Shown: piece after piece, positions 1 through 64,000 of the stretch
Layout: each line of letters opens with the position of its first letter
Numbering within the stretch: the first letter of the stretch is position 1
Virus record (IMG/VR): IMGVR_UViG_3300042905_002991
Location: 1-64,000 of that record
Direction: 5' to 3' (one strand)
Source: a virus
DNA length: 64,000 nt
The notes under the pieces: generated by a model
The model's database searches: none
What the model was told of the DNA's origin: nothing
Seen by the model: the letters and a program-made list of their open reading frames with translations, nothing else
Program-made: the position numbers and the translations under genes

Positions 1-116
1 AACACCAACATTACAGGTGGTGCTGATGCAGGAACCCAAAGAAAAAATGTGTTGACGAGAGCGAATGCGGCGAATAAAAGAATAATAATCAATACTTTTA
101 GATCATCTTTATGCAT
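1..116 (-). CDS. Small membrane protein, 3' end outside window
   Basis: Partial reading frame that starts with ATG at 116 and is still open at the window edge after 38 codons. It begins MHKDDLKVLIIILLFAAF and continues through a hydrophobic run (residues about 7-26), so a single N-terminal membrane segment is likely. A GGAG ribosome-binding site lies 7 bases before the ATG, which is the main reason to accept it. No family is recognised. It follows the DsbA-like gene after a 101-base gap. Confidence 0.55.
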   Translation of the reverse strand, partial: MHKDDLKVLIIILLFAAFALVNTFFLWVPASAPPVMLV

Positions 117-217
117 AATATAACTCCGAAGAGAAGATGGGGTGGGGAAGGTGAACTCCCACGGCGAGCAGTCTGGCGGATAGTGCCGTCAACTTAGAGT
201 ATTGCACCCCAATATTT
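117..217 (-). other. Intergenic structured stretch
   Basis: Non-coding gap between the DsbA-like gene and the small membrane-protein gene. Read on the minus strand, a GGGGTG block and a CACCCC block about 65 bases apart could close one long-range stem, with smaller GC-rich inverted segments between. The size is tRNA-like, but no credible D-arm, anticodon arm or T-arm could be drawn. It may be a transcription-termination or mRNA-processing structure. The function is not known. Confidence 0.3.
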
Positions 218-457
218 TTATTTAGCCACGTTTTCGTAAATGGTTTGGAAATCGCTCTGCTCTGCGACTTCTTCCTCATAATTACGTTTGTGGTAAACAC
301 GCGCCAGTTTACGAGCCAACTTCTTTGGAATCTCACATTCGTCTTGCATCTTCTGAAGAATGTCTTTAATCAGATCACGTTCAGCCTCAATACGAGTGAG
401 TGAGTTGGAGATTTCTTGAAGGCATCCCAATACCTTTACTTTATCAAGTGCCATCAT
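218..457 (-). CDS. dsbA: DsbA-like dsDNA-binding protein
   Basis: A 79-residue, charged, mostly helical protein. The stretch IKDILQKMQDECEIPKKLA followed by RVYHKRN resembles T4 DsbA, a small double-stranded DNA-binding protein (89 residues) that binds near late promoters. The C-terminal part, with an acidic segment and a final YENVAK, also fits. The first ATG overlaps the gp45 stop by one base; a second ATG three bases later is better spaced (7 bases) from the GGAG ribosome-binding site and may be the true start. Its place directly after the sliding clamp, which activates late transcription in T4, suits the assignment. The match was made by eye. Confidence 0.55.
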   Translation of the reverse strand: MMALDKVKVLGCLQEISNSLTRIEAERDLIKDILQKMQDECEIPKKLARKLARVYHKRNYEEEVAEQSDFQTIYENVAK

Positions 458-1131
458 TATTCTCCGAAAGTTGAACTTGCGGCTTCAATCGCAATGTAAT
501 AGGTGATGTCAACAGTTTTGTGCTTAAATCGAGCAAGACCTTTCTTGGCAATTGCAACGTCATACGAACCTTCAAGTAACTTGAAGTTTTCGACCTTCAT
601 CACAACTTTGAATTCCTTACCATTCTCAGCAGTACCAATTTCAATCTTGGACTGATCAGCAGAATCATCCTTCACGTCTGTAGCAATGAAGTGAATTGTG
701 GAACCATCGCTTTCAAACACGAAGTTGGGCGAACCAGAGATGCCAGCACTCTTACGCATCCAATCAAGATCTTCTTGCGAAAGACTGAATGAACAATCAG
801 GCTCACCAAACGTGATTGCCTTCTCAGGTGGAGTTACAATAACTTTCGGCGAGCAATACTTGATGTAATCAGACTTCTTGTTTGCACTAATATTGAGTTT
901 GTCATCGTCAAACGACAACTCGGCATCCTTGTACAAAGATACCTTTGCCAAAAGTTTGTTCAAATCATAAAGAGCGAACTCTTTTGGAAAACTCTCACCA
1001 ACAGTTGCTTCAACGAAGATTGTCTTGAGTGGAGAAATAGTTTTCAAAGTATTGCCAGACTTGAACTGCAAACTTTGATTAATGCCTGAAAAGTTTTTCA
1101 GGACTTGCACAGTATCATCAGAAAGTTTCAT
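457..1131 (-). CDS. 45: Sliding clamp, DNA polymerase accessory protein gp45
   Basis: About 224 residues (T4 gp45 has 228), starting MKLSDDTVQVLKNFSGIN, which parallels the T4 start MKLSKDTTALLKNFATIN. The clamp forms a trimeric ring that tethers the phage polymerase and, with gp55 and gp33, activates late promoters. Later landmarks also fit: ALYDLNKLL, and a C-terminal YYIAIEAASSTFGE like YVVALEADSTHDF of T4. The reading frame extends 60 bases further upstream, but the ATG at 1131 is chosen for this T4-like N-terminus and a GAGG site nine bases before it. The start overlaps the end of gene 1 by 14 bases. A perfect sigma70-like promoter lies just upstream, inside gene 1. Confidence 0.93.
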   Translation of the reverse strand: MKLSDDTVQVLKNFSGINQSLQFKSGNTLKTISPLKTIFVEATVGESFPKEFALYDLNKLLAKVSLYKDAELSFDDDKLNISANKKSDYIKYCSPKVIVTPPEKAITFGEPDCSFSLSQEDLDWMRKSAGISGSPNFVFESDGSTIHFIATDVKDDSADQSKIEIGTAENGKEFKVVMKVENFKLLEGSYDVAIAKKGLARFKHKTVDITYYIAIEAASSTFGE

Positions 1132-1786
1132 AATTAACGACCTCATTTGCTTCAACACGATTATTATATAACGAATCAACCAACTTGTCAACTCTCACAG
1201 TCAACTCATCCAACGAACAATTATTATCCATCACAATATCATAATGCGAACCAATCCAAGCCCATTCACTGAAATGAATTTCTGGATATGCATTGCGCAT
1301 TATTTCTTGTTTGTTATAAAGATTGCATTCACGAGCAAGACTATACCACTCAGGATCATCACCACGACGAACGCGAATAACTTTGCCACCTGATTTTACG
1401 ATTGCATCAATTTCATTTGGGAAACGAACATCAGCAATCACATAGTTATTCCATGGTGCTTGTTCGCAGCGTCGCATCACAGTATGAACCCAGAGGTCAG
1501 GGTGAAATACATCACGACCTGCCTCTGTGCCCATTAGTTGGAGAGCCAATCTTGGTGAAAACTCACAACCGAATTTTTCTGACCACCACTTATCTGGCTG
1601 CTCACGCCATGCTCTAGATCCTGGAGTGTCACCTTCAAGCATGGAACGATTCCAACCGAAGATCGTGGCACAGGCGTCTTTGACGCTATTCGCATAACTC
1701 TCTTTGACGAAATCATGACGATCCACCAAGAGATCTGCAACTGTGCCTTTACCTGCTCCAATAAAGCCAACTAAACCTACAATCAT
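1118..1786 (-). CDS. 1: Deoxynucleoside monophosphate kinase gp1
   Basis: A 222-residue P-loop kinase of the T4 gene 1 family, which phosphorylates dNMPs, including modified ones, to dNDPs for phage DNA synthesis. The N-terminal P-loop GFIGAGKGT is at residues 7-15. Conserved segments include LQLMGTEAGRDVFHPDLWV and YVIADVRFPNEI. It sits between the glycosyltransferase of the DNA-modification island and gp45. The end of the gene carries the gp45 promoter. In T4 gp1 also accepts hydroxymethyl-dCMP; whether this copy handles a modified nucleotide cannot be read from sequence. Confidence 0.88.
   Translation of the reverse strand: MIVGLVGFIGAGKGTVADLLVDRHDFVKESYANSVKDACATIFGWNRSMLEGDTPGSRAWREQPDKWWSEKFGCEFSPRLALQLMGTEAGRDVFHPDLWVHTVMRRCEQAPWNNYVIADVRFPNEIDAIVKSGGKVIRVRRGDDPEWYSLARECNLYNKQEIMRNAYPEIHFSEWAWIGSHYDIVMDNNCSLDELTVRVDKLVDSLYNNRVEANEVVNYETF
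1163..1191 (-). promoter_or_regulatory. Sigma70-like promoter for gp45
   Basis: On the minus strand, TTGACA (1191-1186) and TATAAT (1168-1163) are separated by exactly 17 bases, a perfect consensus. It lies inside the 3' end of gene 1 and predicts a transcript starting about 25 bases before the gp45 ATG, so the clamp gene can be expressed independently of the modification operon. Confidence 0.8.
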
Positions 1787-1801
1787 AACAAAATCTCTTT
1801 A

Positions 1802-2641
1802 TTAAAGAGAACCGACCCAATTGGCAACTGCAGGCATATCACCAGTGAATGCATAAGTGCCGATATGATGTGTTTTCATCCATGGGCAGAGCCAAATTTT
1901 ACCACCAAGATGACGCCACCACTGGCAGAACATATAATCTTCAGACAAGTAGCGATCTGATCCACCAACTTCCTTCTCAATACCATCCATCATGACCACA
2001 CGCTTGCGATCAATGACGGTATCGAAATAGGCGTGAATGTATCGCTTACCATCGAAGTTGGCTTGACCAACATGGTCTGGACGATAACTAAACTCAGGAT
2101 AGGCTTCTTTAAATTTATCAAAGACTTCACGTTTGACGAGCATGAAGCCAGTACCAATTTCAAGAACTTCAATTGGTTCAGCAACAGAGAATTTTTCAGT
2201 GCCTGGTGCTGGATTGAATACGAAATCACCAGCAACCTTTTCCATTTCAAGAGGCTCAATGTCAGGATGACGCTTCACAGCTTCCTTCACAGCACCCCAC
2301 TTAATGGATTTCTTTGGATATGGACCACCAATAACATCCTTATCAAGAGCAAGCAATGCAACAACATCACGCGGATCAAAATGAATATCAGCGTCGATGA
2401 ATAAGAGATGAGTGTAACCTTCTGCACGAAGGAATTCATCTACAAGATAATTGCGAGCGCGAGTGATAAGAGATTCATTGAAGATGAAAGAGAAACGAAC
2501 TTCAATGCCATATTGAGCGCACAATGCTTGCAAGTCTAAACAAGACTTCAAATACATACCATGCGCCATACCACCGTACATCGGAGTTGCGACAAAGAGT
2601 TTGTTTTTGCGCAAATCCTCAACCTTAACTTCTAACTGCAT
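1802..2641 (-). CDS. GT-A-type glycosyltransferase of the modification island
   Basis: A 279-residue protein with a GT-A-like layout: an N-terminal nucleotide-binding strand (KLFVATPMYGG, about residue 14), the metal-binding motif FIDADIHFDP (about 80-89), GTGFMLVKREVF in the middle, an acidic SEDYMFCQWW motif where the catalytic acid usually lies, and a late HHIGTYAF. No signal peptide or membrane segment is seen. It directly follows the P-loop kinase and precedes gene 1. That position suggests sugar transfer to modified DNA bases, since GT-A enzymes occur in phage base-modification operons, but a protein or surface glycan acceptor cannot be excluded. The start is supported by GGAG nine bases upstream. 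Confidence 0.65.
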   Translation of the reverse strand: MQLEVKVEDLRKNKLFVATPMYGGMAHGMYLKSCLDLQALCAQYGIEVRFSFIFNESLITRARNYLVDEFLRAEGYTHLLFIDADIHFDPRDVVALLALDKDVIGGPYPKKSIKWGAVKEAVKRHPDIEPLEMEKVAGDFVFNPAPGTEKFSVAEPIEVLEIGTGFMLVKREVFDKFKEAYPEFSYRPDHVGQANFDGKRYIHAYFDTVIDRKRVVMMDGIEKEVGGSDRYLSEDYMFCQWWRHLGGKIWLCPWMKTHHIGTYAFTGDMPAVANWVGSL

Positions 2642-2643
2642 AA

Positions 2644-3225
2644 TTATTCACTCCAGTTGTAAAATTTTCTAATATGATCAATAATCTTAGACTGATCATC
2701 GAGATTTTCGTTGACCATTGTCTCTATATAGTCCATGAGTGTCAGCGACCCCATGATATTCGAGATTTTAGTCTTACGAGAATTTTTGAATTTGTCATCT
2801 TGATCATCTTTGCGATCAATGTGACGTTGATCAAGAGTGCTATCCTTGACTGTAAGGATTAGAATCTTGAAATCATTTGGGAATAGTTCAGAAAGGCGAT
2901 CAAGCATTTTGCCATTGAACAAACGATCACCTTCGAAGATCACATTTACACTATGACCATCTGCATTTGATTCATATGCAAGATTACTAAAGAACGCAGT
3001 AGCATCTGGTTGAACTGCCATTGACAAACGATCAGTGCCCTGGAACACATTACCATCATTCACATACTTGCCAAGAATATAAAGATTCAGTTTCTTGGAA
3101 TACATTGCATCAAGAAGTTTCTCTGGCTTCGAAGTAACCCAATCATCAGCCATGGAAATCAATTTAAACATCAAAGTGGTTTTGCCAGTTGCTGGCTCAC
3201 CACCCATAGCAATCACTCTTACCAT
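2644..3225 (-). CDS. P-loop kinase, probable 5-hydroxymethyl-pyrimidine DNA kinase
   Basis: A 193-residue P-loop kinase. The Walker A motif GGEPATGKTT is at residues 8-17; FEGDRLFNGK lies in the middle, and a basic lid-like segment DQRHIDRKDDQ follows. Phages with hypermodified thymine encode P-loop kinases that phosphorylate 5-hydroxymethyluracil in DNA, making the leaving group for an amino acid:DNA transferase. Here the gene follows such a transferase-like gene with a 7-base overlap, which is the main basis for the call. A GGAGG site five bases before the ATG fixes the start. A generic nucleotide kinase is the alternative. Confidence 0.62.
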   Translation of the reverse strand: MVRVIAMGGEPATGKTTLMFKLISMADDWVTSKPEKLLDAMYSKKLNLYILGKYVNDGNVFQGTDRLSMAVQPDATAFFSNLAYESNADGHSVNVIFEGDRLFNGKMLDRLSELFPNDFKILILTVKDSTLDQRHIDRKDDQDDKFKNSRKTKISNIMGSLTLMDYIETMVNENLDDQSKIIDHIRKFYNWSE

Positions 3226-4244
3226 AATGCCTCCAAACCTTCTTTCACTGGTTGTTCATCATCGAACATCCAATCCATTCGTTCTATTCTACCTGTTCTT
3301 AAGAAATAAGTAAACTTTTCTTTGTTGATTGTATTTCTCGGAGCAAGTCTGAGATCAAGAGTTTCATTTCTTGCTTGCCACAAAACATTCCATTCAATAC
3401 CAGTCCAACCGTCGCCTTCTGCTTGATTGATTTCTTCAGACTGGCGATCAAGATAATAACCAAGATATCGACCATGATGTTCACGAAAGATTTTCTTGAA
3501 TGAGCAAAGGCAAGTCTCCATCGTGAAGAAATCGATTTGATTGCTCAGTTGAGGGAATCGAGATCTGGTTTCCTCAAGAATTTCTTTGGCATGGCTTTCA
3601 AGGTCTGCGCATTCCCCAGAAGTGAGTTTAACATCATATTTGTCATCTTGCCCGAGGGCGAGATGCAGACCATTACGATGAGAGCGAGAGCCTGCAAAAT
3701 CGTCAAGCATGAGGCTGTCAGGTACACAAGCAATGCCAGCAGTATGAACAAGATGCTGAAGGTAAAACCAAGTGGAATAGCGACCAAATTTGTGAAGAGA
3801 AGTTTTAAGATTATTCCAAAGATTGTGGAAAGATTGCGTTTCGTTGTCGCCATAATAATTTTCTAGAACCTCACGTTGAGTTTTCTTGCCAATAAACTTT
3901 TGGTAAGATGCGAACATGGCAGGCAAGTGACCTTTGTTCCACTTTGTATCAACTTGGTATCTGAGTCTTTTGTAGTTGTGACTATTCCACCATTCGATAC
4001 GATCAACGGTAGCAAGTTCATAGTCTGGGAATTCATTTTTTAGAACCCATGCAGTTGGCAATTGATAGGTGTTACCATAAAGCCATGCAAGCCAGAGTTT
4101 TTCCTCATCATTGTGTTCGTATCGACGGTGGAGATAGTTTGTCATCCATACCGCTGGATCGCAGTCGCCAAACTGCATCGACCACGCATACCAGCGGATG
4201 AATGACTCGCGCCTCTCTTTAGTTGTTGAACGCAGGGAGGACAT
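3219..4244 (-). CDS. Alpha-glutamyl/putrescinyl thymine pyrophosphorylase-like amino acid:DNA transferase
   Basis: A 341-residue, Trp/Tyr-rich soluble protein resembling the aGPT-PPlase family, whose members replace the phosphate on a modified thymine in phage DNA with an amino acid or polyamine. Visible landmarks are GRYSTWFYLQHL (about 154-165), SLMLDDFAGSRSHRNGLHLA (about 178-197, with the SRSHRN core) and, near residue 245, CLCSFKKIFRE followed by GRYLGYYLDR. It overlaps the ParB-like gene upstream (26 bases) and the kinase downstream (7 bases), so the three are probably translated together. The ATG at 4244 has no obvious ribosome-binding site, consistent with coupling. The clade assignment is from memory of the family. 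Confidence 0.65.
   Translation of the reverse strand: MSSLRSTTKERRESFIRWYAWSMQFGDCDPAVWMTNYLHRRYEHNDEEKLWLAWLYGNTYQLPTAWVLKNEFPDYELATVDRIEWWNSHNYKRLRYQVDTKWNKGHLPAMFASYQKFIGKKTQREVLENYYGDNETQSFHNLWNNLKTSLHKFGRYSTWFYLQHLVHTAGIACVPDSLMLDDFAGSRSHRNGLHLALGQDDKYDVKLTSGECADLESHAKEILEETRSRFPQLSNQIDFFTMETCLCSFKKIFREHHGRYLGYYLDRQSEEINQAEGDGWTGIEWNVLWQARNETLDLRLAPRNTINKEKFTYFLRTGRIERMDWMFDDEQPVKEGLEALW
3286..3314 (-). promoter_or_regulatory. Sigma70-like promoter inside the transferase gene
   Basis: Minus-strand TTTACT (3314-3309), a 17-base spacer and TAGAAT (3291-3286). The same TTTACT box and 17-base spacer recur at three other promoters here. It lies in the 3' end of the aGPT-PPlase-like gene and would drive the kinase, glycosyltransferase and gene 1. 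The -10 box is one base off consensus. Confidence 0.55.
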
Positions 4245-5532
4245 CAACAGTTACATCAAGTTGCATATATTGAATCATATCACGAAGTTTGTCAATGTGC
4301 TTTTCTTGATCATCAATAGCCAATTCATTCTTGCTCTTGAAATACAAAACAATAGCACCCTTTTTCTTTTTCATATTGTACATTCTGTGAACGATATAAC
4401 CAAGGGCAACAGCATGTTCTGCCTTCGAAGCAGTTGCATGAATCGCTGCAACACCTTTCAACTCATACTTCTTCACTTTGTAGTTGTTCAAGAAATTGTC
4501 ATCATAGGCAATCAAATTGTCTTGATACTTTAAAGCATTTTGTTGAGTTGCAAAATCGTTCATAATAGAACGAAACAAACCATTGAGTTTTTTCTTGTCT
4601 TCAGTGATCAACGAGAATCGTTCATAAATCAATTCACGAGCACTGTCGACCTGAAGCGGATCAGAAAGATCAAATCCTTCGCTCACCAAGAAGTTATTGA
4701 TATTTCTCTTGATGTCACCATCTGTATTGGTTTTACGAACAATAAAGTCCTCTTTATTTTCTAAAAGACCAAACAGATCATAGTTGGCATTACGAGTTTT
4801 CTCATCAGCACCAAACTCAGTTTCATTTATATAGACAACAGGAATCTCTTTGAGCGCAGTTCTCGAAACTGCCTCAAGGCGATTATTCCCATTGAGAATG
4901 GTATATACAATTTTGTTTTTATGACGAGAAACAACGACAACTACAGGATCTTTCATCAACCAATCCCAAGCATCTTTGGGGTTTTGATCAAACCGAGATT
5001 TGATCTTACGAACATGGTTAACGTCAATCTGTTCAACGCGAATTTGATTTCTCTTATATGCGTGAACAGTTTTGACAGGTTCAAGAACAACTTTGTATTG
5101 ACCTGACTTTATCGCTTCATGAATTGTTGTTACAGTTGTTTTGTCTTGAACAAAGCGGTCAGTTGGCTTGATGCCTTCAGAACGACCCTCAATCCAATCT
5201 ACGAGTGTTTGCTTATGTTCTTCAGTTAGCAATGACTCATCAATGCAATGCGCATTGTTTGATTTATTGTAGAACATATTTTTGTTCCAAGACATGCCAT
5301 AATCAAGACCAAACCACTCAAGTGTTTGAGCGATATCGTCTTCATGCGCACTACCTTCGAACAATAAAGACTTTTCAAGTTTACCCTTGTAAAAGTCGTC
5401 CCAGAACTGGGCACTAGAGATTGAAGAAATATAATCTAACTTATCGGTTTTGGGGGACTTATAACCAATGTTCATCATCCCATTTTCAATGTTACGAAAA
5501 CCATAAACATAACACACTTTACTAGTCAACAT
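4219..5532 (-). CDS. ParB-like protein with GIY-YIG-like N-terminus
   Basis: About 437 residues. The N-terminus (CYVYGFRNIENG then NIGYKS, residues 7-26) resembles a GIY-YIG nuclease core, although the second triplet is NIG rather than YIG. The middle contains a ParB/sulfiredoxin-type motif, YTILNGNNRLEAV (about 210-222, core N-G-N-N-R), preceded by RVEQIDVNHVRKI. ParB-like domains occur repeatedly in phage DNA-modification operons. The C-terminal third, which includes KKKKGAIVLYFKSK, is unassigned. The ATG at 5532 is chosen because AAGGAG lies six bases before it; an in-frame TTG at 5550 would add six residues. It opens the second half of the modification island behind its own promoter. DNA cleavage, nicking or target recognition are all possible. 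Confidence 0.6.
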   Translation of the reverse strand: MLTSKVCYVYGFRNIENGMMNIGYKSPKTDKLDYISSISSAQFWDDFYKGKLEKSLLFEGSAHEDDIAQTLEWFGLDYGMSWNKNMFYNKSNNAHCIDESLLTEEHKQTLVDWIEGRSEGIKPTDRFVQDKTTVTTIHEAIKSGQYKVVLEPVKTVHAYKRNQIRVEQIDVNHVRKIKSRFDQNPKDAWDWLMKDPVVVVVSRHKNKIVYTILNGNNRLEAVSRTALKEIPVVYINETEFGADEKTRNANYDLFGLLENKEDFIVRKTNTDGDIKRNINNFLVSEGFDLSDPLQVDSARELIYERFSLITEDKKKLNGLFRSIMNDFATQQNALKYQDNLIAYDDNFLNNYKVKKYELKGVAAIHATASKAEHAVALGYIVHRMYNMKKKKGAIVLYFKSKNELAIDDQEKHIDKLRDMIQYMQLDVTVDVLPAFNN

Positions 5533-5602
5533 ATCAAACTCCTTCGGCAAATAACATTATGCCATATAAGGTTAAATTGTCACCACTATTAGCGACAGAT
5601 AT

Positions 5603-5631
5603 ATTATAGGTTATCTAATCGCAAAAGTAAA
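5603..5631 (-). promoter_or_regulatory. Sigma70-like promoter for the ParB-AADT-kinase block
   Basis: Minus-strand TTTACT (5631-5626), a 17-base spacer and consensus TATAAT (5608-5603) in the gap between the GNAT and ParB-like genes. It predicts a leader of about 65 bases before the ATG at 5532. Confidence 0.7.
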
Positions 5632-5639
5632 CAGCAATT

Positions 5640-6146
5640 TTAATAAACTTGCACACATCCACCTTTACCCTTTTTATACACTGCTGCATGTATAACAGGA
5701 TCATTCAGATCATAGATTCCATCGGCGAAATTCTTGCCATTAATCTTGAACATACTCAGCGAACATCCACTTTTCTGTTTTCCCAAGAATTTGAATCCCA
5801 TGGATTCATAGAATACGACTGCATCAGGCTCTGCTGAAACGCGATAGTAACTGGTGCCAAGACCTTGTGCGCGATCAAGAGAGTCTTGAGTGAGTAATCT
5901 TGCAACACCCTTACGTCTATGTTTCGCAAACGTATGAAGCAATTGTAGATTGAAGACATATGGAGTTTTCTTAGATCGTGTCGTGATAATCGCGCCAGCC
6001 AACTCTCCGCCGTCCCAACACCCAATACAGTACTGCCATTGTTCCTGCATGTCAGCCTTTGCCACAAAAGTCTTGGCAAAAGAGTCTGCTTTATCTTCAG
6101 TGATATGCGCGACGAATTCATCGCGACTTGTATCACGCAGCCTCAT
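5640..6146 (-). CDS. GNAT-family N-acetyltransferase
   Basis: About 168 residues with a GNAT fold pattern: a GAIITT strand, LQLLHTFAKHRRKGVARLL (acetyl-CoA loop of the R/Q-x-x-G-x-A type, RRKGVA) and the C-terminal YESMGFKFLGK motif. It would transfer an acyl group to an amine. Such enzymes occur in phage base-modification and amidoligase operons, where they could cap an amine added to a base. The longer frame begins at 6212, but that start would overlap the amidoligase gene by 80 bases; the ATG at 6146 (MRLRDTSRDEF) overlaps by only 14 and is preferred. The true substrate is unknown. Confidence 0.75.
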   Translation of the reverse strand: MRLRDTSRDEFVAHITEDKADSFAKTFVAKADMQEQWQYCIGCWDGGELAGAIITTRSKKTPYVFNLQLLHTFAKHRRKGVARLLTQDSLDRAQGLGTSYYRVSAEPDAVVFYESMGFKFLGKQKSGCSLSMFKINGKNFADGIYDLNDPVIHAAVYKKGKGGCVQVY

Positions 6147-7005
6147 GGAACTCGCGTTTCTTTTCTCCACGTTCCTTTGGATATTTGGTTTGCTGCCATC
6201 CATGATATTCATCCAAATTCCACTTAAATGGTGGAAATTTATAATCAGATTCAGAAAGAATTTCCTTCACTGAGGGACCCTGGTTCAGTGCTGAGTCGAC
6301 GAACTTTTCCACGAATCGAAACTGAGATTCCATTTCCTCACGTTTAGTTGTGGAACGGAAGCAGCGAAACTCAATCGTACCAGTATGCTTCATGCAGTAA
6401 GTATTAATGGCAAATCTAAATGGTCGACCCATTGATACGCCATCTTTGCCAGCAGCATGTAATTTAATAAAATGATCAAAGTCAGTTGCAAGATTGATAA
6501 TGTTGTCGCACATATAGTCAGGCATTGGACGACCACCATCAAACTTCAAATACATCTTTGCGCCTTCTACTTGCTTCATCTCAGAAGTTTCATAGAATTG
6601 ATAACAGGCTTCAATGGTATCTTGTTGATTGTCTTTAATGTAAGCAATCAAACGCTTGAGTCCATCAATATCATTTTTCAATCCTGGAACAAAGACATGA
6701 ATATGTCCATGATTGACGCAGGAAGCAGTAGGCATATTGCCATACTCAATAAACATTTCTTTCAAACGCATGATACGATCAACTTGTTCCTGCCAAGTTT
6801 TAGTTGGCATCATATTGACTTCGCCGCCCATCCATGGCTCTTTGCCAAGTGGATCACAAGCACGATATTGAAATGGTGGATGAAGATTTACAATGTCTGT
6901 TTCAGCATATTCCCATTTGCCGAGAGTTGGGGGAATCTCCATACGACGATCAATATCACCCCATTCAATCTCAGCACCATATGTAAACGTTGACTTATCG
7001 TACAT
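6133..7005 (-). CDS. Amidoligase (COOH-NH2 ligase, glutamine-synthetase-like)
   Basis: About 290 residues matching the putative amidoligase family, an ATP-dependent glutamine-synthetase-like fold that joins a carboxyl and an amine. Visible landmarks: an N-terminal YGAEIEWGDID (Glu pair for metal/ATP), a central NHGHIHVFVPG (the family's HxHV strand) and GTIEFRCFRSTTKREEMESQ. These enzymes are often encoded beside a class II glutamine amidotransferase, which supplies ammonia; here that gene is immediately upstream and overlaps by 11 bases. The ATG at 7005 is chosen because AGGA lies eight bases before it; earlier in-frame ATGs exist. Amide formation on a DNA-linked amino acid is an inference from the neighbours. 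Confidence 0.78.
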   Translation of the reverse strand: MYDKSTFTYGAEIEWGDIDRRMEIPPTLGKWEYAETDIVNLHPPFQYRACDPLGKEPWMGGEVNMMPTKTWQEQVDRIMRLKEMFIEYGNMPTASCVNHGHIHVFVPGLKNDIDGLKRLIAYIKDNQQDTIEACYQFYETSEMKQVEGAKMYLKFDGGRPMPDYMCDNIINLATDFDHFIKLHAAGKDGVSMGRPFRFAINTYCMKHTGTIEFRCFRSTTKREEMESQFRFVEKFVDSALNQGPSVKEILSESDYKFPPFKWNLDEYHGWQQTKYPKERGEKKREFHEAA

Positions 7006-7684
7006 GCTGTAAATCCTTTGCATCATCAATCAAAACATAGTTCTTCTGAAAGATACCTTTGCCAATTGTGGTATAAAAGTTCATACCAATCTCAATAGGA
7101 TTTTTGAGGTCAGCACGAATTGCAATATCTTTCGTTGAAGTAATTATACCGCCATTTGGCAAAGAAGTAAAGTAAATTGGACGCTTACCGTTGCGATAGA
7201 AACGCAGTTTATTTTCTTTGTATAACTCAATTACAGCCATGGAAGCATTCTGAAACTCAAGTAATGGAGACTTCTTTGCCTCAAGAGTATGAAGGATCAA
7301 CTCACTGTCATTTCTGGTTTTGCATTTGTATCCATATAGACGTTCCCAGTTCTCTGGCATCTCTTGTGTGATCACGCCATTATGCACAATCGAAATATTC
7401 TCATTCCATAATGGCTGATTGAACTCAAGATCAGACGTAGAATATCGGCAGTGACCAATTAGATATAGATTGCCATCTTCATTCACACAATTGTTTAGAT
7501 CGAGTGATTCTAAAAACTGTGTGGCTGGTTTAGCCTCAATGCGAGTTTTAACTTCGCCATCACGCACCCAAGAAACACCAGTTGCATGTAATCCGCGAAT
7601 ACTAGACTCGCGAAAAACATCAGCAAGCATAATCAAGTCACGAGAACTTGGGTTCTCAATATAAGCACCAATGATTGCGCACAT
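6995..7684 (-). CDS. Class II (Ntn-type) glutamine amidotransferase
   Basis: A 229-residue single-domain glutaminase. The protein starts Met-Cys (MCAIIGAY), so removal of Met exposes the catalytic N-terminal cysteine typical of the class. Family motifs follow: RGLHATGVSW, IGHCRYST, and IVHNGVI, with NDSELI for the acidic position. It releases ammonia from glutamine for a partner ligase. With no synthetase domain of its own, the amidoligase encoded next door is the obvious partner. The ATG directly follows the TET/JBP stop (TAATATG), implying translational coupling. Confidence 0.85.
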   Translation of the reverse strand: MCAIIGAYIENPSSRDLIMLADVFRESSIRGLHATGVSWVRDGEVKTRIEAKPATQFLESLDLNNCVNEDGNLYLIGHCRYSTSDLEFNQPLWNENISIVHNGVITQEMPENWERLYGYKCKTRNDSELILHTLEAKKSPLLEFQNASMAVIELYKENKLRFYRNGKRPIYFTSLPNGGIITSTKDIAIRADLKNPIEIGMNFYTTIGKGIFQKNYVLIDDAKDLQHVR

Positions 7685-7685
7685 A

Positions 7686-8978
7686 TTAGGCGAACATATT
7701 TTCTAGGGTTGAGATTTCTTCATATGCTTTTGGATGGTATTTTTGAACCATCTCTTTTCCACCAACTCTCTCAAGATAGTCATACCACTCTTGTTCTTCC
7801 CACATTCCTTCTGAAATGCCATTCCAGAGTCTTCGTTGGAGTGGATGTTCTTTGTTTTTTCGACGTGACTCAACATAATTAAATCGATGATCTTCATACT
7901 CTTTGCTTCCAAGTTCGAGCATCTTCTCACGCAGATAACAAACAAGACTTACACGCTCAGCAGTTTCATCTTGTAGTTCAATAGGTGTATTGCCGTGAAT
8001 GTACTCATGATTATTGACAAGCAGCAGGTCACCTGGTCGTACATTCACAGCAATACGAACTTCTGGCAATATGAGATATCCACCTGTATAATTGCCATTA
8101 TTTGAAAGAACGAGAAGATTACTCAACCCATTCGTAAAGTCACCAGCATCGCGATGCGCTGCTGTTCTAAATGTTTTGTTCACTGTGATTGTTGTAAACA
8201 CAGTTTGTGGAACGAGGAATGCTGGGTCAATTTTATCTGCTGCTTCACGTTGAGCAGCATGACGATTTGGTAACAATTCTGCAAAACCGCGATCAAGTGT
8301 TTGTAAAAACGGAAATGACATTTGAAATTTATCAAATGAGTTTTGCGTATATGCTGTCGCACGACCATATGGAATGCGAGGATAACGATCAAACCATCCA
8401 GCAATGCCAGACAAAACTACATTGGCATAAGTTGTGTCAGAGATATAAGTTTCTTCAACACCACGTGCTTCTTCTTTACGATCCTTCACAGACATCTTAA
8501 CTGCTTTCTTGAGCCACTTATCAAAGTCAAAATTATCCTCTTTGACTTTGGCACTCAACCAAACAAGACCACGTGATGAACCTTCGTCTTTATATTTCTC
8601 TCGAAGATTTTCTACTTCTTCAGCAACATCAATCTTGACAACAGAATTTTCTGGCTGCTTCTTGAAGAATTCTAAAACACGCAATTGAAACTCAGTAGCC
8701 CATTCACGACCACCGCATTTCTCACCTTTCGGTCCAGCAGCAAGCCCACGGTTTTGAGTTGGTGTTGCTGCTTCTCTCAATCCAGCATACGCAGCATCTT
8801 GCTCTTGTTTGCTGAAGTAATTTTTACGAAACTTGAATGCAATATTATCTTCGTGTTCACTTCCAAGATAACAATCAGTGTCTTCATTGATGAGAGTGTC
8901 AAAATGAGACTCATCAAGAAATTGACCTAGCAAATGTTCGCAATCAAATTTTGATTTGGCAATAATAACTTTTGTCAT
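7686..8978 (-). CDS. TET/JBP-family 2-oxoglutarate Fe(II) dioxygenase
   Basis: A 430-residue protein. Residues about 260-350 carry a TET/JBP-type double-stranded beta-helix: FRTAAHRDAGDF (iron ligands H275 and D277), GGYLILPEVRIAVNVRPGDL, HEYIHGNTP (distal H328), and ERVSLVCYLREKM (2OG-binding Arg candidates R342/R350). The family oxidises the 5-methyl group of thymine (JBP) or 5-methylcytosine (TET, including phage members) in DNA. The N-terminal 200 residues are charged and unassigned. The gene is first in a run of modification-type genes and has a perfect sigma70-like promoter plus AGGAG. Which base it oxidises cannot be read; the downstream kinase/transferase pair favours thymine. Confidence 0.82.
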   Translation of the reverse strand: MTKVIIAKSKFDCEHLLGQFLDESHFDTLINEDTDCYLGSEHEDNIAFKFRKNYFSKQEQDAAYAGLREAATPTQNRGLAAGPKGEKCGGREWATEFQLRVLEFFKKQPENSVVKIDVAEEVENLREKYKDEGSSRGLVWLSAKVKEDNFDFDKWLKKAVKMSVKDRKEEARGVEETYISDTTYANVVLSGIAGWFDRYPRIPYGRATAYTQNSFDKFQMSFPFLQTLDRGFAELLPNRHAAQREAADKIDPAFLVPQTVFTTITVNKTFRTAAHRDAGDFTNGLSNLLVLSNNGNYTGGYLILPEVRIAVNVRPGDLLLVNNHEYIHGNTPIELQDETAERVSLVCYLREKMLELGSKEYEDHRFNYVESRRKNKEHPLQRRLWNGISEGMWEEQEWYDYLERVGGKEMVQKYHPKAYEEISTLENMFA

Positions 8979-8998
8979 AGTTTTCTCCTGCTCATGAT

Positions 8999-9027
8999 AT
9001 TATATATCCAGCAAGGCGCAATGTCAA
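8999..9027 (-). promoter_or_regulatory. Consensus sigma70 promoter of the modification island
   Basis: Minus-strand TTGACA (9027-9022), a 17-base spacer and TATAAT (9004-8999), a perfect match. The leader before the TET/JBP ATG would be about 14 bases and contains AGGAG. This is a strong early-type promoter read by host RNA polymerase. Confidence 0.85.
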
Positions 9028-9056
9028 ACTCAGTATTTTCCGAAACGCAAATGAAA

Positions 9057-9081
9057 CTGTGGGGGCATTGCACCCCCACAG
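9057..9081 (-). terminator. Terminator hairpin before the modification island
   Basis: A 9-bp GC-rich stem (CTGTGGGGG pairing with CCCCCACAG) with a 7-base loop, flanked on the minus strand by TTTCATTT and on the plus strand by a T-rich run. It lies between the small gene ending at 9111 and the TET/JBP promoter, so it should end upstream transcription. The minus-strand T-run is short, so efficiency is uncertain. Confidence 0.65.
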
Positions 9082-9110
9082 AACTTTTTCAGTTTTTTAG
9101 AATTGGCTGA

Positions 9111-9404
9111 TTAGCCCATCGTGACGCTGATAGCATCGCGGTAGAGAGTCTTGCGAGCACGTGCAATTTGACCCTGATCGAGATACTTCTCGAACTGCTT
9201 CGAAGGATTGCCAAGACGATAGGCAAAAACCTTCTCACCACGCGAATTCGTGACGCGATTGGTGTATACAGAGATACCTTCATTGCGTGCGCGATAAGCG
9301 AGGTCAGCAGCATTGTCAACCTTGAACATGGCGCGAACTTGACGCGATGTCACGGTGTTGCCGTCAGCAAGATAAGAAACAAACGAATTAAGAGCATTAG
9401 ACAT
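9111..9404 (-). CDS. Small basic protein, winged-helix-like, unknown function
   Basis: A 97-residue basic protein. The first two-thirds read like a small winged helix: TVTSRQVRAMFKVDNAADLA (helix-turn-helix-like), then SVYTNR, then EKVFAYRLG (a beta-wing ending in YRLG). The C-terminal third is helical (QFEKYLDQGQIARARKTLY). The frame can start at a GTG at 9419, but the ATG at 9404 is preferred because GAAGG lies eight bases before it. It is a single-gene unit with its own promoter, a palindrome over the -10 box, a leader hairpin and a terminator. A DNA-binding or self-regulatory role is a guess. Confidence 0.7.
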   Translation of the reverse strand: MSNALNSFVSYLADGNTVTSRQVRAMFKVDNAADLAYRARNEGISVYTNRVTNSRGEKVFAYRLGNPSKQFEKYLDQGQIARARKTLYRDAISVTMG

Positions 9405-9440
9405 ATTAATAACCTTCACAAAAACACCCCTTCAATAATA

Positions 9441-9466
9441 TCGCAAGATTGGGGCTTTCCTTGCGA
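9441..9466 (-). promoter_or_regulatory. Leader hairpin of the small winged-helix-like gene
   Basis: Perfect 7-bp inverted repeat TCGCAAG/CTTGCGA with a 12-base loop in the predicted 5' untranslated leader between the promoter and the ATG at 9404. It could affect mRNA stability or translation. Nothing in the sequence shows what binds it. Confidence 0.5.
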
Positions 9467-9476
9467 CATACTTGTT

Positions 9477-9505
9477 ATTATATAATAACAAATCCCAAAA
9501 GTAAA
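9477..9505 (-). promoter_or_regulatory. Sigma70-like promoter with palindromic -10 region
   Basis: Minus-strand TTTACT (9505-9500), a 17-base spacer and TATAAT (9482-9477). The -10 box sits inside a perfect 16-base palindrome, GTTATTATATAATAAC (9474-9489), a possible operator. The transcript would cover the gene at 9404-9111 after a leader of about 65 bases. Confidence 0.7.
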
Positions 9506-9512
9506 CTCTTGC

Positions 9513-9974
9513 TTACCAACTTGATTGATATTCAATCATCCAATCTTCAGGAAGCGCAAGAACATGATCAATGATCTCAATCGTGTTTCGAAGATCATCG
9601 AAATATCCTTCATCAAGTTCAGTGCTGCCGAAAAAGAATCCATCAGTTGGCGGCAAGAGTTCTGCAGCAAGACTATGATCAGCCAAGACTTGTTGGCACA
9701 ATTCGTGTAGTTTGCCTAATTCTTCTCGACCGACGAAATATGCCTTACAATCATCGTTGCCTTCTTGAATATTCTCTACAAACCAATTATGAATCGCATT
9801 TGCCTTTCGCCAGTATCCAACCTCAGCAGTCACTTCCTTGAATGTGAATCCACCATTTTTCATATAATCTTTCAACTCAGGAAACAATTTCACCATTGCT
9901 TCTTTCGTTTCTTTATCTGCTTCGTTGTAATCAGAAAGATACTTCGAAGCATTCAAATACATATCGAGACCCAT
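9513..9974 (-). CDS. Conserved phage protein of unknown function (MGLDMYL type)
   Basis: A 153-residue acidic protein starting MGLDMYLNASKYLS, with a central GYWRKANAIHNWFVENIQ and then DDCKAYFVGREELGKL. This pattern (MGLDMYL start, GYWRKAN core) is familiar from many phage genomes, but no biochemical function is known to me. It follows the AAA ATPase gene by 12 bases with GGAG before its ATG and is probably cotranscribed with it. Confidence 0.75.
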   Translation of the reverse strand: MGLDMYLNASKYLSDYNEADKETKEAMVKLFPELKDYMKNGGFTFKEVTAEVGYWRKANAIHNWFVENIQEGNDDCKAYFVGREELGKLHELCQQVLADHSLAAELLPPTDGFFFGSTELDEGYFDDLRNTIEIIDHVLALPEDWMIEYQSSW

Positions 9975-9986
9975 GATAATCTCCTA

Positions 9987-11360
9987 TTAGAACACACCGC
10001 CGTTGCTTCTGCGAACAGCAACCTTCTCAAGAGTCGAGATAATACGGAGTTTGATTTGCTCGCTCGACAATCCTTGATTTCGCAACTCTTCAATCTCCAA
10101 CTCAGAGAATGTCACAGACTCACCCTTATACGAAAAGGTGGTAGAGAGTGTGTTGTAGTCTTTGGTTATGACCAATTCATCTGGACGCGCAGTGGTGGCT
10201 GTGGCTTCAGGAGCCACAGGAGCAGGAGTCGCCTCAGCATCAACCTTCGTATACAGATCCAAGAACGCAGTCTTGGTGTCAGCGTCGAAACGATTCAAGC
10301 ACATCTCAATTGCCTTCAAACGATTGTTGAAGATAGAGAATGCCTTGCTGATATGCACAAGACGACGAGTCGAGATGACTTCATCAACCGCACCATCAGC
10401 AAAAGACTTGCGGATAACCTCAGCCCATGTGATCAGACGATCAATGAACGTCGTGTCAGTGATATTCAGAACAGCGAAATTCTTTTCAAGAATCTTGCGC
10501 TCAGTATTGGCTGGCGGATACTCTTGCTCAACAGTGATCGCGAAACGTTCCAGGAATGCTTCGTTGAGTAAATTGGTGCCGATGAATCGACCATCGTCGC
10601 TGCCCTTGCCCTTCGTGTTCGCAGTCGCAATCACGTTGAAGCCAGCAGCAGGATGAACAACCTCACCAGTCTTTTTGTCAAAGTATGGCTTGCCCTCAAG
10701 AATCGGCTGCAAGCACAGAATGTCTTCCGTGCCGAGATCACACTCATCGAGCAAGAGCACAGCACCACGACGCATCGCAGTGATCACTGGTCCTTCACGA
10801 CGCACAGTATTGCCATCGACCAATTCATAAGAACCAATCAGATCAGACTCATCAGTGCGTTTCGTGATATTCACGCGGATCAATTCACGTTTGAGCGCAG
10901 CACAAACCTGCTCAATCATGAACGTCTTGCCATTGCCAGACAAGCCAGTGATATAAATGGGATAGAATATTTGGGACTTGATGATGTCACGCAAGTCATT
11001 GTAGAATCCAAACGGAACATATGTTTCGTTGCGATCAGGCACAAACGACTCGGTGAGATTTTGCGCACGGCGAGAAGCAATGTTCACAACCTGCGCAACC
11101 ATCGCAGCAGCGGCAACAGGTTCAGGTTGCGCCACCGACGCAGGAGTGATGCAGCCAACGTTCTTGGGAACGATATTGTACTGACCGCGACCAACCTTGC
11201 GCTCACGCAGAATGAAGTATGGGAAATTGGGAATCCCGTTCTTCTTGTTCAAACAATAGTCATTCAGTTCCTTGACCGAGACCACATCTTTGTCGAAGTG
11301 CTTGTGCAATTGTTCAAGCACAGCAATCTTCGCATTCGCATCATAATTAGATTTTCTCAT
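9987..11360 (-). CDS. cobS: CobS/MoxR-like AAA+ ATPase
   Basis: About 457 residues. The N-terminal 70 residues look like a small helical module. The AAA+ core has Walker A GLSGNGKT (about 136-143), a TDESDLIGSYEL loop, Walker B VLLLDECDLG, sensor region IATANTKGKGSDDGRF and LNEAFLERFAI. This layout matches the CobS/MoxR branch, which works with VWA-domain partners; CobS is the ATPase of aerobic cobaltochelatase, and cobS-like genes are known in marine T4-like phages. The CobT-like gene two genes upstream is the likely partner. An Ala/Pro-rich linker precedes a C-terminal segment of about 70 residues. A GTG at 11372 is an alternative start. Confidence 0.78.
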   Translation of the reverse strand: MRKSNYDANAKIAVLEQLHKHFDKDVVSVKELNDYCLNKKNGIPNFPYFILRERKVGRGQYNIVPKNVGCITPASVAQPEPVAAAAMVAQVVNIASRRAQNLTESFVPDRNETYVPFGFYNDLRDIIKSQIFYPIYITGLSGNGKTFMIEQVCAALKRELIRVNITKRTDESDLIGSYELVDGNTVRREGPVITAMRRGAVLLLDECDLGTEDILCLQPILEGKPYFDKKTGEVVHPAAGFNVIATANTKGKGSDDGRFIGTNLLNEAFLERFAITVEQEYPPANTERKILEKNFAVLNITDTTFIDRLITWAEVIRKSFADGAVDEVISTRRLVHISKAFSIFNNRLKAIEMCLNRFDADTKTAFLDLYTKVDAEATPAPVAPEATATTARPDELVITKDYNTLSTTFSYKGESVTFSELEIEELRNQGLSSEQIKLRIISTLEKVAVRRSNGGVF

Positions 11361-11378
11361 TTCATCACTCACTGAAAA

Positions 11379-11588
11379 TTATTTAAGAACAAAACCCATA
11401 TCATCAACAACACGGTGCGGGGCAGCGGCAGTCACATAACCTTCATCACCGTCATCACACCGAACATAGATAACGTTCAAGTCACCCTTTTCAAGTTTAA
11501 AAGTGTCAAATTCCAACACGCGCCCATTACAGGCTGGTGTACCCAGAGACTCGCAAGCCTCAATTTTTATAACGTCGTTCAACTTCAT
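11379..11588 (-). CDS. Small acidic protein of unknown function
   Basis: A 69-residue protein starting MKLNDVIKIEACESLGT, with a beta-rich pattern (RVLEFDTFKL, NVIYVRCDDGDEGYV). No family is recognised. It lies between the CobT-like and CobS-like genes and has a private promoter that places the predicted transcription start at or within a base or two of its ATG. There is no ribosome-binding site. Confidence 0.65.
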   Translation of the reverse strand: MKLNDVIKIEACESLGTPACNGRVLEFDTFKLEKGDLNVIYVRCDDGDEGYVTAAAPHRVVDDMGFVLK

Positions 11589-11655
11589 AAGACAATTATG
11601 GCTGTTTTCCCGCTAAAACGCAATAGAAAAAACCCGAATAAAATCAATAACTTAC
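11589..11655 (-). promoter_or_regulatory. Repeated leaderless promoter module, copy A
   Basis: Minus-strand module beginning at the preceding gene's stop with GTAAGTTATTGATT, then a T-rich block, -35-like TTGCGT (11623-11618), a 17-base spacer and -10-like CATAAT (11600-11595). Only six bases separate the -10 box from the ATG at 11588, so the mRNA should start on the start codon. The same module occurs at 13938-14004 and 14214-14281. Confidence 0.65.
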
Positions 11656-13937
11656 GCCACCGCCAGTTCTTCGGCTAGTTTCGTGAGGAGGAGACGATTG
11701 CTCTTCTTGCTACCCACGTTCTTGGAAAACTCGCGAGCCATCTTATTCTTGTTCATATCGCTGGTGATCTCAAGTTTGTCATCAACGATGTTAGTGTTCG
11801 GAAGAGCAACATAGAAATACTTGTCATATCCGAGACGCTCAACGATAAGATAATTGTGTTCGCGGAAACATTTCTTGGCAACATCTTGTTGATCATGCGA
11901 CTTGTCAGCAATAAGATACTTCATGTCACGTTGAATGGCTTTCTTGTTACCAACAAAGAAACCAAGATGCTTACAACCAGTCACATCGGCAACCAACTCC
12001 GTGATCGCTGCTTGCATATAATAATTATTGGCCAACTTAACTTTCTTCTTGGTCTTTTTGTCAATCAGATAGACAACAGATCTGCGACGATCGTCGTAGA
12101 AACCAGAGTTTGTGTCCATCGGAGGATATAAAAGATTGTTGCCACCATCACCGTCAGTCAGATACACAACGTTGCAAACATCCAACTGATGCTTGTTCTG
12201 GAACGCAGTAATGATTCCGCGAGAAGCAAGCAAAGTTTCGATGAACGGAGTGCCATTCAAACCAAAGCCAGAAGTGTCCCAATTGTATTGCCAGTTGCCG
12301 TGATCGGTATCATTTGAACCATAACTATCATAGCAGCGACCATACTCATTCGCAACGACGCACATCGCATTGAACGCACGACGATATTGCACAGGCGACA
12401 GTGAAGAACCAATCAGATGTTTCAGATGGAACCAATTACTCGTCATCGTCATGTCAACAGCGGGATTAGAGACGAAACGTTTCTGCGTCTTCATCATCTC
12501 GCGCAACTTCTTGTTATCATAGCAATCGTCGCTGAAGCCATAAACTTCAAACGGGACTTTGGCAAGTTTGCAGAACGAAGCAAGCACAAGCATTTGCTCA
12601 ATCGTATTGCGGAGAATGTCGCCCATCGAACCAGACATATCAACGAACATGATGAAGCCATGATTCTTACCCTTCGGCACAACGGTGATCTTCTTGAAGA
12701 GATCATTGCTGAACTTGTACTTGTGCAGCACGTTCATGTTCAACTCACCAGTTCGAGCAGTCTGTGTCCGAGCATACTCGCTGGCTTTCTTGCGCATCTC
12801 AAATTCTTTCAGAATATGCATGATGACTTTCTTGTTGTTCGTGTTGAACTTGCGAACACACTTCTGAACAACAGTATCGTATGCAATACCGTGATGACCA
12901 TAACGACGATCAGTATCAGCAACTTGCGCACGGAAGAATCGCTCAAGATCATTCACAACTTCCGTGTTCGGAAGGATGATGTTCTCAAGAACAGCATCAG
13001 GCAACTCATACATGAAGATTTTGCCAGTCTCGTTGACCAATTCCTGCTCACGCTGACGGAAATTGCGATCAGTTACAGACTGCGGCTCATCTTCATCTTC
13101 TTGTTCTTCTTCATCATCACCGTCACCAGAAGAATACTGGTTGCTGTCAGATTCTTCTTCATCTGACTCAGTTTGATTGTCAGAATCTTCAGCATCAGTG
13201 CCGTCTGATTCTTCGTCTAGATCAGAGTCATCGTTGCCGTCGATGTTATCTTCATAGTCAGAATCATCACCAACGTCATCGTACTCATCAGAATCTTGTT
13301 GATCCTGCTGACTTTCTTCCTTCATCTGCTCTTGAAGGTCTTGTTTGTTTTGAATCTTGTTTTGCTCGTTTTGTTTGGTGTAGTCATACACACGACGAGC
13401 AATGTCAACAACTTGATCCCAAGTTTCAGCAGCCTCAACTTCGCGAACAATCTCACGCTCGAAATCATTGAATTCAACAATGACATGTGAACCCATCTTG
13501 AAACGCAAATTGATGCGATCAATCAGGTTCAACTTGCTGAGGTCGTCGAGTTTCTTGATGCCGAAGAAGTCACGCTCATATAATGATGCATATGCACGAG
13601 CGAAAGATTTTGAAAGTCCAGGGAACTTGCGTTTGACAAGTTTCTCAATGCGAGCATCTTCGATGACGTTCAAAAAGTCTTTGAACTTCTTGTTGTCTTC
13701 GCTGTTCTTGATCTCATTATGCCAGCCCTGCTCAGGTGTATTCAGAGCATGACCAACTTCGTGACCTGTCAGCAAGTCATACAAGTCGCCGTCCATGTCC
13801 TTCCAAACAGGAAGAACCATCGTGCGATTCTTGAGGTCGAAGTATGCCGTTCGAACGTTTTGGTGCGAGACCGTGATATTCTCAGAAGCCAAGAGTTTGG
13901 CAAGAATAGATTTAGATGTCTGTAAATTCGTTTTCAT
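11652..13937 (-). CDS. cobT: CobT-like zincin/VWA protein
   Basis: A 761-residue protein in three parts. The N-terminal region has a zinc-metalloprotease signature HEVGHALN (H59, E60, H63) and a possible third ligand in NVIEDARIE (about 90-98). A strongly acidic Asp/Glu/Ser linker spans residues about 210-300. The C-terminal half holds a von Willebrand A domain with the MIDAS motif FVDMSGSMGD (about 430-440) and YLTDGDGG. This architecture matches CobT, the VWA subunit paired with the CobS ATPase; MoxR ATPases and VWA proteins generally work as chaperone-like pairs. True cobalt chelation would also need CobN, not present here. A protein-remodelling or proteolytic role in infection is as likely. 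Confidence 0.75.
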   Translation of the reverse strand: MKTNLQTSKSILAKLLASENITVSHQNVRTAYFDLKNRTMVLPVWKDMDGDLYDLLTGHEVGHALNTPEQGWHNEIKNSEDNKKFKDFLNVIEDARIEKLVKRKFPGLSKSFARAYASLYERDFFGIKKLDDLSKLNLIDRINLRFKMGSHVIVEFNDFEREIVREVEAAETWDQVVDIARRVYDYTKQNEQNKIQNKQDLQEQMKEESQQDQQDSDEYDDVGDDSDYEDNIDGNDDSDLDEESDGTDAEDSDNQTESDEEESDSNQYSSGDGDDEEEQEDEDEPQSVTDRNFRQREQELVNETGKIFMYELPDAVLENIILPNTEVVNDLERFFRAQVADTDRRYGHHGIAYDTVVQKCVRKFNTNNKKVIMHILKEFEMRKKASEYARTQTARTGELNMNVLHKYKFSNDLFKKITVVPKGKNHGFIMFVDMSGSMGDILRNTIEQMLVLASFCKLAKVPFEVYGFSDDCYDNKKLREMMKTQKRFVSNPAVDMTMTSNWFHLKHLIGSSLSPVQYRRAFNAMCVVANEYGRCYDSYGSNDTDHGNWQYNWDTSGFGLNGTPFIETLLASRGIITAFQNKHQLDVCNVVYLTDGDGGNNLLYPPMDTNSGFYDDRRRSVVYLIDKKTKKKVKLANNYYMQAAITELVADVTGCKHLGFFVGNKKAIQRDMKYLIADKSHDQQDVAKKCFREHNYLIVERLGYDKYFYVALPNTNIVDDKLEITSDMNKNKMAREFSKNVGSKKSNRLLLTKLAEELAVA

Positions 13938-14004
13938 AGTGGAATTCTGTATGAAACCCTGTAAAAAGGCAACAGGAAAAAACCCTTACGAATCAATAAC
14001 TTAC
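13938..14004 (-). promoter_or_regulatory. Repeated leaderless promoter module, copy B
   Basis: Starts at the stop of the 82-codon-region gene with GTAAGTTATTGATT, then GGGTTTTTTCCTGTTG. It contains -35-like TTGCCT (13972-13967), a 17-base spacer and -10-like CAGAAT (13949-13944). The CobT-like ATG follows the -10 box after six bases, so a leaderless transcript is predicted. Confidence 0.65.
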
Positions 14005-14213
14005 GAAGGGTAGACTGTACGAATATCACCAATTACACGGCGAAATTCAACTTCATCAGAATCATCACGAACGGAAATATACTCAACTGACCGTCCACTA
14101 GGGTTTTCACCGTAGATTTTCATAGCCTCATTTTCAGTTTTTACTGAAGCCACCATTTTATTAATAAAAATGGGGTGGCTGACCTTTTCCCAAACTTCAT
14201 AATAGGTTTTCAT
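14001..14213 (-). CDS. Small protein of unknown function
   Basis: A 70-residue protein starting MKTYYEVWEKVSHPIF, with a mixed alpha/beta pattern ending in VEFRRVIGDIRTVYPS. The frame is open upstream to 14249, but the ATG at 14213 is chosen because promoter module C places its -10 box seven bases before it. No family is recognised. It is a single-gene unit between the peptide deformylase and the CobT-like gene. Confidence 0.6.
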   Translation of the reverse strand: MKTYYEVWEKVSHPIFINKMVASVKTENEAMKIYGENPSGRSVEYISVRDDSDEVEFRRVIGDIRTVYPS

Positions 14214-14281
14214 ACAGAGTATTCTACATGAAACTCTATGAAAAATCAACAGGTAAAACTATAATAAAATCAATAACTTAC
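14214..14281 (-). promoter_or_regulatory. Repeated leaderless promoter module, copy C
   Basis: Begins at the deformylase stop with GTAAGTTATTGATT and includes CCTGTTGATTTTTC. -35-like TTGATT (14249-14244), a 17-base spacer and -10 TAGAAT (14226-14221) precede the ATG at 14213 by seven bases. It is the best -10 match of the three copies. Confidence 0.68.
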
Positions 14282-15018
14282 GAGGAGACCACTTTATATA
14301 CAAATTTCTCAGGCTCTTTTTGTTGGGTTGTTCTATTTGGTTGTTCTAATATTTGTATTTTTGGTGATTCTTGCGCTGCAATTGGCTTCATCTTTTGTTT
14401 TTGTGAAATCACCAATTGACCTTCTTGTTTTCTTTCTTGTTCTTGCACAACTTTGATTTTAGATGCTGTTGCTCTTATTCTTTTCACATTCTTCTTAACT
14501 TTTCGTTTTGCAATATCAAGTTTAATTGGGCTGACTTTATCAGTAAACATGATCCCATCTAGATGATCAATCTCATGCTGAACGCATACAGCAGTCAATC
14601 CACTGAATGTCTCTTCAATAATTTGACCACCAACTGCTTGGAATTTAACTTTCACCCATTCTGATCTATCTACTTTTAAATATAAACCTTGATATGATAG
14701 ACATCCTTCTTCAAAAGTTGATGGGGTCATTGATCGGTCAACAATTTCTGGATTAAACATCACCCAAATTTCGCTACCCATATTAATCGCACAAACTCTT
14801 TCACGCAATCCAACTTGATTTGCAGAAAGACCGAGACCTTGCAATTCACCCAACGTTTCTGCCAAAGAAAACGCAAGATACTTTGCGTGTTCAAAATCAT
14901 CTAATGTTTCTAATTTAACAGGAACTGTTGGTTGGCGTAATATTGGATCATAAAAATCTACAAGATCATAGATTTCGTAATCAATCATATCGCCTTTATA
15001 ATATTTAATTTTTTTCAT
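14278..15018 (-). CDS. def: Peptide deformylase with C-terminal extension
   Basis: A 246-residue protein with all three deformylase motifs: GLGLSANQ (motif I, Q68), EGCLS (motif II, metal ligand C106) and QHEIDHLDG (motif III, H148 and H152, E149). It removes the formyl group from new N-terminal methionines. Phage deformylases are known in marine T4-like phages and are thought to keep up processing of phage or photosystem proteins. After residue about 170 there is an unusual basic, Gln/Lys-rich tail of about 75 residues that bacterial enzymes lack. The ATG overlaps the gp46 stop (TAATG). Confidence 0.9.
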   Translation of the reverse strand: MKKIKYYKGDMIDYEIYDLVDFYDPILRQPTVPVKLETLDDFEHAKYLAFSLAETLGELQGLGLSANQVGLRERVCAINMGSEIWVMFNPEIVDRSMTPSTFEEGCLSYQGLYLKVDRSEWVKVKFQAVGGQIIEETFSGLTAVCVQHEIDHLDGIMFTDKVSPIKLDIAKRKVKKNVKRIRATASKIKVVQEQERKQEGQLVISQKQKMKPIAAQESPKIQILEQPNRTTQQKEPEKFVYKVVSS

Positions 15019-16727
15019 TATGATATCACCTGCGAGAAATTTTTAACTTTCGCGAATCGTATTGTGTGTTTAAACTTATCAACCATCTGATCAGTCTTGT
15101 GCGTGATCACAAAGATGTTTGTATTGTCATTCATCATATTTATCAACTTCATAAATTCTTCAGTACCATTGATGTCAAGAGAACCATCAAAGACCTCGTC
15201 GAAGATGAGCAGATTAGTATTGACACTGTTCTTTAATTTGGCGACCGACCTCCAGGTAAACAACAGTGCTAGGTCAATACGTTTCTTTTCGCCCTCTGAG
15301 AAGTTTTCATAACTGAAATCATCTCGGTGACGAGACTTGATGGTCTCCTTGAACTCCTCGTCAATGTTGAAGTTGACAAAGAAGTCCATCGCAGCCAAAT
15401 ACTTATTAACCAGTTTGTTGATAACTGGAACGTACTGCTTAATGATTTTCGACTTAATCCCGCCATCTTTAAGCAACTGCGCGACAATATCATAATGTTG
15501 TGTTTGTTCAGATACCGTTTTTCTTTTTTCGTTGAATGCTTGTAATGCGTTGAGCAATTCTTTTGATTGTGCCTTGAACTCATCGCTCATGGCTGGTTTA
15601 CTTTCTATGTCTTGGATTTCTTTTTCAAGTTTCGTAATATAGTTTCGAACCTGCTTGCGAGAAGTATTAATCCGCACAAGGTCTTGTTCAAGAACTTTAA
15701 GATTTTGCTGTGTTGCTTTAATTGTATTGATTCGACGTAGAACGGCATCACTCTCTTCCTTTAGTTTGGTTAGACCTTCGGTTAGTTCTGTGATTTTACT
15801 GTTACAAGTGTGTACTTTTTCGTCTTTGTTATTGATAGCCTGATCGCAGGTTGGACAAGTCGAATTTACAGAATAGAACTCGATGTCTTTCTCGAGTTTC
15901 TGGATATTCCCTTCAATCTTGGCTTCAAGTTGATTTAACTTTGTGAATTTCTTTGCTGTACTGTCATCATCTGATACTTCGGTTAATAGACTTTCAATTT
16001 GAGTTTCTTTTTCAGTTGCTTCTATTTCAAGTGCTGAGAGTGATGCCGTGTTTTCAGTCACTTCTTGTTTCTTTGCGTCTACGATTTCTTTTGTATTCTT
16101 CTTGAGTTCGTCAAGATGTTTCTTGTGTAGTTCAATTTTATCTTTGGTGTTATCAATTTGAATCTTTAGTTGTGCTGCTTCATCTTTGAGAGTGTGTAGT
16201 TTGCTTTTGACGATCACATTCATGGAAGAAAAGATCTGGATGTCAAGCAGATCTTCAATGACAACTCGACGGTCCGCCGCTGACAACTGCATGAATGGAG
16301 TAAAGTTGGTTGAGCCGAGGATAACTATTTGTGTAAACGACTTATAGTTCATCTTCAAAATAATCTTTTCAAGATGATCCTGATAGTCTTTAGATCTTGC
16401 GTCTTGATTCAGAAGTTCATCATCGCAGTAGATCTCAAAAACGTTTGGTCGAATACCACGAATAACTTTATATGACTTCTTGCCAATATCAAACTCAACT
16501 TCAACGAGGCAATCTTTTTCATTGACTGAGTTTACAAGTTGAGGTTTATTAATATTGCGGAATGGTTTGCCGAACAATGAGAATGTAATGGCATCCAGGA
16601 ATGTTGACTTACCTGCACCATTCTCACCCACGATCAACGTCGTGGAGTTTTCGTTCAGTGAGATTTCTGTAAAGACATTTCCAGTAGAAAGGAAATTCTT
16701 GTATCGAACTTTTTTGAATAGAATCAC
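15018..16727 (-). CDS. 46: Recombination endonuclease subunit gp46 (Rad50-like)
   Basis: A 569-residue SMC/Rad50-like ATPase; T4 gp46 has 560. Walker A GENGAGKST is at residues 34-42. Long coiled coils flank a zinc hook CPTC (291-294), and the C-terminal lobe has the ABC signature FSEGEKKRIDLALL and Walker B LLIFDEVFDGSLD. With gp47 it resects DNA ends for recombination-dependent replication. Translation starts at a GTG that overlaps the gp47 stop by four bases (GTGA), with GGAG upstream. Confidence 0.95.
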   Translation of the reverse strand: MILFKKVRYKNFLSTGNVFTEISLNENSTTLIVGENGAGKSTFLDAITFSLFGKPFRNINKPQLVNSVNEKDCLVEVEFDIGKKSYKVIRGIRPNVFEIYCDDELLNQDARSKDYQDHLEKIILKMNYKSFTQIVILGSTNFTPFMQLSAADRRVVIEDLLDIQIFSSMNVIVKSKLHTLKDEAAQLKIQIDNTKDKIELHKKHLDELKKNTKEIVDAKKQEVTENTASLSALEIEATEKETQIESLLTEVSDDDSTAKKFTKLNQLEAKIEGNIQKLEKDIEFYSVNSTCPTCDQAINNKDEKVHTCNSKITELTEGLTKLKEESDAVLRRINTIKATQQNLKVLEQDLVRINTSRKQVRNYITKLEKEIQDIESKPAMSDEFKAQSKELLNALQAFNEKRKTVSEQTQHYDIVAQLLKDGGIKSKIIKQYVPVINKLVNKYLAAMDFFVNFNIDEEFKETIKSRHRDDFSYENFSEGEKKRIDLALLFTWRSVAKLKNSVNTNLLIFDEVFDGSLDINGTEEFMKLINMMNDNTNIFVITHKTDQMVDKFKHTIRFAKVKNFSQVIS

Positions 16728-17776
16728 GTTGTCTCCATAGACAATGCTTCATTGTACACTTCACGCAATACGGTCTTTATTTTATCTGATTCTACAGGTA
16801 AAGTCAAACCATCAACGTATTTACTTAGAATTGACATTGTATCTTCTGCTTGGTCAATATCAACTTCGACATTTTCAGTGATCTCTGAAAAGTCTTCAAC
16901 CACAGAAACTTCAAGAGGATTGACTTTGGCAAGAGAATCCAATAGTGTATCGAACAAGAATGAATTGTTGCGCTTCTCAACAACAATCTTCACATACTTG
17001 CTTGTCAAATGAGAATAATCTGCATTGACAAGATCATTGTAATACAATTCATCATCATTGTATTGAATCTTGTAGAACATGTTCAATGGATTTTTGATGA
17101 ATTCTAATTGACGAGTCTCAGTATCATAGATGTGAAACCCACGCTCATCATTATAATCAGCCCAAGTCATCTCTCCAGGAGTGCCAACATATACAATGCT
17201 GCCGCTGTTGCTCTTGTGATGGAAGTGACCTGAGAGAACAAGATCATACTTCTGAAGTTGAGCAGGATCCATACCTTCGTGACAAATGCTGCCACGATCC
17301 ATCTCAAACCCTTGCAGTTCAAAGTGACCAAAACAAACGTGGTTGGTGCTTCTCTTGATAAAATCAAGAATTTCCAGTTCATTATCCTTACAGATCCAAG
17401 GAATGATATCAATACCTTGCCATTCCGTTGGTTCATTGTAAACAATAACGTTTGGATAGTCTTTGAGCAGTAACTCTGGCGAATTGACTTCGAGTGTATT
17501 CTTGAATGTGATGTCATGGTTGCCAAGCAACGTATGCATCTCTATATTATGTTCAACCAGTTTATCAAAAAAATACTTGCGGCAAAGAGCAAGAGACTGA
17601 AAAGAAATATACTTCCGACGATCAAATAGATCACCAAGTTGAAAGATGGTCCTAACTCCATGGTCCACCAAATAAGGGAAAAAATGTTTCGTATAAAACT
17701 CACGATAATGATTATGAAAGGCAATGCTATCGCCTCTCATACCAAAATGTGTGTCACCCAATATTGCTATCTTCAT
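16724..17776 (-). CDS. 47: Recombination endonuclease subunit gp47 (Mre11-like)
   Basis: A 350-residue calcineurin-like phosphoesterase; T4 gp47 has 339. All Mre11 nuclease motifs are visible: GDTHFG (residue 8 on), LGDLFDRR, LLGNHD, CFGHFE and LSGHFHHKS. It forms the nuclease half of the gp46/gp47 complex. It overlaps the end of gp55 by 23 bases, with GGAG 13 bases before the ATG. Confidence 0.95.
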   Translation of the reverse strand: MKIAILGDTHFGMRGDSIAFHNHYREFYTKHFFPYLVDHGVRTIFQLGDLFDRRKYISFQSLALCRKYFFDKLVEHNIEMHTLLGNHDITFKNTLEVNSPELLLKDYPNVIVYNEPTEWQGIDIIPWICKDNELEILDFIKRSTNHVCFGHFELQGFEMDRGSICHEGMDPAQLQKYDLVLSGHFHHKSNSGSIVYVGTPGEMTWADYNDERGFHIYDTETRQLEFIKNPLNMFYKIQYNDDELYYNDLVNADYSHLTSKYVKIVVEKRNNSFLFDTLLDSLAKVNPLEVSVVEDFSEITENVEVDIDQAEDTMSILSKYVDGLTLPVESDKIKTVLREVYNEALSMETT

Positions 17777-18293
17777 CTACAAACTTCTCCAAACCTGCCT
17801 TCTTGATTTTCTTTTCTTTACGAGCATTTTCGTAATTTACAATAAACTCTGAAATGTTTTCGTATAACTCAAATTGTCTAAAGGTTCCATCTTCATTTTC
17901 ATTAAGTTCAAACTCATCAAGAATGCCAGCAGTCTCAGTAGCCTTGTACTTAACATACAATTGTTTCTTTTCTTTCTGAATGCGACGTAAGAATGCATAA
18001 TATACTATTTGAGTGAAATAGGCAAATGGATTGCTTGATTTTGCTGGGTCAAAATTGTCAACGTACATTACGCAGTTTTCAATCGCGTCAGCAACCATTT
18101 CATCTCGAAAAGTATAAGACAAGAAATTGGGTTTGTGTGAAAGATTCTCAGCAATCTTCATAAAGCATTCAGCGACGTATCGAGGAATCTGTGGCTTTGG
18201 TTGTCCTGCTCGTTTTGCTTTGCGTATTGCTGTTCTATACGCAGTCATTTCTTTCAGGAAATCTTTATTATTGATATAGTGATTTTTTGCCAT
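17754..18293 (-). CDS. 55: Late-transcription sigma factor gp55
   Basis: A 179-residue protein (T4 gp55: 185) with the organisation of the T4 late sigma. The region FAYFTQIVYYAFLRRIQKEKK resembles sigma region 2, and NCVMYVDNFDPAKSSNPFAY precedes it. It directs host RNA polymerase to TATAAATA-type late promoters and needs the gp45 clamp; the C-terminal LEKFV could be the clamp-binding segment. Its place upstream of gp47 and gp46 is usual for this phage group. Confidence 0.88.
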   Translation of the reverse strand: MAKNHYINNKDFLKEMTAYRTAIRKAKRAGQPKPQIPRYVAECFMKIAENLSHKPNFLSYTFRDEMVADAIENCVMYVDNFDPAKSSNPFAYFTQIVYYAFLRRIQKEKKQLYVKYKATETAGILDEFELNENEDGTFRQFELYENISEFIVNYENARKEKKIKKAGLEKFVDEDSNIG

Positions 18294-18295
18294 AA

Positions 18296-18907
18296 TTAAA
18301 CAATCTTCATAAAGTTACTAATTGAGAATCTGTTGTATTCAGGATTTGATTCATTTGTTTTAATTTCTGTGACACCATGTTCAATTCTTGATGGGAAAAT
18401 AACGCATTGATTATCTTCTAAATCAATAAAAAAGTCATATTTGGGAAAATGTAATAATCCACCAGAAAAGGCTTTTGGTTTTTTGTATAAACAACAAATA
18501 GATGTAAAGATACATTCATCGCGGTGTGGTTTATAAAAATCTCCATTAGCATATGACTGAACTATAGTAGAATCTGAATTTATTGAATCGTAAAGATCAA
18601 AGTATGTATCATCAATTCCATCAATAATATGCTTTAGATGGGGGTCTGCGATTGTATTCCGAGCGCAAACCATGATGCTTGAGAACTCTGGATTTCTATA
18701 AACATCGTTTAAAAATATCCCAGCGTTTCGTTTTTTAGTGATCCCAAGACTATCACCTGCTGCTCCAGTCATATAGCCAGGAACCATTCTTTTTTGTAAG
18801 AATAATAATTCAGACCAAACACCTTCATATTCATGTTTTTCATATACATCATGTAAAATGACATGAGTGAATGGTTCTTTTTTAATTTCAATGTTTAAAC
18901 GTTTCAT
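18296..18907 (-). CDS. 2OG-Fe(II) oxygenase family protein
   Basis: A 203-residue protein with a full set of oxygenase residues: HRD (H128, D130) in YKPHRDE, distal H177 in RIEHGV, and R193 in NRFSISNF for 2-oxoglutarate. The FSGGLLHFPKYDF strand is typical of the double-stranded beta-helix. Uncharacterised oxygenases of this type are common in T4-like marine phages, often beside recombination genes. The substrate is unknown. It is encoded two bases upstream of gp55. Confidence 0.82.
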   Translation of the reverse strand: MKRLNIEIKKEPFTHVILHDVYEKHEYEGVWSELLFLQKRMVPGYMTGAAGDSLGITKKRNAGIFLNDVYRNPEFSSIMVCARNTIADPHLKHIIDGIDDTYFDLYDSINSDSTIVQSYANGDFYKPHRDECIFTSICCLYKKPKAFSGGLLHFPKYDFFIDLEDNQCVIFPSRIEHGVTEIKTNESNPEYNRFSISNFMKIV

Positions 18908-18909
18908 AA

Positions 18910-19356
18910 TTAATGGACTGGTTTATCTTTTTTTGCTTGCATTGCTTCGAGAATTGACACAACCTTTGTCATTGTTTCAGATGTATTAGCAGTAATGTCA
19001 GCAGTTGTCTTTTTCTTAACTGGTGTTTTAATTTGCGCTGTGTTATTATAGAAAAAATCAGCAACGTATTCATATTGTTCAACAAATTCAGCGCGAACTG
19101 GTGAAGCAAATAATACCTCATAATCATCAAAATCTACTTCTTTGATCTCGATTACTGATTGAGGGAGGTACTCTTGCATCGCTAAGATTTGCCGACCTTC
19201 ATCAAATATAGTTTCAATTTCAATTCTCAGAGGCAACTCTACTGTGATGTATCCTTCTTTATAAGTTACATATCCAATGATGTCATCTGGGATAGAACGC
19301 AAGCGAATGAATCGCAGTTCACCTCTTGGTTTATATTCTGGTTTATCTTCAGACAT
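18910..19356 (-). CDS. Conserved hypothetical between uvsW and gp55
   Basis: A 148-residue protein. The first 110 residues are beta-rich and acidic (IIGYVTYKEGYITVELPL, IEIKEVDFDDYEVLF). The end is helical and Lys/Thr-rich (PVKKKTTADI to ILEAMQAKKDKPVH). No family is recognised. It overlaps the end of uvsW by one base and is probably cotranscribed with uvsW and gp55. A role in transcription or recombination is only suggested by position. Confidence 0.7.
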   Translation of the reverse strand: MSEDKPEYKPRGELRFIRLRSIPDDIIGYVTYKEGYITVELPLRIEIETIFDEGRQILAMQEYLPQSVIEIKEVDFDDYEVLFASPVRAEFVEQYEYVADFFYNNTAQIKTPVKKKTTADITANTSETMTKVVSILEAMQAKKDKPVH

Positions 19357-20822
19357 TAATTTATCCTTACGTTATTCGTTGTGAAAGGAAATTTTTCTTC
19401 ACTGTAGATCTTCACCCGTTCCTCATAGTGCTTCAATGTGAAGTTTGTATAAGGACCATAACGTAGATCATCAGCGATATCGTACAGTGTTGCTGCTTCT
19501 TTATTTTCACCTAGACGCAGCACACGCCCAATGGACTGCAATGCTCGAATTTTACTCTTTGTTGGAGAGGAGAATATAATATTATGTAGGTTACGAATGT
19601 TTACTCCAGTAGAGAATGTTCCGTAACTTGCCACAATGATCGCATCGTTTTCTTGTTCAGTGATATGTCTTACTGCTTCGCGATCTTCTGCTTCAACCCC
19701 ACCATGAATAAAAAATACTTTTCGACCATTTGCTTTTTCAGTTATCCATTCGAATAATAGTTTACCGTGTTTTTCAACATAAGTAAATAAAACAAGACTA
19801 TTGCCTTTGAGATTCAACGCAAGATCAGTGATGAAGCGATTGCGCCCTTCGTGTTGAACGAGAAACCCCATCTCGTCCTGATAAGTAAAACCTTTAACTG
19901 TTTTACAAACTATTTCTGGATACTTCAATACAATGCACTTGATGCTGAAGTTGGCGAGTTGTTTACGCTCAATGAGTTCTTTTGTGGAAATAACTTTGAA
20001 CGTAGGACCGAATAATCCTTCAAGAACTAGTTTATTGACCTTGCTATCATCAAGTGTACCTGTCGTGCCAATACGCACATCACAGTTGATGAGTTTAGTC
20101 ATGATAGAAGTTAATGACTTGGCTTTAAATGTATGTGCTTCGTCGCCAATGATGAAATCAAACTGCGCAAAGTATTTCTTTGGCATCTCATAGATAGATT
20201 GCCAAGTTGATATTACAAGATCACTATCAGGTATCTTGCTTTCACCACCATAAATCTTCTGACAATACTTGTCTACATCCCATCCATTTATAGATGAATA
20301 GTTCTTAAAGTCAGAATGCATCTGAGTGACGAGATTAATCGTAGGAACAATCAACAATCCACGCTTCTTACCTGTGTTCAACAGGTGGCGGATCATCATA
20401 TAGATGATTAGTGATTTTCCTGACGCTGTTGGTGAAATGAGTACAGTTCTCTTCTTCGTAAGTCCGACGCTTGACGCAAGGAGTTGATAATCTCTGGGTT
20501 CAATTGACAAAGAAAGAGCCGAAGCCAGATTTTTGGTGTCAACAGGATAGATTTCCTTTTCTTCATCGATGTACTCACAGGTGTAGTTGCTATCCTTGCA
20601 AAACTTTTTGATATACGGAACTAAACCAAGATAAATTTGTCTTGTATTCAGATTCAAGAGTCGAATCTTTCCGTCCCAGTATTTATTGCGAAATGCTGGA
20701 GAAAATTGATAGCCTGGAGTTGAAAATGTAAAGAACTCTGACATCTCTTGCAAGATGGCAGGTTCAGCAGTCACTTGGACATAGATGTTATTTACTTTTT
20801 CAATTACAACGTGCTCAATCAT
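19356..20822 (-). CDS. uvsW: RNA-DNA/DNA helicase UvsW
   Basis: A 488-residue superfamily 2 helicase; T4 UvsW has 503. The N-terminal domain has the UvsW-type YQFSPAFRNKYWDGKIRL. Helicase motifs follow: Walker A PTASGKS (131-137), VPTINLVTQM (Ia), IIGDEAH (II), GTTGTLD (III), then QSIGRVLRLGE (VI). UvsW unwinds R-loops and branched DNA and shifts replication from origin- to recombination-dependent mode. It overlaps the GT17 gene upstream by four bases. Confidence 0.94.
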   Translation of the reverse strand: MIEHVVIEKVNNIYVQVTAEPAILQEMSEFFTFSTPGYQFSPAFRNKYWDGKIRLLNLNTRQIYLGLVPYIKKFCKDSNYTCEYIDEEKEIYPVDTKNLASALSLSIEPRDYQLLASSVGLTKKRTVLISPTASGKSLIIYMMIRHLLNTGKKRGLLIVPTINLVTQMHSDFKNYSSINGWDVDKYCQKIYGGESKIPDSDLVISTWQSIYEMPKKYFAQFDFIIGDEAHTFKAKSLTSIMTKLINCDVRIGTTGTLDDSKVNKLVLEGLFGPTFKVISTKELIERKQLANFSIKCIVLKYPEIVCKTVKGFTYQDEMGFLVQHEGRNRFITDLALNLKGNSLVLFTYVEKHGKLLFEWITEKANGRKVFFIHGGVEAEDREAVRHITEQENDAIIVASYGTFSTGVNIRNLHNIIFSSPTKSKIRALQSIGRVLRLGENKEAATLYDIADDLRYGPYTNFTLKHYEERVKIYSEEKFPFTTNNVRIN

Positions 20823-21649
20823 AGATCATCAATTTTCTGCTGAATACCATTGAAAATTCTATAGACATTTTCTGGGATGTTAGCAACATCACCTTTCTCA
20901 AATGCATGAACATTAGGGTCGCGATTAAAGATATCGCCACCTTCTTGAAGTTTCTTGTTTATATACTCCATGCTCTTAAATTGTTCTTGATTCTTTTCCT
21001 GATGAGCAAATGTTTCAATCTTATACTGAATTGCTTTTGGATCCAACCACCAACTTAAATGCCATCCACCATTATGAATTACTGCATGAGAATATCTGTT
21101 ATTGTGGACGTTTTTGGCTCTTTCTCTTTTAGTGTATGCATTTGTTGAGACGGTACTAAAGAGTATTTGATTATTCTTAGATTTGTTTTCAAAATTAAAC
21201 TGATAATGATCCATTTGAATGGATAACGCTTCATAACCACTTGCGAAACAATCTTTTGCAATTCCAATGCAATCTTTATGATAGATTTCATCGCAGTCAC
21301 TTATAAAGATAAGTGAGTCATCTGAGAATAATCCAAGACATTCTGTTATGTGATCGCGTTGACCATTCTCAACTTGCCATGGTCCTGTGTTATAGTCTCT
21401 CTCGTGGTTTGGAATTTTATCGAAATCAAAATCACTTCTTTTGCACACAAAGGGAAAGTAGATGATTTTGTCTATGTACTTTTTATATCTGGAGATGTTA
21501 TTCATGAAGTGCATCGGCTTTTCATGCCCACTTTGCGTGATTGGCGCTTCAACCAAAACAAAATGATCAACATGATCGTAAAGGTATTCAAGTCTACCTT
21601 CAAGCATATCAAGTTCATTACAGAACATAAAAGTATCAATAACTTTCAT
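20819..21649 (-). CDS. GT17-family glycosyltransferase
   Basis: A 276-residue protein of the GT17 type (beta-1,4-N-acetylglucosaminyltransferase family). It starts VIDTFMFCNELDMLEGRLEY and continues VDHFVLVEAPITQSG; the metal motif is ISDCDEIY, followed by HNGGWHLSWW. It has no membrane anchor, so it would act in the cytoplasm. GT17 genes are recurrent in marine T4-like phages, but the acceptor is not known. It starts within an ATGA overlap with the oxygenase-like gene, suggesting the two work together. Confidence 0.8.
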   Translation of the reverse strand: MKVIDTFMFCNELDMLEGRLEYLYDHVDHFVLVEAPITQSGHEKPMHFMNNISRYKKYIDKIIYFPFVCKRSDFDFDKIPNHERDYNTGPWQVENGQRDHITECLGLFSDDSLIFISDCDEIYHKDCIGIAKDCFASGYEALSIQMDHYQFNFENKSKNNQILFSTVSTNAYTKRERAKNVHNNRYSHAVIHNGGWHLSWWLDPKAIQYKIETFAHQEKNQEQFKSMEYINKKLQEGGDIFNRDPNVHAFEKGDVANIPENVYRIFNGIQQKIDDL

Positions 21650-22218
21650 GAATTATCTCGTTGAATATCAATGTTCATAATATCAATAAAAAATGGATTG
21701 ATTAGTCTACCATTTTCTAATGTATCACCAAAATAATTTTCTGATTTGTGAAGAACAGTACCAGAATAAATTATTGCACGATTGTAAACATTTTGTACAA
21801 CCTGTTTTACAGTAATGTTTTCTTTATTTGATGGATCATTTGGATCTACATCATAGAAAATTGTGCCACTATTTGGTGGAGGATTTGGGGTTAGGTACAC
21901 TAAACCTGCAACTGTCTTTTTATCATAATGTGGCCAACTATCACCATCGCTTTCTAAACATACTTGATACCTAGAAAGCATCATCTCATCTATAGAAACA
22001 AAGTGTTTAGGGTAGCCGAACAAATTGTTGAATAGAGTGCTTTTCAATAAATTGAAATACTTTAAACTCAATGTTTGTATTTCATCAGTACGAACTCCAG
22101 GAATCTTGGCACCATTGTCATTATAGTTTGAAGTGAAATTTTGTTTAAGAGCAAAACTTCTAACAGAATCTGGATCTTCGTAAAAATTATCAACAATAAG
22201 TATTTTATTTTCAAACAT
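21646..22218 (-). CDS. DUF6445-type 2OG-oxygenase-like protein, copy 2
   Basis: A 190-residue protein starting MFENKILIVDNFYEDPDSVR. Key residues follow the Fe(II)/2OG pattern: H97-x-D99 (WPHYDK), H157 (TVLHKS) and R171 (NGRLINPFF). It is clearly paralogous to the protein at 37145-37693, sharing IVDNFY.xPDSVRS, PxPPxxSGT and GRL with identical spacing. The frame extends to 22272, but the ATG at 22218 overlaps the uvsY stop as TAATG and matches the paralogue's N-terminus. The family is uncharacterised. Confidence 0.75.
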   Translation of the reverse strand: MFENKILIVDNFYEDPDSVRSFALKQNFTSNYNDNGAKIPGVRTDEIQTLSLKYFNLLKSTLFNNLFGYPKHFVSIDEMMLSRYQVCLESDGDSWPHYDKKTVAGLVYLTPNPPPNSGTIFYDVDPNDPSNKENITVKQVVQNVYNRAIIYSGTVLHKSENYFGDTLENGRLINPFFIDIMNIDIQRDNS

Positions 22219-22667
22219 TAACGTGCACCTTGAATGAACTTTTCCCAGCCCATGTATTCTTTCAATTGCCAAGTACGATTATTCAATTCTTTCATAACGT
22301 TGGTACAAAAATTTGCTGACTCTTCATGATAGGCTTTTTTTCGTTTAAGTTTTGTCAAATCATCATCACCATCAAGATACACTTGAATGTCTGACTTGAG
22401 GGTGAATCTAAATGGCTCCCAACCAAGTTTATCCAATTCATCTTGATCAAGTTTGCCGTTATAGTACATCCACTTCAATTTCTTGAGTTTGTCATATTCC
22501 ATCGCTGCTCTTTTTGCAGCAAGATTATGCAAAGACAAATATTTGTTATACTTGTTGTGAAGAATAGGAATACGCAAGATTTCTTTGCCAGGTTCTGTGG
22601 TATCTACTTCAGAATCCCTTTCCCATTGAACCATCAATTCTTCAAGTGGTGGAGTTTCAATTTTCAT
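22218..22667 (-). CDS. uvsY: Recombination mediator UvsY
   Basis: A 149-residue helical, charged protein (T4 UvsY: 137). The order of features fits UvsY: a short N-terminal helix (LEELMVQWERDSEVD), LHNKYNKYLSLHNLAA, KLKKLKWMYYNGKLDQDEL, then a C-terminal helix ending GWEKFIQGAR. UvsY loads the UvsX recombinase on gp32-coated single-stranded DNA. It has its own sigma70-like promoter 30 bases upstream and heads a block with the 2OG-like, GT17 and uvsW genes. Confidence 0.82.
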   Translation of the reverse strand: MKIETPPLEELMVQWERDSEVDTTEPGKEILRIPILHNKYNKYLSLHNLAAKRAAMEYDKLKKLKWMYYNGKLDQDELDKLGWEPFRFTLKSDIQVYLDGDDDLTKLKRKKAYHEESANFCTNVMKELNNRTWQLKEYMGWEKFIQGAR

Positions 22668-22695
22668 ATTAATACAAGTGTGATAAGATAGTTCT

Positions 22696-22724
22696 ATTAT
22701 ACACTATTATCATTTGTAAGTAAA
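22696..22724 (-). promoter_or_regulatory. Sigma70-like promoter for uvsY
   Basis: Minus-strand TTTACT (22724-22719), a 17-base spacer and TATAAT (22701-22696). The leader would be about 22 bases. It uses the same TTTACT box as the promoters at 5603, 9477 and 3286. Confidence 0.72.
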
Positions 22725-22826
22725 CTCCTGCCGAAGCTCTAGCAAGAATTTACTCTTGTATAATTAAACAGTATAATCACTATGTGTGGTTTGAACGAAG
22801 TACCAATAGATTATATCTAGTATCTA

Positions 22827-23372
22827 TTAAATTCTTTCGTATTCATAATAAGCAAATCGAAAAGTTGCATCTGCAACGACAATGTTCTCTGCTGTATCTT
22901 GCGAGTTGAACATTAATGATGATAATGTCGTTGGAAACAAATCATAAAATTTGACTCTGAATTTGGGATTGTTCTTATTCGAGTGTAGTGTCATAATTGC
23001 TTCAGAATATTGTGGCTTGCCTTTTGGTGCAGTTCCAAAAAGATATGGAGCTCTTGCAAGCCTTTCCAAATCTCTATATTCTTTGAAATCAGTCGGAAAT
23101 GTCATAGCACGAATCCAATCATGAATTTCAGTAAATGCGCGCATATCTTCATCAACTAAAAATGTAATTGTAAATGTATCATATATCATCTTTTCGCCAG
23201 GATGATATAAGTCAATAAATGGTGTTGGTCTAACAATTTCTGTTAATGAAACTCCAGGAACATTTGCTGCTTGACAATAATATGTGGATCCAGGCAAACG
23301 ATCAAATGTTACTCTAAATTTGGTACTTTGGAGTAAGTCTGTATTAGTTGGAGATCTAGTTAATGCAGTCAT
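22827..23372 (-). CDS. 3: Tail-tube-fold protein, gp3-like by position
   Basis: A 181-residue protein with a gp19-type tail-tube pattern: an N-terminal NTDLLQSTKFRVTFDRLPG, CQAANVPGVSLTEIVRP, then DTFTITFLVDEDMRAF and a C-terminal ADATFRFAYYEYE. Genes of this fold in T4 include gp19 (tube), gp54 and gp48 (initiators) and gp3 (tube terminator). The position right after gp23 is where gp3 lies in marine T4-like phages. The reported frame begins with a TTG; the ATG at 23372 is preferred. It has its own late promoter just beyond the gp23 terminator. Confidence 0.65.
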   Translation of the reverse strand: MTALTRSPTNTDLLQSTKFRVTFDRLPGSTYYCQAANVPGVSLTEIVRPTPFIDLYHPGEKMIYDTFTITFLVDEDMRAFTEIHDWIRAMTFPTDFKEYRDLERLARAPYLFGTAPKGKPQYSEAIMTLHSNKNNPKFRVKFYDLFPTTLSSLMFNSQDTAENIVVADATFRFAYYEYERI

Positions 23373-23399
23373 TGAAAAAATTCCGTAAGTCAACTAATC

Positions 23400-23407
23400 T
23401 ATTTATA
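23400..23407 (-). promoter_or_regulatory. Late promoter octamer TATAAATA upstream of the gp3-like gene
   Basis: Perfect T4 late -10 octamer on the minus strand, 28 bases before the ATG at 23372 and directly after the gp23 terminator, where a new start is needed. Confidence 0.65.
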
Positions 23408-23409
23408 GA

Positions 23410-23441
23410 AAATAAAAAAGGGGGAGCATTTCTGCTCCCCC
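23410..23441 (-). terminator. Rho-independent terminator after gp23
   Basis: On the minus strand a perfect 9-bp stem (TGGGGG-type arms, 23433-23441 with 23420-23428) closed by a GAAA tetraloop and followed by TTTTTTATTTT. It is the strongest intrinsic terminator in the window and ends the head-gene transcript after the major capsid gene. Confidence 0.93.
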
Positions 23442-23485
23442 CGAGTCACATTACCTTATTATTTTTATAAAGTCGGTAATAACTA

Positions 23486-24829
23486 TTACTGGTTGATGTT
23501 CAACACTTGGAACTTACGATAGTAAACGTTGTTACCGTTTACAAGAGCTCCTGTACCAGCTACGCCACCTGTTGCGAATGGATTTGCAACGAGACCGTAA
23601 CGAGTCTTGAAGCCAACCTTTGGTTGGTAAGTCGTTGGATCGATAGCACGTACCATTTGTAGAGGAACGTATGGGCAGTAGAACAAGCCAGCGTCATAAG
23701 CGTTTGTACCCTTATAACCGACAACAACATAGTCTGAATTGGCGACAGAATATGGATCAACATAGACCTTGATACGACCGAATAGTGTACCAGCGAATGT
23801 GTTGCCTGTATCGTCAACTGTTAGATTTGTGTTGTTTGACAATGCTGAGTTGTAGTCTAGAAGACCTGTCATTGCAAGAGCTGATGCAACATCGGTTGAA
23901 ACGATGAGCAAGTTACCCTTACCACGACGGGTGTCTTTAGCGATCTTGTTGGCTGCTCTTTCGATTGCGAACAAGAGTGACTTGTACTTCTCAACTTGCC
24001 AACGACCTGATGTACCACCTGCAGTGGTGTCGTTTGAATTCAAGTTGAAGGTATTTGATGTCACACCGACGATACCGACGTTTGCTGTTGCATAGATCGT
24101 ACGAACAACTTCGCGGTTGATTTCAGCAAGAATTTCTGTTGACAAGATATTTGTCAATTCTGTTTCTGCGTCGAGACCGTGAACTGCCTTGAGATCTTGT
24201 GCAAGTTCTAGCGTGTATGCTGCTTGCAAGCCGCGTGTATTTGCTGTAACAGCAACACGATCGATTTGGAAGCCCATATACTTCATCGTTAGATCTTCAC
24301 CAGATGCGGTGTCGAGACCGAAGCCAGTGTTTGCAAGACCGTAGATTGATGAGTTAGCATTACCTGGATTTATAGTGCTGGTGAATGCAGTCATTGTACC
24401 GTTACCAGAGTGGGCGTTATTTGCTTCGTCGAAGAGAGCTTCACCGCCACGTGCTGTTGAGGATGCATAGACTGAGCGCATTGCGAAAATCAAACCTGTT
24501 GGACCAGTCATTGGCTGAACGCCGCAGATGTCATAAGCCATTAGGTTTGGAAGAGCACGACGGACCAATCCGATTAGGATTGGGTCGAAGCCTGTTACGC
24601 CAGTGTTGACTGTTGAAGCAAGACCGCTGATGCCTGCTGAACCCATGGCATTAGCAGGAGCTGCTTCCCATAGGTTTGTCATTGAGCGGTTTTCTTCTTG
24701 AAGGGCACGTTCTTGGTTTTCTAGAACAAGGGCAGTAACTGCACGCTTGTATGGATCAGAGATCGCTGGAAGATCGCCGTGATCAAGAACTGGAGCCCAC
24801 TTTTTTGTAATGGTTTCATTTAGATACAT
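23486..24829 (-). CDS. 23: Major capsid protein precursor gp23
   Basis: A 447-residue capsid protein of the T4 gp23 family (HK97-like fold). Familiar segments are VRRALPNLMAYDICGVQPM, GPTGLIFAMR, LDAETELTNILSTEILAEINRE and KVGFKTRYGLVANPF. A maturation protease site of the (I/L)-x-E type is visible: L52-W-E54 followed by A55, so the mature protein probably starts at residue 55. GGAG precedes the ATG and a strong terminator follows the gene. Confidence 0.97.
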   Translation of the reverse strand: MYLNETITKKWAPVLDHGDLPAISDPYKRAVTALVLENQERALQEENRSMTNLWEAAPANAMGSAGISGLASTVNTGVTGFDPILIGLVRRALPNLMAYDICGVQPMTGPTGLIFAMRSVYASSTARGGEALFDEANNAHSGNGTMTAFTSTINPGNANSSIYGLANTGFGLDTASGEDLTMKYMGFQIDRVAVTANTRGLQAAYTLELAQDLKAVHGLDAETELTNILSTEILAEINREVVRTIYATANVGIVGVTSNTFNLNSNDTTAGGTSGRWQVEKYKSLLFAIERAANKIAKDTRRGKGNLLIVSTDVASALAMTGLLDYNSALSNNTNLTVDDTGNTFAGTLFGRIKVYVDPYSVANSDYVVVGYKGTNAYDAGLFYCPYVPLQMVRAIDPTTYQPKVGFKTRYGLVANPFATGGVAGTGALVNGNNVYYRKFQVLNINQ

Positions 24830-24860
24830 TTATAATACTCCGTTAAAAAAGATGAGTTAA

Positions 24861-26102
24861 TTAGGCTTTTGGAGCCGTTTTTGTAATTGCTTGCACATAA
24901 TGTTTCATTAGACCATGAACTTCTACTTCTGGCTTATCTTCAGTGACCGTCGTCTCTTGAAGTGCCTTTACCTCACTTTTCACTTTATTTACTGGGAAGT
25001 AGTTCTCGCGAATTACTGCGAGTTTGCTATTAAACTCACCTTCTGTGGTGAACTCCACGCCCTCTGCGAGCGATTTCATTTTCTCGACCTGTACTTCGGT
25101 TAGTCCTTCACAGATCTTGCGAATTGCTTCATTTCTCTTTGCAACGTTAAGTTCCTCTGTAAGAGCAGTGATCTTAGCATCAGCATCTGATGCAAGAGTT
25201 GTGACTGCTTCTTCGAGTTCTGCAACGCGAACTGCTAGAGTTTCTGCAACCTCAACCTTCTCTTCTGGGATCTCGATGTAGTGTTCTGCAAAGAGATTCT
25301 TGAGACCGTTGATAAAGTCTTCCGTCAATTCAGAACGGAGACCTGCTTCGATTGCAACTTTATTTTCTTCCATCCATTGCTCAACAACATAGTTTAGATA
25401 TTCATCTACTTGTTCAGCTAGTTGTGTTTGCATTGCTTCATATGCTTCAGCAAGAATTTGATCATTCTCTGCTGCCATATCTTCAACGATTGATTCAACG
25501 CGAGAATTTACGGCTGCTTCAAAAATCGTTGTTGCTTTTGTGCGGAATTCTTCGGATAGAGATTCGCCATTGAAGAGAGCATCAACGTCTTCAGCCATTG
25601 ACTTGCTGTGCTTCTTGACCATGTCTTTCTTCCAGGCTTCTTTCATTTCCTTTTCGTCTTCGTCTTCCTCTTCTTCTTCTTCCTCGTCCTTATCTTCATC
25701 TTCTTCAGATTCAGCTTCGCCGAGTTTCTTGACAGGAAGTGGCATTGGAACCTTTGTGCCGCCTTCTGCGACAACTTCGCCTTCGATTTCTGTTTCTTCA
25801 GTCTTATATTCGCCAGCATCTACTGGATTCTTCTTAAGACCTTCTCCTTCGTCAGCGAGTTTCTTAGCATCTGAACCAGGAAGTTTCTTCATTGGTTCTG
25901 CTGGAACACCTTCGTGACCTGGCTTTGCAGCTGGTTTCATTTCAGCCGATGCTTTAAGACCATAGTCATTTGGTAGTGATTCTGGGGTTTGTCCACCGAG
26001 ATCTTCCATCTCGCCTGGCAATTTTGCTGCTGGTTCTTTTCCTGCAGCATTCATTGATGCTCTTAGAATTTCTGCAGCGGATTCTGATAATGTCTTAGCC
26101 AT
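24861..26102 (-). CDS. 22: Prohead core scaffold protein gp22
   Basis: A 413-residue, highly charged protein in the gp22 position between the protease and capsid genes. An Ala/Pro/Lys-rich N-terminus leads to a very acidic run at about residues 130-150, then long predicted helices (AEDVDALFNGESLSEEF on). It forms the internal scaffold of the prohead and is degraded by gp21; several L-x-E motifs are possible cleavage sites. It has AGGAG and a perfect late octamer upstream. Confidence 0.9.
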   Translation of the reverse strand: MAKTLSESAAEILRASMNAAGKEPAAKLPGEMEDLGGQTPESLPNDYGLKASAEMKPAAKPGHEGVPAEPMKKLPGSDAKKLADEGEGLKKNPVDAGEYKTEETEIEGEVVAEGGTKVPMPLPVKKLGEAESEEDEDKDEEEEEEEDEDEKEMKEAWKKDMVKKHSKSMAEDVDALFNGESLSEEFRTKATTIFEAAVNSRVESIVEDMAAENDQILAEAYEAMQTQLAEQVDEYLNYVVEQWMEENKVAIEAGLRSELTEDFINGLKNLFAEHYIEIPEEKVEVAETLAVRVAELEEAVTTLASDADAKITALTEELNVAKRNEAIRKICEGLTEVQVEKMKSLAEGVEFTTEGEFNSKLAVIRENYFPVNKVKSEVKALQETTVTEDKPEVEVHGLMKHYVQAITKTAPKA

Positions 26103-26129
26103 TTGTTTTAACTCCTGAAGAAGTAATAT

Positions 26130-26137
26130 TATTTATA
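26130..26137 (-). promoter_or_regulatory. Late promoter octamer TATAAATA upstream of gp22
   Basis: Perfect late octamer on the minus strand, 28 bases before the gp22 ATG. It would boost scaffold and capsid expression above that of the upstream genes. Confidence 0.65.
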
Positions 26138-26141
26138 AATT

Positions 26142-26786
26142 TTAAAGTTTTGACAAGAAATTCTCAAAGATCTTCAATGAGATTTCGTCAATTTGTTTTT
26201 GCTTTACATTCTTGATTTGATTATAATAAGCATTGACATCTAATTCTTTTACAATGCCATTATCCCAAACCCACTCTTTACCTTCCATAATACCTTGAAC
26301 GAAAGCACCTGGTGCGGATGGATCCGCTACAATATCAGCCGCTGTGGCCAGATAATAGTCATCTTGCACGACGTTGACACCGTTCTCGTTTTTGAGAGAG
26401 CCCATGCCACGACATGACACACCAAGAATTGCACCGCCTTCCATAAGAGACTTGGCGATTTTACCCATTGGTGTTTCAAGAATTTTTGCTTTACCAATCC
26501 AAACATTACCTTCTTGTTTGAGATTAGTGATAAGATGTGATACGCGATCTAGATTAATCGTTGGTGAATCAGGATGACCCAATTCGCCGAATGCGCGATT
26601 CTTTTGAACATAGTCTTCATCATAACGCTTCACTTCTTTCGAAAGAGTTTCTACTGGATAGATGCGACCGTTACGATTCTTTTTTTCAGCAACAAGAAAT
26701 GGACCTTGAATGAAGAGACTTTTCACACCGTTCTTTTCTTCGGTGATCATCTTCACTGCTTCAACTGTTTCTGTGATTAATTTCAT
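26142..26786 (-). CDS. 21: Prohead core protease gp21
   Basis: A 214-residue serine protease (T4 gp21: 212). Catalytic residues can be placed: H71 in GELGHPDSP, S124 in LGVSCRGMGS, and D151 or D155 in ADIVADPSAPGA. The N-terminal NRNGRIYPVETL is also typical. It cleaves gp22, gp23 and core proteins at (I/L)-x-E sites during head maturation. It starts two bases after the small basic gene. Confidence 0.95.
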   Translation of the reverse strand: MKLITETVEAVKMITEEKNGVKSLFIQGPFLVAEKKNRNGRIYPVETLSKEVKRYDEDYVQKNRAFGELGHPDSPTINLDRVSHLITNLKQEGNVWIGKAKILETPMGKIAKSLMEGGAILGVSCRGMGSLKNENGVNVVQDDYYLATAADIVADPSAPGAFVQGIMEGKEWVWDNGIVKELDVNAYYNQIKNVKQKQIDEISLKIFENFLSKL

Positions 26787-26788
26787 TT

Positions 26789-27088
26789 TTATAGCCCCAA
26801 TGATGTGCGTTTTCTTAATGAACGCTTTCTTTTAATTAATGCTCTTGCGAGTTTTGCTCTGCGTTTAATTTTTGCGCGACGAGCACCAATTTTTCTCTTA
26901 ATTCTTTCGCTAGATGACATGCGAATCATCTTGCCACCACGAATTGTATAACCCTTAACGCCAGATACAATTTTGCGTCGTTGAACTTTGCCACCACGAA
27001 CTCTTAAACGAATAAGTTTTTTACGTCCAATTTTTTGAACGTTGGCTTCTGCGATAATTTCTCTTACGATGTCAGAAACTAAACTCAT
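26789..27088 (-). CDS. Highly basic small protein in the gp68 position
   Basis: A 99-residue protein with an extreme Lys/Arg content (KRKIGARRAKIKRRAKLARA, then KRKRSLRKRT) and a short acidic N-terminal helix (SLVSDIVREIIAEAN). It lies between gp67 and gp21, where T4 has gp68, a prohead core protein, but I cannot claim homology. The charge suggests binding to DNA or to the acidic scaffold. It overlaps the upstream gene by four bases. Confidence 0.75.
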   Translation of the reverse strand: MSLVSDIVREIIAEANVQKIGRKKLIRLRVRGGKVQRRKIVSGVKGYTIRGGKMIRMSSSERIKRKIGARRAKIKRRAKLARALIKRKRSLRKRTSLGL

Positions 27089-27966
27089 TGTTCGTCTCCG
27101 ATTGTAAATTTAACTCTGCTCAATGCAAAGTGTGCTGCCTTTTCAAAACTTTTTGGAGTTGTAAGCATGTCAGCAAACTTCTTTTTATTTTCGTCATTTA
27201 ATGCATCGTGAACCATATGAATGGCTTTTGCTGCACCATGACTGACTTTCATTTTAGATCCATCAGCAAACTTCATATGTTTTGCTGTAGACTTTGGATT
27301 TTCTTGTGAAGCATATGCTGCGACTTGTTCAAGACTTTCCATTAAATTGTCAACTTCAACTTCTTCTGCTGTTACGTTTGGTAATGTATCTGTAACACCA
27401 GAAGATTTAAATGGAACTGTGAAAACTAATCCAAGTTTGTCATTGCTATAAAGAGCAACTCGACGACCATCTGGGAAAATACGAACGCCAGTTCTACGCA
27501 ACACCATCATTTGTGGCGGATAAAATGATTCATCAATTGACATTGTTTCTTGTTCTGTGTCAAGAATCTCATAATGATTGTTCAATTGTTTTGAAATATT
27601 TTGAGCTGCTTTAATACGATTTAAAGTTGCTCTAAATTGATTCATTGGAATCTTATCTGATAAGAATTCTGATGGAACAATAGAACTCAACTTCATATAA
27701 TGTTTACGAGCACTTGGGCTAATTCGATTTAAAACTTGATTTTGTTGCAAGTTTGGATTTTGTGAAGACAATTGCGTATAAAGTTTGTGACCTGTTGCTG
27801 CAGCTGATGCATTAAGATCTTTCAACCCTAATGCAGACTTTGCTGCCATAACTCTTGACCTAACGCTTCCGTCAGATTTTTGAGTTGCAGAAACCTTATT
27901 CTTCTGTGCTGTCGACGGCTGCATCGCTGCTTCCGTCAACTTCTGTTTCAGATCCTTCAATTTCAT
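27085..27966 (-). CDS. Head-region protein of unknown function
   Basis: A 293-residue protein starting MKLKDLKQKLTEA. The N-terminal third is Ala/Ser/Gln-rich and the middle has MMVLRRTGVRIFPDGRRVAL. The C-terminal part is helical (KAIHMVHDALNDENKKKFAD). Its 5' end overlaps gp67 by 71 bases, unusually long here; starting at the later ATG (27924) would cut this to 29. It lies in the prohead gene block and is probably a core or internal head protein, but no family is recognised. Confidence 0.7.
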   Translation of the reverse strand: MKLKDLKQKLTEAAMQPSTAQKNKVSATQKSDGSVRSRVMAAKSALGLKDLNASAAATGHKLYTQLSSQNPNLQQNQVLNRISPSARKHYMKLSSIVPSEFLSDKIPMNQFRATLNRIKAAQNISKQLNNHYEILDTEQETMSIDESFYPPQMMVLRRTGVRIFPDGRRVALYSNDKLGLVFTVPFKSSGVTDTLPNVTAEEVEVDNLMESLEQVAAYASQENPKSTAKHMKFADGSKMKVSHGAAKAIHMVHDALNDENKKKFADMLTTPKSFEKAAHFALSRVKFTIGDEQ

Positions 27967-28135
27967 TCGTTACTTCTTCTTGTCCGAGTAAATTGGATGC
28001 AACTTCAACTTTTTTTACTTCAAGTGCGTCAGTTACTTTGGATGCAATTGCGCTATTGAAAGCATTTACAAATCCTTCTTTATTGCCAGCAATTGCTGCT
28101 GTCACTGCGTCTAATGAATACCCATCATTGCTCAT
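27896..28135 (-). CDS. 67: Prohead core protein gp67
   Basis: A 79-residue protein starting MSNDGYSLDAVTAAIAGN, with a C-terminal half rich in Glu/Asp/Ser (NEIEGSETEVDGSSDAA). It lies immediately after the portal gene, the position of T4 gene 67, an acidic core protein cleaved during maturation. The segment FVNAFNSAIASKVTDALEVKK fits the family pattern. The ATG at 28135 is used (GGAG seven bases before); the open frame extends four codons to a TTG. Confidence 0.75.
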   Translation of the reverse strand: MSNDGYSLDAVTAAIAGNKEGFVNAFNSAIASKVTDALEVKKVEVASNLLGQEEVTNEIEGSETEVDGSSDAAVDSTEE

Positions 28136-28150
28136 AATTTTCTCCAATTA

Positions 28151-29740
28151 TTATTTAGTAATTTGTGCGTTAAATACAGAATTAATATCATTTGCTTGGG
28201 CTTGTGCAACTTCTTGACCTTGAGTCATTGGAGTTGGTTGTGCATTTTCGCTTGCTTCAATACCCGCTTGCTCATCTGACAATTCTTTATCCATACGCTC
28301 AATACCTTCTTCATCGAAATGAAGAACATGCTTCTTGACCCACGCTTTCGAGAAATAAACTCCAACGTATGGATCAATTTGTTGCATAAGTTGCAATCGA
28401 GAAGCCATCAATTCTGCTTCTTTAAGTTCCATAAAGTTATTATCTTTAAGGAAGTCATAGTGAATCTTTTCTTTTAATTCTTGCCATTCATCAACAGAAC
28501 AGATTCCCTTGAGAGCAAGTTGACGTTGCATAAGTTCATCGAATAGTACTGAAAACTTCGCTCTCAATCTATCAATAAACTTACTGAATTTTAATTCATC
28601 GCGTGTGATTTCTGTTGAACGACCGAGTGTGAATCCTGTTTGTGATTCAAGACGAGAAACTGGAACATTCAATGCTTTGTACAGTTTCTTTTCAAAATAA
28701 TTTACATCAGACAACTCACCAAGATTTTGTCCTGCTGGCAACGTTGTAATTTCCGTTGACTTGCCTTCGCCGCGACGCGGAATCCAAAAGTCTTCCATCA
28801 TTGACATAAACTTACGATCATCTTTGATTTCGCCTGTGGCAGAATCATAAACAACCTTGTTTCTAAACTTGGTCATAATGTCACGAAGATATTGTTCTGA
28901 TTTAACTTTTGGCATGTTACCAACGTCAATATAGAACACACGACGTTCTGGTGCACGTGACAAACGATAGATCACAACAGCATCCTCAACCATTCGGAGC
29001 TGGTTGAGGGGCTTTATCGCTTTGTGAAGGTACGATAATACGAGTGATCTTTTTGGATCCATCAATCCAGAATTGACATTTACAATTGCATCAGTTGCAA
29101 TTTTTAATCCTGAATCAGTTGGTGATGTGATCAATGTTTGACCCTGATTCATCGCTTTTTCATTGTAGACGTAAAACTCTTGAACGCCAGCAGTTACTTC
29201 AACTCCTGTGCGTGGATCTTTTTTACGAATAATACTACGAACTTTGCGAATCTTACGTGGGTCAAGATAGAGAATTTCTTGAATGCCAAGTTTTGGTTGC
29301 TTTTCGTCAATCAATACTTGATAGAATAAACGACCATCAATGTACCAATTACGGAAAATATCTGATCCAGAGTTTGAGAAGTCTAACATGCGAAGAACAT
29401 TTTGAAATTCATCGCGAATCATTTCTTTAATATTGTCTGGTTGTTCGAGATCATCTAAAAGAATTGTCACAGATTTACCAGTAACGTCGTGGACGATTGC
29501 TTCATTCACAATATCGTCAATTGCTGATTCCAGTTCTGGCTGCATCGACATTTCACGATAACGAGAGATAAGATCATTTTCGTTTTTGAAACTGGCTTCT
29601 AGATCAAGATATGTGCCAAAATAACCGCCAGAGGTGACAGTAATTGCACCATCGTCGTTTATAGGTGCAGCAACCTGAGGCTGAAGTTCAACCTCAGGTT
29701 TTTTGCGAAGAATTTCGAAGCCGAAAAGATTTATTGCCAT
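28151..29740 (-). CDS. 20: Portal vertex protein gp20
   Basis: A 529-residue portal protein (T4 gp20: 524). Conserved stretches include SRYREMSMQPELESAIDDIV, RNWYIDGRLFYQVLID, RAPERRVFYIDVGNMPK and ALNVPVSRLESQTGFTLGRS. It forms the dodecameric ring for DNA entry and tail attachment. It lies between gp19 (with one small gene intervening) and gp67, as expected. Confidence 0.97.
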   Translation of the reverse strand: MAINLFGFEILRKKPEVELQPQVAAPINDDGAITVTSGGYFGTYLDLEASFKNENDLISRYREMSMQPELESAIDDIVNEAIVHDVTGKSVTILLDDLEQPDNIKEMIRDEFQNVLRMLDFSNSGSDIFRNWYIDGRLFYQVLIDEKQPKLGIQEILYLDPRKIRKVRSIIRKKDPRTGVEVTAGVQEFYVYNEKAMNQGQTLITSPTDSGLKIATDAIVNVNSGLMDPKRSLVLSYLHKAIKPLNQLRMVEDAVVIYRLSRAPERRVFYIDVGNMPKVKSEQYLRDIMTKFRNKVVYDSATGEIKDDRKFMSMMEDFWIPRRGEGKSTEITTLPAGQNLGELSDVNYFEKKLYKALNVPVSRLESQTGFTLGRSTEITRDELKFSKFIDRLRAKFSVLFDELMQRQLALKGICSVDEWQELKEKIHYDFLKDNNFMELKEAELMASRLQLMQQIDPYVGVYFSKAWVKKHVLHFDEEGIERMDKELSDEQAGIEASENAQPTPMTQGQEVAQAQANDINSVFNAQITK

Positions 29741-29772
29741 ATTTTTTTACCCATCATAATAAAAATTAATTG

Positions 29773-30081
29773 TTAACCGAATGGATCAACAATTTTTTCA
29801 CCTTTTGCTCGAGCAATTGCGCCTTTGGCAACACGATTAGCAGCAGCATTTGCAAATGGATTTAGTCCAGATCTTCTAGATGCTACGCCAGCAGCAGTAA
29901 CTCTATCTTTCAAAGTGTTGATTGTGCCGCCAATTCTAGAATTCACAGCACCCGTCACTCTAGATGTTGCTGCACTGGTAACACTAGATGCTGCTCTTCC
30001 AACAAACCCAGTAACTTGTGATGTTACTTGTGCTTTTACAGTACGCTTTACACGACGTACAAGACTCTTAAAGAAACTCAT
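29773..30081 (-). CDS. Small basic Ala/Ser/Val-rich protein
   Basis: A 102-residue, basic, low-complexity protein with a repeated VTSxxTxxV pattern (SQVTGFVGRAASSVTSAATS) and a C-terminal NPFANAAANRVAKGAIARA. It lies between tail tube and portal genes, where marine T4-like phages often have a small unassigned gene. Amphipathic helices are likely. No function is inferred. Confidence 0.65.
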   Translation of the reverse strand: MSFFKSLVRRVKRTVKAQVTSQVTGFVGRAASSVTSAATSRVTGAVNSRIGGTINTLKDRVTAAGVASRRSGLNPFANAAANRVAKGAIARAKGEKIVDPFG

Positions 30082-30093
30082 AGCGACCTCCTA

Positions 30094-30603
30094 TTAGGTT
30101 GCGCTGCTTGCTGAAGTCCAGTACTGGTATGCAAATGTAACTTGGTACTCTTCAATCGTGTCGTTTGCGCCCCAATCCAATTCAATTGGTGAAATATCAA
30201 TTGGGAACATTCCTCTAAATTGATATTCTTTAATAATTGCACCAACTTTTGAATATTGAGTCACAAGCGCGTCGAATTGATAACCGTCTGCTAGAACAGC
30301 AGCCAAGTTATCTTCGTGACTGTTAATATCTTGCATCAACAACTCAAGAGCATTGCGAATTGCAAAGTCTTCATCATTGAGGATCGTTACAGTCCAATCA
30401 GCAAATGTTCTGTTACCAGCATATTTCACATTACGTCCAAAGTATGGAACTTCAACGAGTCCAACTGTTGAACCTGGCAACTGCGCTGCTTTACACAAGA
30501 AGTTAAAGTTTGGTCCTAATCTGTTGATTTGAACCTCAAACAGATTAGGACGTGCGCCATCACCAGTAAATGTAGAAGTAAATTCTGAAATATTAAATGG
30601 CAT
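30094..30603 (-). CDS. 19: Tail tube protein gp19
   Basis: A 169-residue protein (T4 gp19: 163). Motifs typical of the tube subunit are visible: NLFEVQINRLG, FLCKAAQLPGSTVG, VEVPYFGRNVKYAGNRTFAD, WTVTILNDEDFAIRN and YQVTFAYQYWTS. It stacks in rings inside the sheath. A late-like octamer GATAAATA (30629-30636) lies 26 bases before the ATG, one base off consensus. Confidence 0.95.
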   Translation of the reverse strand: MPFNISEFTSTFTGDGARPNLFEVQINRLGPNFNFLCKAAQLPGSTVGLVEVPYFGRNVKYAGNRTFADWTVTILNDEDFAIRNALELLMQDINSHEDNLAAVLADGYQFDALVTQYSKVGAIIKEYQFRGMFPIDISPIELDWGANDTIEEYQVTFAYQYWTSASSAT

Positions 30604-30645
30604 TGTTTATTTCTCCTGAAACTTTATCTATTTATCTTCGTTAGA

Positions 30646-32355
30646 TTAGGCTCTACCAACGATTTCCTCGAAGGCTACGCCAGTTCTTACAGCGACAAAG
30701 TTCAACTGGATAAAGTTAATGCTTCTAGCTGGTTTAACGTAGATATCTCCAATAAACTCATTACGGTCAATGACTTCTGGAGTATTGTTCGTTGTGTCGC
30801 AAACCACGCGATAATCAAAGATACCGCGACGACCCTTAACCGTTCTCAAGAATGGCTCAACAAGCGAGACAAACTGTGCTCTTGTAAATTCATCATTGAA
30901 TTCGAAGAGGCTTGAACGTGCAGCGATCGCAATTGCTTTTTCTAGAACAATAAACAAGCGACGAACATTAATACGATCAAAAGCACTTGGCTTACCAAGC
31001 ATTGTCTTATCGCCGAAGAGAATCGTTCCTTCTCCTGGGAAACTTACAACTGGGTTGATCGCATTCTTATAAAGAGTGTCGCGTTGTGTTGAAGTTGGAT
31101 AGTAAGCAAGTTTTACGATATTCTTGACTTGACCACGAGCAGATCCTGCTGGTGAGAACCATGGGTCACGAACAGCGTCAGTTCTTGCGCAAATACCACC
31201 AATATCACCGTTCAATGGAATCCAACGATAAACATCGTTGTACTTGTCGTATTGATACTTCCAACCACTATCCATCACTGCGTATGAAGAGCTGACATTT
31301 GCAAGAGCATTCTTACGATAATTTACGATATCGTCTGTTGCTGTTGTTGATTGGCAGTTAGCGAGTGTTGGTGAAACGAATGCTACTGCGTCTTTTCTTG
31401 CTTCAGCGACAGTTTGAATTGCGTAGAGAACCGTTGCAGGTGAGTGATCGCCTGTTAGAATTAATGATACATCAATTTCTTCAGGATTCACAAACTTAGA
31501 ATATCCTGTTTGAACGTTTCCAGCAACTGGATAACCATCAGTACCGTTCACAAGAGATATTGTGTGTAGACCAGTAACATTGACTAGATCGCTAAATGCT
31601 CTGTTGGTTGCACTCTTACCCCATGTTGCTGAAGTGTTTACAGTATCTGGGTGATCTGTCCAGTGGACGTATTTTGATTGACGATAGATTACGTCGCGAT
31701 AGTAGTTTGAGTTACCAACGCTATCCTTGGCATCAGATGCTTTTGATAGGAATGGATAAACTTCAAGAACCGTATTTTGAGTTCCTGTAAACAATCCATC
31801 TTCGTCAACAACGATAACGTGAAGTTCGTCGTTTGAACCACCGACACTTGAAGCGTAAGTAGATGTTCCTGGAGCACTTGAGAAATATGGAGCATATGCC
31901 CAAGCAGAGAATAGTGATGTATTTGTATTTGCCCAAACAGAAATCTTTAGAGAGTTTCCCCTTGCGCCAGCATAACGTGCAGCCCATGCACCAACTGTTG
32001 CACTGTTTGAGTTGTAGTAGGTGTTGAAGTATGTTTCATCGTTCTTGATGAGAACATTTGAACTTGAGTTCGAAACTGCAGTATTAGTGTTTATTCCATT
32101 AACTGCACGAACTACGCGAAGGTCACTGCCATATGACAAGAAATTTGCAGCTGTATAGAATGAAACTGCTGTATTATTGTCTGGTTTGCCGAAAAACTCA
32201 ACCAGTTTGTTTTCGTCGGAAACTGCAATTGCAATTTCGGCTGGACCCCAATTAAAATTACCGCAAAACGCACCAGTCGTTGTTGCAACCGCTGGAACGA
32301 CTGTTGTTAAATCAACTTCAGATGTAACAACACCAGGAGATACTTGAAAAGCCAT
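30646..32355 (-). CDS. 18: Tail sheath protein gp18
   Basis: A 569-residue contractile sheath subunit (T4 gp18: 659). It starts FQVSPGVVTSEVDLTTVVP, with ATTTGAFCGNFNWGP next. The C-terminal region is diagnostic: KPSAFDRINVRRLFIVLEKA, FEFNDEFTRAQFVSLVEPFL and YVKPARSINFIQLNFVAVR. The middle region is shorter than in T4, consistent with the reduced outer domains seen in this phage group. ACTAAATA lies upstream as a possible late promoter. Confidence 0.97.
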   Translation of the reverse strand: MAFQVSPGVVTSEVDLTTVVPAVATTTGAFCGNFNWGPAEIAIAVSDENKLVEFFGKPDNNTAVSFYTAANFLSYGSDLRVVRAVNGINTNTAVSNSSSNVLIKNDETYFNTYYNSNSATVGAWAARYAGARGNSLKISVWANTNTSLFSAWAYAPYFSSAPGTSTYASSVGGSNDELHVIVVDEDGLFTGTQNTVLEVYPFLSKASDAKDSVGNSNYYRDVIYRQSKYVHWTDHPDTVNTSATWGKSATNRAFSDLVNVTGLHTISLVNGTDGYPVAGNVQTGYSKFVNPEEIDVSLILTGDHSPATVLYAIQTVAEARKDAVAFVSPTLANCQSTTATDDIVNYRKNALANVSSSYAVMDSGWKYQYDKYNDVYRWIPLNGDIGGICARTDAVRDPWFSPAGSARGQVKNIVKLAYYPTSTQRDTLYKNAINPVVSFPGEGTILFGDKTMLGKPSAFDRINVRRLFIVLEKAIAIAARSSLFEFNDEFTRAQFVSLVEPFLRTVKGRRGIFDYRVVCDTTNNTPEVIDRNEFIGDIYVKPARSINFIQLNFVAVRTGVAFEEIVGRA

Positions 32356-32397
32356 GTTTTATGCTCCTATGAATGGAGAATTAAGAAATCTACTGAA

Positions 32398-32405
32398 TAT
32401 TTAGT
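32398..32405 (-). promoter_or_regulatory. Late-like octamer ACTAAATA upstream of gp18
   Basis: One-to-two-base variant of the T4 late octamer, 43 bases before the gp18 ATG. The same ACTAAATA lies before gp13. It is close to the end of gp17 in an AT-rich gap, so chance occurrence is possible. Confidence 0.4.
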
Positions 32406-32417
32406 AAAAGGAGGATT

Positions 32418-34052
32418 TTAACGATTTACGACATCCCAAACTGATCCATCTGAGACAAATCTGTTATCACCCTCGTCGACATCAACATGTCCAGCCAAAA
32501 ATGTGGGCAGAGACTCCTCTTCGATCTGTTTCATTTGTTCTTCATGAAGTCGAAGTCGTATGTCAGTATTCGTCATGTCAGCAAAAAATTGTTGATTCGT
32601 CATCCATGAAAAGAGAACAAGAGTCATCACTAAATCGTCATGACTTCCTTCTTCCGATTCAAAACTCGTTCCTTTCGAAATAAAAGTTGAGAGCTCTGAG
32701 ATTGTTTCGAAATCTTGAACAATGAGTTTCTCACCCTCAATCAAGTTTTTCATCAATGAGCAACCCAAACGTTTGACAGATTTCGTCGTTCGAATTCCAC
32801 GATATGATTTATTTCCATAGCCCCATGTAACTGCAGTTTTCCCCTTTATATCAACGGTCGAAAGAATATTTTCATATTCATAATCTTCGAATAAAGAATC
32901 AACTACCTGCTGCCCATTGTCATTAATTTCAACAAGAACATAAGCCTGATTATAGTAATCGCCCATGCGTTTAATGATTGATGGATACACAAGAGGGCTT
33001 ATATTATTATCTTTATATGTACAAACCTGACGATAAGGAATACTTGTAACATCTATAACACTAAATGCGGAATAGTCCAATCCTTTTCCGCGAGAGGTGT
33101 CTGCAACTATCATATAATTATGCTGAGGGATCGGTGCTTGATAAATCTTAATTCCATTTTCAGTTAGATGTAATGGTTTCACGAACGCAAGAGATTTAAG
33201 TGCAGCGGCTGAAAGTAGAGTTCCTGATGAACCCATAAATTCGCATTCCATTTCCTGAAGAAACTTTTGTTCACCAAGAACGCGACGTTGTTCATCTGCC
33301 CATTGTTGAGTTCTCCCTGGAACTTGACGCCAGTTCGCTTCACAGTGTGTAAATCCATTTTGACCTTCAACGGCTTCGGTCCACATTTTATAAAAGTGAT
33401 TCATGCCATTTGGCGTTGAAGAAATTAAAATCTTCGAAGTCGTACCAGAAGAAATCGTTGGATAAACAGATGTAAAAAATTCTTCGGCAATATTACTTGG
33501 AACGAATGCAAATTCGTCAAGGTATAGAAGCGAAATAGAAAAACCACGAATTGCGCTAGAGGCAGTTGAATTAGCAATCACACGACATCCATTTTCAAGT
33601 TCAATGTCACCTTTGTTCCAAACCTTCACACCTTGCTGAATCCACATTGGCAATGCTTCATATGCGAGTTTAATGCGAGCAAGAATTTCTCTTGACGTAC
33701 TGGCTTTGTTCGCAAGAATCGCAACAGTTTTATCTTGATTGAATAGAATGTACCAAAGGATATAACCTACAATGATCGTCGTCTTACCAACCTGACGACC
33801 TGCCTTTACAATCACGCGACGATTTTCGTTAATATCAGTAACAACTTGTTTTTGAAACGGATAAAGTTCAATCTGAACGAAACCTTTATCAAGTGTAATG
33901 ATCTTAACATAGTTTTCGATAAAGTATGTTGGATCTTGAGCGCATTTGACGAACTCACGGATTTGATCCTCCGTAAGATTCATCGCCATGTTAACTCGCT
34001 TCAGCTTGGGATTGCCAAGATAATGCTTCAGTTTAGCCGCTATTTGATTCAT
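32418..34052 (-). CDS. 17: Large terminase subunit gp17
   Basis: A 544-residue packaging motor (T4 gp17: 610). ATPase motifs: Walker A GRQVGKTT (85-92), Walker B LLYLDEFAFV, and coupling ISSTPNGMNHFY. The nuclease domain has VADTSRGKGLDYSAF and a late GSHDDLVMTLVLF. The N-terminal GNPKLKRVN lines up with T4 GLPNLKRAN, so the protein lacks about 90 T4 residues before that point but is otherwise complete. The start overlaps gp16 by 20 bases. Confidence 0.97.
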   Translation of the reverse strand: MNQIAAKLKHYLGNPKLKRVNMAMNLTEDQIREFVKCAQDPTYFIENYVKIITLDKGFVQIELYPFQKQVVTDINENRRVIVKAGRQVGKTTIIVGYILWYILFNQDKTVAILANKASTSREILARIKLAYEALPMWIQQGVKVWNKGDIELENGCRVIANSTASSAIRGFSISLLYLDEFAFVPSNIAEEFFTSVYPTISSGTTSKILISSTPNGMNHFYKMWTEAVEGQNGFTHCEANWRQVPGRTQQWADEQRRVLGEQKFLQEMECEFMGSSGTLLSAAALKSLAFVKPLHLTENGIKIYQAPIPQHNYMIVADTSRGKGLDYSAFSVIDVTSIPYRQVCTYKDNNISPLVYPSIIKRMGDYYNQAYVLVEINDNGQQVVDSLFEDYEYENILSTVDIKGKTAVTWGYGNKSYRGIRTTKSVKRLGCSLMKNLIEGEKLIVQDFETISELSTFISKGTSFESEEGSHDDLVMTLVLFSWMTNQQFFADMTNTDIRLRLHEEQMKQIEEESLPTFLAGHVDVDEGDNRFVSDGSVWDVVNR

Positions 34053-34449
34053 TCTTTAATTGTCGCAATAACTCAGCGGTGCTGCCAACGAACACTGCTT
34101 TGTCTACATTGATATTAGTTGATGCTGCTGATTCTTTTGGTTGAAGTTCTTGTTGCTGCTTTTGTAGAATCATCAATTTCTCTGTAACGTCAGAGAGATT
34201 TTTGATCATGTTTGCTGCTACTTCATACGCTCTTGGGTGCTGCGATTCTTTCGCCACTTCAAGAATGCCGTCCAAAGCCTCATTACCCTTTTCGATAAGA
34301 TTGTAATAATTAGCCCGAGAATAGTCAGCGTCAGGATTATCAGCTGATCTGTCTGGCTCATGAATAGTAACACTTTTATGTTCCTCAGCTATTACGGGGA
34401 TATAATCAGTGTTTAAAACTTCAGATAAATTATGATCAATTTTACTCAT
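34033..34449 (-). CDS. 16: Small terminase subunit gp16
   Basis: A 138-residue helical protein (T4 gp16: 164). The core DADYSRANYYNLIEKGNEAL and ANMIKNLSDVTEKLMILQKQ (coiled coil) matches the family, which forms the ring that recognises DNA for packaging. Its start overlaps the gp15 stop (ATGA) and its end overlaps gp17, supporting coupling with the large subunit. Confidence 0.88.
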   Translation of the reverse strand: MSKIDHNLSEVLNTDYIPVIAEEHKSVTIHEPDRSADNPDADYSRANYYNLIEKGNEALDGILEVAKESQHPRAYEVAANMIKNLSDVTEKLMILQKQQQELQPKESAASTNINVDKAVFVGSTAELLRQLKNESNSG

Positions 34450-35453
34450 GTTATATTTGGTGCATATTGAATAATTTCGTCAAACCCAAATGCAGTTTGA
34501 GCATTTGCTGTTGTTGGATCTGGAGTAATTTGAAGTTTAAATAGTTGATAATCATTTACTCCAAATGAAGTTAAATTATACGATGCATTAGAAATTGCAC
34601 CAGTTATATTTTGACCAACTTTCAAAACTCCTGCAACATCAGAGACAACTAATCTATATGATGTTGGATCCCAAGCATCAACAAATGCAGTTGAGTTTGC
34701 TGCTGATAAACTCTCACCTTGATATACCAACTCACCAATTTTAAATGTTCCAAAGCCAGTGTTCGCAGTATACAGCAAACGCTGAGATTCTTGAGTATCT
34801 GCTGTGACCATATTGTATGTATTTGCAGTAACTTTGCGAATAACATTTGCAGATGTAATTGGACCAAACATATAACCTTTAGCAGTAAATGTTAAACTCC
34901 ATACAAGAACACGTGTTGTTTCTCCGTCTCCAATATCTTCAACGTTGTAATTGATATTTTGAAGAATGAATGGCACATCAACTTTTTGATCTGCAAGACC
35001 AACCATGTCTAGTGTTAAATTATAATCGGGATTAAAGTATGGAAGAATTTGCTCAACAATTTGCGTTCCATCTTCTGTATTACGAACATATATGTATAAA
35101 GTAAATTCAAAATTATATGGTGTTGTTCGTACAATCTTAACTGTTGTGTTTGACTCAGCAGAAAAACTTTCAGAAAATAAATTTCGTTTTCTACTTGGAT
35201 CATATGTAATTGCAGTTAGTTCAAAACTCATTCTTGGGAGAGTCATTTGAACTTCTTTTGTTAATTCAGGATCTTGTGTGATGCGTTGATAAAACTTTTC
35301 TTTTTGGGCATATTGTAGTGGCACAACAATTCTTTCAATCTCAGTTGTGCCTGCTTTATTATAGCGCACCAAACGAATATTATTAAAAAGTGTGCCGAAT
35401 GCCACAACCATTTTTCGAGTAATACGATGATAAAAATGAACGTTTGAAAACAT
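34446..35453 (-). CDS. 15: Proximal tail sheath stabilisation protein gp15
   Basis: A 335-residue protein (T4 gp15: 272). The N-terminus is diagnostic: FSNVHFYHRITRKMVVAFGT, then IVVPLQYAQKEKFYQRIT and MTLPRMSFELTAI. It caps the tail and joins it to the neck. The C-terminal 100 residues (KIGELVYQGESL on) look like an added beta-domain and explain the extra length. It overlaps gp14 as TAATG. Confidence 0.93.
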   Translation of the reverse strand: MFSNVHFYHRITRKMVVAFGTLFNNIRLVRYNKAGTTEIERIVVPLQYAQKEKFYQRITQDPELTKEVQMTLPRMSFELTAITYDPSRKRNLFSESFSAESNTTVKIVRTTPYNFEFTLYIYVRNTEDGTQIVEQILPYFNPDYNLTLDMVGLADQKVDVPFILQNINYNVEDIGDGETTRVLVWSLTFTAKGYMFGPITSANVIRKVTANTYNMVTADTQESQRLLYTANTGFGTFKIGELVYQGESLSAANSTAFVDAWDPTSYRLVVSDVAGVLKVGQNITGAISNASYNLTSFGVNDYQLFKLQITPDPTTANAQTAFGFDEIIQYAPNIT

Positions 35454-36337
35454 TATGGTTCACCAAATGGATTGACTTCAGAGAAGTCAATGATGTTGTC
35501 TGCTTCGGTTTCCATGCGATAATTATCTTGCATACTTGTGTCATTTCCATTTTGCATTGGATCAGAAGTGGTGTGTATCCAAGAAGCACCGCTCGATTCG
35601 CCAATTATTGCAACGTTGTTTGTAAACGAGCCTTTGATATTTCTCAATTCTAAAATACGAGTTGGTTTGTCCCACGAAGCAACAACACCCTTTGCTGTGG
35701 CTGTTGCAAGAGATGACCCCTGATATGCCCATTCAAAGTCTTGATATGTTCCTGTTCCACCAGCTTGCATTGTATAATTGACAGTGACAGCTTGTAAATC
35801 TGCAATACGATCAATTGCATCAACACCAGTTTGAAGTAATTCGCCATTATACTTAAACGCCTCAACTGTTAACCCATACATGTATGGATTTTTAGCGTCT
35901 TTACCTAACTGGAAAAAGTTTTTTTCTTCTTCCACGAATTTAATTTCCATCAATTTAAATTGAACAGGAAGATAAATTAAATCGCCTTCTTTTGGTGTAT
36001 TTGCGCGCGAACCAACAATTGATGTGACATACTTTTCAAATGTTCTACGAGCAACACATACACGAGCAGTTTCTTGAATTTCTAAACCAAATTTAGAGTA
36101 AAATTCTTTGTTGCCCTCATAATCTTTAAACGTTTCAAGATACATTTCCATTTTATATGCACCAGTGAACGTTTTAACGGGATCATCACCAAATAGTTCA
36201 TCAGTAGAAGATTGTGAATATCTTGGAATATAATATACATCTATTCCGTGATTTCGAATTGATTCAATGATCAAATCTTCAAGCAAAAATTGTTCTGTTC
36301 TTGCATCTTGATTATTAAAATAGACACTTGTTGCCAT
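35453..36337 (-). CDS. 14: Neck protein gp14
   Basis: A 294-residue protein (T4 gp14: 256). Typical segments are SVYFNNQDARTEQFLLEDLI, DVYYIPRYSQSSTDELFGDD and LIYLPVQFKLMEIKFVEEE. It forms the neck with gp13 above the tail terminator. As in relatives, a C-terminal beta-domain follows (residues about 190-270). It starts one base after gp13. Confidence 0.93.
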   Translation of the reverse strand: MATSVYFNNQDARTEQFLLEDLIIESIRNHGIDVYYIPRYSQSSTDELFGDDPVKTFTGAYKMEMYLETFKDYEGNKEFYSKFGLEIQETARVCVARRTFEKYVTSIVGSRANTPKEGDLIYLPVQFKLMEIKFVEEEKNFFQLGKDAKNPYMYGLTVEAFKYNGELLQTGVDAIDRIADLQAVTVNYTMQAGGTGTYQDFEWAYQGSSLATATAKGVVASWDKPTRILELRNIKGSFTNNVAIIGESSGASWIHTTSDPMQNGNDTSMQDNYRMETEADNIIDFSEVNPFGEP

Positions 36338-36338
36338 T

Positions 36339-37100
36339 TTAGCCTACTAAAAATGGAATTGGTTCTTCGTAAGTATCACGAAGTTTTTCTTCGAGTTTTT
36401 CAACTTCAATTGATGCTTCGTCCCAAATTCTCTGACCATTTATAACTAGACCACCTGGAAGAACGTAATTATCATACTTCTTCAAGTTTTCGCCCCATTG
36501 ACGTTTAAACAATTGAGTTGTATATGCTTTGAGCCAAAGATCATTAAAAACTTTGCTGTAGGCTTCTGCATCAACAACTCTAAGGCACTCAAACACCATG
36601 TAGTTTCCAGGTTTAAATCGATTATCCATATCAATTTGAAAATTTAATTTTCCAGTTACTTTGTTAAAAGTATATGGATATTCGCCTGTAATAATCATAT
36701 CAAGCATTGAGAGATGCTCGCGAGCAATGACATAATAAGTGTAGGAAGAAGATGTTAGATTGTAGAAGTCATTAAGACGAAGCTGATAATTAATATCAAA
36801 AATGTTAAATCCTGCTGATGATGTTGAAGATTGAGTAGATCCAGTATATGGAAATACTTTTGAAACTCCGATAATAGAGTCAGCAAGTTGAACATATTTG
36901 TTCGTAATATCTCCTGCGGTTAGCTGGTGCGCTAACCAAGTTCTCTCAATTCCGTCGAAATGATAGTTTCGAAATTGTTGTAATGCATCGTCAATACGAT
37001 CTTCGAGCTGATCGTCATCAACGTTAATATCAATAACTGGGAATCCGAGTTTTCGAAGACAATAGTCTTTTAATTCTGTGCGTGTGGAAGGCTGCGCCAT
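36339..37100 (-). CDS. 13: Neck protein gp13
   Basis: A 253-residue protein (T4 gp13: 309). It begins AQPSTRTELKDYCLRKLGFP followed by VIDINVDDDQLEDRIDDAL, the usual start of the family. RPGNYMVFECL-like and WGENLKKYDNYVLPGG segments occur later. It binds the portal and completes the head before tail joining. It heads the structural operon and has an ACTAAATA late-like box upstream. Confidence 0.92.
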   Translation of the reverse strand: MAQPSTRTELKDYCLRKLGFPVIDINVDDDQLEDRIDDALQQFRNYHFDGIERTWLAHQLTAGDITNKYVQLADSIIGVSKVFPYTGSTQSSTSSAGFNIFDINYQLRLNDFYNLTSSSYTYYVIAREHLSMLDMIITGEYPYTFNKVTGKLNFQIDMDNRFKPGNYMVFECLRVVDAEAYSKVFNDLWLKAYTTQLFKRQWGENLKKYDNYVLPGGLVINGQRIWDEASIEVEKLEEKLRDTYEEPIPFLVG

Positions 37101-37123
37101 TTGAAACCTCTCTGCTATCGATA

Positions 37124-37131
37124 TATTTAGT
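37124..37131 (-). promoter_or_regulatory. Late-like octamer ACTAAATA upstream of gp13
   Basis: Minus-strand ACTAAATA, 24 bases before the gp13 ATG in the 44-base gap that opens the neck-terminase-tail gene block. It is identical to the box before gp18. Confidence 0.45.
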
Positions 37132-37144
37132 CGATTCTACAAAT

Positions 37145-37693
37145 TTAAAATTCTGTATTGAAGAAGAAGGTCTGGAATAGGCGTCCATCGTAAATATTAG
37201 TGCCGAAATAGTGATGAGAGCAGTGATATAGCGCACCGCGATACAAAACTAACCGATTATATCTGTTAGAGACATAATCGGTCATCTCCCACTTGGTATA
37301 ATCATATCCGTCGTAATCATTGTTTGTTTTTACATACTCTTTCGTTTCTTTATAGCGATAGAGTGCCGTTCCAGAGGATAGTGGTGGATCAGGATTTAAA
37401 TAACAAACTCCAGCCCAAGTATTGTAAGTATCAGCATGAATCCACGTTCTATCTTGAGATGTGCAAATTTGAAAAGCACCATCATATCCACTATTTTCTA
37501 GCCAATCTGTAACCTTTCCACCTGCATTATAAACGATTGATTGGATAGCATTTTTCACATCATCTCCCAAATAAGGAGCAGTTCTCTTTCCAGGGTAGTT
37601 TCCGATGACTCCAAATGGCTGAGAAAGAGCATAACTTCGAACCGAATCTGGATTGATATAAAAATTGTCTACAATAATAAGATTTACTTTCAT
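37145..37693 (-). CDS. DUF6445-type 2OG-oxygenase-like protein, copy 1
   Basis: A 182-residue protein starting MKVNLIIVDNFYINPDSVR. Fe(II)/2OG-type residues are H86-x-D88 (WIHADT), H157 in YHCSHHYFG, and R171 in DGRLFQTFF. It is paralogous to the protein at 21646-22218, with the distal His and Arg at the same residue numbers. It sits between glycosyltransferase-type genes and gp13. Family members are widespread in marine phages and uncharacterised; hydroxylation of a protein or sugar is a guess. Confidence 0.75.
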   Translation of the reverse strand: MKVNLIIVDNFYINPDSVRSYALSQPFGVIGNYPGKRTAPYLGDDVKNAIQSIVYNAGGKVTDWLENSGYDGAFQICTSQDRTWIHADTYNTWAGVCYLNPDPPLSSGTALYRYKETKEYVKTNNDYDGYDYTKWEMTDYVSNRYNRLVLYRGALYHCSHHYFGTNIYDGRLFQTFFFNTEF

Positions 37694-37702
37694 AATATTA
37701 CC

Positions 37703-38452
37703 TCAATAGAACACAAATGTTCCGCACGGTCCTAGCCATCCCGAAACTCTCCAATCTGTTTCGATTATTTTATCTTCATGATCTCTCATATAAAAATAGA
37801 ATAATGTTTCCATATCAAAATGATGATTATTCGAATCAGATAAAAAATCAATCGTTTTATTATGCAACTCAATAAAAGTATCTAATTGTTGAGTTCCAAA
37901 TCCATATAATACGGTAGAGTATTGATACAACTTATTATTCTGTTGTTGCTCTCTCCGATCAACGTAATTATATCCCCAATAATCTTGCCATTCATGAATC
38001 AATTTATTCTTAAAAAAGATTTTGTTTTTGTTTTCTTCCGTAAACAAATGATTGTTCATATCAAAAACAAGATATCTTCCACTAACTTTAAACGTATAGT
38101 CATGCTCAAGAATATAATCTTTAAATTTCTCGTAGAATGTTTTAAGCATAAGACATTCACAATATGATTTATGTTTATGATTATTTACAATCTCGCAAAC
38201 ATCAGAGTCTATTTCTTTTAATGAGACATATTTAAAGTTTTTGATATAACCAAAATATCCTGAGAAATTTGTATTTGAGCCATCTAGCAATACAATATTT
38301 GCATCAGGAAAAGCATTTTGAATACTATTTACTGTAGAAAACGTTTGCCGAAGTCTTTCTTCCGTTGTAAAAAATGAGCGACTATTACTATATGTTAATG
38401 GTGCTGCAGTCGGTTCAATTACAGAGGTGATTACAAATAGTTTAGAGCGCAT
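37703..38452 (-). CDS. Unrecognised protein in a glycosyltransferase cluster
   Basis: A 249-residue soluble protein. The N-terminal layout (LFVITSVIEP, then FPDANIVLLDGSN) looks like a nucleotide-sugar transferase Rossmann half. YTFKVSGRYLVFDMNNHLF lies in the middle and a Trp/Gly-rich WRVSGWLGPCGTFVFY ends the protein. Phage proteins with the KVSGRY motif occur beside glycosyltransferases, but I cannot name a family. It overlaps the GT4 gene upstream by 11 bases. Confidence 0.6.
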   Translation of the reverse strand: MRSKLFVITSVIEPTAAPLTYSNSRSFFTTEERLRQTFSTVNSIQNAFPDANIVLLDGSNTNFSGYFGYIKNFKYVSLKEIDSDVCEIVNNHKHKSYCECLMLKTFYEKFKDYILEHDYTFKVSGRYLVFDMNNHLFTEENKNKIFFKNKLIHEWQDYWGYNYVDRREQQQNNKLYQYSTVLYGFGTQQLDTFIELHNKTIDFLSDSNNHHFDMETLFYFYMRDHEDKIIETDWRVSGWLGPCGTFVFY

Positions 38453-39455
38453 AAAAATTATTTGTTATAATTTTTTCTAGATAGGCTTTATGTTTTTCAT
38501 GAACGATTTCATCTGAGAATCTTTCTCCCCAAAATCTACAATCGCGAGGATTAATCATTACACCGCTTTCAACATTAATCATGGCTTGAATCAACGATTT
38601 AAAATCATTAACTCTATATCCAGTTTTTCCTTCAAATACGGTTTCTGGAAATGCACCCCAATCTGTTGTAATTACTGGAGTGCCGCACAAATTTGCTTCA
38701 ATAACCATATTTCCAAATGGCTCAACATAATAAGTTAGACCTAAAAGTGCCTTTGCTCTACCAAGCAATTCATTTCTCTTTTTCGGTTCTAGATAACCAA
38801 CCAATTCAACGTGGTCTGGAATTTTATCGTATCCTAAATGTTTTAAATCTGTTGCTGGTCCTGCGATTACAAGTTTACGATTAAGTTGTTGCGTCGCTTG
38901 AATTGCCAAATGTATACCCTTTTCTGGAACAACTCTGCCCATGCAAACATAGTAGTCATGTTTTTTAGATTGATAATCGAATTCAGAAATAGTAAATGGA
39001 TTTGGAATTACTGTATCATACCAAGAAGGGTTGTTTACCATATTTCGCTCGCCATAAAACATATGCATGTGAGCGTATGATGTGAATGCTTTATATTTGG
39101 CAAACACACAGCTGGTTCTATAACCAATTGATGGCTCAAGAGATTGACAATCTGAATTTAAATCGCATGCCAGTTGATTTTCTGTGCCATAGAAGCAGGC
39201 AATAATATCACCAGGCGATTTATTCTTTTGTATTGCTTGAGCAGCAGATCGATTGAATTTTTCAAGATCATTATTGTCATGCGCTGCAACATCAATATGT
39301 CTACAATCAACTGTAGATCCCTCAAGCCCATAATGAATCATTTCAAAATGAGGTGAGAGATGTTTAATGTATTTGTAGGCATGCACGGAAAATGCTTCCA
39401 TGCGATCCATTAAACCAGTTGGCTTGGTTGGAATAGCAAGTACATGTATCTTCAT
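38442..39455 (-). CDS. GT4-type glycosyltransferase
   Basis: A 337-residue GT-B enzyme. C-terminal donor-site motifs are clear: YVCMGRVVPEKGIHLAIQAT, LVIAGPATD, HVELVGYLEPKKRNELL and YVEPFGNMVIEANLCGTPVI (the E-x7-E motif). No signal peptide is seen. It lies directly after the giant fibre gene, so modification of virion proteins or host surface glycans are both possible; no acceptor can be deduced. Confidence 0.88.
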   Translation of the reverse strand: MKIHVLAIPTKPTGLMDRMEAFSVHAYKYIKHLSPHFEMIHYGLEGSTVDCRHIDVAAHDNNDLEKFNRSAAQAIQKNKSPGDIIACFYGTENQLACDLNSDCQSLEPSIGYRTSCVFAKYKAFTSYAHMHMFYGERNMVNNPSWYDTVIPNPFTISEFDYQSKKHDYYVCMGRVVPEKGIHLAIQATQQLNRKLVIAGPATDLKHLGYDKIPDHVELVGYLEPKKRNELLGRAKALLGLTYYVEPFGNMVIEANLCGTPVITTDWGAFPETVFEGKTGYRVNDFKSLIQAMINVESGVMINPRDCRFWGERFSDEIVHEKHKAYLEKIITNNFYAL

Positions 39456-39487
39456 AATAAAATCACATATCGTTAATTATAATTTAT

Positions 39488-42400
39488 TTAGCGTGCATCC
39501 TTAATAGCCAAAGTTCCAAAGTAGGTTGATCCACCATCATATGTCGCAAACTGCCAAACGTCTCGGTAGTTTGCTGTCAAAGTTTGCGGAGGAACTTCGC
39601 CACCTGCCCAATAAATCGTATTTGCCCAAGTTATGCCGCGATTACCCACACCATCTTGAACAATAACAAGCGTGAACGACTGCGAGTTGCCACTTGCTGG
39701 AGCATTTGAGAAGGTGATCGTGGAGTTTGCTGTCAAAGTTCTTGTAAAGAAGTTTGATTGAGCAAGATTCAATGTATTGGCGCCATTGGTATTTGTATTT
39801 GCAACAGTACCAAGAATCAAGTTACCTGAATTACGAATACCTGGAACAACCAACACACCAGTCATGGTGTCGCCAGCCTTCAATACTGCATTGTTTGCTG
39901 CACCATAAGCAGAATTCGCTTGACCATAAGCAGCATTCGCTTGACCATAGGCGGCGTTGGCTTGTCCGTAAGCCGTATTCGCTTGAGTACGAGCGGTGTT
40001 TGCTTGGTCTCTAGCAGTATTCGCTTGACCTCTAGCGGTATTTGCTTGTTCGTATGCGTTTAGCGCATTTGTACCAGCTGTATTTGCTGCGCCGTAAGCA
40101 GCATTCGCTGTGTCACGAGCCGTGTTCGCTTGTCCATACGCAGCATTTGCAGTATCGCGTGCTGTGTTTGCTTGAGTACGAGCGGTATTTGCTTGATCTC
40201 TGGCTGAGTTTGCTTGCCCATACGCAGCGTTGGCTTGTGCATATGCAATTGTTCCAGGTGGTTCAATTACAATATTGCCAACCATTCCAGCATGAACTTG
40301 ACATTGATAAACGTAAGTGTTTCCAAGTAAGTTATATGGAACCTTCCAATATAATGTTCCACTTTCTTTAGCCTGAGCACTGCCTTCAGTGGACACAGTT
40401 CCGTTTGTTGCAACGTGAGTAAGTCCAGTGTTATATAACGCTCCACCACTTGAAACACGAATTAAGAATGGATGTCCTGAAACGTTTAAATTAAATGCAA
40501 TAGTTTCACCAGCACGGACATAAAGTGTTGGATCACCGCCTGAGTATTGATCAAACAAATAATCAGATGTTCCACTATTTGTCACATTCAGCCTTGTGAC
40601 TGCTGGCTGGTAATTTGAATTTGCTTGAATGTACGCATCGTTGGCGGTTGTTCGAGCAGTATTTGCTTGGTCACGAGCAGTATTTGCCTGACCGTATGCA
40701 TTGTTGCCAGTATCTCTTGCTGTATTTGCCTGGTTACGAGCAGAATTTGCTTGATCGTATGCTGTATTTGCTTGAGCATAAACAATGTTCGCATGGGCAT
40801 AAGCACCATTGGCTTGAGCGTAAGCAGTATTTGCTTGAGTGCGAGCAGTATTTGCCTGATCTCTAGCGGTATTTGCTTGACCATAAGCATCATTGGCTGT
40901 AGTGCGAGCAGTGTTTGCCTGATCTCTAGCGTTATTGGCTTGAGCATAAGCATTCAATGCATTGGTATTTGCCGTATTAGCACCAGCATATGCATCATTT
41001 GCAGTATTTCTTGCAGTATTCGCTTGAGCGTATGAATCATTTGCAGTCGTACGAGCAGTGTTTGCCTGATCGCGAGCAGTGTTTGCCTGATCGCGAGCAG
41101 TGTTTGCCTGAGCATATGCGCCGTTAGCCTGACCATAAGCGCCATTTGCAGTGTCACGTGCGGTATTGGCTTGACCATATCCAGAATTCGCTGTATTACG
41201 AGCAGTATTCGCTTGATCGCGAGCAGTATTGGCTTGACCATATGAATTGAGCGCAATTGTTTCCGCACTATTTGCCTCTGCATATGCATCGTTTGCAGTC
41301 GTGCGAGCGGTGTTGGCTTGGTCTCTTGCGCTATTGGCTTGATTGTAAGCCAATGTTAGATTTGCTTGAGTTGCAACTGAATTGCCGAGCAACAAAACGC
41401 TATTCGCATTTAAAATTCCAAGTCTAACATTACCAATTCTAAAATTATTATTTGCAATATCAATGACATTATTTGTTGGTTCAGTTTCATAATTGTCAAA
41501 GACATAAAATTGATTTTCTGTTGCTTTTCTGAAGAAACCAGCGTGAGTATTTGTCGCGCCATTAGTATAATGTCCAACAAAACCAATATCCTCTGCGTCA
41601 CCAGTACTATTTGCTGACAACAAAATTATAGAGTCATTAACTGACAAGCTGCTGACATTGATCGTCGTTGCATTACCTTGAATAACAAGATTACCAGAAA
41701 TTGTCAAGTCTCCGCTGATAGATCCACCAGAAGTCGACAATTTAGTGTTTGCTGCACCGTAAGCATCATTTGCTGTTGCTCGAGCAGTATTGGCTTGATC
41801 GCGCGCAGAGTTTGCTTGCCCATATCCAGAATTCGCTGTATCACGAGCAGTGTTCGCTTGACCATATGCACCATTTGCGGTATTGCGAGCAGTATTTGCC
41901 TGATCTCTAGCGGTATTTGCTTGACCATAAGCATCATTGGCTGTATCACGAGCAGTATTCGCTTGTCCATACGCACCATTGGCTGTATCTCTAGCAGTAT
42001 TGGCTTGTCCATACGAATCATTAGCAGTGTTGCGAGCAGTATTTGCCTGGCTATATGAGTCGTTTGCAGTATTGCGAGCGGTATTCGCTTGAGCATATGA
42101 ATCATTAGCTGTTGTTCGAGCAGTATTCGCTTGGTCTCTGGCAGTATTTGCTTGATCATAAGCATTCAATGCATTGGTGTTGGCGGTATTTGCTTGACCA
42201 TAAGAAGCATTTGCTACATCGCGAGCAGTGTTTGCTTGTCCATAAGAATCATTTGCAGTACTACGTGCAGTGTTTGCTTGATCGTAAGCAGCATTGGCTT
42301 GATCGTAAGCAGCACCACCAGTTGCCGTGAATGCAATGTTTGCATTCCCAGCACTATTTGTTACTGATACGGTAATCGTGGAGGTATTAACAAAGTTGAT

Positions 42401-44881
42401 TTTCTGAGTTGTGACATCAGAAGCACTGTTTGCGTAAACAGTTACTTGTGCGTTATTTGCTGCATTGTAAGCACTGTTTGCAGTGTCACGAGCAGTATTT
42501 GCTTGGTCGTATGCTCCATTAGCAGTATCGCGTGCGGTATTAGCCTGATCTCTAGCAGTGTTCGCCTGTCCATAAGAATCATTTGCAGTTGTACGAGCAA
42601 CGTTCGCTTGATCTCTGGCGGCAGTTGCTTGAGTGCTTCCAGTGTTTGCCTGTCCATAAGATGCATTGGCAACGTCGCGAGCCGTATTCGCTTGATCTCT
42701 AGCGGCATTCGCTTGCCCATAAGATGCATTAGCTGCGTCACGTGCAGTATTTGCTTGATCGTATACGATGTTTGCATGAGCATAAGCACCATTTGCTTGA
42801 CCGTATGCTCCATTCGCAGTATCTCTGGCAGTATTCGCCTGATCTCTGGCAGCATTGGCTTGATTATATGACTCGAATGCAGCAACTAGATTTCCACTTC
42901 CATCAATTTCAATTCCAGAAACAACAAGAACTGGACCATTTGCAGTTAGAACTGCATCACCAAGATAGATAGAACTGTTTGAAAGATAAAGATCATTGAA
43001 TCTTTTATCAGCTGTACCAATGTCGTAAGTTACATTTAGATTTGGAACAATGTTCTGTGTGATTAATGACGCAGCGACATTTAATGTTCCTGTCATCGTA
43101 TCGCCAGATTTCAATACTCTGGTATTTGCATCATCATATGCAGCATTTGCTTGACCATAAGATGCATTGGCAATATCTCGAGCTGTATTGGCTTGAGCGT
43201 ATGCATTCTCACCAATAACAGTAGCACTATTCGCCTGATCTCTAGCAGTATTTGCTTGATCTCTGGAAGTATTGGCTTGGTTTCTAGCAGTATTTGCTTG
43301 ATCATAAACTGTATTCGTCAATGAATAAACGTTACTGCTCCAAATAGTGTCTCCATTACCATCTGTTTCAAGCACTTGACCAGCAACACCACCTGTTGGC
43401 GGTAGATTAAATGTGTAATTTGCTAGAGCACCAGAGGCATCAACAGTTACTGTATTTGCACCAGCAAGGAATTTAAACTTCGTACCAGTGACTTCATTTG
43501 TTAGAATGTTACCTTGACTTGCATCAATTGCAGTGCCAGTACCATTAGCGCGAATAACTTTTGCTTCAACAGTATTGCTTAATTGCAACGTACCATTGGA
43601 ACGCATAATAGCATTTCGTGTAGTATTTCCATACCACGCGAAACCAGTTTGACCGTTATTTTCGTCTGTGCCACTCCAAATAAAGTTTGTTTCAACGCCA
43701 ATTGCATAGTTTGGGTGACCTGCTTCGTTAAAGTCATAAAGACGAACACGTTCACCATTAAAGTTTGTGGTGCTTGGTGCTTGAAGAGTTGTTTTGCTGC
43801 TCAAGAATCCAACAGCTGTTACATTTGACTGTACATTTAGTGCACCAGTCATTGTATCGCCAGCCTTCAACACTCGAGTATTGGCGTCGCCATATGCTGC
43901 GTTTGCTTGATCGTATGCGCCGTTTGCTGTGTCTCGCGCAGTATTTGCCTGATTACGAGCAGTATTCGCTTGATCGTAAACAATATTTGCATGAGCATAT
44001 GCGCCGTTAGCCTGACCATACGCACCATTTGCTTGGTCGTATGCTCCATTAGCAGTATCGCGTGCGGTGTTTGCTTGGTCTCTAGCAGTGTTCGCTTGAC
44101 CATATGAATCATTAGCAGTCGTACGAGCAACGTTCGCTTGATCTCGAGCTATATCTGCTTGTCCTTTGGCGGTACTCGCATTAGTGTTAGCCGTATTTGC
44201 TTGATTGCGAGCGGCATTTGCTTGATCATAAACTGTGGCAACATTTGTGTTAACATTGACAATTGTTGCGTTTATTTGATTAAGAGCAGTATTTGTTGCA
44301 ACAGTGGCTGCTCTTAACGAATCGAAGTAGATAACTCCATCACCGTCAGACCAACCCCAATACCCAATTCCAACTTCAGACCAAACTAGAGCTGAATTTT
44401 GATTTGATCCGCGATTTACCGTAATGAACGCATTTAATGATGGTGCGCCGACCACGTTCGCATTTAGAACAATTTCATTATCTTCAACGAGAAGAGTTTC
44501 AACATTAAGTGTGGTGCTATTTCCTAAAACTTCTAAATTTCCAGAAATTACAAGATTTCCACTGATTGTTCCACCAGAACTTGAAAGTTTTGTATTTGCT
44601 GTATTGTACGCATCGTTGGCGGTTGTTCGAGCAGTATTTGCCTGGTCTCTGGCAGTATTGGCTTGATCTCGAGCACTGTTGGCTTGATCGTAGGCTGCAT
44701 TAGCACCACCATATGCAGAAATAAGAGCAGACTCTCTAGCCAGAGGAAATCCACCAGAAGTAACACCATCCTGAACAACGATAGTGTCTTTATCCATATC
44801 AATGAAGATTTCACCAACAGCACCAGTTGTATTGGCAATATTTGCTGTATCGTATCTTCTAAATTGTAATGTTGTTGGCAT
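39488..44881 (-). CDS. Giant repeat tail-fibre-like protein with cupredoxin-like insert
   Basis: A 1797-residue protein. Residues 1-50 (LQFRRYDTANIANTTGAVGE, IFIDMDKDTIVVQDGVTSGG) resemble the N-terminal attachment domain of phage receptor-binding proteins. Most of the rest is a seven-residue repeat of the ANTARDQ/ANxAYGQ type, broken by small beta-domains such as SGNLVISGNLEVLGN. Around residues 1427-1540 (about 40266-40600) a cupredoxin-like domain is inserted, ending YQCQVHAGM. The C-terminus (NSQSFTLVIVQDGVGNRGIT on) is a typical fibre tip module. A perfect late octamer precedes the gene. The repeats probably form a long fibrous shaft. Confidence 0.85.
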   Translation of the reverse strand: MPTTLQFRRYDTANIANTTGAVGEIFIDMDKDTIVVQDGVTSGGFPLARESALISAYGGANAAYDQANSARDQANTARDQANTARTTANDAYNTANTKLSSSGGTISGNLVISGNLEVLGNSTTLNVETLLVEDNEIVLNANVVGAPSLNAFITVNRGSNQNSALVWSEVGIGYWGWSDGDGVIYFDSLRAATVATNTALNQINATIVNVNTNVATVYDQANAARNQANTANTNASTAKGQADIARDQANVARTTANDSYGQANTARDQANTARDTANGAYDQANGAYGQANGAYAHANIVYDQANTARNQANTARDTANGAYDQANAAYGDANTRVLKAGDTMTGALNVQSNVTAVGFLSSKTTLQAPSTTNFNGERVRLYDFNEAGHPNYAIGVETNFIWSGTDENNGQTGFAWYGNTTRNAIMRSNGTLQLSNTVEAKVIRANGTGTAIDASQGNILTNEVTGTKFKFLAGANTVTVDASGALANYTFNLPPTGGVAGQVLETDGNGDTIWSSNVYSLTNTVYDQANTARNQANTSRDQANTARDQANSATVIGENAYAQANTARDIANASYGQANAAYDDANTRVLKSGDTMTGTLNVAASLITQNIVPNLNVTYDIGTADKRFNDLYLSNSSIYLGDAVLTANGPVLVVSGIEIDGSGNLVAAFESYNQANAARDQANTARDTANGAYGQANGAYAHANIVYDQANTARDAANASYGQANAARDQANTARDVANASYGQANTGSTQATAARDQANVARTTANDSYGQANTARDQANTARDTANGAYDQANTARDTANSAYNAANNAQVTVYANSASDVTTQKINFVNTSTITVSVTNSAGNANIAFTATGGAAYDQANAAYDQANTARSTANDSYGQANTARDVANASYGQANTANTNALNAYDQANTARDQANTARTTANDSYAQANTARNTANDSYSQANTARNTANDSYGQANTARDTANGAYGQANTARDTANDAYGQANTARDQANTARNTANGAYGQANTARDTANSGYGQANSARDQANTARATANDAYGAANTKLSTSGGSISGDLTISGNLVIQGNATTINVSSLSVNDSIILLSANSTGDAEDIGFVGHYTNGATNTHAGFFRKATENQFYVFDNYETEPTNNVIDIANNNFRIGNVRLGILNANSVLLLGNSVATQANLTLAYNQANSARDQANTARTTANDAYAEANSAETIALNSYGQANTARDQANTARNTANSGYGQANTARDTANGAYGQANGAYAQANTARDQANTARDQANTARTTANDSYAQANTARNTANDAYAGANTANTNALNAYAQANNARDQANTARTTANDAYGQANTARDQANTARTQANTAYAQANGAYAHANIVYAQANTAYDQANSARNQANTARDTGNNAYGQANTARDQANTARTTANDAYIQANSNYQPAVTRLNVTNSGTSDYLFDQYSGGDPTLYVRAGETIAFNLNVSGHPFLIRVSSGGALYNTGLTHVATNGTVSTEGSAQAKESGTLYWKVPYNLLGNTYVYQCQVHAGMVGNIVIEPPGTIAYAQANAAYGQANSARDQANTARTQANTARDTANAAYGQANTARDTANAAYGAANTAGTNALNAYEQANTARGQANTARDQANTARTQANTAYGQANAAYGQANAAYGQANSAYGAANNAVLKAGDTMTGVLVVPGIRNSGNLILGTVANTNTNGANTLNLAQSNFFTRTLTANSTITFSNAPASGNSQSFTLVIVQDGVGNRGITWANTIYWAGGEVPPQTLTANYRDVWQFATYDGGSTYFGTLAIKDAR
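39900..44720 (-). repeat. Seven-residue (21-bp) fibre repeats
   Basis: Dozens of imperfect 21-bp units encoding ANTARDQ, ANTARTT, ANDAYGQ and similar heptads, in several blocks within the giant fibre gene. Related units recur in the genes at 44941-47550 and 57253-58677. Codon choice varies between units, but long near-identical stretches remain that could recombine within or between the three genes. Confidence 0.85.
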
Positions 44882-44918
44882 TTAGAGTACTCTTAAATTC
44901 TAGTTTTAATCAACGATA

Positions 44919-44926
44919 TATTTATA
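44919..44926 (-). promoter_or_regulatory. Late promoter octamer TATAAATA upstream of the giant fibre gene
   Basis: Perfect octamer on the minus strand, 38 bases before the ATG at 44881, in the 59-base gap between the two long fibre genes. Confidence 0.65.
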
Positions 44927-44940
44927 AAATCCTATAAGAC

Positions 44941-47550
44941 CTATGCATTTAGATCTGTCGGTATGAGGTAGAGAACTTCCATCAGATCGTATGTGTCGAT
45001 ACCAGTCATGAGATCTGTTGGGAGAACTTCTGGGTCGAATCCAGAATCATTAATTAACAATGATCTGAAGTATCTAATTCTTGTCGTAATGTCGGTTGCT
45101 GCAAATCGAAGACGAACATTACCGTTATTTACATCCGATGTGAATACGCCAACTGGTGCACCAATAGAAACGTTTCCATACTGTAACATGTTTGTGACAT
45201 TTCCTGCATGAAGCAGAGCGATCTCGCAAGTCAAATAACCCACAGAGCTGGAGACTTGAATTTGATACTTACCGCTTCGGAAGGCTGTAGTTGACCACGA
45301 ATCTACAGTTTCGGTAGAGGTTGAAGTCGTATTATAAGAATAATCTTGAACACCACCGATAGAGGTGAATGATATATTTGCGTTTCCACTACTATTCTGA
45401 ACACTTACAGTTACAGTTGATGTATTGACAAAATTTAGATTTTGAGTGGTTATTCCTGAAGCATTGTTCTGGAATACCGTTATTTTAGCATTATTGGCTG
45501 CATCATAAGCGGCATTGGCTTGAGCATAAGCATTTAATGCATTAGTGTTTGCTGTATTTGCTGCGCCATAAGAATCATTCGCCGTTGTTCTGGCGGTATT
45601 CGCTTGATCGCGAGCTGTGTTCGCTTGATTTCTGGCATTATTTGCCTGATCGTATGCATTTGCTGCTTGAGCAGTTACATTCAACCCAGCAGTTGTTGAG
45701 AAAGTTCCAGCATATATTGTATTAACGCCACTAATATCACCACTTGCTCCTGTTGTGGTAATATTACCAGTAACAATCAAGCCACCTGAACTGATGTTCA
45801 ATTGACCTGTCATTGTATCGCCAGATTTTAAGACTCGAGTATTAGAATCTGCGTAGGCTGAATTTGCTTGATTTCTGGCGGTATTGGCTTGATCTCTAGC
45901 GGTGTTCGCTTGGTCTCTAGCAGAATTGGCTTGTCCATATGCATCGTTGGCAGTTGTTCTCGCCGTGTTTGCTTGATTGAACGCAAGAGTTAAGTTGGCT
46001 TGAGTAGCAACGACGTTTCCAACTAAAAGAATACTATTTGCAGCGATATTTGCTCGAAGTGTTGCAAGCGTGGTGTTTGCAAAATCAACTACGTTATTTT
46101 GATGACCTGAATCTGGCAAATTATCGAACAAATACCAAGTACCATCTCCAGCATCACGAACAAGACCAGTATGAGTTACTGATGGACCACTGTTTTTCGC
46201 ACCAATAAATCCTATGTCAACAACATCGCTAAGAGTATTATTTGCGCCGAGATAAATTAATGCATCATCAACAACAAATGTTGAAACATTAATATATGAT
46301 GTGTTGCCACTAACAAATAAATTTCCACTGATATTCAATGAACCATTAATGGTTCCACCAGAAATATTAAGTTTTAAATTGGCTGTATCATAAGCATTAT
46401 TTGCTTGTAGATATGCGCTGTTGGAAGTGTTTCTAGCGGTATTCGCTTGATCATATGCATCGTTTGCAGTAGTGCGCGCAACGTTGGCTTGACCATATGC
46501 GCCGTTCGCGATATCTAGTGCAGTGTTTGCTTTATCGTATGCGGCATTTGCAATTGTCGATACAGTTGATACCGTATTTGAGATTGCATTAGTTAATTCG
46601 GTTGTAAAGGCTGTAGTTTGTACTGTTGTGTCTGGAAATGTTAATGTACCATCTGCACCAAATGTCCAGTTTTGTGATGCTCCTCCAGTATTGGCTCTAA
46701 TTTGAACATATGTATTAGCGTATAACTCAGCAGACACCGCTCCCATAAACAATGCAGTAGAATCATTATCAGTAGTTGTTAGATATGCGGTGTTGGCTCC
46801 GAAAGTAGTAAGGTCTAGTTTAGAATTTCCTAATCCACTAATTGGTCCTGTAATTGTACCACCAGATAAACTTAATTTAGTGTTTGCTGTCGCATAAGCC
46901 GCATTAGCAGTTGCATATCCAGCATTCGCTTGACTGTATGCATCATTGGCTTGATTGTAAGCACTATTTGCTTGAGAGTATGCTCCATTAGCCTGAGCAT
47001 ATGCACCATTGGCTTGAGCATATGCACCATTAGCCTGATTATATGCTCCGTTTGCTTGCGAGTAAGCACCATTTGCTTGGGCATATGCTCCGTTGGCTTG
47101 ACTATATGCGCCATTAGCAACATTAAGTGCTGTATTTGCTTGGTCTCTTGCCGCATTTGCTTGATCATACGCATCACCAGCAGCAGCACCAGTGACTGCA
47201 AACGAAATATTTGCATTTCCGTTTGTATTTGCAACTGTGACAAGAATCGACGATGTGTTTACAAAATTAATATTTTGTGTGGTTGCGTTGGCTGCACCAC
47301 TATTTGCATACACCGTGACTTTGGCGCTATTTGCCGCATTGTATGCAGCGTTGGCTTGTCCATAAGCACTATTCGCAGTAGATCTAGCAATGTTTGCTTG
47401 ATCGTATGCAGGTCCTGTGCCAGCACCACCAACTGTTGAGATTTTAACAGTAGAACCTGCAGGTGGATTGACAGTTATGGCAGCACCAGAACCTCTGTCT
47501 GTTGCTGGTTGGAATGATGTATTACTATTTGATCCAACCGTTACCTTCAT
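44941..47550 (-). CDS. Repeat-containing tail-fibre-like protein
   Basis: An 869-residue protein sharing the giant fibre's repeat vocabulary (ANTARDQ, ANGAYAQ, ANSAYNQ) and small beta-modules such as ISGNLFVSGNTSYINVSTF. The N-terminus (MKVTVGSNSNTSFQPATD) differs, so it may attach to a different partner. The C-terminal 130 residues form a distinct domain (KYQIQVSSSVGYLTCEIALL, then RIRYFRSLLINDSGFDPEVL). It probably belongs to the same fibre network; which part contacts the host is unknown. Confidence 0.8.
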   Translation of the reverse strand: MKVTVGSNSNTSFQPATDRGSGAAITVNPPAGSTVKISTVGGAGTGPAYDQANIARSTANSAYGQANAAYNAANSAKVTVYANSGAANATTQNINFVNTSSILVTVANTNGNANISFAVTGAAAGDAYDQANAARDQANTALNVANGAYSQANGAYAQANGAYSQANGAYNQANGAYAQANGAYAQANGAYSQANSAYNQANDAYSQANAGYATANAAYATANTKLSLSGGTITGPISGLGNSKLDLTTFGANTAYLTTTDNDSTALFMGAVSAELYANTYVQIRANTGGASQNWTFGADGTLTFPDTTVQTTAFTTELTNAISNTVSTVSTIANAAYDKANTALDIANGAYGQANVARTTANDAYDQANTARNTSNSAYLQANNAYDTANLKLNISGGTINGSLNISGNLFVSGNTSYINVSTFVVDDALIYLGANNTLSDVVDIGFIGAKNSGPSVTHTGLVRDAGDGTWYLFDNLPDSGHQNNVVDFANTTLATLRANIAANSILLVGNVVATQANLTLAFNQANTARTTANDAYGQANSARDQANTARDQANTARNQANSAYADSNTRVLKSGDTMTGQLNISSGGLIVTGNITTTGASGDISGVNTIYAGTFSTTAGLNVTAQAANAYDQANNARNQANTARDQANTARTTANDSYGAANTANTNALNAYAQANAAYDAANNAKITVFQNNASGITTQNLNFVNTSTVTVSVQNSSGNANISFTSIGGVQDYSYNTTSTSTETVDSWSTTAFRSGKYQIQVSSSVGYLTCEIALLHAGNVTNMLQYGNVSIGAPVGVFTSDVNNGNVRLRFAATDITTRIRYFRSLLINDSGFDPEVLPTDLMTGIDTYDLMEVLYLIPTDLNA

Positions 47551-47554
47551 TTCT

Positions 47555-47893
47555 TTATGACTTTGTTACTTGTGGGTAGACAGTAATGACTCCTTCAATC
47601 ACACGTGTAACAACATTTGATGTGTCTACCATTCTAACGTCATAAAGATATCTGCCAGCTTTAATGTTTGCTGTAGTTGCTGCATTCATAGATAATGCAA
47701 CGTTTCCGTTTGCGGCGTCTGTAGTTGCCACGGTTAAATTCGCAGCAACTTTATTTGAATAATATGATTTACGAATAGATGATGAGAATGAATATCCAGC
47801 AACATTAATTTTTGTGCCGTCGTCATTTGCAATATCTATCGTGTAGGAAAATGTAGATCCTTGATCGCAAAATAATTCTACTTGACTTGCCAT
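47555..47893 (-). CDS. Small beta-rich virion-type protein
   Basis: A 112-residue protein with an Ig-like/beta-sandwich pattern: FSYTIDIANDDGTKINVAGY, then KVAANLTVATTDAANGNVAL and RYLYDVRMVDTSN. This layout resembles the N-terminal domain of phage baseplate upper proteins (BppU type). It lies four bases upstream of the 869-residue fibre gene and could be its adapter. The family call is tentative. Confidence 0.65.
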   Translation of the reverse strand: MASQVELFCDQGSTFSYTIDIANDDGTKINVAGYSFSSSIRKSYYSNKVAANLTVATTDAANGNVALSMNAATTANIKAGRYLYDVRMVDTSNVVTRVIEGVITVYPQVTKS

Positions 47894-47909
47894 GCTATTT
47901 TCCTATTCT

Positions 47910-48596
47910 TTACTTTGGTGTCAACAAAACTAAATGACAAGAGTTTGCAGTAGAAAATGTGCAATTTCCGTTAACTGAGAATCTATAATAATTTTTAAAT
48001 TTTATAAACTGCGGATTCTTGTCAATAAGAATTTCGCAATAATCAGATTCAGTTGAGGTATTAAACACAATTGTTTCATTTCTTAAAGTAAATTCTTCCA
48101 TGCTAGCATTAAACACTAGAAGAATGCTATTACCTGTTGTAGTGAAAGAAACGTTATCTGCACTCACTTTTTTAACTATCACATTTAAGTTTGATAGATC
48201 GTTGAGAGGCGAATCATTCTGTATTTCTTTTATTCTCTGAATTTTATATAAACATGCATTCTGAGAAGGAATAATCTTACATGGCTTATTCTCAGTCCAG
48301 AATTTTTTATAGGAAACCCAATCATTCGAATTATAATAAGAACCAGAAACGCGATCGTCGGATCCGTCTTGATATTTAATATCAATCTCTCCAGCCACTA
48401 GAAAATAAAAACTATTGGCTAAAAACATTTGAGTAGAGTGGATCTTTGGGTCGATCTTGATACCTTCTAGAAAGTATCGATCAATTTTTCGAGTATTATA
48501 GAGATTTTTATCAATGTCATCGAAATTTAGATTGGTCCCACCACCAGCATGCATTGAATATGAAAATACTTCTTTAAAATCATTTTCAAGGCTCAT
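47910..48596 (-). CDS. Hypothetical protein in the adhesin/glycosylation cluster
   Basis: A 228-residue protein starting MSLENDFKEVFSYSMHAGGG. Beta-rich, with IHSTQMFLANSFYFLVAGEI (cupin-like strand order) and FTTTGNSILLVFN. No family is recognised. The open frame extends to 48647, but the ATG at 48596 is preferred because it has a GAAGAG site and overlaps the preceding gene by only 11 bases. Confidence 0.65.
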   Translation of the reverse strand: MSLENDFKEVFSYSMHAGGGTNLNFDDIDKNLYNTRKIDRYFLEGIKIDPKIHSTQMFLANSFYFLVAGEIDIKYQDGSDDRVSGSYYNSNDWVSYKKFWTENKPCKIIPSQNACLYKIQRIKEIQNDSPLNDLSNLNVIVKKVSADNVSFTTTGNSILLVFNASMEEFTLRNETIVFNTSTESDYCEILIDKNPQFIKFKNYYRFSVNGNCTFSTANSCHLVLLTPK

Positions 48597-49569
48597 TTTT
48601 CTCTTCGTCTTTTGCTGGTTCTGGTGGTTGAGGCAATTCCCAATCAACAGGAATTGTTGGAGGAACGGTTCTGGTGATTGCGCGCTCTTCTAATTTTCTA
48701 TTTATATAATCAACTCCTGTCAATCTTCGATATTCTTCAAGTTTCTCCTCACCTAAAGAGTATATATAATTGATAAATTCCTCCTTCTCTCGCTTCTTAT
48801 TGTCAAAGATCTTCGACGGACGAACTGGATCGTTCTCTTGGCGAGTTGTTGATTTCGCAGAATCCAGATAATGATAGCATTGGATCTTTCTCTGATGATA
48901 GATTTTATATCCAGCCAATATGGATGTAAGAGACATATATTGTTCTTCATACTCAAAAAACAATCTAGTGTTGAATCCGACATCTTTAATCCAGGTAGCA
49001 GGTGCGAAAAAGTTACCTGCGATCGTATGGATTCCAGGAACAACAGTATCAGTCGCGGCAATCCAAGGACCATGAACCTTTAGACATAATTCCTTATCAA
49101 ATTGCCAATACTTAAAATTCACTGTTATATCACGAGTTAGTGTATGTTTTGTGATATAATTTGAGAAATACTCGAAATTCTTCGTGCCTGTTGTTAAAAT
49201 AACTTTAGGGTTATTTGCAAGCCTAGATGCTTGTTGATAGTCCCACAAAAGAGTGTTATCCCAGTCTTTATCAAAGAGCATATGAGAGTCGATCTGATAG
49301 AAAAACTCTTCATCATAGTGCTGCATGGCGTTGATTGCTCGAGCCCAGACGACTCCATCAGCATATTCTGGGTCTATTCTTTTGTATCGAATCGCAGCAT
49401 TGTCTAGCAACTCTGGTGCTTTTGTCTCTAAACTGTCTTCTTTTTTGGTCTGTTCGAAAACACCATAAACGATCTTATTTCGACCAGACTCATTTTGCCT
49501 TAATGAGTTCAGAGTTGCTAAAAGAAGTTTATCTCTATATGAAGCAATGCTTACGAAAATAGTTTTCAT
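48586..49569 (-). CDS. Skp1-GlcNAc-transferase-like glycosyltransferase
   Basis: A 327-residue protein matching the GlcNAc glycosyltransferase family whose founder adds N-acetylglucosamine to hydroxyproline of Dictyostelium Skp1. It starts TIFVSIASYRDKLLLATLNS. YFYQIDSHMLFDKDWD gives the DxH/DxD-like metal site, and AGNFFAPATWIKDVGFNTRLFF plus FFEYEEQYMSL complete the pattern. It ends in a Pro/Glu-rich tail. The neighbourhood contains a prolyl-hydroxylase-like enzyme and a collagen-like tailspike, so a hydroxyproline acceptor is an attractive inference. Confidence 0.78.
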   Translation of the reverse strand: MKTIFVSIASYRDKLLLATLNSLRQNESGRNKIVYGVFEQTKKEDSLETKAPELLDNAAIRYKRIDPEYADGVVWARAINAMQHYDEEFFYQIDSHMLFDKDWDNTLLWDYQQASRLANNPKVILTTGTKNFEYFSNYITKHTLTRDITVNFKYWQFDKELCLKVHGPWIAATDTVVPGIHTIAGNFFAPATWIKDVGFNTRLFFEYEEQYMSLTSILAGYKIYHQRKIQCYHYLDSAKSTTRQENDPVRPSKIFDNKKREKEEFINYIYSLGEEKLEEYRRLTGVDYINRKLEERAITRTVPPTIPVDWELPQPPEPAKDEEKNEP

Positions 49570-50351
49570 TTATCTCCCATCTCCTTTCGTAAGGAGAATT
49601 TTCTCTTTCCGCAATAAAATTTTCTATAGAAACTCTTAATTTTACCAAAAAACTCATCTTCTTTATAGACATTTTTATAATTATCAACAAGTCCATAAGA
49701 AGCAGTGAATGGGACATTCTTGAGAGGAATGATGTGGAATAGAGGCTCGCCCATCATAATCTTAAACTGACCATATCTCTTTGGTCCAGTTAAGAAATTA
49801 ATCGTATGAAATCCGCTACCATAATCAATAACACCTGGAAGGATATGAAAATCATCTAGAATATTGCTATGATAGAATGCAGGCATAATCATCATATGGA
49901 CTCCAGGCTTGCATCGAATATGCCAAGGTGCTTGAATGTTATAGATTTCAGTTTTAGATCCATCGTCGTTTTTAATTGCGCCATCGAAAATAGTTGGATC
50001 GAATCCTCTTAATGGAATTTTAGAGCGAACTCTAGAATCGATTGTTCCATCAAATATCTCTACACCTGCAGAGTTGTACATGAACTCAAAGTTGGTCCAT
50101 GCTGGAATGATATATCCTAGACGGGAATAATCTAACATTCCTGGACATTGAGCAAAGGTGTACGATCCATGCTTTTCGACTTGATACTTTTTAAATTTTG
50201 TGTCGACTTCTTTTGCAAGTTTAACTCGAGTTTGTTCATGAGACGCAGCCTGACCCATGAAACAGATAAACTCAATATCGTCTTTTTTTGGATGAATGCC
50301 ATTGTCCAAAATGTCATTATTATCACCCATAAAATACTTAATAAATCTCAT
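49566..50351 (-). CDS. Tandem paralogue 2, unknown function
   Basis: A 261-residue protein related to the next gene upstream (50348-51094). Shared features include CPGMLDYSRLGYIIPAW (versus CLPLIDAMSLGFVIPLA), a pattern of APWHIRCKPGVHMMIMPAFY and a G-x-x-D-Y/T then INF segment. It starts with MRFIKYFMGDNND and ends in a basic tail. The family may correspond to DUF6065-type phage proteins; I am not certain. It overlaps both neighbours by four bases. Confidence 0.65.
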   Translation of the reverse strand: MRFIKYFMGDNNDILDNGIHPKKDDIEFICFMGQAASHEQTRVKLAKEVDTKFKKYQVEKHGSYTFAQCPGMLDYSRLGYIIPAWTNFEFMYNSAGVEIFDGTIDSRVRSKIPLRGFDPTIFDGAIKNDDGSKTEIYNIQAPWHIRCKPGVHMMIMPAFYHSNILDDFHILPGVIDYGSGFHTINFLTGPKRYGQFKIMMGEPLFHIIPLKNVPFTASYGLVDNYKNVYKEDEFFGKIKSFYRKFYCGKRKFSLRKEMGDK

Positions 50352-51094
50352 TTCTTAACCCTCAACTCATTTGTATAATAACTAAGACGACTATTTTGAA
50401 TTCGATTCATTTGATTATGAGTTTCTTGTTCTTTTTTAGTCATTTTTCGAATAACAGGTTTCTTATCAAAAATATTTCTTTTAATTGGTATTACAGTAAT
50501 AAGCGGTGTTCCTGCATAAATCATTCCATCAAAATTATGAGCATGCCAAACTGCTGGAAAATTCACTTCTTTTGTATATTTGTCAGTATCAACCATTCCA
50601 CCTAAACAGGTAAACGGCTGTGAGAAATTATTAATCGGAGGAATAAAAAGGCTTGACCATCCTGGAGCAGTTTTCACAACCCAATAATTTAGGAATTTAA
50701 GAGCATCTCCATTATTTCTTTTAATTGTGCTGTGACCTCCGACTTGTCGCTTATCATGAGATTCAATAATTGGGAATGATCCAGCCAATCCATTAAAAAG
50801 TATTTGAGAATTGTCATGATTTGTTAAAACGTGGCAATCAGCAGCAAGAGGGATAACAAAACCCAATGACATTGCATCGATGAGAGGCAGACATCTTTTC
50901 GCAGTCATGATTCTTTTATCACCACTGCTTTTATCTCTAGCAGCAATGTATGGTTCTAGATTTTTAAACCATTCTGGAAAGTATTTCGCTGCTGGTTTTG
51001 GTTCAGGAATTACACCTTCGAATTCTTTTCTACAATAAAATTCAATGATGTTATTTGACCAAAACTTGAGTTTTGTGAACTTTGAGAGATCCAT
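50348..51094 (-). CDS. Tandem paralogue 1, unknown function
   Basis: A 248-residue protein with IIEFYCRKEFEGVIPEPKPA near the start, then AKRCLPLIDAMSLGFVIPLA, VVKTAPGWSSLFIPPINN and MVDTDKYTKEVNFPAVWHA. It is the paralogue of 49566-50351, so a duplication happened within this cluster. Position directly after the prolyl-hydroxylase-like gene suggests a role in modifying or assembling the adhesin, but no activity can be read. Confidence 0.65.
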   Translation of the reverse strand: MDLSKFTKLKFWSNNIIEFYCRKEFEGVIPEPKPAAKYFPEWFKNLEPYIAARDKSSGDKRIMTAKRCLPLIDAMSLGFVIPLAADCHVLTNHDNSQILFNGLAGSFPIIESHDKRQVGGHSTIKRNNGDALKFLNYWVVKTAPGWSSLFIPPINNFSQPFTCLGGMVDTDKYTKEVNFPAVWHAHNFDGMIYAGTPLITVIPIKRNIFDKKPVIRKMTKKEQETHNQMNRIQNSRLSYYTNELRVKK

Positions 51095-51104
51095 AATTTA
51101 TCCA

Positions 51105-51704
51105 TTAATCCCATGGTCCATATATCCAATTCACTAGCGATTTCCGCACACCTTGTGTAACTGCTCGAACACGATGAGGCATGTGAGAGGCGAAGAAAAT
51201 AATATCACCTGCATTTGGTCGAAGCATTATTGGCTGTTCCACATTACCATTTGCAATCAATTCGAACTCACCACCAACATAATCAGAAGCATCAGATAAC
51301 ATAATTGTTGCACTAATTTTTCGAGTTAAATCAGCATACATGGAATCTGAATCAACATGCCAGTTATAATATTGATTTTCGCGATAAAGAGTATATTGAA
51401 ATGGACCCATATGATTAATATTACTATTGAAGAAATCATAGTTCACGTTTGCTAAGACTTGAGCAAAACGATCAAAGATCCAACCTGATTCATGATTAGG
51501 ATTAACCCACATAATCTCAGAATCTCGAGATTCGAGTTTAACCTCACCTTCAGAATTATTAGATCCAACCATTCCTCTTCGGAATTTTTCTAAATCTTCC
51601 AAATCATAAATTCTTTTTACTTCTTCTTTAGAAAAGACTTGTTCAACATGACAGAATTTAGGAAACTGTCTTTTGAATTTATCAATCTTAAACATAATAT
51701 TCAC
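51105..51704 (-). CDS. Prolyl-4-hydroxylase-like 2OG-Fe(II) oxygenase
   Basis: A 199-residue protein of the P4H/PKHD type. Iron ligands H116 and D118 (YYNWHVDSDS), distal H177 (FASHMPHRV) and R187 (GVRKSLVNW) are all present. KISATIMLSDASDYVGGEFE and MLRPNAGDIIFF are family strands. P4H-type enzymes hydroxylate proline in proteins. The gene lies between the Asn/Tyr/Pro-repeat protein (16 bases upstream) and the tandem paralogues, one gene from a collagen-like tailspike. The substrate is inferred from that position only. Confidence 0.82.
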   Translation of the reverse strand: MNIMFKIDKFKRQFPKFCHVEQVFSKEEVKRIYDLEDLEKFRRGMVGSNNSEGEVKLESRDSEIMWVNPNHESGWIFDRFAQVLANVNYDFFNSNINHMGPFQYTLYRENQYYNWHVDSDSMYADLTRKISATIMLSDASDYVGGEFELIANGNVEQPIMLRPNAGDIIFFASHMPHRVRAVTQGVRKSLVNWIYGPWD

Positions 51705-51719
51705 TCCACTCTCAATTAA

Positions 51720-52889
51720 TTATTCAAGTTTAATTACGACTTCCGATCCAGAAGGGGCTGTAACAGGATATGTTGAATTATCTGGGTAAGTCCAGTAACT
51801 TACTGTTGTTGGTGAAATTGGTGTCGCTGGAATTGGACCACCATCAATCACATTACCAACTGCACCGCCAGGTAATGTCACACCAAGAGCAGAAGCAGAA
51901 GCACCAATGTTTCCAGGAGTAAATCCTGTGGCTGGTTGATTTGCAATTGGTTGATTCGCAATTGGATACGCGACATTGTAGTTGGTATTATAATTTGTAT
52001 TATAGTTTGTCGTCCAAGCAGTTATTGGTTGATTCGCCAGTGGCTGAGTTGCGATTGGTTGGTTGGCAATTGGATAAGCAACGTTGTAGTTCGTATTATA
52101 ATTGGTATTATAGTTTGTCGTCCAAGCAGTTATAGGCTGGTTTGCAATTGGTTGATTTGCCACTGGTTGATTTGCAACAGGATATGCGACGTTATATTCT
52201 GTATTGTAATTTGTGAAAAAGAATGCATTTCCTGGTGCAAATTGATGCCAGCATTGAAAGTAAACCCAGTGCCACTGATATTGTAATGGATTTGTTTGAT
52301 CGAATGCAAAGTGCGATGGACATTGAGAGTCGTCGAAGTTGTAACTGGTACTTTGAACATATCCTGGAGGACCAGCTTGGTTTTGATAGATACCGTAAGT
52401 CCAATATCGATAAGAGTTCACGAAATAAACACCTGGATTATTTCCACCAAACGAGAAGTGTCCAAAACCGAATCCAGCAAATGGATATGTTACGAAATAG
52501 TTCGTATTATAATTGGTATTGTAGTTTGTTGTCCAAGCAGTTGCTGGTTGATTTGCGATTGGACGATTGGCGATTGGTTGATTCGCGATTGGGTACGCAA
52601 CATTATAATTGGTGTTATAGTTTGTATTGTAATTGGTTGTCCAAGCAGTTGCTGGCTGATTCGCCAGTGGCTGATTTGCGATCGGCTGATTGGCGATTGG
52701 ATACGCAACATTATAATTGGTGTTATAGTTTGTCACCCAACCTGCTGTTACTGGAGAGTTTCCAGGAGCACCCTTTCCTGAAACTGTACCAACAAAACGA
52801 CCATATGGGATTGTAACGTTTCCTGGAGAGGTTACGGTAGTCGTTCCTCTCGAAGGTCCAGGGAGCCAAGTTTTATTTAAATCTGACAT
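51720..52889 (-). CDS. Asn/Tyr/Pro repeat protein
   Basis: A 389-residue low-complexity protein. About five copies of a roughly 33-35-residue unit (TNYNTNYNVAYPIANQP followed by IANQPLANQPATAWT) surround an aromatic-rich central region (about residues 130-230) with WTYGIYQNQAGPPGY and FQCWHQFAP. The N-terminus is Gly/Thr/Pro-rich and the C-terminus ends WTYPDNSTYPVTAP. I know no family like it. It lies next to the collagen-like tailspike behind a perfect late promoter octamer, so it is probably a virion component, perhaps an adhesive or a second substrate of the hydroxylase. Confidence 0.75.
   Translation of the reverse strand: MSDLNKTWLPGPSRGTTTVTSPGNVTIPYGRFVGTVSGKGAPGNSPVTAGWVTNYNTNYNVAYPIANQPIANQPLANQPATAWTTNYNTNYNTNYNVAYPIANQPIANRPIANQPATAWTTNYNTNYNTNYFVTYPFAGFGFGHFSFGGNNPGVYFVNSYRYWTYGIYQNQAGPPGYVQSTSYNFDDSQCPSHFAFDQTNPLQYQWHWVYFQCWHQFAPGNAFFFTNYNTEYNVAYPVANQPVANQPIANQPITAWTTNYNTNYNTNYNVAYPIANQPIATQPLANQPITAWTTNYNTNYNTNYNVAYPIANQPIANQPATGFTPGNIGASASALGVTLPGGAVGNVIDGGPIPATPISPTTVSYWTYPDNSTYPVTAPSGSEVVIKLE
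51940..52740 (-). repeat. DNA repeats encoding NYNTNY/ANQP units
   Basis: Tandem and dispersed units of about 100 bp (copies near 51940-52030, 52045-52140, 52150-52215, 52500-52600 and 52610-52740) encode the Asn/Tyr/Pro repeats. Copies are near identical over tens of bases, so expansion or contraction by recombination is likely. Confidence 0.8.
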
Positions 52890-52912
52890 AGTAATCCCAA
52901 AAATCTTTTTTA

Positions 52913-52920
52913 TATTTATA
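52913..52920 (-). promoter_or_regulatory. Late promoter octamer TATAAATA upstream of the Asn/Tyr/Pro repeat gene
   Basis: Perfect late octamer, 24 bases before the ATG at 52889, in an 84-base gap after the tailspike gene. It would start a transcript through the hydroxylase and glycosyltransferase genes. Confidence 0.65.
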
Positions 52921-52973
52921 AGGATCGAAACATCCCTATATTCTACGTTAAATTTACGCCAAAATCAAGTTGA

Positions 52974-55900
52974 TTATGTCTTGAAATATGTTAATTGCAC
53001 GGACAATGCGTCTCCCGCAGCAAAATTTACAGGATTCTCAGAACCTGCAGCATTTCGAACGAACAAACCATTATCAACAGCCAAAGAGACAGTACTACCA
53101 CCACCATCGACAAACGCAGATCCACTATAAAATTTAGCGACACTATCGTCGTAAATTCTCCAGACACCATTATAACTTAATCCTGCATAAGCAGAGGCAA
53201 AGGGTAATGCAAGATATACATATCCTGATGTTGATTTGGTGGCAATACTTGTTGTACTTCCCAACAATAATGTTGCGACAACTGTAACTTCATTTCCATT
53301 CAAACTATAATACCCAACGTTGTTTCCGTTTCCAATCGTTACAGCTGTTTGCGGAGAACCAAATTCTTGATTATACCAAGTTGGTGTGAAATTCGTGATG
53401 CTTGAAGCACCTGATGTTGGTCCACTTGGTCCTTGTGAGCCTTGTGCACCAGTTGGACCAGATGGACCTTGTGCGCCTTGCGGACCAGTTGCACCACCGC
53501 CATCTGCAGATCGTGTATTTGTGATAACCGCTCCAGTTGAATCAAAATCTGCTACTGTTGATCCATAGTATTTGTTCCCATCTCTCCAAAGATTATTAAC
53601 TGTCCAATCACCAGATAATCTAATCCCATATTGCATTTGTGGCGAAGCACGATTATCAATAAATGAGTTATTATCGATAATTAATTCTTTGACTGTAGAT
53701 GCACCACCAGTTGTATAAGCCAAAATTCCATATGCACCAGATGGGAATGATGAAGTGGTGTTTGGATTTAAAATGGTATTGTTCGTGATTCGAATTGTTC
53801 CTAAACTCTTTCCTGATACAGCACTATACAAAACAATGCCGCGAGCAAATCCAGTGCAATAGTTACCATCAATAACAATTCGATCCATCACGCCGCTTAC
53901 ACGTGCAGTGAATATTCCTATAAAATAAGATTGATAATTTGATTGCCCAGCAGGCACTTCTTTTCTAGCAATGTTGTTACAGATGCTCCAATCTTCAATC
54001 TCTTCATCTTCAGCAATAAGAACACCCACTTTAGGAACGCCATCTGCGCTAGAAGTATTGTCATATATGAATGTATTGTCAGAAATATTCACATTTCGAA
54101 TAATTGTTGGACCACCTTCGCGTCTATACGAACCCATTCCATAAGTCAATACTTTGAAATTATTTTGCGCAATTACAATATTGTTTGCTTCAAATGCTCC
54201 GTTTGAGGCAATCCAAAATCCTTGATAGTAATTTTCAAATAAATTGTTACTATATCTGTGATTGCTTCCGTGAGTTTCAATCGCAACAAGTGTACCACAT
54301 GTTATTGTTCCACCACCATCAGCATATGGTCCAGTTGAACCATTTGGGAACATTGAATCTGCTGTGAATGAACATCCTTCTACAGTCAAATCATCAACCA
54401 TACCGTAAAATGTTGAGTGGTCCGCAGCACGTTTACCATTATTTTTAAATGTGCAGTTCAGAACTTTCCAATTTTTTCCTAATTTTATTTTCGTTGCGCC
54501 ATCTAATTGAGCACAACCAAGAACAGTTTTACCCATATTATTCAAGAAGATGCACTTTTCAATTACAACATCGTCAATATATGCTCCAATACCATCACCA
54601 ATTGCCCAACGAGGCGCGCCACCAGAACTTCCACCGACGCTTTGACCAACTCCATATATGCTAGTTTGAGTTACATTTACCACTAGAGCACCGCTGCCAC
54701 TATTATACGATGTGACGGTTCCATGCATAGACCATAATGATGCTCCAGTTCCTGAAGCAACTAACATACCAATATCTTCACCAACACTAAAACTTTTACC
54801 AGTTTCTATGGTGAATGATTTTGATCCTGTTCCAATTGTGTTGGTTGAGGTGCTTGTTGCTCTTCTTGATGGAATAGAATAGCGTGGTGTTTTACCACTA
54901 ATAAAGATTTGTGGATTATTGTCTCCAGGGAATGGCGCGATACCATCATTGTTATTTCCATTCATGTCCATTGTCAAACCATAGAAGGAGACATTTGCAG
55001 TTGGGACATTTGTAAAGAACATCGCATGCGCTTTCACAGCACCAACAACTGAGAAATTGTCTGCAAGTTTAAATACTGCACCTTCCTCAGCAACAATAGA
55101 CATATTATTTTGTATTGTAAATGCAACATAAACTGGACCAGAGTCAGCAGCACCACCAGCCCACTCAGATGCTGTTGCTGGAACGATCTTATACAATCCT
55201 GCTGGAATGAACAGATCTTTTCTTTGTGCTGATGCAGCGTCGATCGCTGCTTTAATTTTTGATGTTACATCAAGAGTAAACGATCTATTTTCAACATCGG
55301 TGATTTCAGCAGTTGTCATGAAATCAAATACACTAATTCGATCTCTCAATCCTGCTTGAACTGTTCTGCTAACAGCACCTGTGCCATCTTGGATGTAATT
55401 GATTGATGCTGCATCATTTGGTCCTTGTGGACCTGATGGACCAGATGGACCTGATGCACCTCTTGGACCACTCGGACCTGATGGTCCAGAAACTGTAGAG
55501 GCAGCGCCAGATGGACCCGATGGACCTGACGGACCAGTTGGACCAGAAATGGTAGATGCAGCACCTGATGGACCAGTAGGACCTTCTACTGTTGAGAATA
55601 TTATTGCAACATCAACTTTCCAACTGCTAAATGAATTTCCTACACCTGCTGCAGAGTCAAGAATTGGATCTGAGAAGAATGTAAATTCACCAGTGGCTGG
55701 ATTATATGCTTCAACACTTCCGTATATAAAGTTAAATCCATCGTGTCGAATAAGAGCACCACGTCCAGGCGTCCAAGATAAACCAGTGCCGACTGTAATC
55801 GTGATGTTTATATTTTGAGCAATCGTAAATGTCGATGTACTAGATGTAGAATATTTGTCACCAGTTGGACCAGAAGGACCTTGTGGACCACTTGGACCAG

Positions 55901-56663
55901 ATGGACCATTTGGTGGACCTTGCGGACCTTGTGGACCTGACGGACCAGATGGACCACCTGGATCTCCTTGTGGACCACTTGGACCAGAAACACCTTGAGT
56001 TCCTTGTGGACCTGACGGACCAGTTCCCTGTGGACCTGATACGCCTTGTGCACCAGACGGACCAGTTATACCTCTTGGTCCAGATGGTCCAGAAACTGTA
56101 GAGGCAGCGCCAGATGGACCCGATGGACCACTGGGACCAGAAACACCTTGTGAACCTTGTGGACCTGAAACATTAGAGGCAGCACCAGATGGACCTGATG
56201 TTCCTTGCGGACCAGAAGGACCAGAAACTGTAGATGCTGCCCCCTGAGCACCCGATGGTCCAGATGGACCTTGTGCACCCTGTGGTCCAGAAACAGTAGA
56301 TGCGGCACCTTGTGCGCCAGATGGACCAGACGGACCTTGTGCGCCTTGCGGACCAGAAACTGTTGATGCTGCTCCAGATGGACCACTTGGTCCAGATGGA
56401 CCTGATGGACCTGATGGACCACTCACTCCACCGCCACCCCCACCAGTTGATGTGAATGCAACGTTTGTATATCCAGGATTACCTGTGTTTGGAGTTACTG
56501 AAACGGTGACTGTATCAGTATTAATAAAATTGAGAAATTTCGTAAACTCAATAGATGAGCCATTTGCTGCAACGTTGAGATTTGATCCAACTTGCGCAGT
56601 ATCTAGAAAACTTCCATCAGGAAATAAAATTCCTTTTGTATTAATTGTAAGTAGATTAGACAT
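52974..56663 (-). CDS. Collagen-like, beta-helix tailspike/adhesin
   Basis: A 1229-residue protein. Residues 1-80 are a fibre-type N-terminal domain ([18 protein letters not shown]). Collagen-like Gly-x-y repeats ([10 protein letters not shown]) run from about 80 to 270, again from about 365 to 425, and briefly near 1105-1135. Between the first two is a small beta-domain. From about 430 to 1080 is a right-handed beta-helix of the pectate-lyase/tailspike type, opened by a typical [15 protein letters not shown] linker and [10 protein letters not shown]. The last 95 residues form a knob-like tip. It probably trimerises and binds or degrades host polysaccharide. Confidence 0.87.
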
Positions 56664-56676
56664 TGATTACTCTAAA

Positions 56677-57240
56677 TTACAATCCACCGACATCAACTTG
56701 TAGAAAAACTGGAGCTGTTTGAATTGTGGTGCCTGTCGCTGAATTATTCGCGCAAATGATTATATCAAATGAAGAACTTTTAGTTCCATTCGAATTTATA
56801 AATAAAGAATATTCAACACCTGAACTTAATCTTGTGCGAGTACCATCAACTGGTCCGCTGCCACTTTCTAAATTATCTCCGCCAAAATTTGCAACATAAA
56901 CATCATAATCAGAATTTGTTCCTGTTAGCAACCAATCAGCACTTGATGTTCTTACAGTTCCTGATATTGATGTTGATTCAAAGGTTTGAATTTTTCCGTT
57001 TGCAAAAATATTAACTCTGGCTTGAGCATTACCACCACTCCCAGCATCTGTAGGATCAGTGGTGAAAACTGAATATCCAATTGTTGCATCTAATTCTACG
57101 CCAGGATGAACTTTTTGCCATGCTGTGCCAGTCCAAACATGGACATTAGCCTGAGAGCCATTTTGCCAAGTGGTGCCATCCCAAACTTTGATTTGAGACG
57201 CCATTTTCCATTCTGTGCTGTCCCAGATTTTAAGAGCCAT
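56677..57240 (-). CDS. Small adhesin-type protein with Trp-rich N-terminal repeats
   Basis: A 187-residue protein. The first 45 residues contain three short repeats of the type IKVWDGTTWQNGS / VHVWTGTAWQKV, a pattern common at the ends of phage fibre and structural proteins. The rest is a beta-rich domain (YSVFTTDPTDAGSGGNAQAR, then IICANNSATGTTIQTAP). No exact family is recognised. It lies between the fibre gene at 57253 and the tailspike, so it is probably a virion adhesion component. Confidence 0.7.
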   Translation of the reverse strand: MALKIWDSTEWKMASQIKVWDGTTWQNGSQANVHVWTGTAWQKVHPGVELDATIGYSVFTTDPTDAGSGGNAQARVNIFANGKIQTFESTSISGTVRTSSADWLLTGTNSDYDVYVANFGGDNLESGSGPVDGTRTRLSSGVEYSLFINSNGTKSSSFDIIICANNSATGTTIQTAPVFLQVDVGGL

Positions 57241-57252
57241 TTTGCACCTTAA

Positions 57253-58677
57253 TTAAAATTGAATCCAGATGTCACCCTTTTGATTTCCAGAGGCAGGTGC
57301 AGTGGCAGAGATGTATACGTTGGCGCTATCATAAGTTGCTGTTGCATGTTTCCATGCATTTGCACTTAAGAGACCACCAATTACTGAGAATGTTACATTT
57401 GCATTTCCAGCAGCATCACCACCACCGTCTAATACATTCACTTGAATTGTTGATGTATTATTAAAGTTAAGTTGTTTTGCTGATAATGTGGATCCAAGAT
57501 TTGCGGAAACACGAACTGTATTTGCTGATGTGTTTGCTTGAGCATATGCACCATTGGCTTGTCCATATGCACCATTGGCTGTATTGCGAGCAGTATTTGC
57601 CTGATCTCTAGCAGTATTGGCTTGATCTCTAGCAGCAGTTGCTTGAGTGCTTCCAGTATTTGCTTGACCATAAGCATCATTGGCTGTGGTTCGAGCAGTA
57701 TTGGCTTGATCACGCGCTGTGTTGGCTTGACTGTAAGAATCGTTTGCAGTAGTGCGAGCAGTATTGGCTTGATTATATGCAGTATTCGCTTGGTCATAGG
57801 AAGTGTTGGCTTGAGCATAAACAATGTTCGCATGAGCGTATGCGCCGTTAGCCTGACCATAGGCACCATTTGCTCGATCATATGAACTGTTGGCTTGTCC
57901 ATATGCAATATTCGCTGTATCACGTGCAGTATTCGCTTGATCGCGTGCCGTGTTTGCTTGTGTACGTGCCGTATTTGCTTGATCTCGGGCGGTGTTTGCT
58001 TGATCATATGGAGCACCGCCACCAGCAGTATTTGCGGCTTCATAGGCAGCGTTCGCAGTATTACGAGCAGTGTTTGCTTGATCATACGCATCACTAGGAC
58101 TTGCAAAACTCGTTTGAAGAGAAATATTTGCATTTCCGTCTAATGCATCAGTGACACTCACAAGAATACTTGAAGTGTTGATGAAATTTAATTTTTTACT
58201 GGTTAAAGTAGAACCACTATTTGCAGAAATACTAGCAGTTTCAGAGGCAGTATTTGCGGTATCACGCGCAGTGTTCGCTTGATCTCTGGCAGTATTTGCA
58301 ATATCATATGCAGCGTTTGCCTGATTTCGCGCAAGGTTAGCCTGATTCGTTACATTTAATCCAGCTGTTGTGATGAATGATGTTGAATTTACTGCAGTTG
58401 TTGCATTTATCACTGCAGCATTAATACCTGTTGTAACAGTTAATCTGTTGATGGTCGCATTACCGCTAATTGAAGCGTCATTCGCAACAGAAAAAACAGT
58501 ACCACCACCGTCTTTTTGAACACTTAAAACGCCATTTGCGATCGCATAATTACCGCCATCTTTGACATAATTTGTATTTCGTAAAGTGTTACGATCTGCA
58601 ATCAAATCATTTGTAGCGACTCGCCACTCATCAAAGGTGTTGGTTACGACAACTGTTGAAATATTTGCATTAGCCAT
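57253..58677 (-). CDS. Short repeat tail-fibre-like protein
   Basis: A 474-residue protein with the same ANTARDQ-type heptads as the giant fibre, concentrated between residues about 125 and 390. The N-terminal domain (NISTVVVTNTFDEWRVATND, DRNTLRNTNYVKDG) is typical of marine phage fibre proteins. The C-terminus ends APASGNQKGDIWIQF. It starts on the last base of the small coiled-coil gene upstream. It is probably the shortest member of the repeat-fibre set. Confidence 0.8.
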   Translation of the reverse strand: MANANISTVVVTNTFDEWRVATNDLIADRNTLRNTNYVKDGGNYAIANGVLSVQKDGGGTVFSVANDASISGNATINRLTVTTGINAAVINATTAVNSTSFITTAGLNVTNQANLARNQANAAYDIANTARDQANTARDTANTASETASISANSGSTLTSKKLNFINTSSILVSVTDALDGNANISLQTSFASPSDAYDQANTARNTANAAYEAANTAGGGAPYDQANTARDQANTARTQANTARDQANTARDTANIAYGQANSSYDRANGAYGQANGAYAHANIVYAQANTSYDQANTAYNQANTARTTANDSYSQANTARDQANTARTTANDAYGQANTGSTQATAARDQANTARDQANTARNTANGAYGQANGAYAQANTSANTVRVSANLGSTLSAKQLNFNNTSTIQVNVLDGGGDAAGNANVTFSVIGGLLSANAWKHATATYDSANVYISATAPASGNQKGDIWIQF

Positions 58678-58901
58678 TACGGACCTCTAGTCTCAAGTAT
58701 CTGAAGTATTTTATTCAGATTACCTTTTATTTCGTTTACATCATTTTCTAGTTTATTTATCGCCTCGTCGACTTGTTTTTCTCGACGCATTTTTTGTTTA
58801 TATAGAAGATCTTTATTTAATACATTTTTGTCAACATTCAAGATTGCCATTGTTTGCGAATCTCGAACAAGATCACTTCTATCTTTAACTTTAATTTTCA
58901 T
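58677..58901 (-). CDS. Small coiled-coil protein
   Basis: A 74-residue charged protein. The first part (LVRDSQTMAILNVDKNVLNK) is a motif seen in small proteins encoded beside fibre genes of marine T4-like phages. The second half is a heptad coiled coil (VDEAINKLENDVNEIKGNLN). The ATG at 58901 has AGGA five bases before it and follows the previous stop by one base. Function unknown; a connector or chaperone is possible. Confidence 0.7.
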   Translation of the reverse strand: MKIKVKDRSDLVRDSQTMAILNVDKNVLNKDLLYKQKMRREKQVDEAINKLENDVNEIKGNLNKILQILETRGP

Positions 58902-58902
58902 A

Positions 58903-61608
58903 TTATCCTGATGGTGTTGCAATTGCTCTAAAGTTTAGAACTGTTGGAACAACAGTTGGATCTGCAGCGGACATCACAATCTTAATAGCATAGTATTTAA
59001 ACGTACCACCAAGAGGATATACAACGCCATTCTCAACATATGAAAGAACGTTTTTCTCAAGATTTGGTCTAAATTCGAGTTCAATAACCTCGCTCTGATC
59101 TGCAGAATAGGTATCAAGAACCTTATTCATCAACTTCCACTTCTTCAACTCGAAGTTTTCAGGATCTGATGCTGATTTAACTTTGTAATAGACGTGAACA
59201 TTAGTTCCACGTGGACGATTGACGTCAATATAAACACGAAGATCACCTGCATCAAATCCGTCAGCAAGACTAATCTGTTTCGTGATATAGCGAGCCTTCA
59301 TATTACCGCCAGAAGATCCTGTTTCACCAGCAATCACAGCGGTTGCATTTGATGATGCTACAGCCTCTGAGAAAGTAATCGTTGGAGTTGTAATATATCC
59401 AGAACCTGAATTGTCAACAATAATTGTGCTAACACCATTGCTAGATAGAGCAGAAACATATGCATTTGCTTGAATGCCATCTGCTAAATCTGGAGCAGAA
59501 ATTGTAACTGTAATGTCACCAGCGTCAGTATGCGTTCCAACAGAAGTAATGCTAATATCAGTATTTGAAATACTTCCATCATTGATATCGTTTTCATAAG
59601 CAACAGCACTGATGCGCTCAATGTTTACAATTGGCGATACGTCTGCGTCTGTCGTATTTAAATCAACACCAGCAATAAATGATCCTGTATCACCCTCTAT
59701 AATTCGACGACGGCGATTTGATGTTGCGGTTGATGTCAACAAATCAGCACCAAAACTATATCGTGAATTGACAGGAATATAGGTGAACTGAGCATCTTGT
59801 ACGTTAGAAACGTTGTTCGATTTAAACTTAAAGTTTGCAACTGTTGGTTTCTTTGTTAACAGTGTTGTGTGCATCAAAATAGAATCAATATTCACATTGG
59901 CAAATTGATTTTGTGGTTTAAACAATACCGTGCCACCAGTATTTGGCGTAAAGACACACTTCTTAATGCGGAACATCAAATCTTGATTTTGAATTGGTGT
60001 CCACGTTGATGAGTTTTGTGATTTAAACAATGAGCCAAGATATGGCTGCTGAGAAACACGACGTGGTGGATTTGCACCAAGAACACTTCCGCCGAGTTCA
60101 GAGATGAACACATAGTAATCTGGAGAATCAGACTTCACAACAATAGCGTATTCTGTTTCTGGTTCCAAATATACTGGATCATCAAACTTAAAGTTGGTAA
60201 TTGTGCTGGTATTTGATGCATCTGGAATCAATGACGTTTTAACATCACGACATTCTACTGATTTAGCAGCAATCACATTTTGTGTTGGAATTCCATTCAC
60301 CACAGTTACAAGTTCAACTGTAATAGGAAGTTGAAGATCTGCTAGAATTGGCTTACCAGCAAAGAACAAGTCGACAGATGACACATAAATGCCATAATTA
60401 AATTTAGGCGCGCCATTTACTTGCACATCAACTTCTGGCGTAAAGAATGTTTGAGCAAGAGGATCTCTTCTTCTTTGTGGAACAGGTGGTGGGACAAATA
60501 CAGGTGGTGGAATAACTGGTGGCGCACCAACTGCATTATATGTCGCAGTTGCACGCATTGAGAAGAAGTTATTTTGAGCACCTTCCGTATCAGTGATTGT
60601 GAAGATACGCTCACCTGCTGGGAATCGAGCACTTTCAGTTTCTGGAATATTAAAGATACCAGTGATGCGACCAAATTCATCAACCACGTGAGTGCCAAAT
60701 GTATACTTAGAATTTGAACTCAATGTAACTGTAGCATTGAGACGAAGTTCATTATGATTCGTACCATGAACTGCAAGAATTTCTCTTACAGTGTTTTGTC
60801 CAGTTCCAGAAGTGATGATAAGAGTGTTTCCAACAGAATTAATTGAGTTGGCTTGAACAAGAATTGATAGAGTGTTGGTGCCATTTGCTGCAGTATAAAC
60901 ACCAGAAGCATGATCAAGAGAAACAATCAATCCAGTATTTGACACATTCGCAGCACCACGAACTCTGTTGCCAGCTCTAAACGTGTTTCCGCGAATGAAT
61001 GATGCAGCATTTGTAAGAACTGCACTGTTCAATTTTGAAATAACACTATTTGCCACAGCACCATATGCATTCATAGCACCATCAGAAGGAGAGATGGCAA
61101 GAACACCATTTGCACGATCATAGTATTGAACGCGACCACGGAAAGTTGTTACACCACTTGTTCCACTGGCTCTCTGAATAACAATATCATTTACAGCATA
61201 ATCATTGTCATTTAGTGAGTTGGCACCATAAGCAGCGATATTCACAGTTAAAAAGTTTTGATTCAAATATAGAATATTATTCGAGCTTGCAAGAACACGA
61301 GCATATGCATTTGTTGTAATATCAACAATGCCCTCACCTTGAACGAAGATGCTTGCGTTATTTGCAGCATTTAATTCTAGTCTATTTGACTTCTGTACAA
61401 AATTATTGACAACTGCATCATCTAAGAAAAAGTTAGGAACTTTATCTGGTGTTAACGATGTGCCAACAAACACAACTTCGTTTGCGCGAATAAATCGAGT
61501 AACGATATTTGGATCGTTAGATTGCTCAACTGGCGAAAACGCATTTGGATCCAAACCATTGATTAGGTTTGGATTGAATATAAAATTAAATGGAAATTCG
61601 TCGAACAT
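58903..61608 (-). CDS. Large virion structural protein (DUF4815-associated second part)
   Basis: A 901-residue beta-rich protein. Recognisable parts are FIRANEVVFVGTSLTPDKVP at about residue 38, DEFGRITGIFNIPETES with FPAGERIFTITD in the middle, and DPLAQTFFTPEV (a motif common in large phage baseplate/fibre-base proteins), then YAIVVKSDSPDYYVFISELG. In related phages these segments often follow a DUF4815-type N-terminal domain in one chain; here they are encoded separately from the gene upstream. It is probably a baseplate- or fibre-base component. Confidence 0.72.
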   Translation of the reverse strand: MFDEFPFNFIFNPNLINGLDPNAFSPVEQSNDPNIVTRFIRANEVVFVGTSLTPDKVPNFFLDDAVVNNFVQKSNRLELNAANNASIFVQGEGIVDITTNAYARVLASSNNILYLNQNFLTVNIAAYGANSLNDNDYAVNDIVIQRASGTSGVTTFRGRVQYYDRANGVLAISPSDGAMNAYGAVANSVISKLNSAVLTNAASFIRGNTFRAGNRVRGAANVSNTGLIVSLDHASGVYTAANGTNTLSILVQANSINSVGNTLIITSGTGQNTVREILAVHGTNHNELRLNATVTLSSNSKYTFGTHVVDEFGRITGIFNIPETESARFPAGERIFTITDTEGAQNNFFSMRATATYNAVGAPPVIPPPVFVPPPVPQRRRDPLAQTFFTPEVDVQVNGAPKFNYGIYVSSVDLFFAGKPILADLQLPITVELVTVVNGIPTQNVIAAKSVECRDVKTSLIPDASNTSTITNFKFDDPVYLEPETEYAIVVKSDSPDYYVFISELGGSVLGANPPRRVSQQPYLGSLFKSQNSSTWTPIQNQDLMFRIKKCVFTPNTGGTVLFKPQNQFANVNIDSILMHTTLLTKKPTVANFKFKSNNVSNVQDAQFTYIPVNSRYSFGADLLTSTATSNRRRRIIEGDTGSFIAGVDLNTTDADVSPIVNIERISAVAYENDINDGSISNTDISITSVGTHTDAGDITVTISAPDLADGIQANAYVSALSSNGVSTIIVDNSGSGYITTPTITFSEAVASSNATAVIAGETGSSGGNMKARYITKQISLADGFDAGDLRVYIDVNRPRGTNVHVYYKVKSASDPENFELKKWKLMNKVLDTYSADQSEVIELEFRPNLEKNVLSYVENGVVYPLGGTFKYYAIKIVMSAADPTVVPTVLNFRAIATPSG

Positions 61609-61620
61609 GTTTTAAACCTA

Positions 61621-64000
61621 CTACGGTGCTAATTCTTCTACTCGTTCCTGCGCTCTATTTAACGCATTTGCCATACCGCCACCTCTGCGGAACCAATCCT
61701 CTTGAGTCAAGACAATTGGTGCAAATCCAAATGGATTACGTGGATTTGTGGTAATTGTATTTTGCGGACCGACAACTGGAACAGGCGCATCAATTGTTGG
61801 AACTGGCGATGTTGGAGATACAGGAATTGGTGCTTGATTCTCAGAGAACCAGCTGTCGCTTTGTGGCGAAAGAGTTAATTGCCCAATAAATGTTCCATAC
61901 AAATATGGCTGAACAGTCACATTTGCAGTCGCTGTTGTTTGTTGAACAATAACTTCTTCTGTATAATCAAGCGAAACAGTTTTTGAATTTCTCTTAGTAT
62001 TTGCACCAATTGTGCTAACTTCGAGAGGAATATGTTTCAAATTATTATAAGCAGAAAGTTTACCCTTTTCTAAAGAGCACTTGAAGTCTGCATTTAACGT
62101 ATCAGCAACATTAAATCCTGTGAAATTATCTGCAACAATACCATACTTTTCCTTTTCTGTAGCATTATCTTCGTACAAAATTGGAGCATCAGTTGCTTTT
62201 TTCTCAGCGATACTCAATGAGGTGTAGTATTCAATATTGCGAATACGATTTTCTAGCGTTCCAATGTCACGCATTGTATAACGCTTATTGTCTACCTTTG
62301 TAAGTTTGATGCTGTTAACATTTGCAGTATATGCAGGAATGTCAACTCTAAACAATGTCATTCCATCTTCTGTATCCACAGGAGGAATTGGATACTTACC
62401 CGCAACACCAGTGAGAGTTTTAAATTCGCCTTCTGTTGTCAAAATAAGTTTATCAACACGTGGAACATAATATGAATATGTCAATTCCATTGGATCATCT
62501 GGCATTGGATTTTTCATACCAACAAAGGTATATGAAGCAACGCTCGAACTTGTTCCAATATCTCTCGTAGGGCGGAAGTCAATCGCATCACGAAGATTAT
62601 ATGTTGTTCCATCAGAAGTTATGAACGTTGGAATTGTTCCATTTGCATATTGAGCCGATGGGTAAGAATCTGCATCAAAGTATCCATTAATTGCTGATGA
62701 ATGTTCATAATATTGCAACATCACAACAGTCTGTCCTCGTGGGGCAGAGGCACCTGGTTTCAATACAATCTTAGAATGATCATACATTCCAAGAGTTTGA
62801 CCAGAATCTAGATAGAAACGACTCGTAATATCAATTGCATTTGTTGCTGTTGGTTCTTGAGTTCCGCTTCCAGAATCATAGATCTTTATGATCTTATAAA
62901 CGTCTGGAATGAATAGTGAGTTATTGCCACCAGGAGTTTTATTAATAAAGCTGGTATTTGTAAACCAAACATGACCATTTGTCGTGTCAATTCTTACTGA
63001 TGTGCAACCTGTAACTTGTGTAGCATTTAGATAACTATCGGTTGCTAAAAGCGTAGTGTTTGCAGCGTTTCCACGAATCGTTTTTGTTCTACGATTATTT
63101 GTGGCTGATTCTGAATCATTGACCTTCACTACAGCATAAATGTCTGCAGTAAATGTTCCCAATTCACCACTGAAAATTGTCAATTGTGTTGATGAATCTC
63201 TACGAACAGCAACTCCACGACCGCCACCACCTGGACCCACCGCAGCAGTTAAATTCAATATTTGACCAACTACAACGTTTGATGCAGTTCCAAGAGATTT
63301 GACCATTACAATAATGTTAGCATTTGCTGAGGTTGCAGATAAGAAACTTCCATCTGAACCATAACCATATGTCTCATTGCCAGCAAGAGTTAGTGCTAAC
63401 TGACCATTTGAAGTGAATGACTTATCTTCAAACACCTTCATGCTATTAAAGTCAGCATTGGTGATTGATCCATAAGAAACATAATTATCTGGTAGCATGA
63501 ACAACAATGAATCTCTATTTTCATCAGAGATGATTGTTGCATTTGTAATATCTTTACTGCTATTCGAGATATTCATCTTAACATTATAAGATGTCTTTGC
63601 AGCAGGTGCTTCAACCAATGAATCAATATCTTTTGTGCTATACAAGAGAGAAACTGTGTTACCGCTACCGATGAGTGCAGTAAAGTTTAAATCTGTAAAT
63701 GCAGTCTTTGTAGCACCATCATATCTTACGATCTTACGAACATCGCCAGCAGATACGTTACTTGCACCACCACTCAACACTCTTACGCTTACATTAGCGT
63801 ATGCATCATTTAGATCAGAGTATCCTGCAGGGAACACAATAGAGTTTGCATTTACAGCAGTTGCTGCTGCAGTTACGGTATTTGATACAAGATTAATATC
63901 AGTTAGATACACAAGATATTCTGTTGAACTGTCTCTTCTAAAGTTGCGAATTCTCGCATAACCCATATAAGTTGTATTATATGCATCAATAGTTGAAACT
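61621..64000 (-). CDS. Large virion structural protein, DUF4815-like, 5' end outside window
   Basis: The frame is open to the window edge: codons for VSTIDAYNTTY precede the first ATG at 63966, so the gene is 5'-truncated by the window and that ATG is probably internal. Visible sequence begins YARIRNFRRDSSTEYLVYLT, a segment typical of DUF4815-type phage structural proteins. Later landmarks are SSVASYTFVGMKNPMPDDPM and MRDIGTLENRIRNIEYYTSL. It ends LTQEDWFRRGGGMANALNRA. The next gene starts 12 bases downstream and seems to continue the same protein family. Confidence 0.75.
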   Translation of the reverse strand, partial: VSTIDAYNTTYMGYARIRNFRRDSSTEYLVYLTDINLVSNTVTAAATAVNANSIVFPAGYSDLNDAYANVSVRVLSGGASNVSAGDVRKIVRYDGATKTAFTDLNFTALIGSGNTVSLLYSTKDIDSLVEAPAAKTSYNVKMNISNSSKDITNATIISDENRDSLLFMLPDNYVSYGSITNADFNSMKVFEDKSFTSNGQLALTLAGNETYGYGSDGSFLSATSANANIIVMVKSLGTASNVVVGQILNLTAAVGPGGGGRGVAVRRDSSTQLTIFSGELGTFTADIYAVVKVNDSESATNNRRTKTIRGNAANTTLLATDSYLNATQVTGCTSVRIDTTNGHVWFTNTSFINKTPGGNNSLFIPDVYKIIKIYDSGSGTQEPTATNAIDITSRFYLDSGQTLGMYDHSKIVLKPGASAPRGQTVVMLQYYEHSSAINGYFDADSYPSAQYANGTIPTFITSDGTTYNLRDAIDFRPTRDIGTSSSVASYTFVGMKNPMPDDPMELTYSYYVPRVDKLILTTEGEFKTLTGVAGKYPIPPVDTEDGMTLFRVDIPAYTANVNSIKLTKVDNKRYTMRDIGTLENRIRNIEYYTSLSIAEKKATDAPILYEDNATEKEKYGIVADNFTGFNVADTLNADFKCSLEKGKLSAYNNLKHIPLEVSTIGANTKRNSKTVSLDYTEEVIVQQTTATANVTVQPYLYGTFIGQLTLSPQSDSWFSENQAPIPVSPTSPVPTIDAPVPVVGPQNTITTNPRNPFGFAPIVLTQEDWFRRGGGMANALNRAQERVEELAP

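What the first reader, a model, noticed from the sequence alone, without database searches (positions are those of the whole stretch)
1802..8978. Candidate DNA-base hypermodification island: TET/JBP + GATase + amidoligase + GNAT + ParB/GIY-YIG + aGPT-PPlase + kinase + GT
Seen: eight adjacent minus-strand genes, mostly overlapping or touching, with motifs for a TET/JBP dioxygenase, class II glutaminase (Cys2), amidoligase, GNAT, ParB-like protein, aGPT-PPlase-like protein, P-loop kinase and GT-A glycosyltransferase. Known: JBP/TET oxidise methyl groups of pyrimidines in DNA; in thymine-hypermodifying phages a DNA kinase phosphorylates 5-hydroxymethyluracil and an amino acid:DNA transferase substitutes an amino acid. 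Inferred: here the hydroxyl may be made after replication by the dioxygenase rather than through a hydroxymethyl-dUMP synthase, followed by kinase, transferase, amide formation, acylation and/or glycosylation. The full combination is not one I recognise.
Basis: partly seen in the sequence, partly recalled or inferred. Interest (0 to 1): 0.93.

Follow-up and report, generated by a model that had tools for sequence, protein, structure and literature searches.

The report
Phage cassette that hypermodifies thymine
A phage common in metagenome data carries a swappable set of enzymes that probably oxidises thymine in its own DNA and then decorates it with amine and amide groups, likely to shield the DNA from bacterial defences; the core chemistry is known in kind, but this starting step and this set of decorators look like a new variant.

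Summary
In detail: eight minus-strand genes at 1802-8978, all under purifying selection. Profiles and folds place them as a TET/JBP dioxygenase, class II glutaminase, GS-fold carboxylate-amine ligase (amidoligase), GNAT, nuclease-ParB-like protein, amino acid:DNA transferase (ADDT; best fold match the 5-phosphomethyl-dU glycinyltransferase of phage PaMx11), P-loop kinase and GT-A. Reading them as a thymine hypermodification island is largely right. No thymidylate-synthase-family hydroxymethylase and no C5-cytosine methylase was found in relatives of 173, 197 and 161 kb (completeness unstated), so TET acting on thymine is the likely source of the hydroxymethyl group. Two genes probably do not belong: the ParB-like protein is an optional insert (30 of 46 clusters), and the GT-A is a lineage gene also found without this TET. 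New here: between TET and GT-A, relatives swap whole cassettes (amino type or glycosyltransferase alone); the glutaminase tracks the transferase (52 of 52 clusters), even where no amidoligase lies there (16 of 52). I therefore favour ammonia-fed amination to 5-aminomethyl-dU, then amide capping; this is inferred. The core TET-kinase-transferase logic was predicted earlier (Iyer 2013, recalled). New variant of a known kind.

The parts
7686..8978 (-). TET/JBP 2-oxoglutarate/Fe(II) dioxygenase (430 aa), proposed thymine 5-methyl hydroxylase
   Evidence: Tet_JBP 3.6e-24; H275, D277, H328 and R342 invariant in 12 homologues (their role as iron and 2-oxoglutarate residues is recalled); profile reaches TET2 structures at 1.4e-5
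6995..7684 (-). stand-alone class II glutamine amidotransferase domain (229 aa, Cys2), called GAT2 here
   Evidence: GATase_6 3.8e-10; C2, H78, R80, N102, G103, D126 invariant in 14 rows; between TET and PPl in 52 of 52 clusters
6133..7029 (-). carboxylate-amine ligase (amidoligase, glutamine-synthetase fold; 298 aa), called AmL here
   Evidence: Amidoligase_2 in 11 of 18 rows, 0.023 in the window protein; model pLDDT 81.5; GS, glutamate-cysteine ligase and YbdK folds among 50 entries at Z 8.7-9.8
5640..6212 (-). GNAT acyltransferase (190 aa)
   Evidence: Acetyltransf_10 2e-15
4219..5550 (-). nuclease-ParB-like protein (443 aa): optional, probably mobile insert in the cassette, not a pathway enzyme
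   Evidence: ParB_N 0.023; no such gene matched in 16 of 46 clusters, five query types in 30
3219..4247 (-). amino acid:DNA transferase / aGPT-PPlase2 family (ADDT; 342 aa), called PPl here
   Evidence: ADDT 4.6e-20; model pLDDT 86.7; best solved fold 8z2m, 5-PmdU glycinyltransferase, Z 18.7
2644..3225 (-). P-loop kinase (193 aa), proposed 5-hydroxymethyl-dU DNA kinase
   Evidence: Ploopntkinase3 in 8 of 11 aligned rows, not in the window protein itself; a kinase follows PPl in 58 of 58 clusters in view
1802..2641 (-). GT-A-like glycosyltransferase (279 aa): conserved right-hand border of the swapped block, not tied to TET
   Evidence: phrog_1574 2.9e-62; 63 phage records against 9 records with this TET

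Best explanation
A cassette that hypermodifies thymine in the phage's own DNA after replication. Step 1: TET oxidises the 5-methyl of thymine to 5-hydroxymethyluracil. Step 2: the P-loop kinase phosphorylates that hydroxyl (5-phosphomethyl-dU). Step 3: the ADDT-type transferase displaces the phosphate with an amine. In this subfamily I think the amine may well be ammonia released from glutamine by the glutaminase, giving 5-aminomethyl-dU; the alternative is an amino acid, as in known ADDTs. Step 4: the GS-fold ligase joins a carboxylate to the new amine, and the GNAT acylates a free amine, giving a capped, amide-bearing thymine. The product would shield DNA from nucleases. Shown by computation: family and fold assignments, conserved residues, linkage, and that no other hydroxymethyl source was found in large relatives. 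Inferred: substrates, order, products and purpose. Core (steps 1-3 without naming the amine) about 0.85; ammonia as the amine about 0.4; caps in step 4 about 0.6.
For: TET, ADDT, GATase and GNAT profiles. PPl fold: 8z2m/8z2n 5-PmdU glycinyltransferase, Foldseek probability 1.00, E 0.011-0.029, TM 0.56/0.64 for 8z2m; Z 18.7, rmsd 3.3, 252 aligned, next other protein Z 10.7. AmL fold: GS superfamily, Z up to 9.8, rmsd 3.6, 182 aligned. PPl followed by a kinase in 58 of 58 clusters in view; kinase has an ADDT-type neighbour in 70 of 71. Neither PF00303 nor PF00145 matched in the 173, 197 and 161 kb relatives, while ThyX, which makes plain thymidylate (recalled), is in 2 of these 3. GAT2 lies between TET and PPl in 52 of 52 clusters: 32 with AmL+GNAT, 15 with another GNAT and no AmL, 4 with a second AmL type, 1 (L233) with nothing else; P0003 has no match in L233's 161 kb record while 3 positive controls rang. 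Conversely AmL stands without a like GAT2 in L234 and in phage Simon (a 19% match on the other strand at 8e-4 in Simon), the latter beside HMUDK_hel 3.8e-42 and Thymidylat_synt 2.2e-15, i.e. in a cluster of the classical 5hmdU kind. A Tet_JBP-like gene, an ADDT relative and Ploopntkinase3 (4e-72) are adjacent in Mycobacterium phage VioletZ (its Tet_JBP score, 26.8 bits, is under the cut-off of 34.9). L166 keeps the set in another order.
Against: No biochemistry was found for these proteins. Completeness of the large records is not stated. Cultured phage Cr30 has TET, ADDT and kinase but also a PF00303 gene (3.9e-113), so TET need not be the only hydroxymethyl source everywhere. The 52 clusters are related phages (PPl 64-100% identical), so the GAT2-PPl link is partly shared descent; GAT2 could also serve AmL in 36 of 52. 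A 26%-identical PPl in L229 with TET and kinase has no GAT2; the 40% identity rule left it out of the 52. The kinase matches neither HMUDK_hel nor HMUD2. DLP_6 and C48C1 have TET without ADDT. The PPl Foldseek E-values are above 0.001 and the AmL Z is only moderate.
Confidence: 0.75

Rival explanations
1. Close to the first reader's scheme: PPl attaches an amino acid, and GAT2 plus AmL work as a pair that amidates its carboxyl group; GNAT acylates its alpha-amine.
For: Known ADDTs use amino acids (best fold match is a glycinyltransferase); GS-fold enzymes can use ammonia (recalled); GAT2 and AmL genes overlap in the window and co-occur in 36 of 52 clusters; PaP3 has a GATase and an amidoligase side by side.
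Against: GAT2 is kept in 16 of 52 clusters without AmL at the locus, including L233, where nothing else lies between TET and PPl; AmL stands without a like GAT2 in L234 and phage Simon.
Confidence: 0.35
2. TET acts on 5-methylcytosine, as in described phage TET systems, and the cassette decorates cytosine.
For: TET profile reaches TET2; phage TETs that act on 5mC have been described (Burke 2021, recalled, not held); TAGT, which adds a sugar to glucosylated hydroxymethylcytosine in T2/T6 (passages), takes the place next to TET in some relatives.
Against: No C5-cytosine methylase match in 16 of 16 distinct records searched over, the 161-197 kb ones included; the solved ADDT-fold enzyme acts on 5-phosphomethyl-dU. 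A host methylase is not excluded.
Confidence: 0.1
3. Two unrelated modules sit side by side: TET-PPl-kinase modifies DNA, while GAT2-AmL-GNAT makes a small molecule or modifies protein or cell wall, as proposed for other phage amidoligases (Iyer 2009, recalled).
For: GAT2-like and amidoligase genes occur in PaP3 with genes annotated as S6 glutaminyl transferase and gamma-glutamyl cyclotransferase, and no annotated DNA-modification gene in the 12.6 kb read.
Against: GAT2, AmL, GNAT, PPl and kinase are missing as a block at the locus in 15 GT-B and 4 TAGT clusters; GAT2 is in 52 of 52 PPl clusters; AmL relatives stand in a 5hmdU-type cluster of phage Simon and next to 7-deazaguanine genes in Vibrio phage 2.275.O.
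Confidence: 0.1

Closest known systems
Thymidine hypermodification of phages M6, ViI and phiW-14 (5hmdU, then DNA kinase, then transferases; PMC6449724, passages)
   Same: ADDT-family transferase beside a kinase (phiMAM1 and Cygsa01 of the ViI kind); decoration after replication; acetyltransferases among known tailoring enzymes (Lee 2022, recalled).
   Different: There 5hmdU is made as a nucleotide; here no PF00303 gene was found and TET is present. The kinase goes with Ploopntkinase3, not HMUDK_hel or HMUD2. Glutaminase and amidoligase are extra.
TET/JBP systems of phages predicted by Iyer et al. 2013 (recalled; paper not held), and Mycobacterium phage VioletZ gp2-gp4
   Same: Tet_JBP-like gene, ADDT relative and Ploopntkinase3 in a row in VioletZ; hydroxymethyl made in DNA as the starting point.
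   Different: No GAT2 or AmL match in the 7.8 kb of VioletZ read; its transferase is nearer the ADDT407 type (38%) than the window's (27%).
PaMx11 gp46/PUGT, 5-phosphomethyl-dU glycinyltransferase (8z2m/8z2n)
   Same: Same fold as PPl: Z 18.7, 252 aligned.
   Different: 11% identity; glycine is its amine. 5-NmdU is named in the title of that work (seen only in a reference list; the route through a FAD enzyme is recalled); here a direct ammonia route is proposed.
Base J of kinetoplastids (JBP + glucosyltransferase; recalled)
   Same: Relatives of types C and D have TET followed at this locus by a glycosyltransferase alone, the same two-step logic on thymine if TET acts on T.
   Different: The phage enzymes scanned are of Glycos_transf_1 and TAGT families; substrate untested.

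Membership tests
TET/JBP dioxygenases (PF12851) | profile match over the curated cut-off | tested here: met
   85.3 bits against 34.9
TET/JBP dioxygenases (PF12851) | HxD...H iron ligands and 2-oxoglutarate-binding Arg (roles recalled) | tested here: met
   H275, D277, H328, R342 invariant in 12 rows
TET/JBP dioxygenases (PF12851) | oxidises 5-methylpyrimidine in DNA | not testable with these tools
   biochemistry needed
ADDT / aGPT-PPlase2 (PF18724) | profile match over the curated cut-off | tested here: met
   72.8 bits against 26.2
ADDT / aGPT-PPlase2 (PF18724) | fold of a solved enzyme of this chemistry | tested here: met
   8z2m Z 18.7, rmsd 3.3, 252 aligned, model pLDDT 86.7; Foldseek E 0.011-0.029, probability 1.00
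ADDT / aGPT-PPlase2 (PF18724) | transfers an amino acid to phosphorylated 5hmU | not testable with these tools
   the amine may be ammonia here; assay needed
Classical 5hmdU pathway (M6/ViI type) | TS-family dUMP hydroxymethylase (PF00303) | tested here: not met
   none in G000, G001, G008, G009; records of unstated completeness, so a fragment could hide one
Classical 5hmdU pathway (M6/ViI type) | HMUDK_hel or HMUD2 kinase | tested here: not met
   PF18723 in 0 of the 4 records G000, G001, G008, G009; of the 6 searched only phage Simon rang. The window kinase matches neither. PF18747 was not searched in whole records
P-loop nucleotide kinase 3 (PF18751) | profile match | tested here: inconclusive
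   not in the window protein, but in 8 of 11 aligned rows, best 1.3e-19
Amidoligase_2 / GS-fold carboxylate-amine ligases (PF12224) | profile match | tested here: inconclusive
   0.023 in the window protein, under cut-off; 11 of 18 rows match at 0.01 or better, best 1.5e-7
Amidoligase_2 / GS-fold carboxylate-amine ligases (PF12224) | glutamine-synthetase-type fold | tested here: met
   50 entries shown at Z 8.7-9.8, rmsd 3.4-5.1, GS, GCL, YbdK, PafA and Dop among them; moderate Z, model pLDDT 81.5
Class II glutamine amidotransferases | Cys2 nucleophile and glutamine-site residues (roles recalled) | tested here: met
   GATase_6 40.3 bits against 27; C2, R80, N102, G103, D126 invariant in 14 rows
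TET-associated glycosyltransferase (TAGT, PF20691) | profile match of the GT at 1802-2641 | tested here: inconclusive
   no match up to E 0.1, but HMMER filters drop most weak matches; TAGT does match L199 and L230
ParB/Spo0J-like proteins | ParB_N profile over cut-off | tested here: not met
   15.2 bits against 26.3; weak PHROG match 0.002

The most novel reading that the evidence does not exclude
A glutamine-dependent DNA aminase: the class II glutaminase channels ammonia to the ADDT-fold transferase, which aminates TET-made, kinase-activated 5hmU to 5-aminomethyl-dU in DNA; a glutamine-synthetase-fold ligase then builds amide bonds on the base, so that the phage grows amide or peptide-like side chains on thymine. 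The whole block is exchanged at one genomic locus for TET plus glycosyltransferase, a phage counterpart of base J.
Probability: 0.35. Interest if true: 0.8.

Novelty: new variant of a known kind. Interest (0 to 1): 0.62.

Why it matters
If right, phages make hypermodified thymine without hydroxymethyl nucleotides, by oxidising thymine in place as kinetoplastids do for base J, and then use ammonia and amide ligation rather than only amino acids or polyamines. The locus swaps amino and sugar decorations as blocks, which gives a natural series for asking which decoration defeats which bacterial defence, and a source of enzymes that write amines and amides on DNA. It also makes directly testable whether phage TET enzymes act on thymine.

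Tried and rejected
Rejected: (1) ParB-like protein as a pathway enzyme: of 46 clusters with GNAT and PPl in view, 30 hold a nuclease-ParB gene of one of five query types and 16 have no such match (14 of these with a gap of 2 to 21 bases, L160 76, L174 611 bases not examined); related proteins also stand upstream of TET in L043, L046, L048, L050. (2) The GT-A as the pathway's glycosyltransferase: 63 phage records hold it, 9 hold this TET. (3) That L072 carries two transferase-kinase pairs, as the listing first suggested: the second was a weak overlapping hit. (4) The host: TET in genome contigs gave 4 loci at 35-39% identity and no host.

Led nowhere: PPl against solved structures by sequence (chance matches only; profile, none up to E 10); GATase against solved structures; NCBIfam, weak matches only. 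Not done: a TET tree (rows were prepared, only the GT-A tree was built); complex modelling of GAT2 with PPl; residue mapping on 8z2m; Cr30's PF00303 gene was not sorted into synthase or hydroxymethylase; PPl, GAT2 and kinase were not searched for elsewhere in the type C and D records.

Counts: 237 loci fell into 115 clusters at 97% identity over 1,500 bases or more. The 52 counts clusters with a PPl hit of 40% identity or more and TET upstream in view; L229 (26%), L004 (another type) and L166 (TET downstream; GAT2 present) lie outside it. Fetch lists keep the 80 best per scan (of 144, 168, 226 and 591 or more confirmed candidates; 12 of 12), so counts are of near relatives. In one search, 12 of 13 loci lacking window-type PPl had no GAT2 match and L198 had one weak one (19%, 8e-4, other strand). 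The GT-A tree is a quick one, with 6 of 42 inner branches starred and one very long row (L004); its 17 changes compare with a shuffled mean of 25.4, so types are also partly inherited.

Full report
What was checked. The window is the first 64 kb of an 83,389-bp virus record, a T4-like phage by its sliding clamp and dNMP kinase. Eight minus-strand ORFs lie at 1802-8978 as reported. Tet_JBP, ADDT, GATase_6 and GNAT profiles match over their cut-offs; amidoligase, kinase, ParB and GT matches are weak in the window proteins. Relatives support the amidoligase (Amidoligase_2 in 11 of 18 rows) and the kinase (Ploopntkinase3 in 8 of 11); the GT belongs to phrog_1574, of unknown function. In the pairs computed dN is far below dS for all eight genes (several distant pairs saturated, ParB one pair only).

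Folds. The PPl model (pLDDT 86.7, 17-row alignment) matches best the 5-phosphomethyl-dU glycinyltransferase of phage PaMx11: Foldseek probability 1.00, E 0.011-0.029, none under 0.001; VIA Z 18.7 over 252 residues at 3.3 A, with the next other protein, a queuine salvage enzyme, at 10.7. Among viral models the best are ADDT-type proteins. The amidoligase model (pLDDT 81.5) matches the glutamine synthetase / glutamate-cysteine ligase / YbdK / PafA superfamily: Foldseek E 5.2e-4 at best, Z 9.8 at best over 182 residues. These Z values are moderate and a shared fold does not show the reaction.

Relatives. Scans with TET, PPl, AmL and ParB, a TET profile and one genome scan, with annotated phages, gave 237 loci in 115 clusters. 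Between TET and the GT-A the block varies: A, GAT2-AmL-GNAT-(nuclease slot)-PPl-kinase; B, GAT2-another GNAT-PPl-kinase; C, a glycosyltransferase alone (Glycos_transf_1 7.5e-9 in L032; 15 clusters); D, a TAGT-like glycosyltransferase alone (4 clusters; TAGT 5.4e-11 in L199; L230, outside the GT-A group, also has one, 4.8e-19); E, GAT2-glycosyltransferase-second AmL type (Amidoligase_2 1e-6)-LMW phosphatase (1.7e-16)-PPl-kinase (L094); F, another ADDT type and kinase without GAT2 (L215, L072, Cr30); and one minimal TET-GAT2-PPl-kinase (L233). On a tree of the neighbouring GT-A, 45 rows of seven types need at least 17 changes where 6 is the minimum and shuffles average 25.4; starred branches alone force at least 3, 5 and 4 changes for types C, A and B. 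So the block has been exchanged repeatedly at one locus. Most contigs of a second group (L155-L178) have the same set without GT-A, dNMP kinase or clamp beside it, and L166 keeps the set in another order.

Which genes belong together. PPl is followed by a kinase in 58 of 58 clusters in view; the kinase has an ADDT-type neighbour in 70 of 71, the exception being L234. GAT2 lies between TET and PPl in 52 of 52 clusters, and AmL in 36 of these. Clusters with the other ADDT types have no GAT2 there: 2 of 2 and 1 of 1. Blast with 14 GAT2 sequences against 13 loci lacking window-type PPl found one 19% match, in L198. AmL stands without a like GAT2 in L234 and in phage Simon, where it neighbours an LMW phosphatase, HMUDK_hel and a thymidylate synthase-family gene. 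From this I infer that GAT2 serves PPl and that AmL is a separate step. Shared descent weakens the first inference, since the 52 are related (PPl 64-100% identical).

Source of the hydroxymethyl group. PF00303 was not found in the window's record nor in G001 (173 kb, identical cassette), G008 (197 kb, type C) and G009 (161 kb, minimal type); PF00145 not in the latter three. Over the two calls for each family, 16 distinct records were searched: 1 of 16 had PF00303 (Cr30) and 0 of 16 had PF00145. ThyX is in G008 and G009, not G001. Completeness of these records was not given, and several of the 16 are fragments. The best reading is that TET makes 5hmU from thymine in DNA.

Mechanism. Kinase before transferase follows from known 5hmdU phages, where 5hmdU in DNA is phosphorylated by a DNA kinase and then substituted (PMC6449724, passages). 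That the amine is ammonia, giving 5-aminomethyl-dU, is my inference from the GAT2 pattern; 5-NmdU as a DNA hypermodification appears in the title of Wen et al. 2024, seen only in the reference list of PMC11946847; its expansion as 5-aminomethyl-dU is recalled. AmL would then join a carboxylate to an amine and GNAT acylate; type B would stop at acylation, L233 at the amine, types C and D at a sugar.

Compared with the known. The Pfam names ADDT, Ploopntkinase3 and TAGT show that such parts have been named before. Iyer 2013, Lee 2018 and 2022, Burke 2021 and Wen 2024 are not held, and what I say of them is recalled. A jumbo-phage survey notes that TET/JBP is absent from the phages it covers (PMC7824862, passages). 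TAGT adds a second sugar to glucosylated hydroxymethylcytosine in T2 and T6, and stands without the two T4-type glucosyltransferases in 288 of 753 phage genomes (PMC13216743, passages). VioletZ shows a TET-like gene, an ADDT relative and the kinase in a row in a cultured phage. The glutaminase-transferase coupling, the amidoligase in this setting, and the block exchange did not show in the listings of searches; the library lacks the main papers, so this is weak evidence of novelty.

Verdict. A real thymine hypermodification cassette, found in many metagenome contigs, new as a variant, with a testable and unusual proposal for the amine. Two of the eight genes should be set aside.

Noticed in passing
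window 9987-11372 and 11652-13937: A MoxR-type ATPase (phrog_249, annotated porphyrin biosynthesis, 6.4e-113) and a 761-aa protein (phrog_459, annotated peptidase, 2.8e-181) stand next to the cassette; the first lies in one locus with TET in 50 clusters.
   Followed up: partly
window 9111-9419: A 102-aa ORF just upstream of TET recurs (47-100% identity) beside TET in cassette types A to E of the GT-A-bearing group; function unknown.
   Followed up: no
window 1118-1191: The dNMP kinase and sliding clamp ORFs overlap by 74 bases in the longest-ORF reading; the clamp probably starts further in.
   Followed up: no
L094 5358-5801, L198 8860-9381, L234 5421-5864: A low molecular weight phosphatase gene follows an amidoligase of the second type in three settings (L234 by blast only), possibly part of the same chemistry.
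   Followed up: partly
L234 4495-10100: A contig in a Parcubacteria MAG holds an amidoligase relative, LMW phosphatase, FAD oxidoreductase (DAO 9.9e-24), Ploopntkinase3 (2.2e-11) and TET in one run; perhaps a phage.
   Followed up: partly
L229 4333-5007 and L072 4680-5462: An N6/N4-type DNA methylase (3.2e-17, L229) and a 261-aa possible methyltransferase (L072, no significant profile) follow TET where the GAT2 block would stand.
   Followed up: partly
L197 7866-8978: In Vibrio phage 2.275.O an amidoligase relative (29% to P0003) sits beside 7-deazaguanine/queuosine-type genes and a nucleophile aminohydrolase.
   Followed up: no
L002 and L003: Stenotrophomonas phage DLP_6 and phage C48C1 carry this TET without a PF18724, PF00303 or PF00145 match in the whole record; near TET are a nucleotidyltransferase-type protein (DLP_6) and a UDP-galactopyranose mutase (C48C1).
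   Followed up: partly
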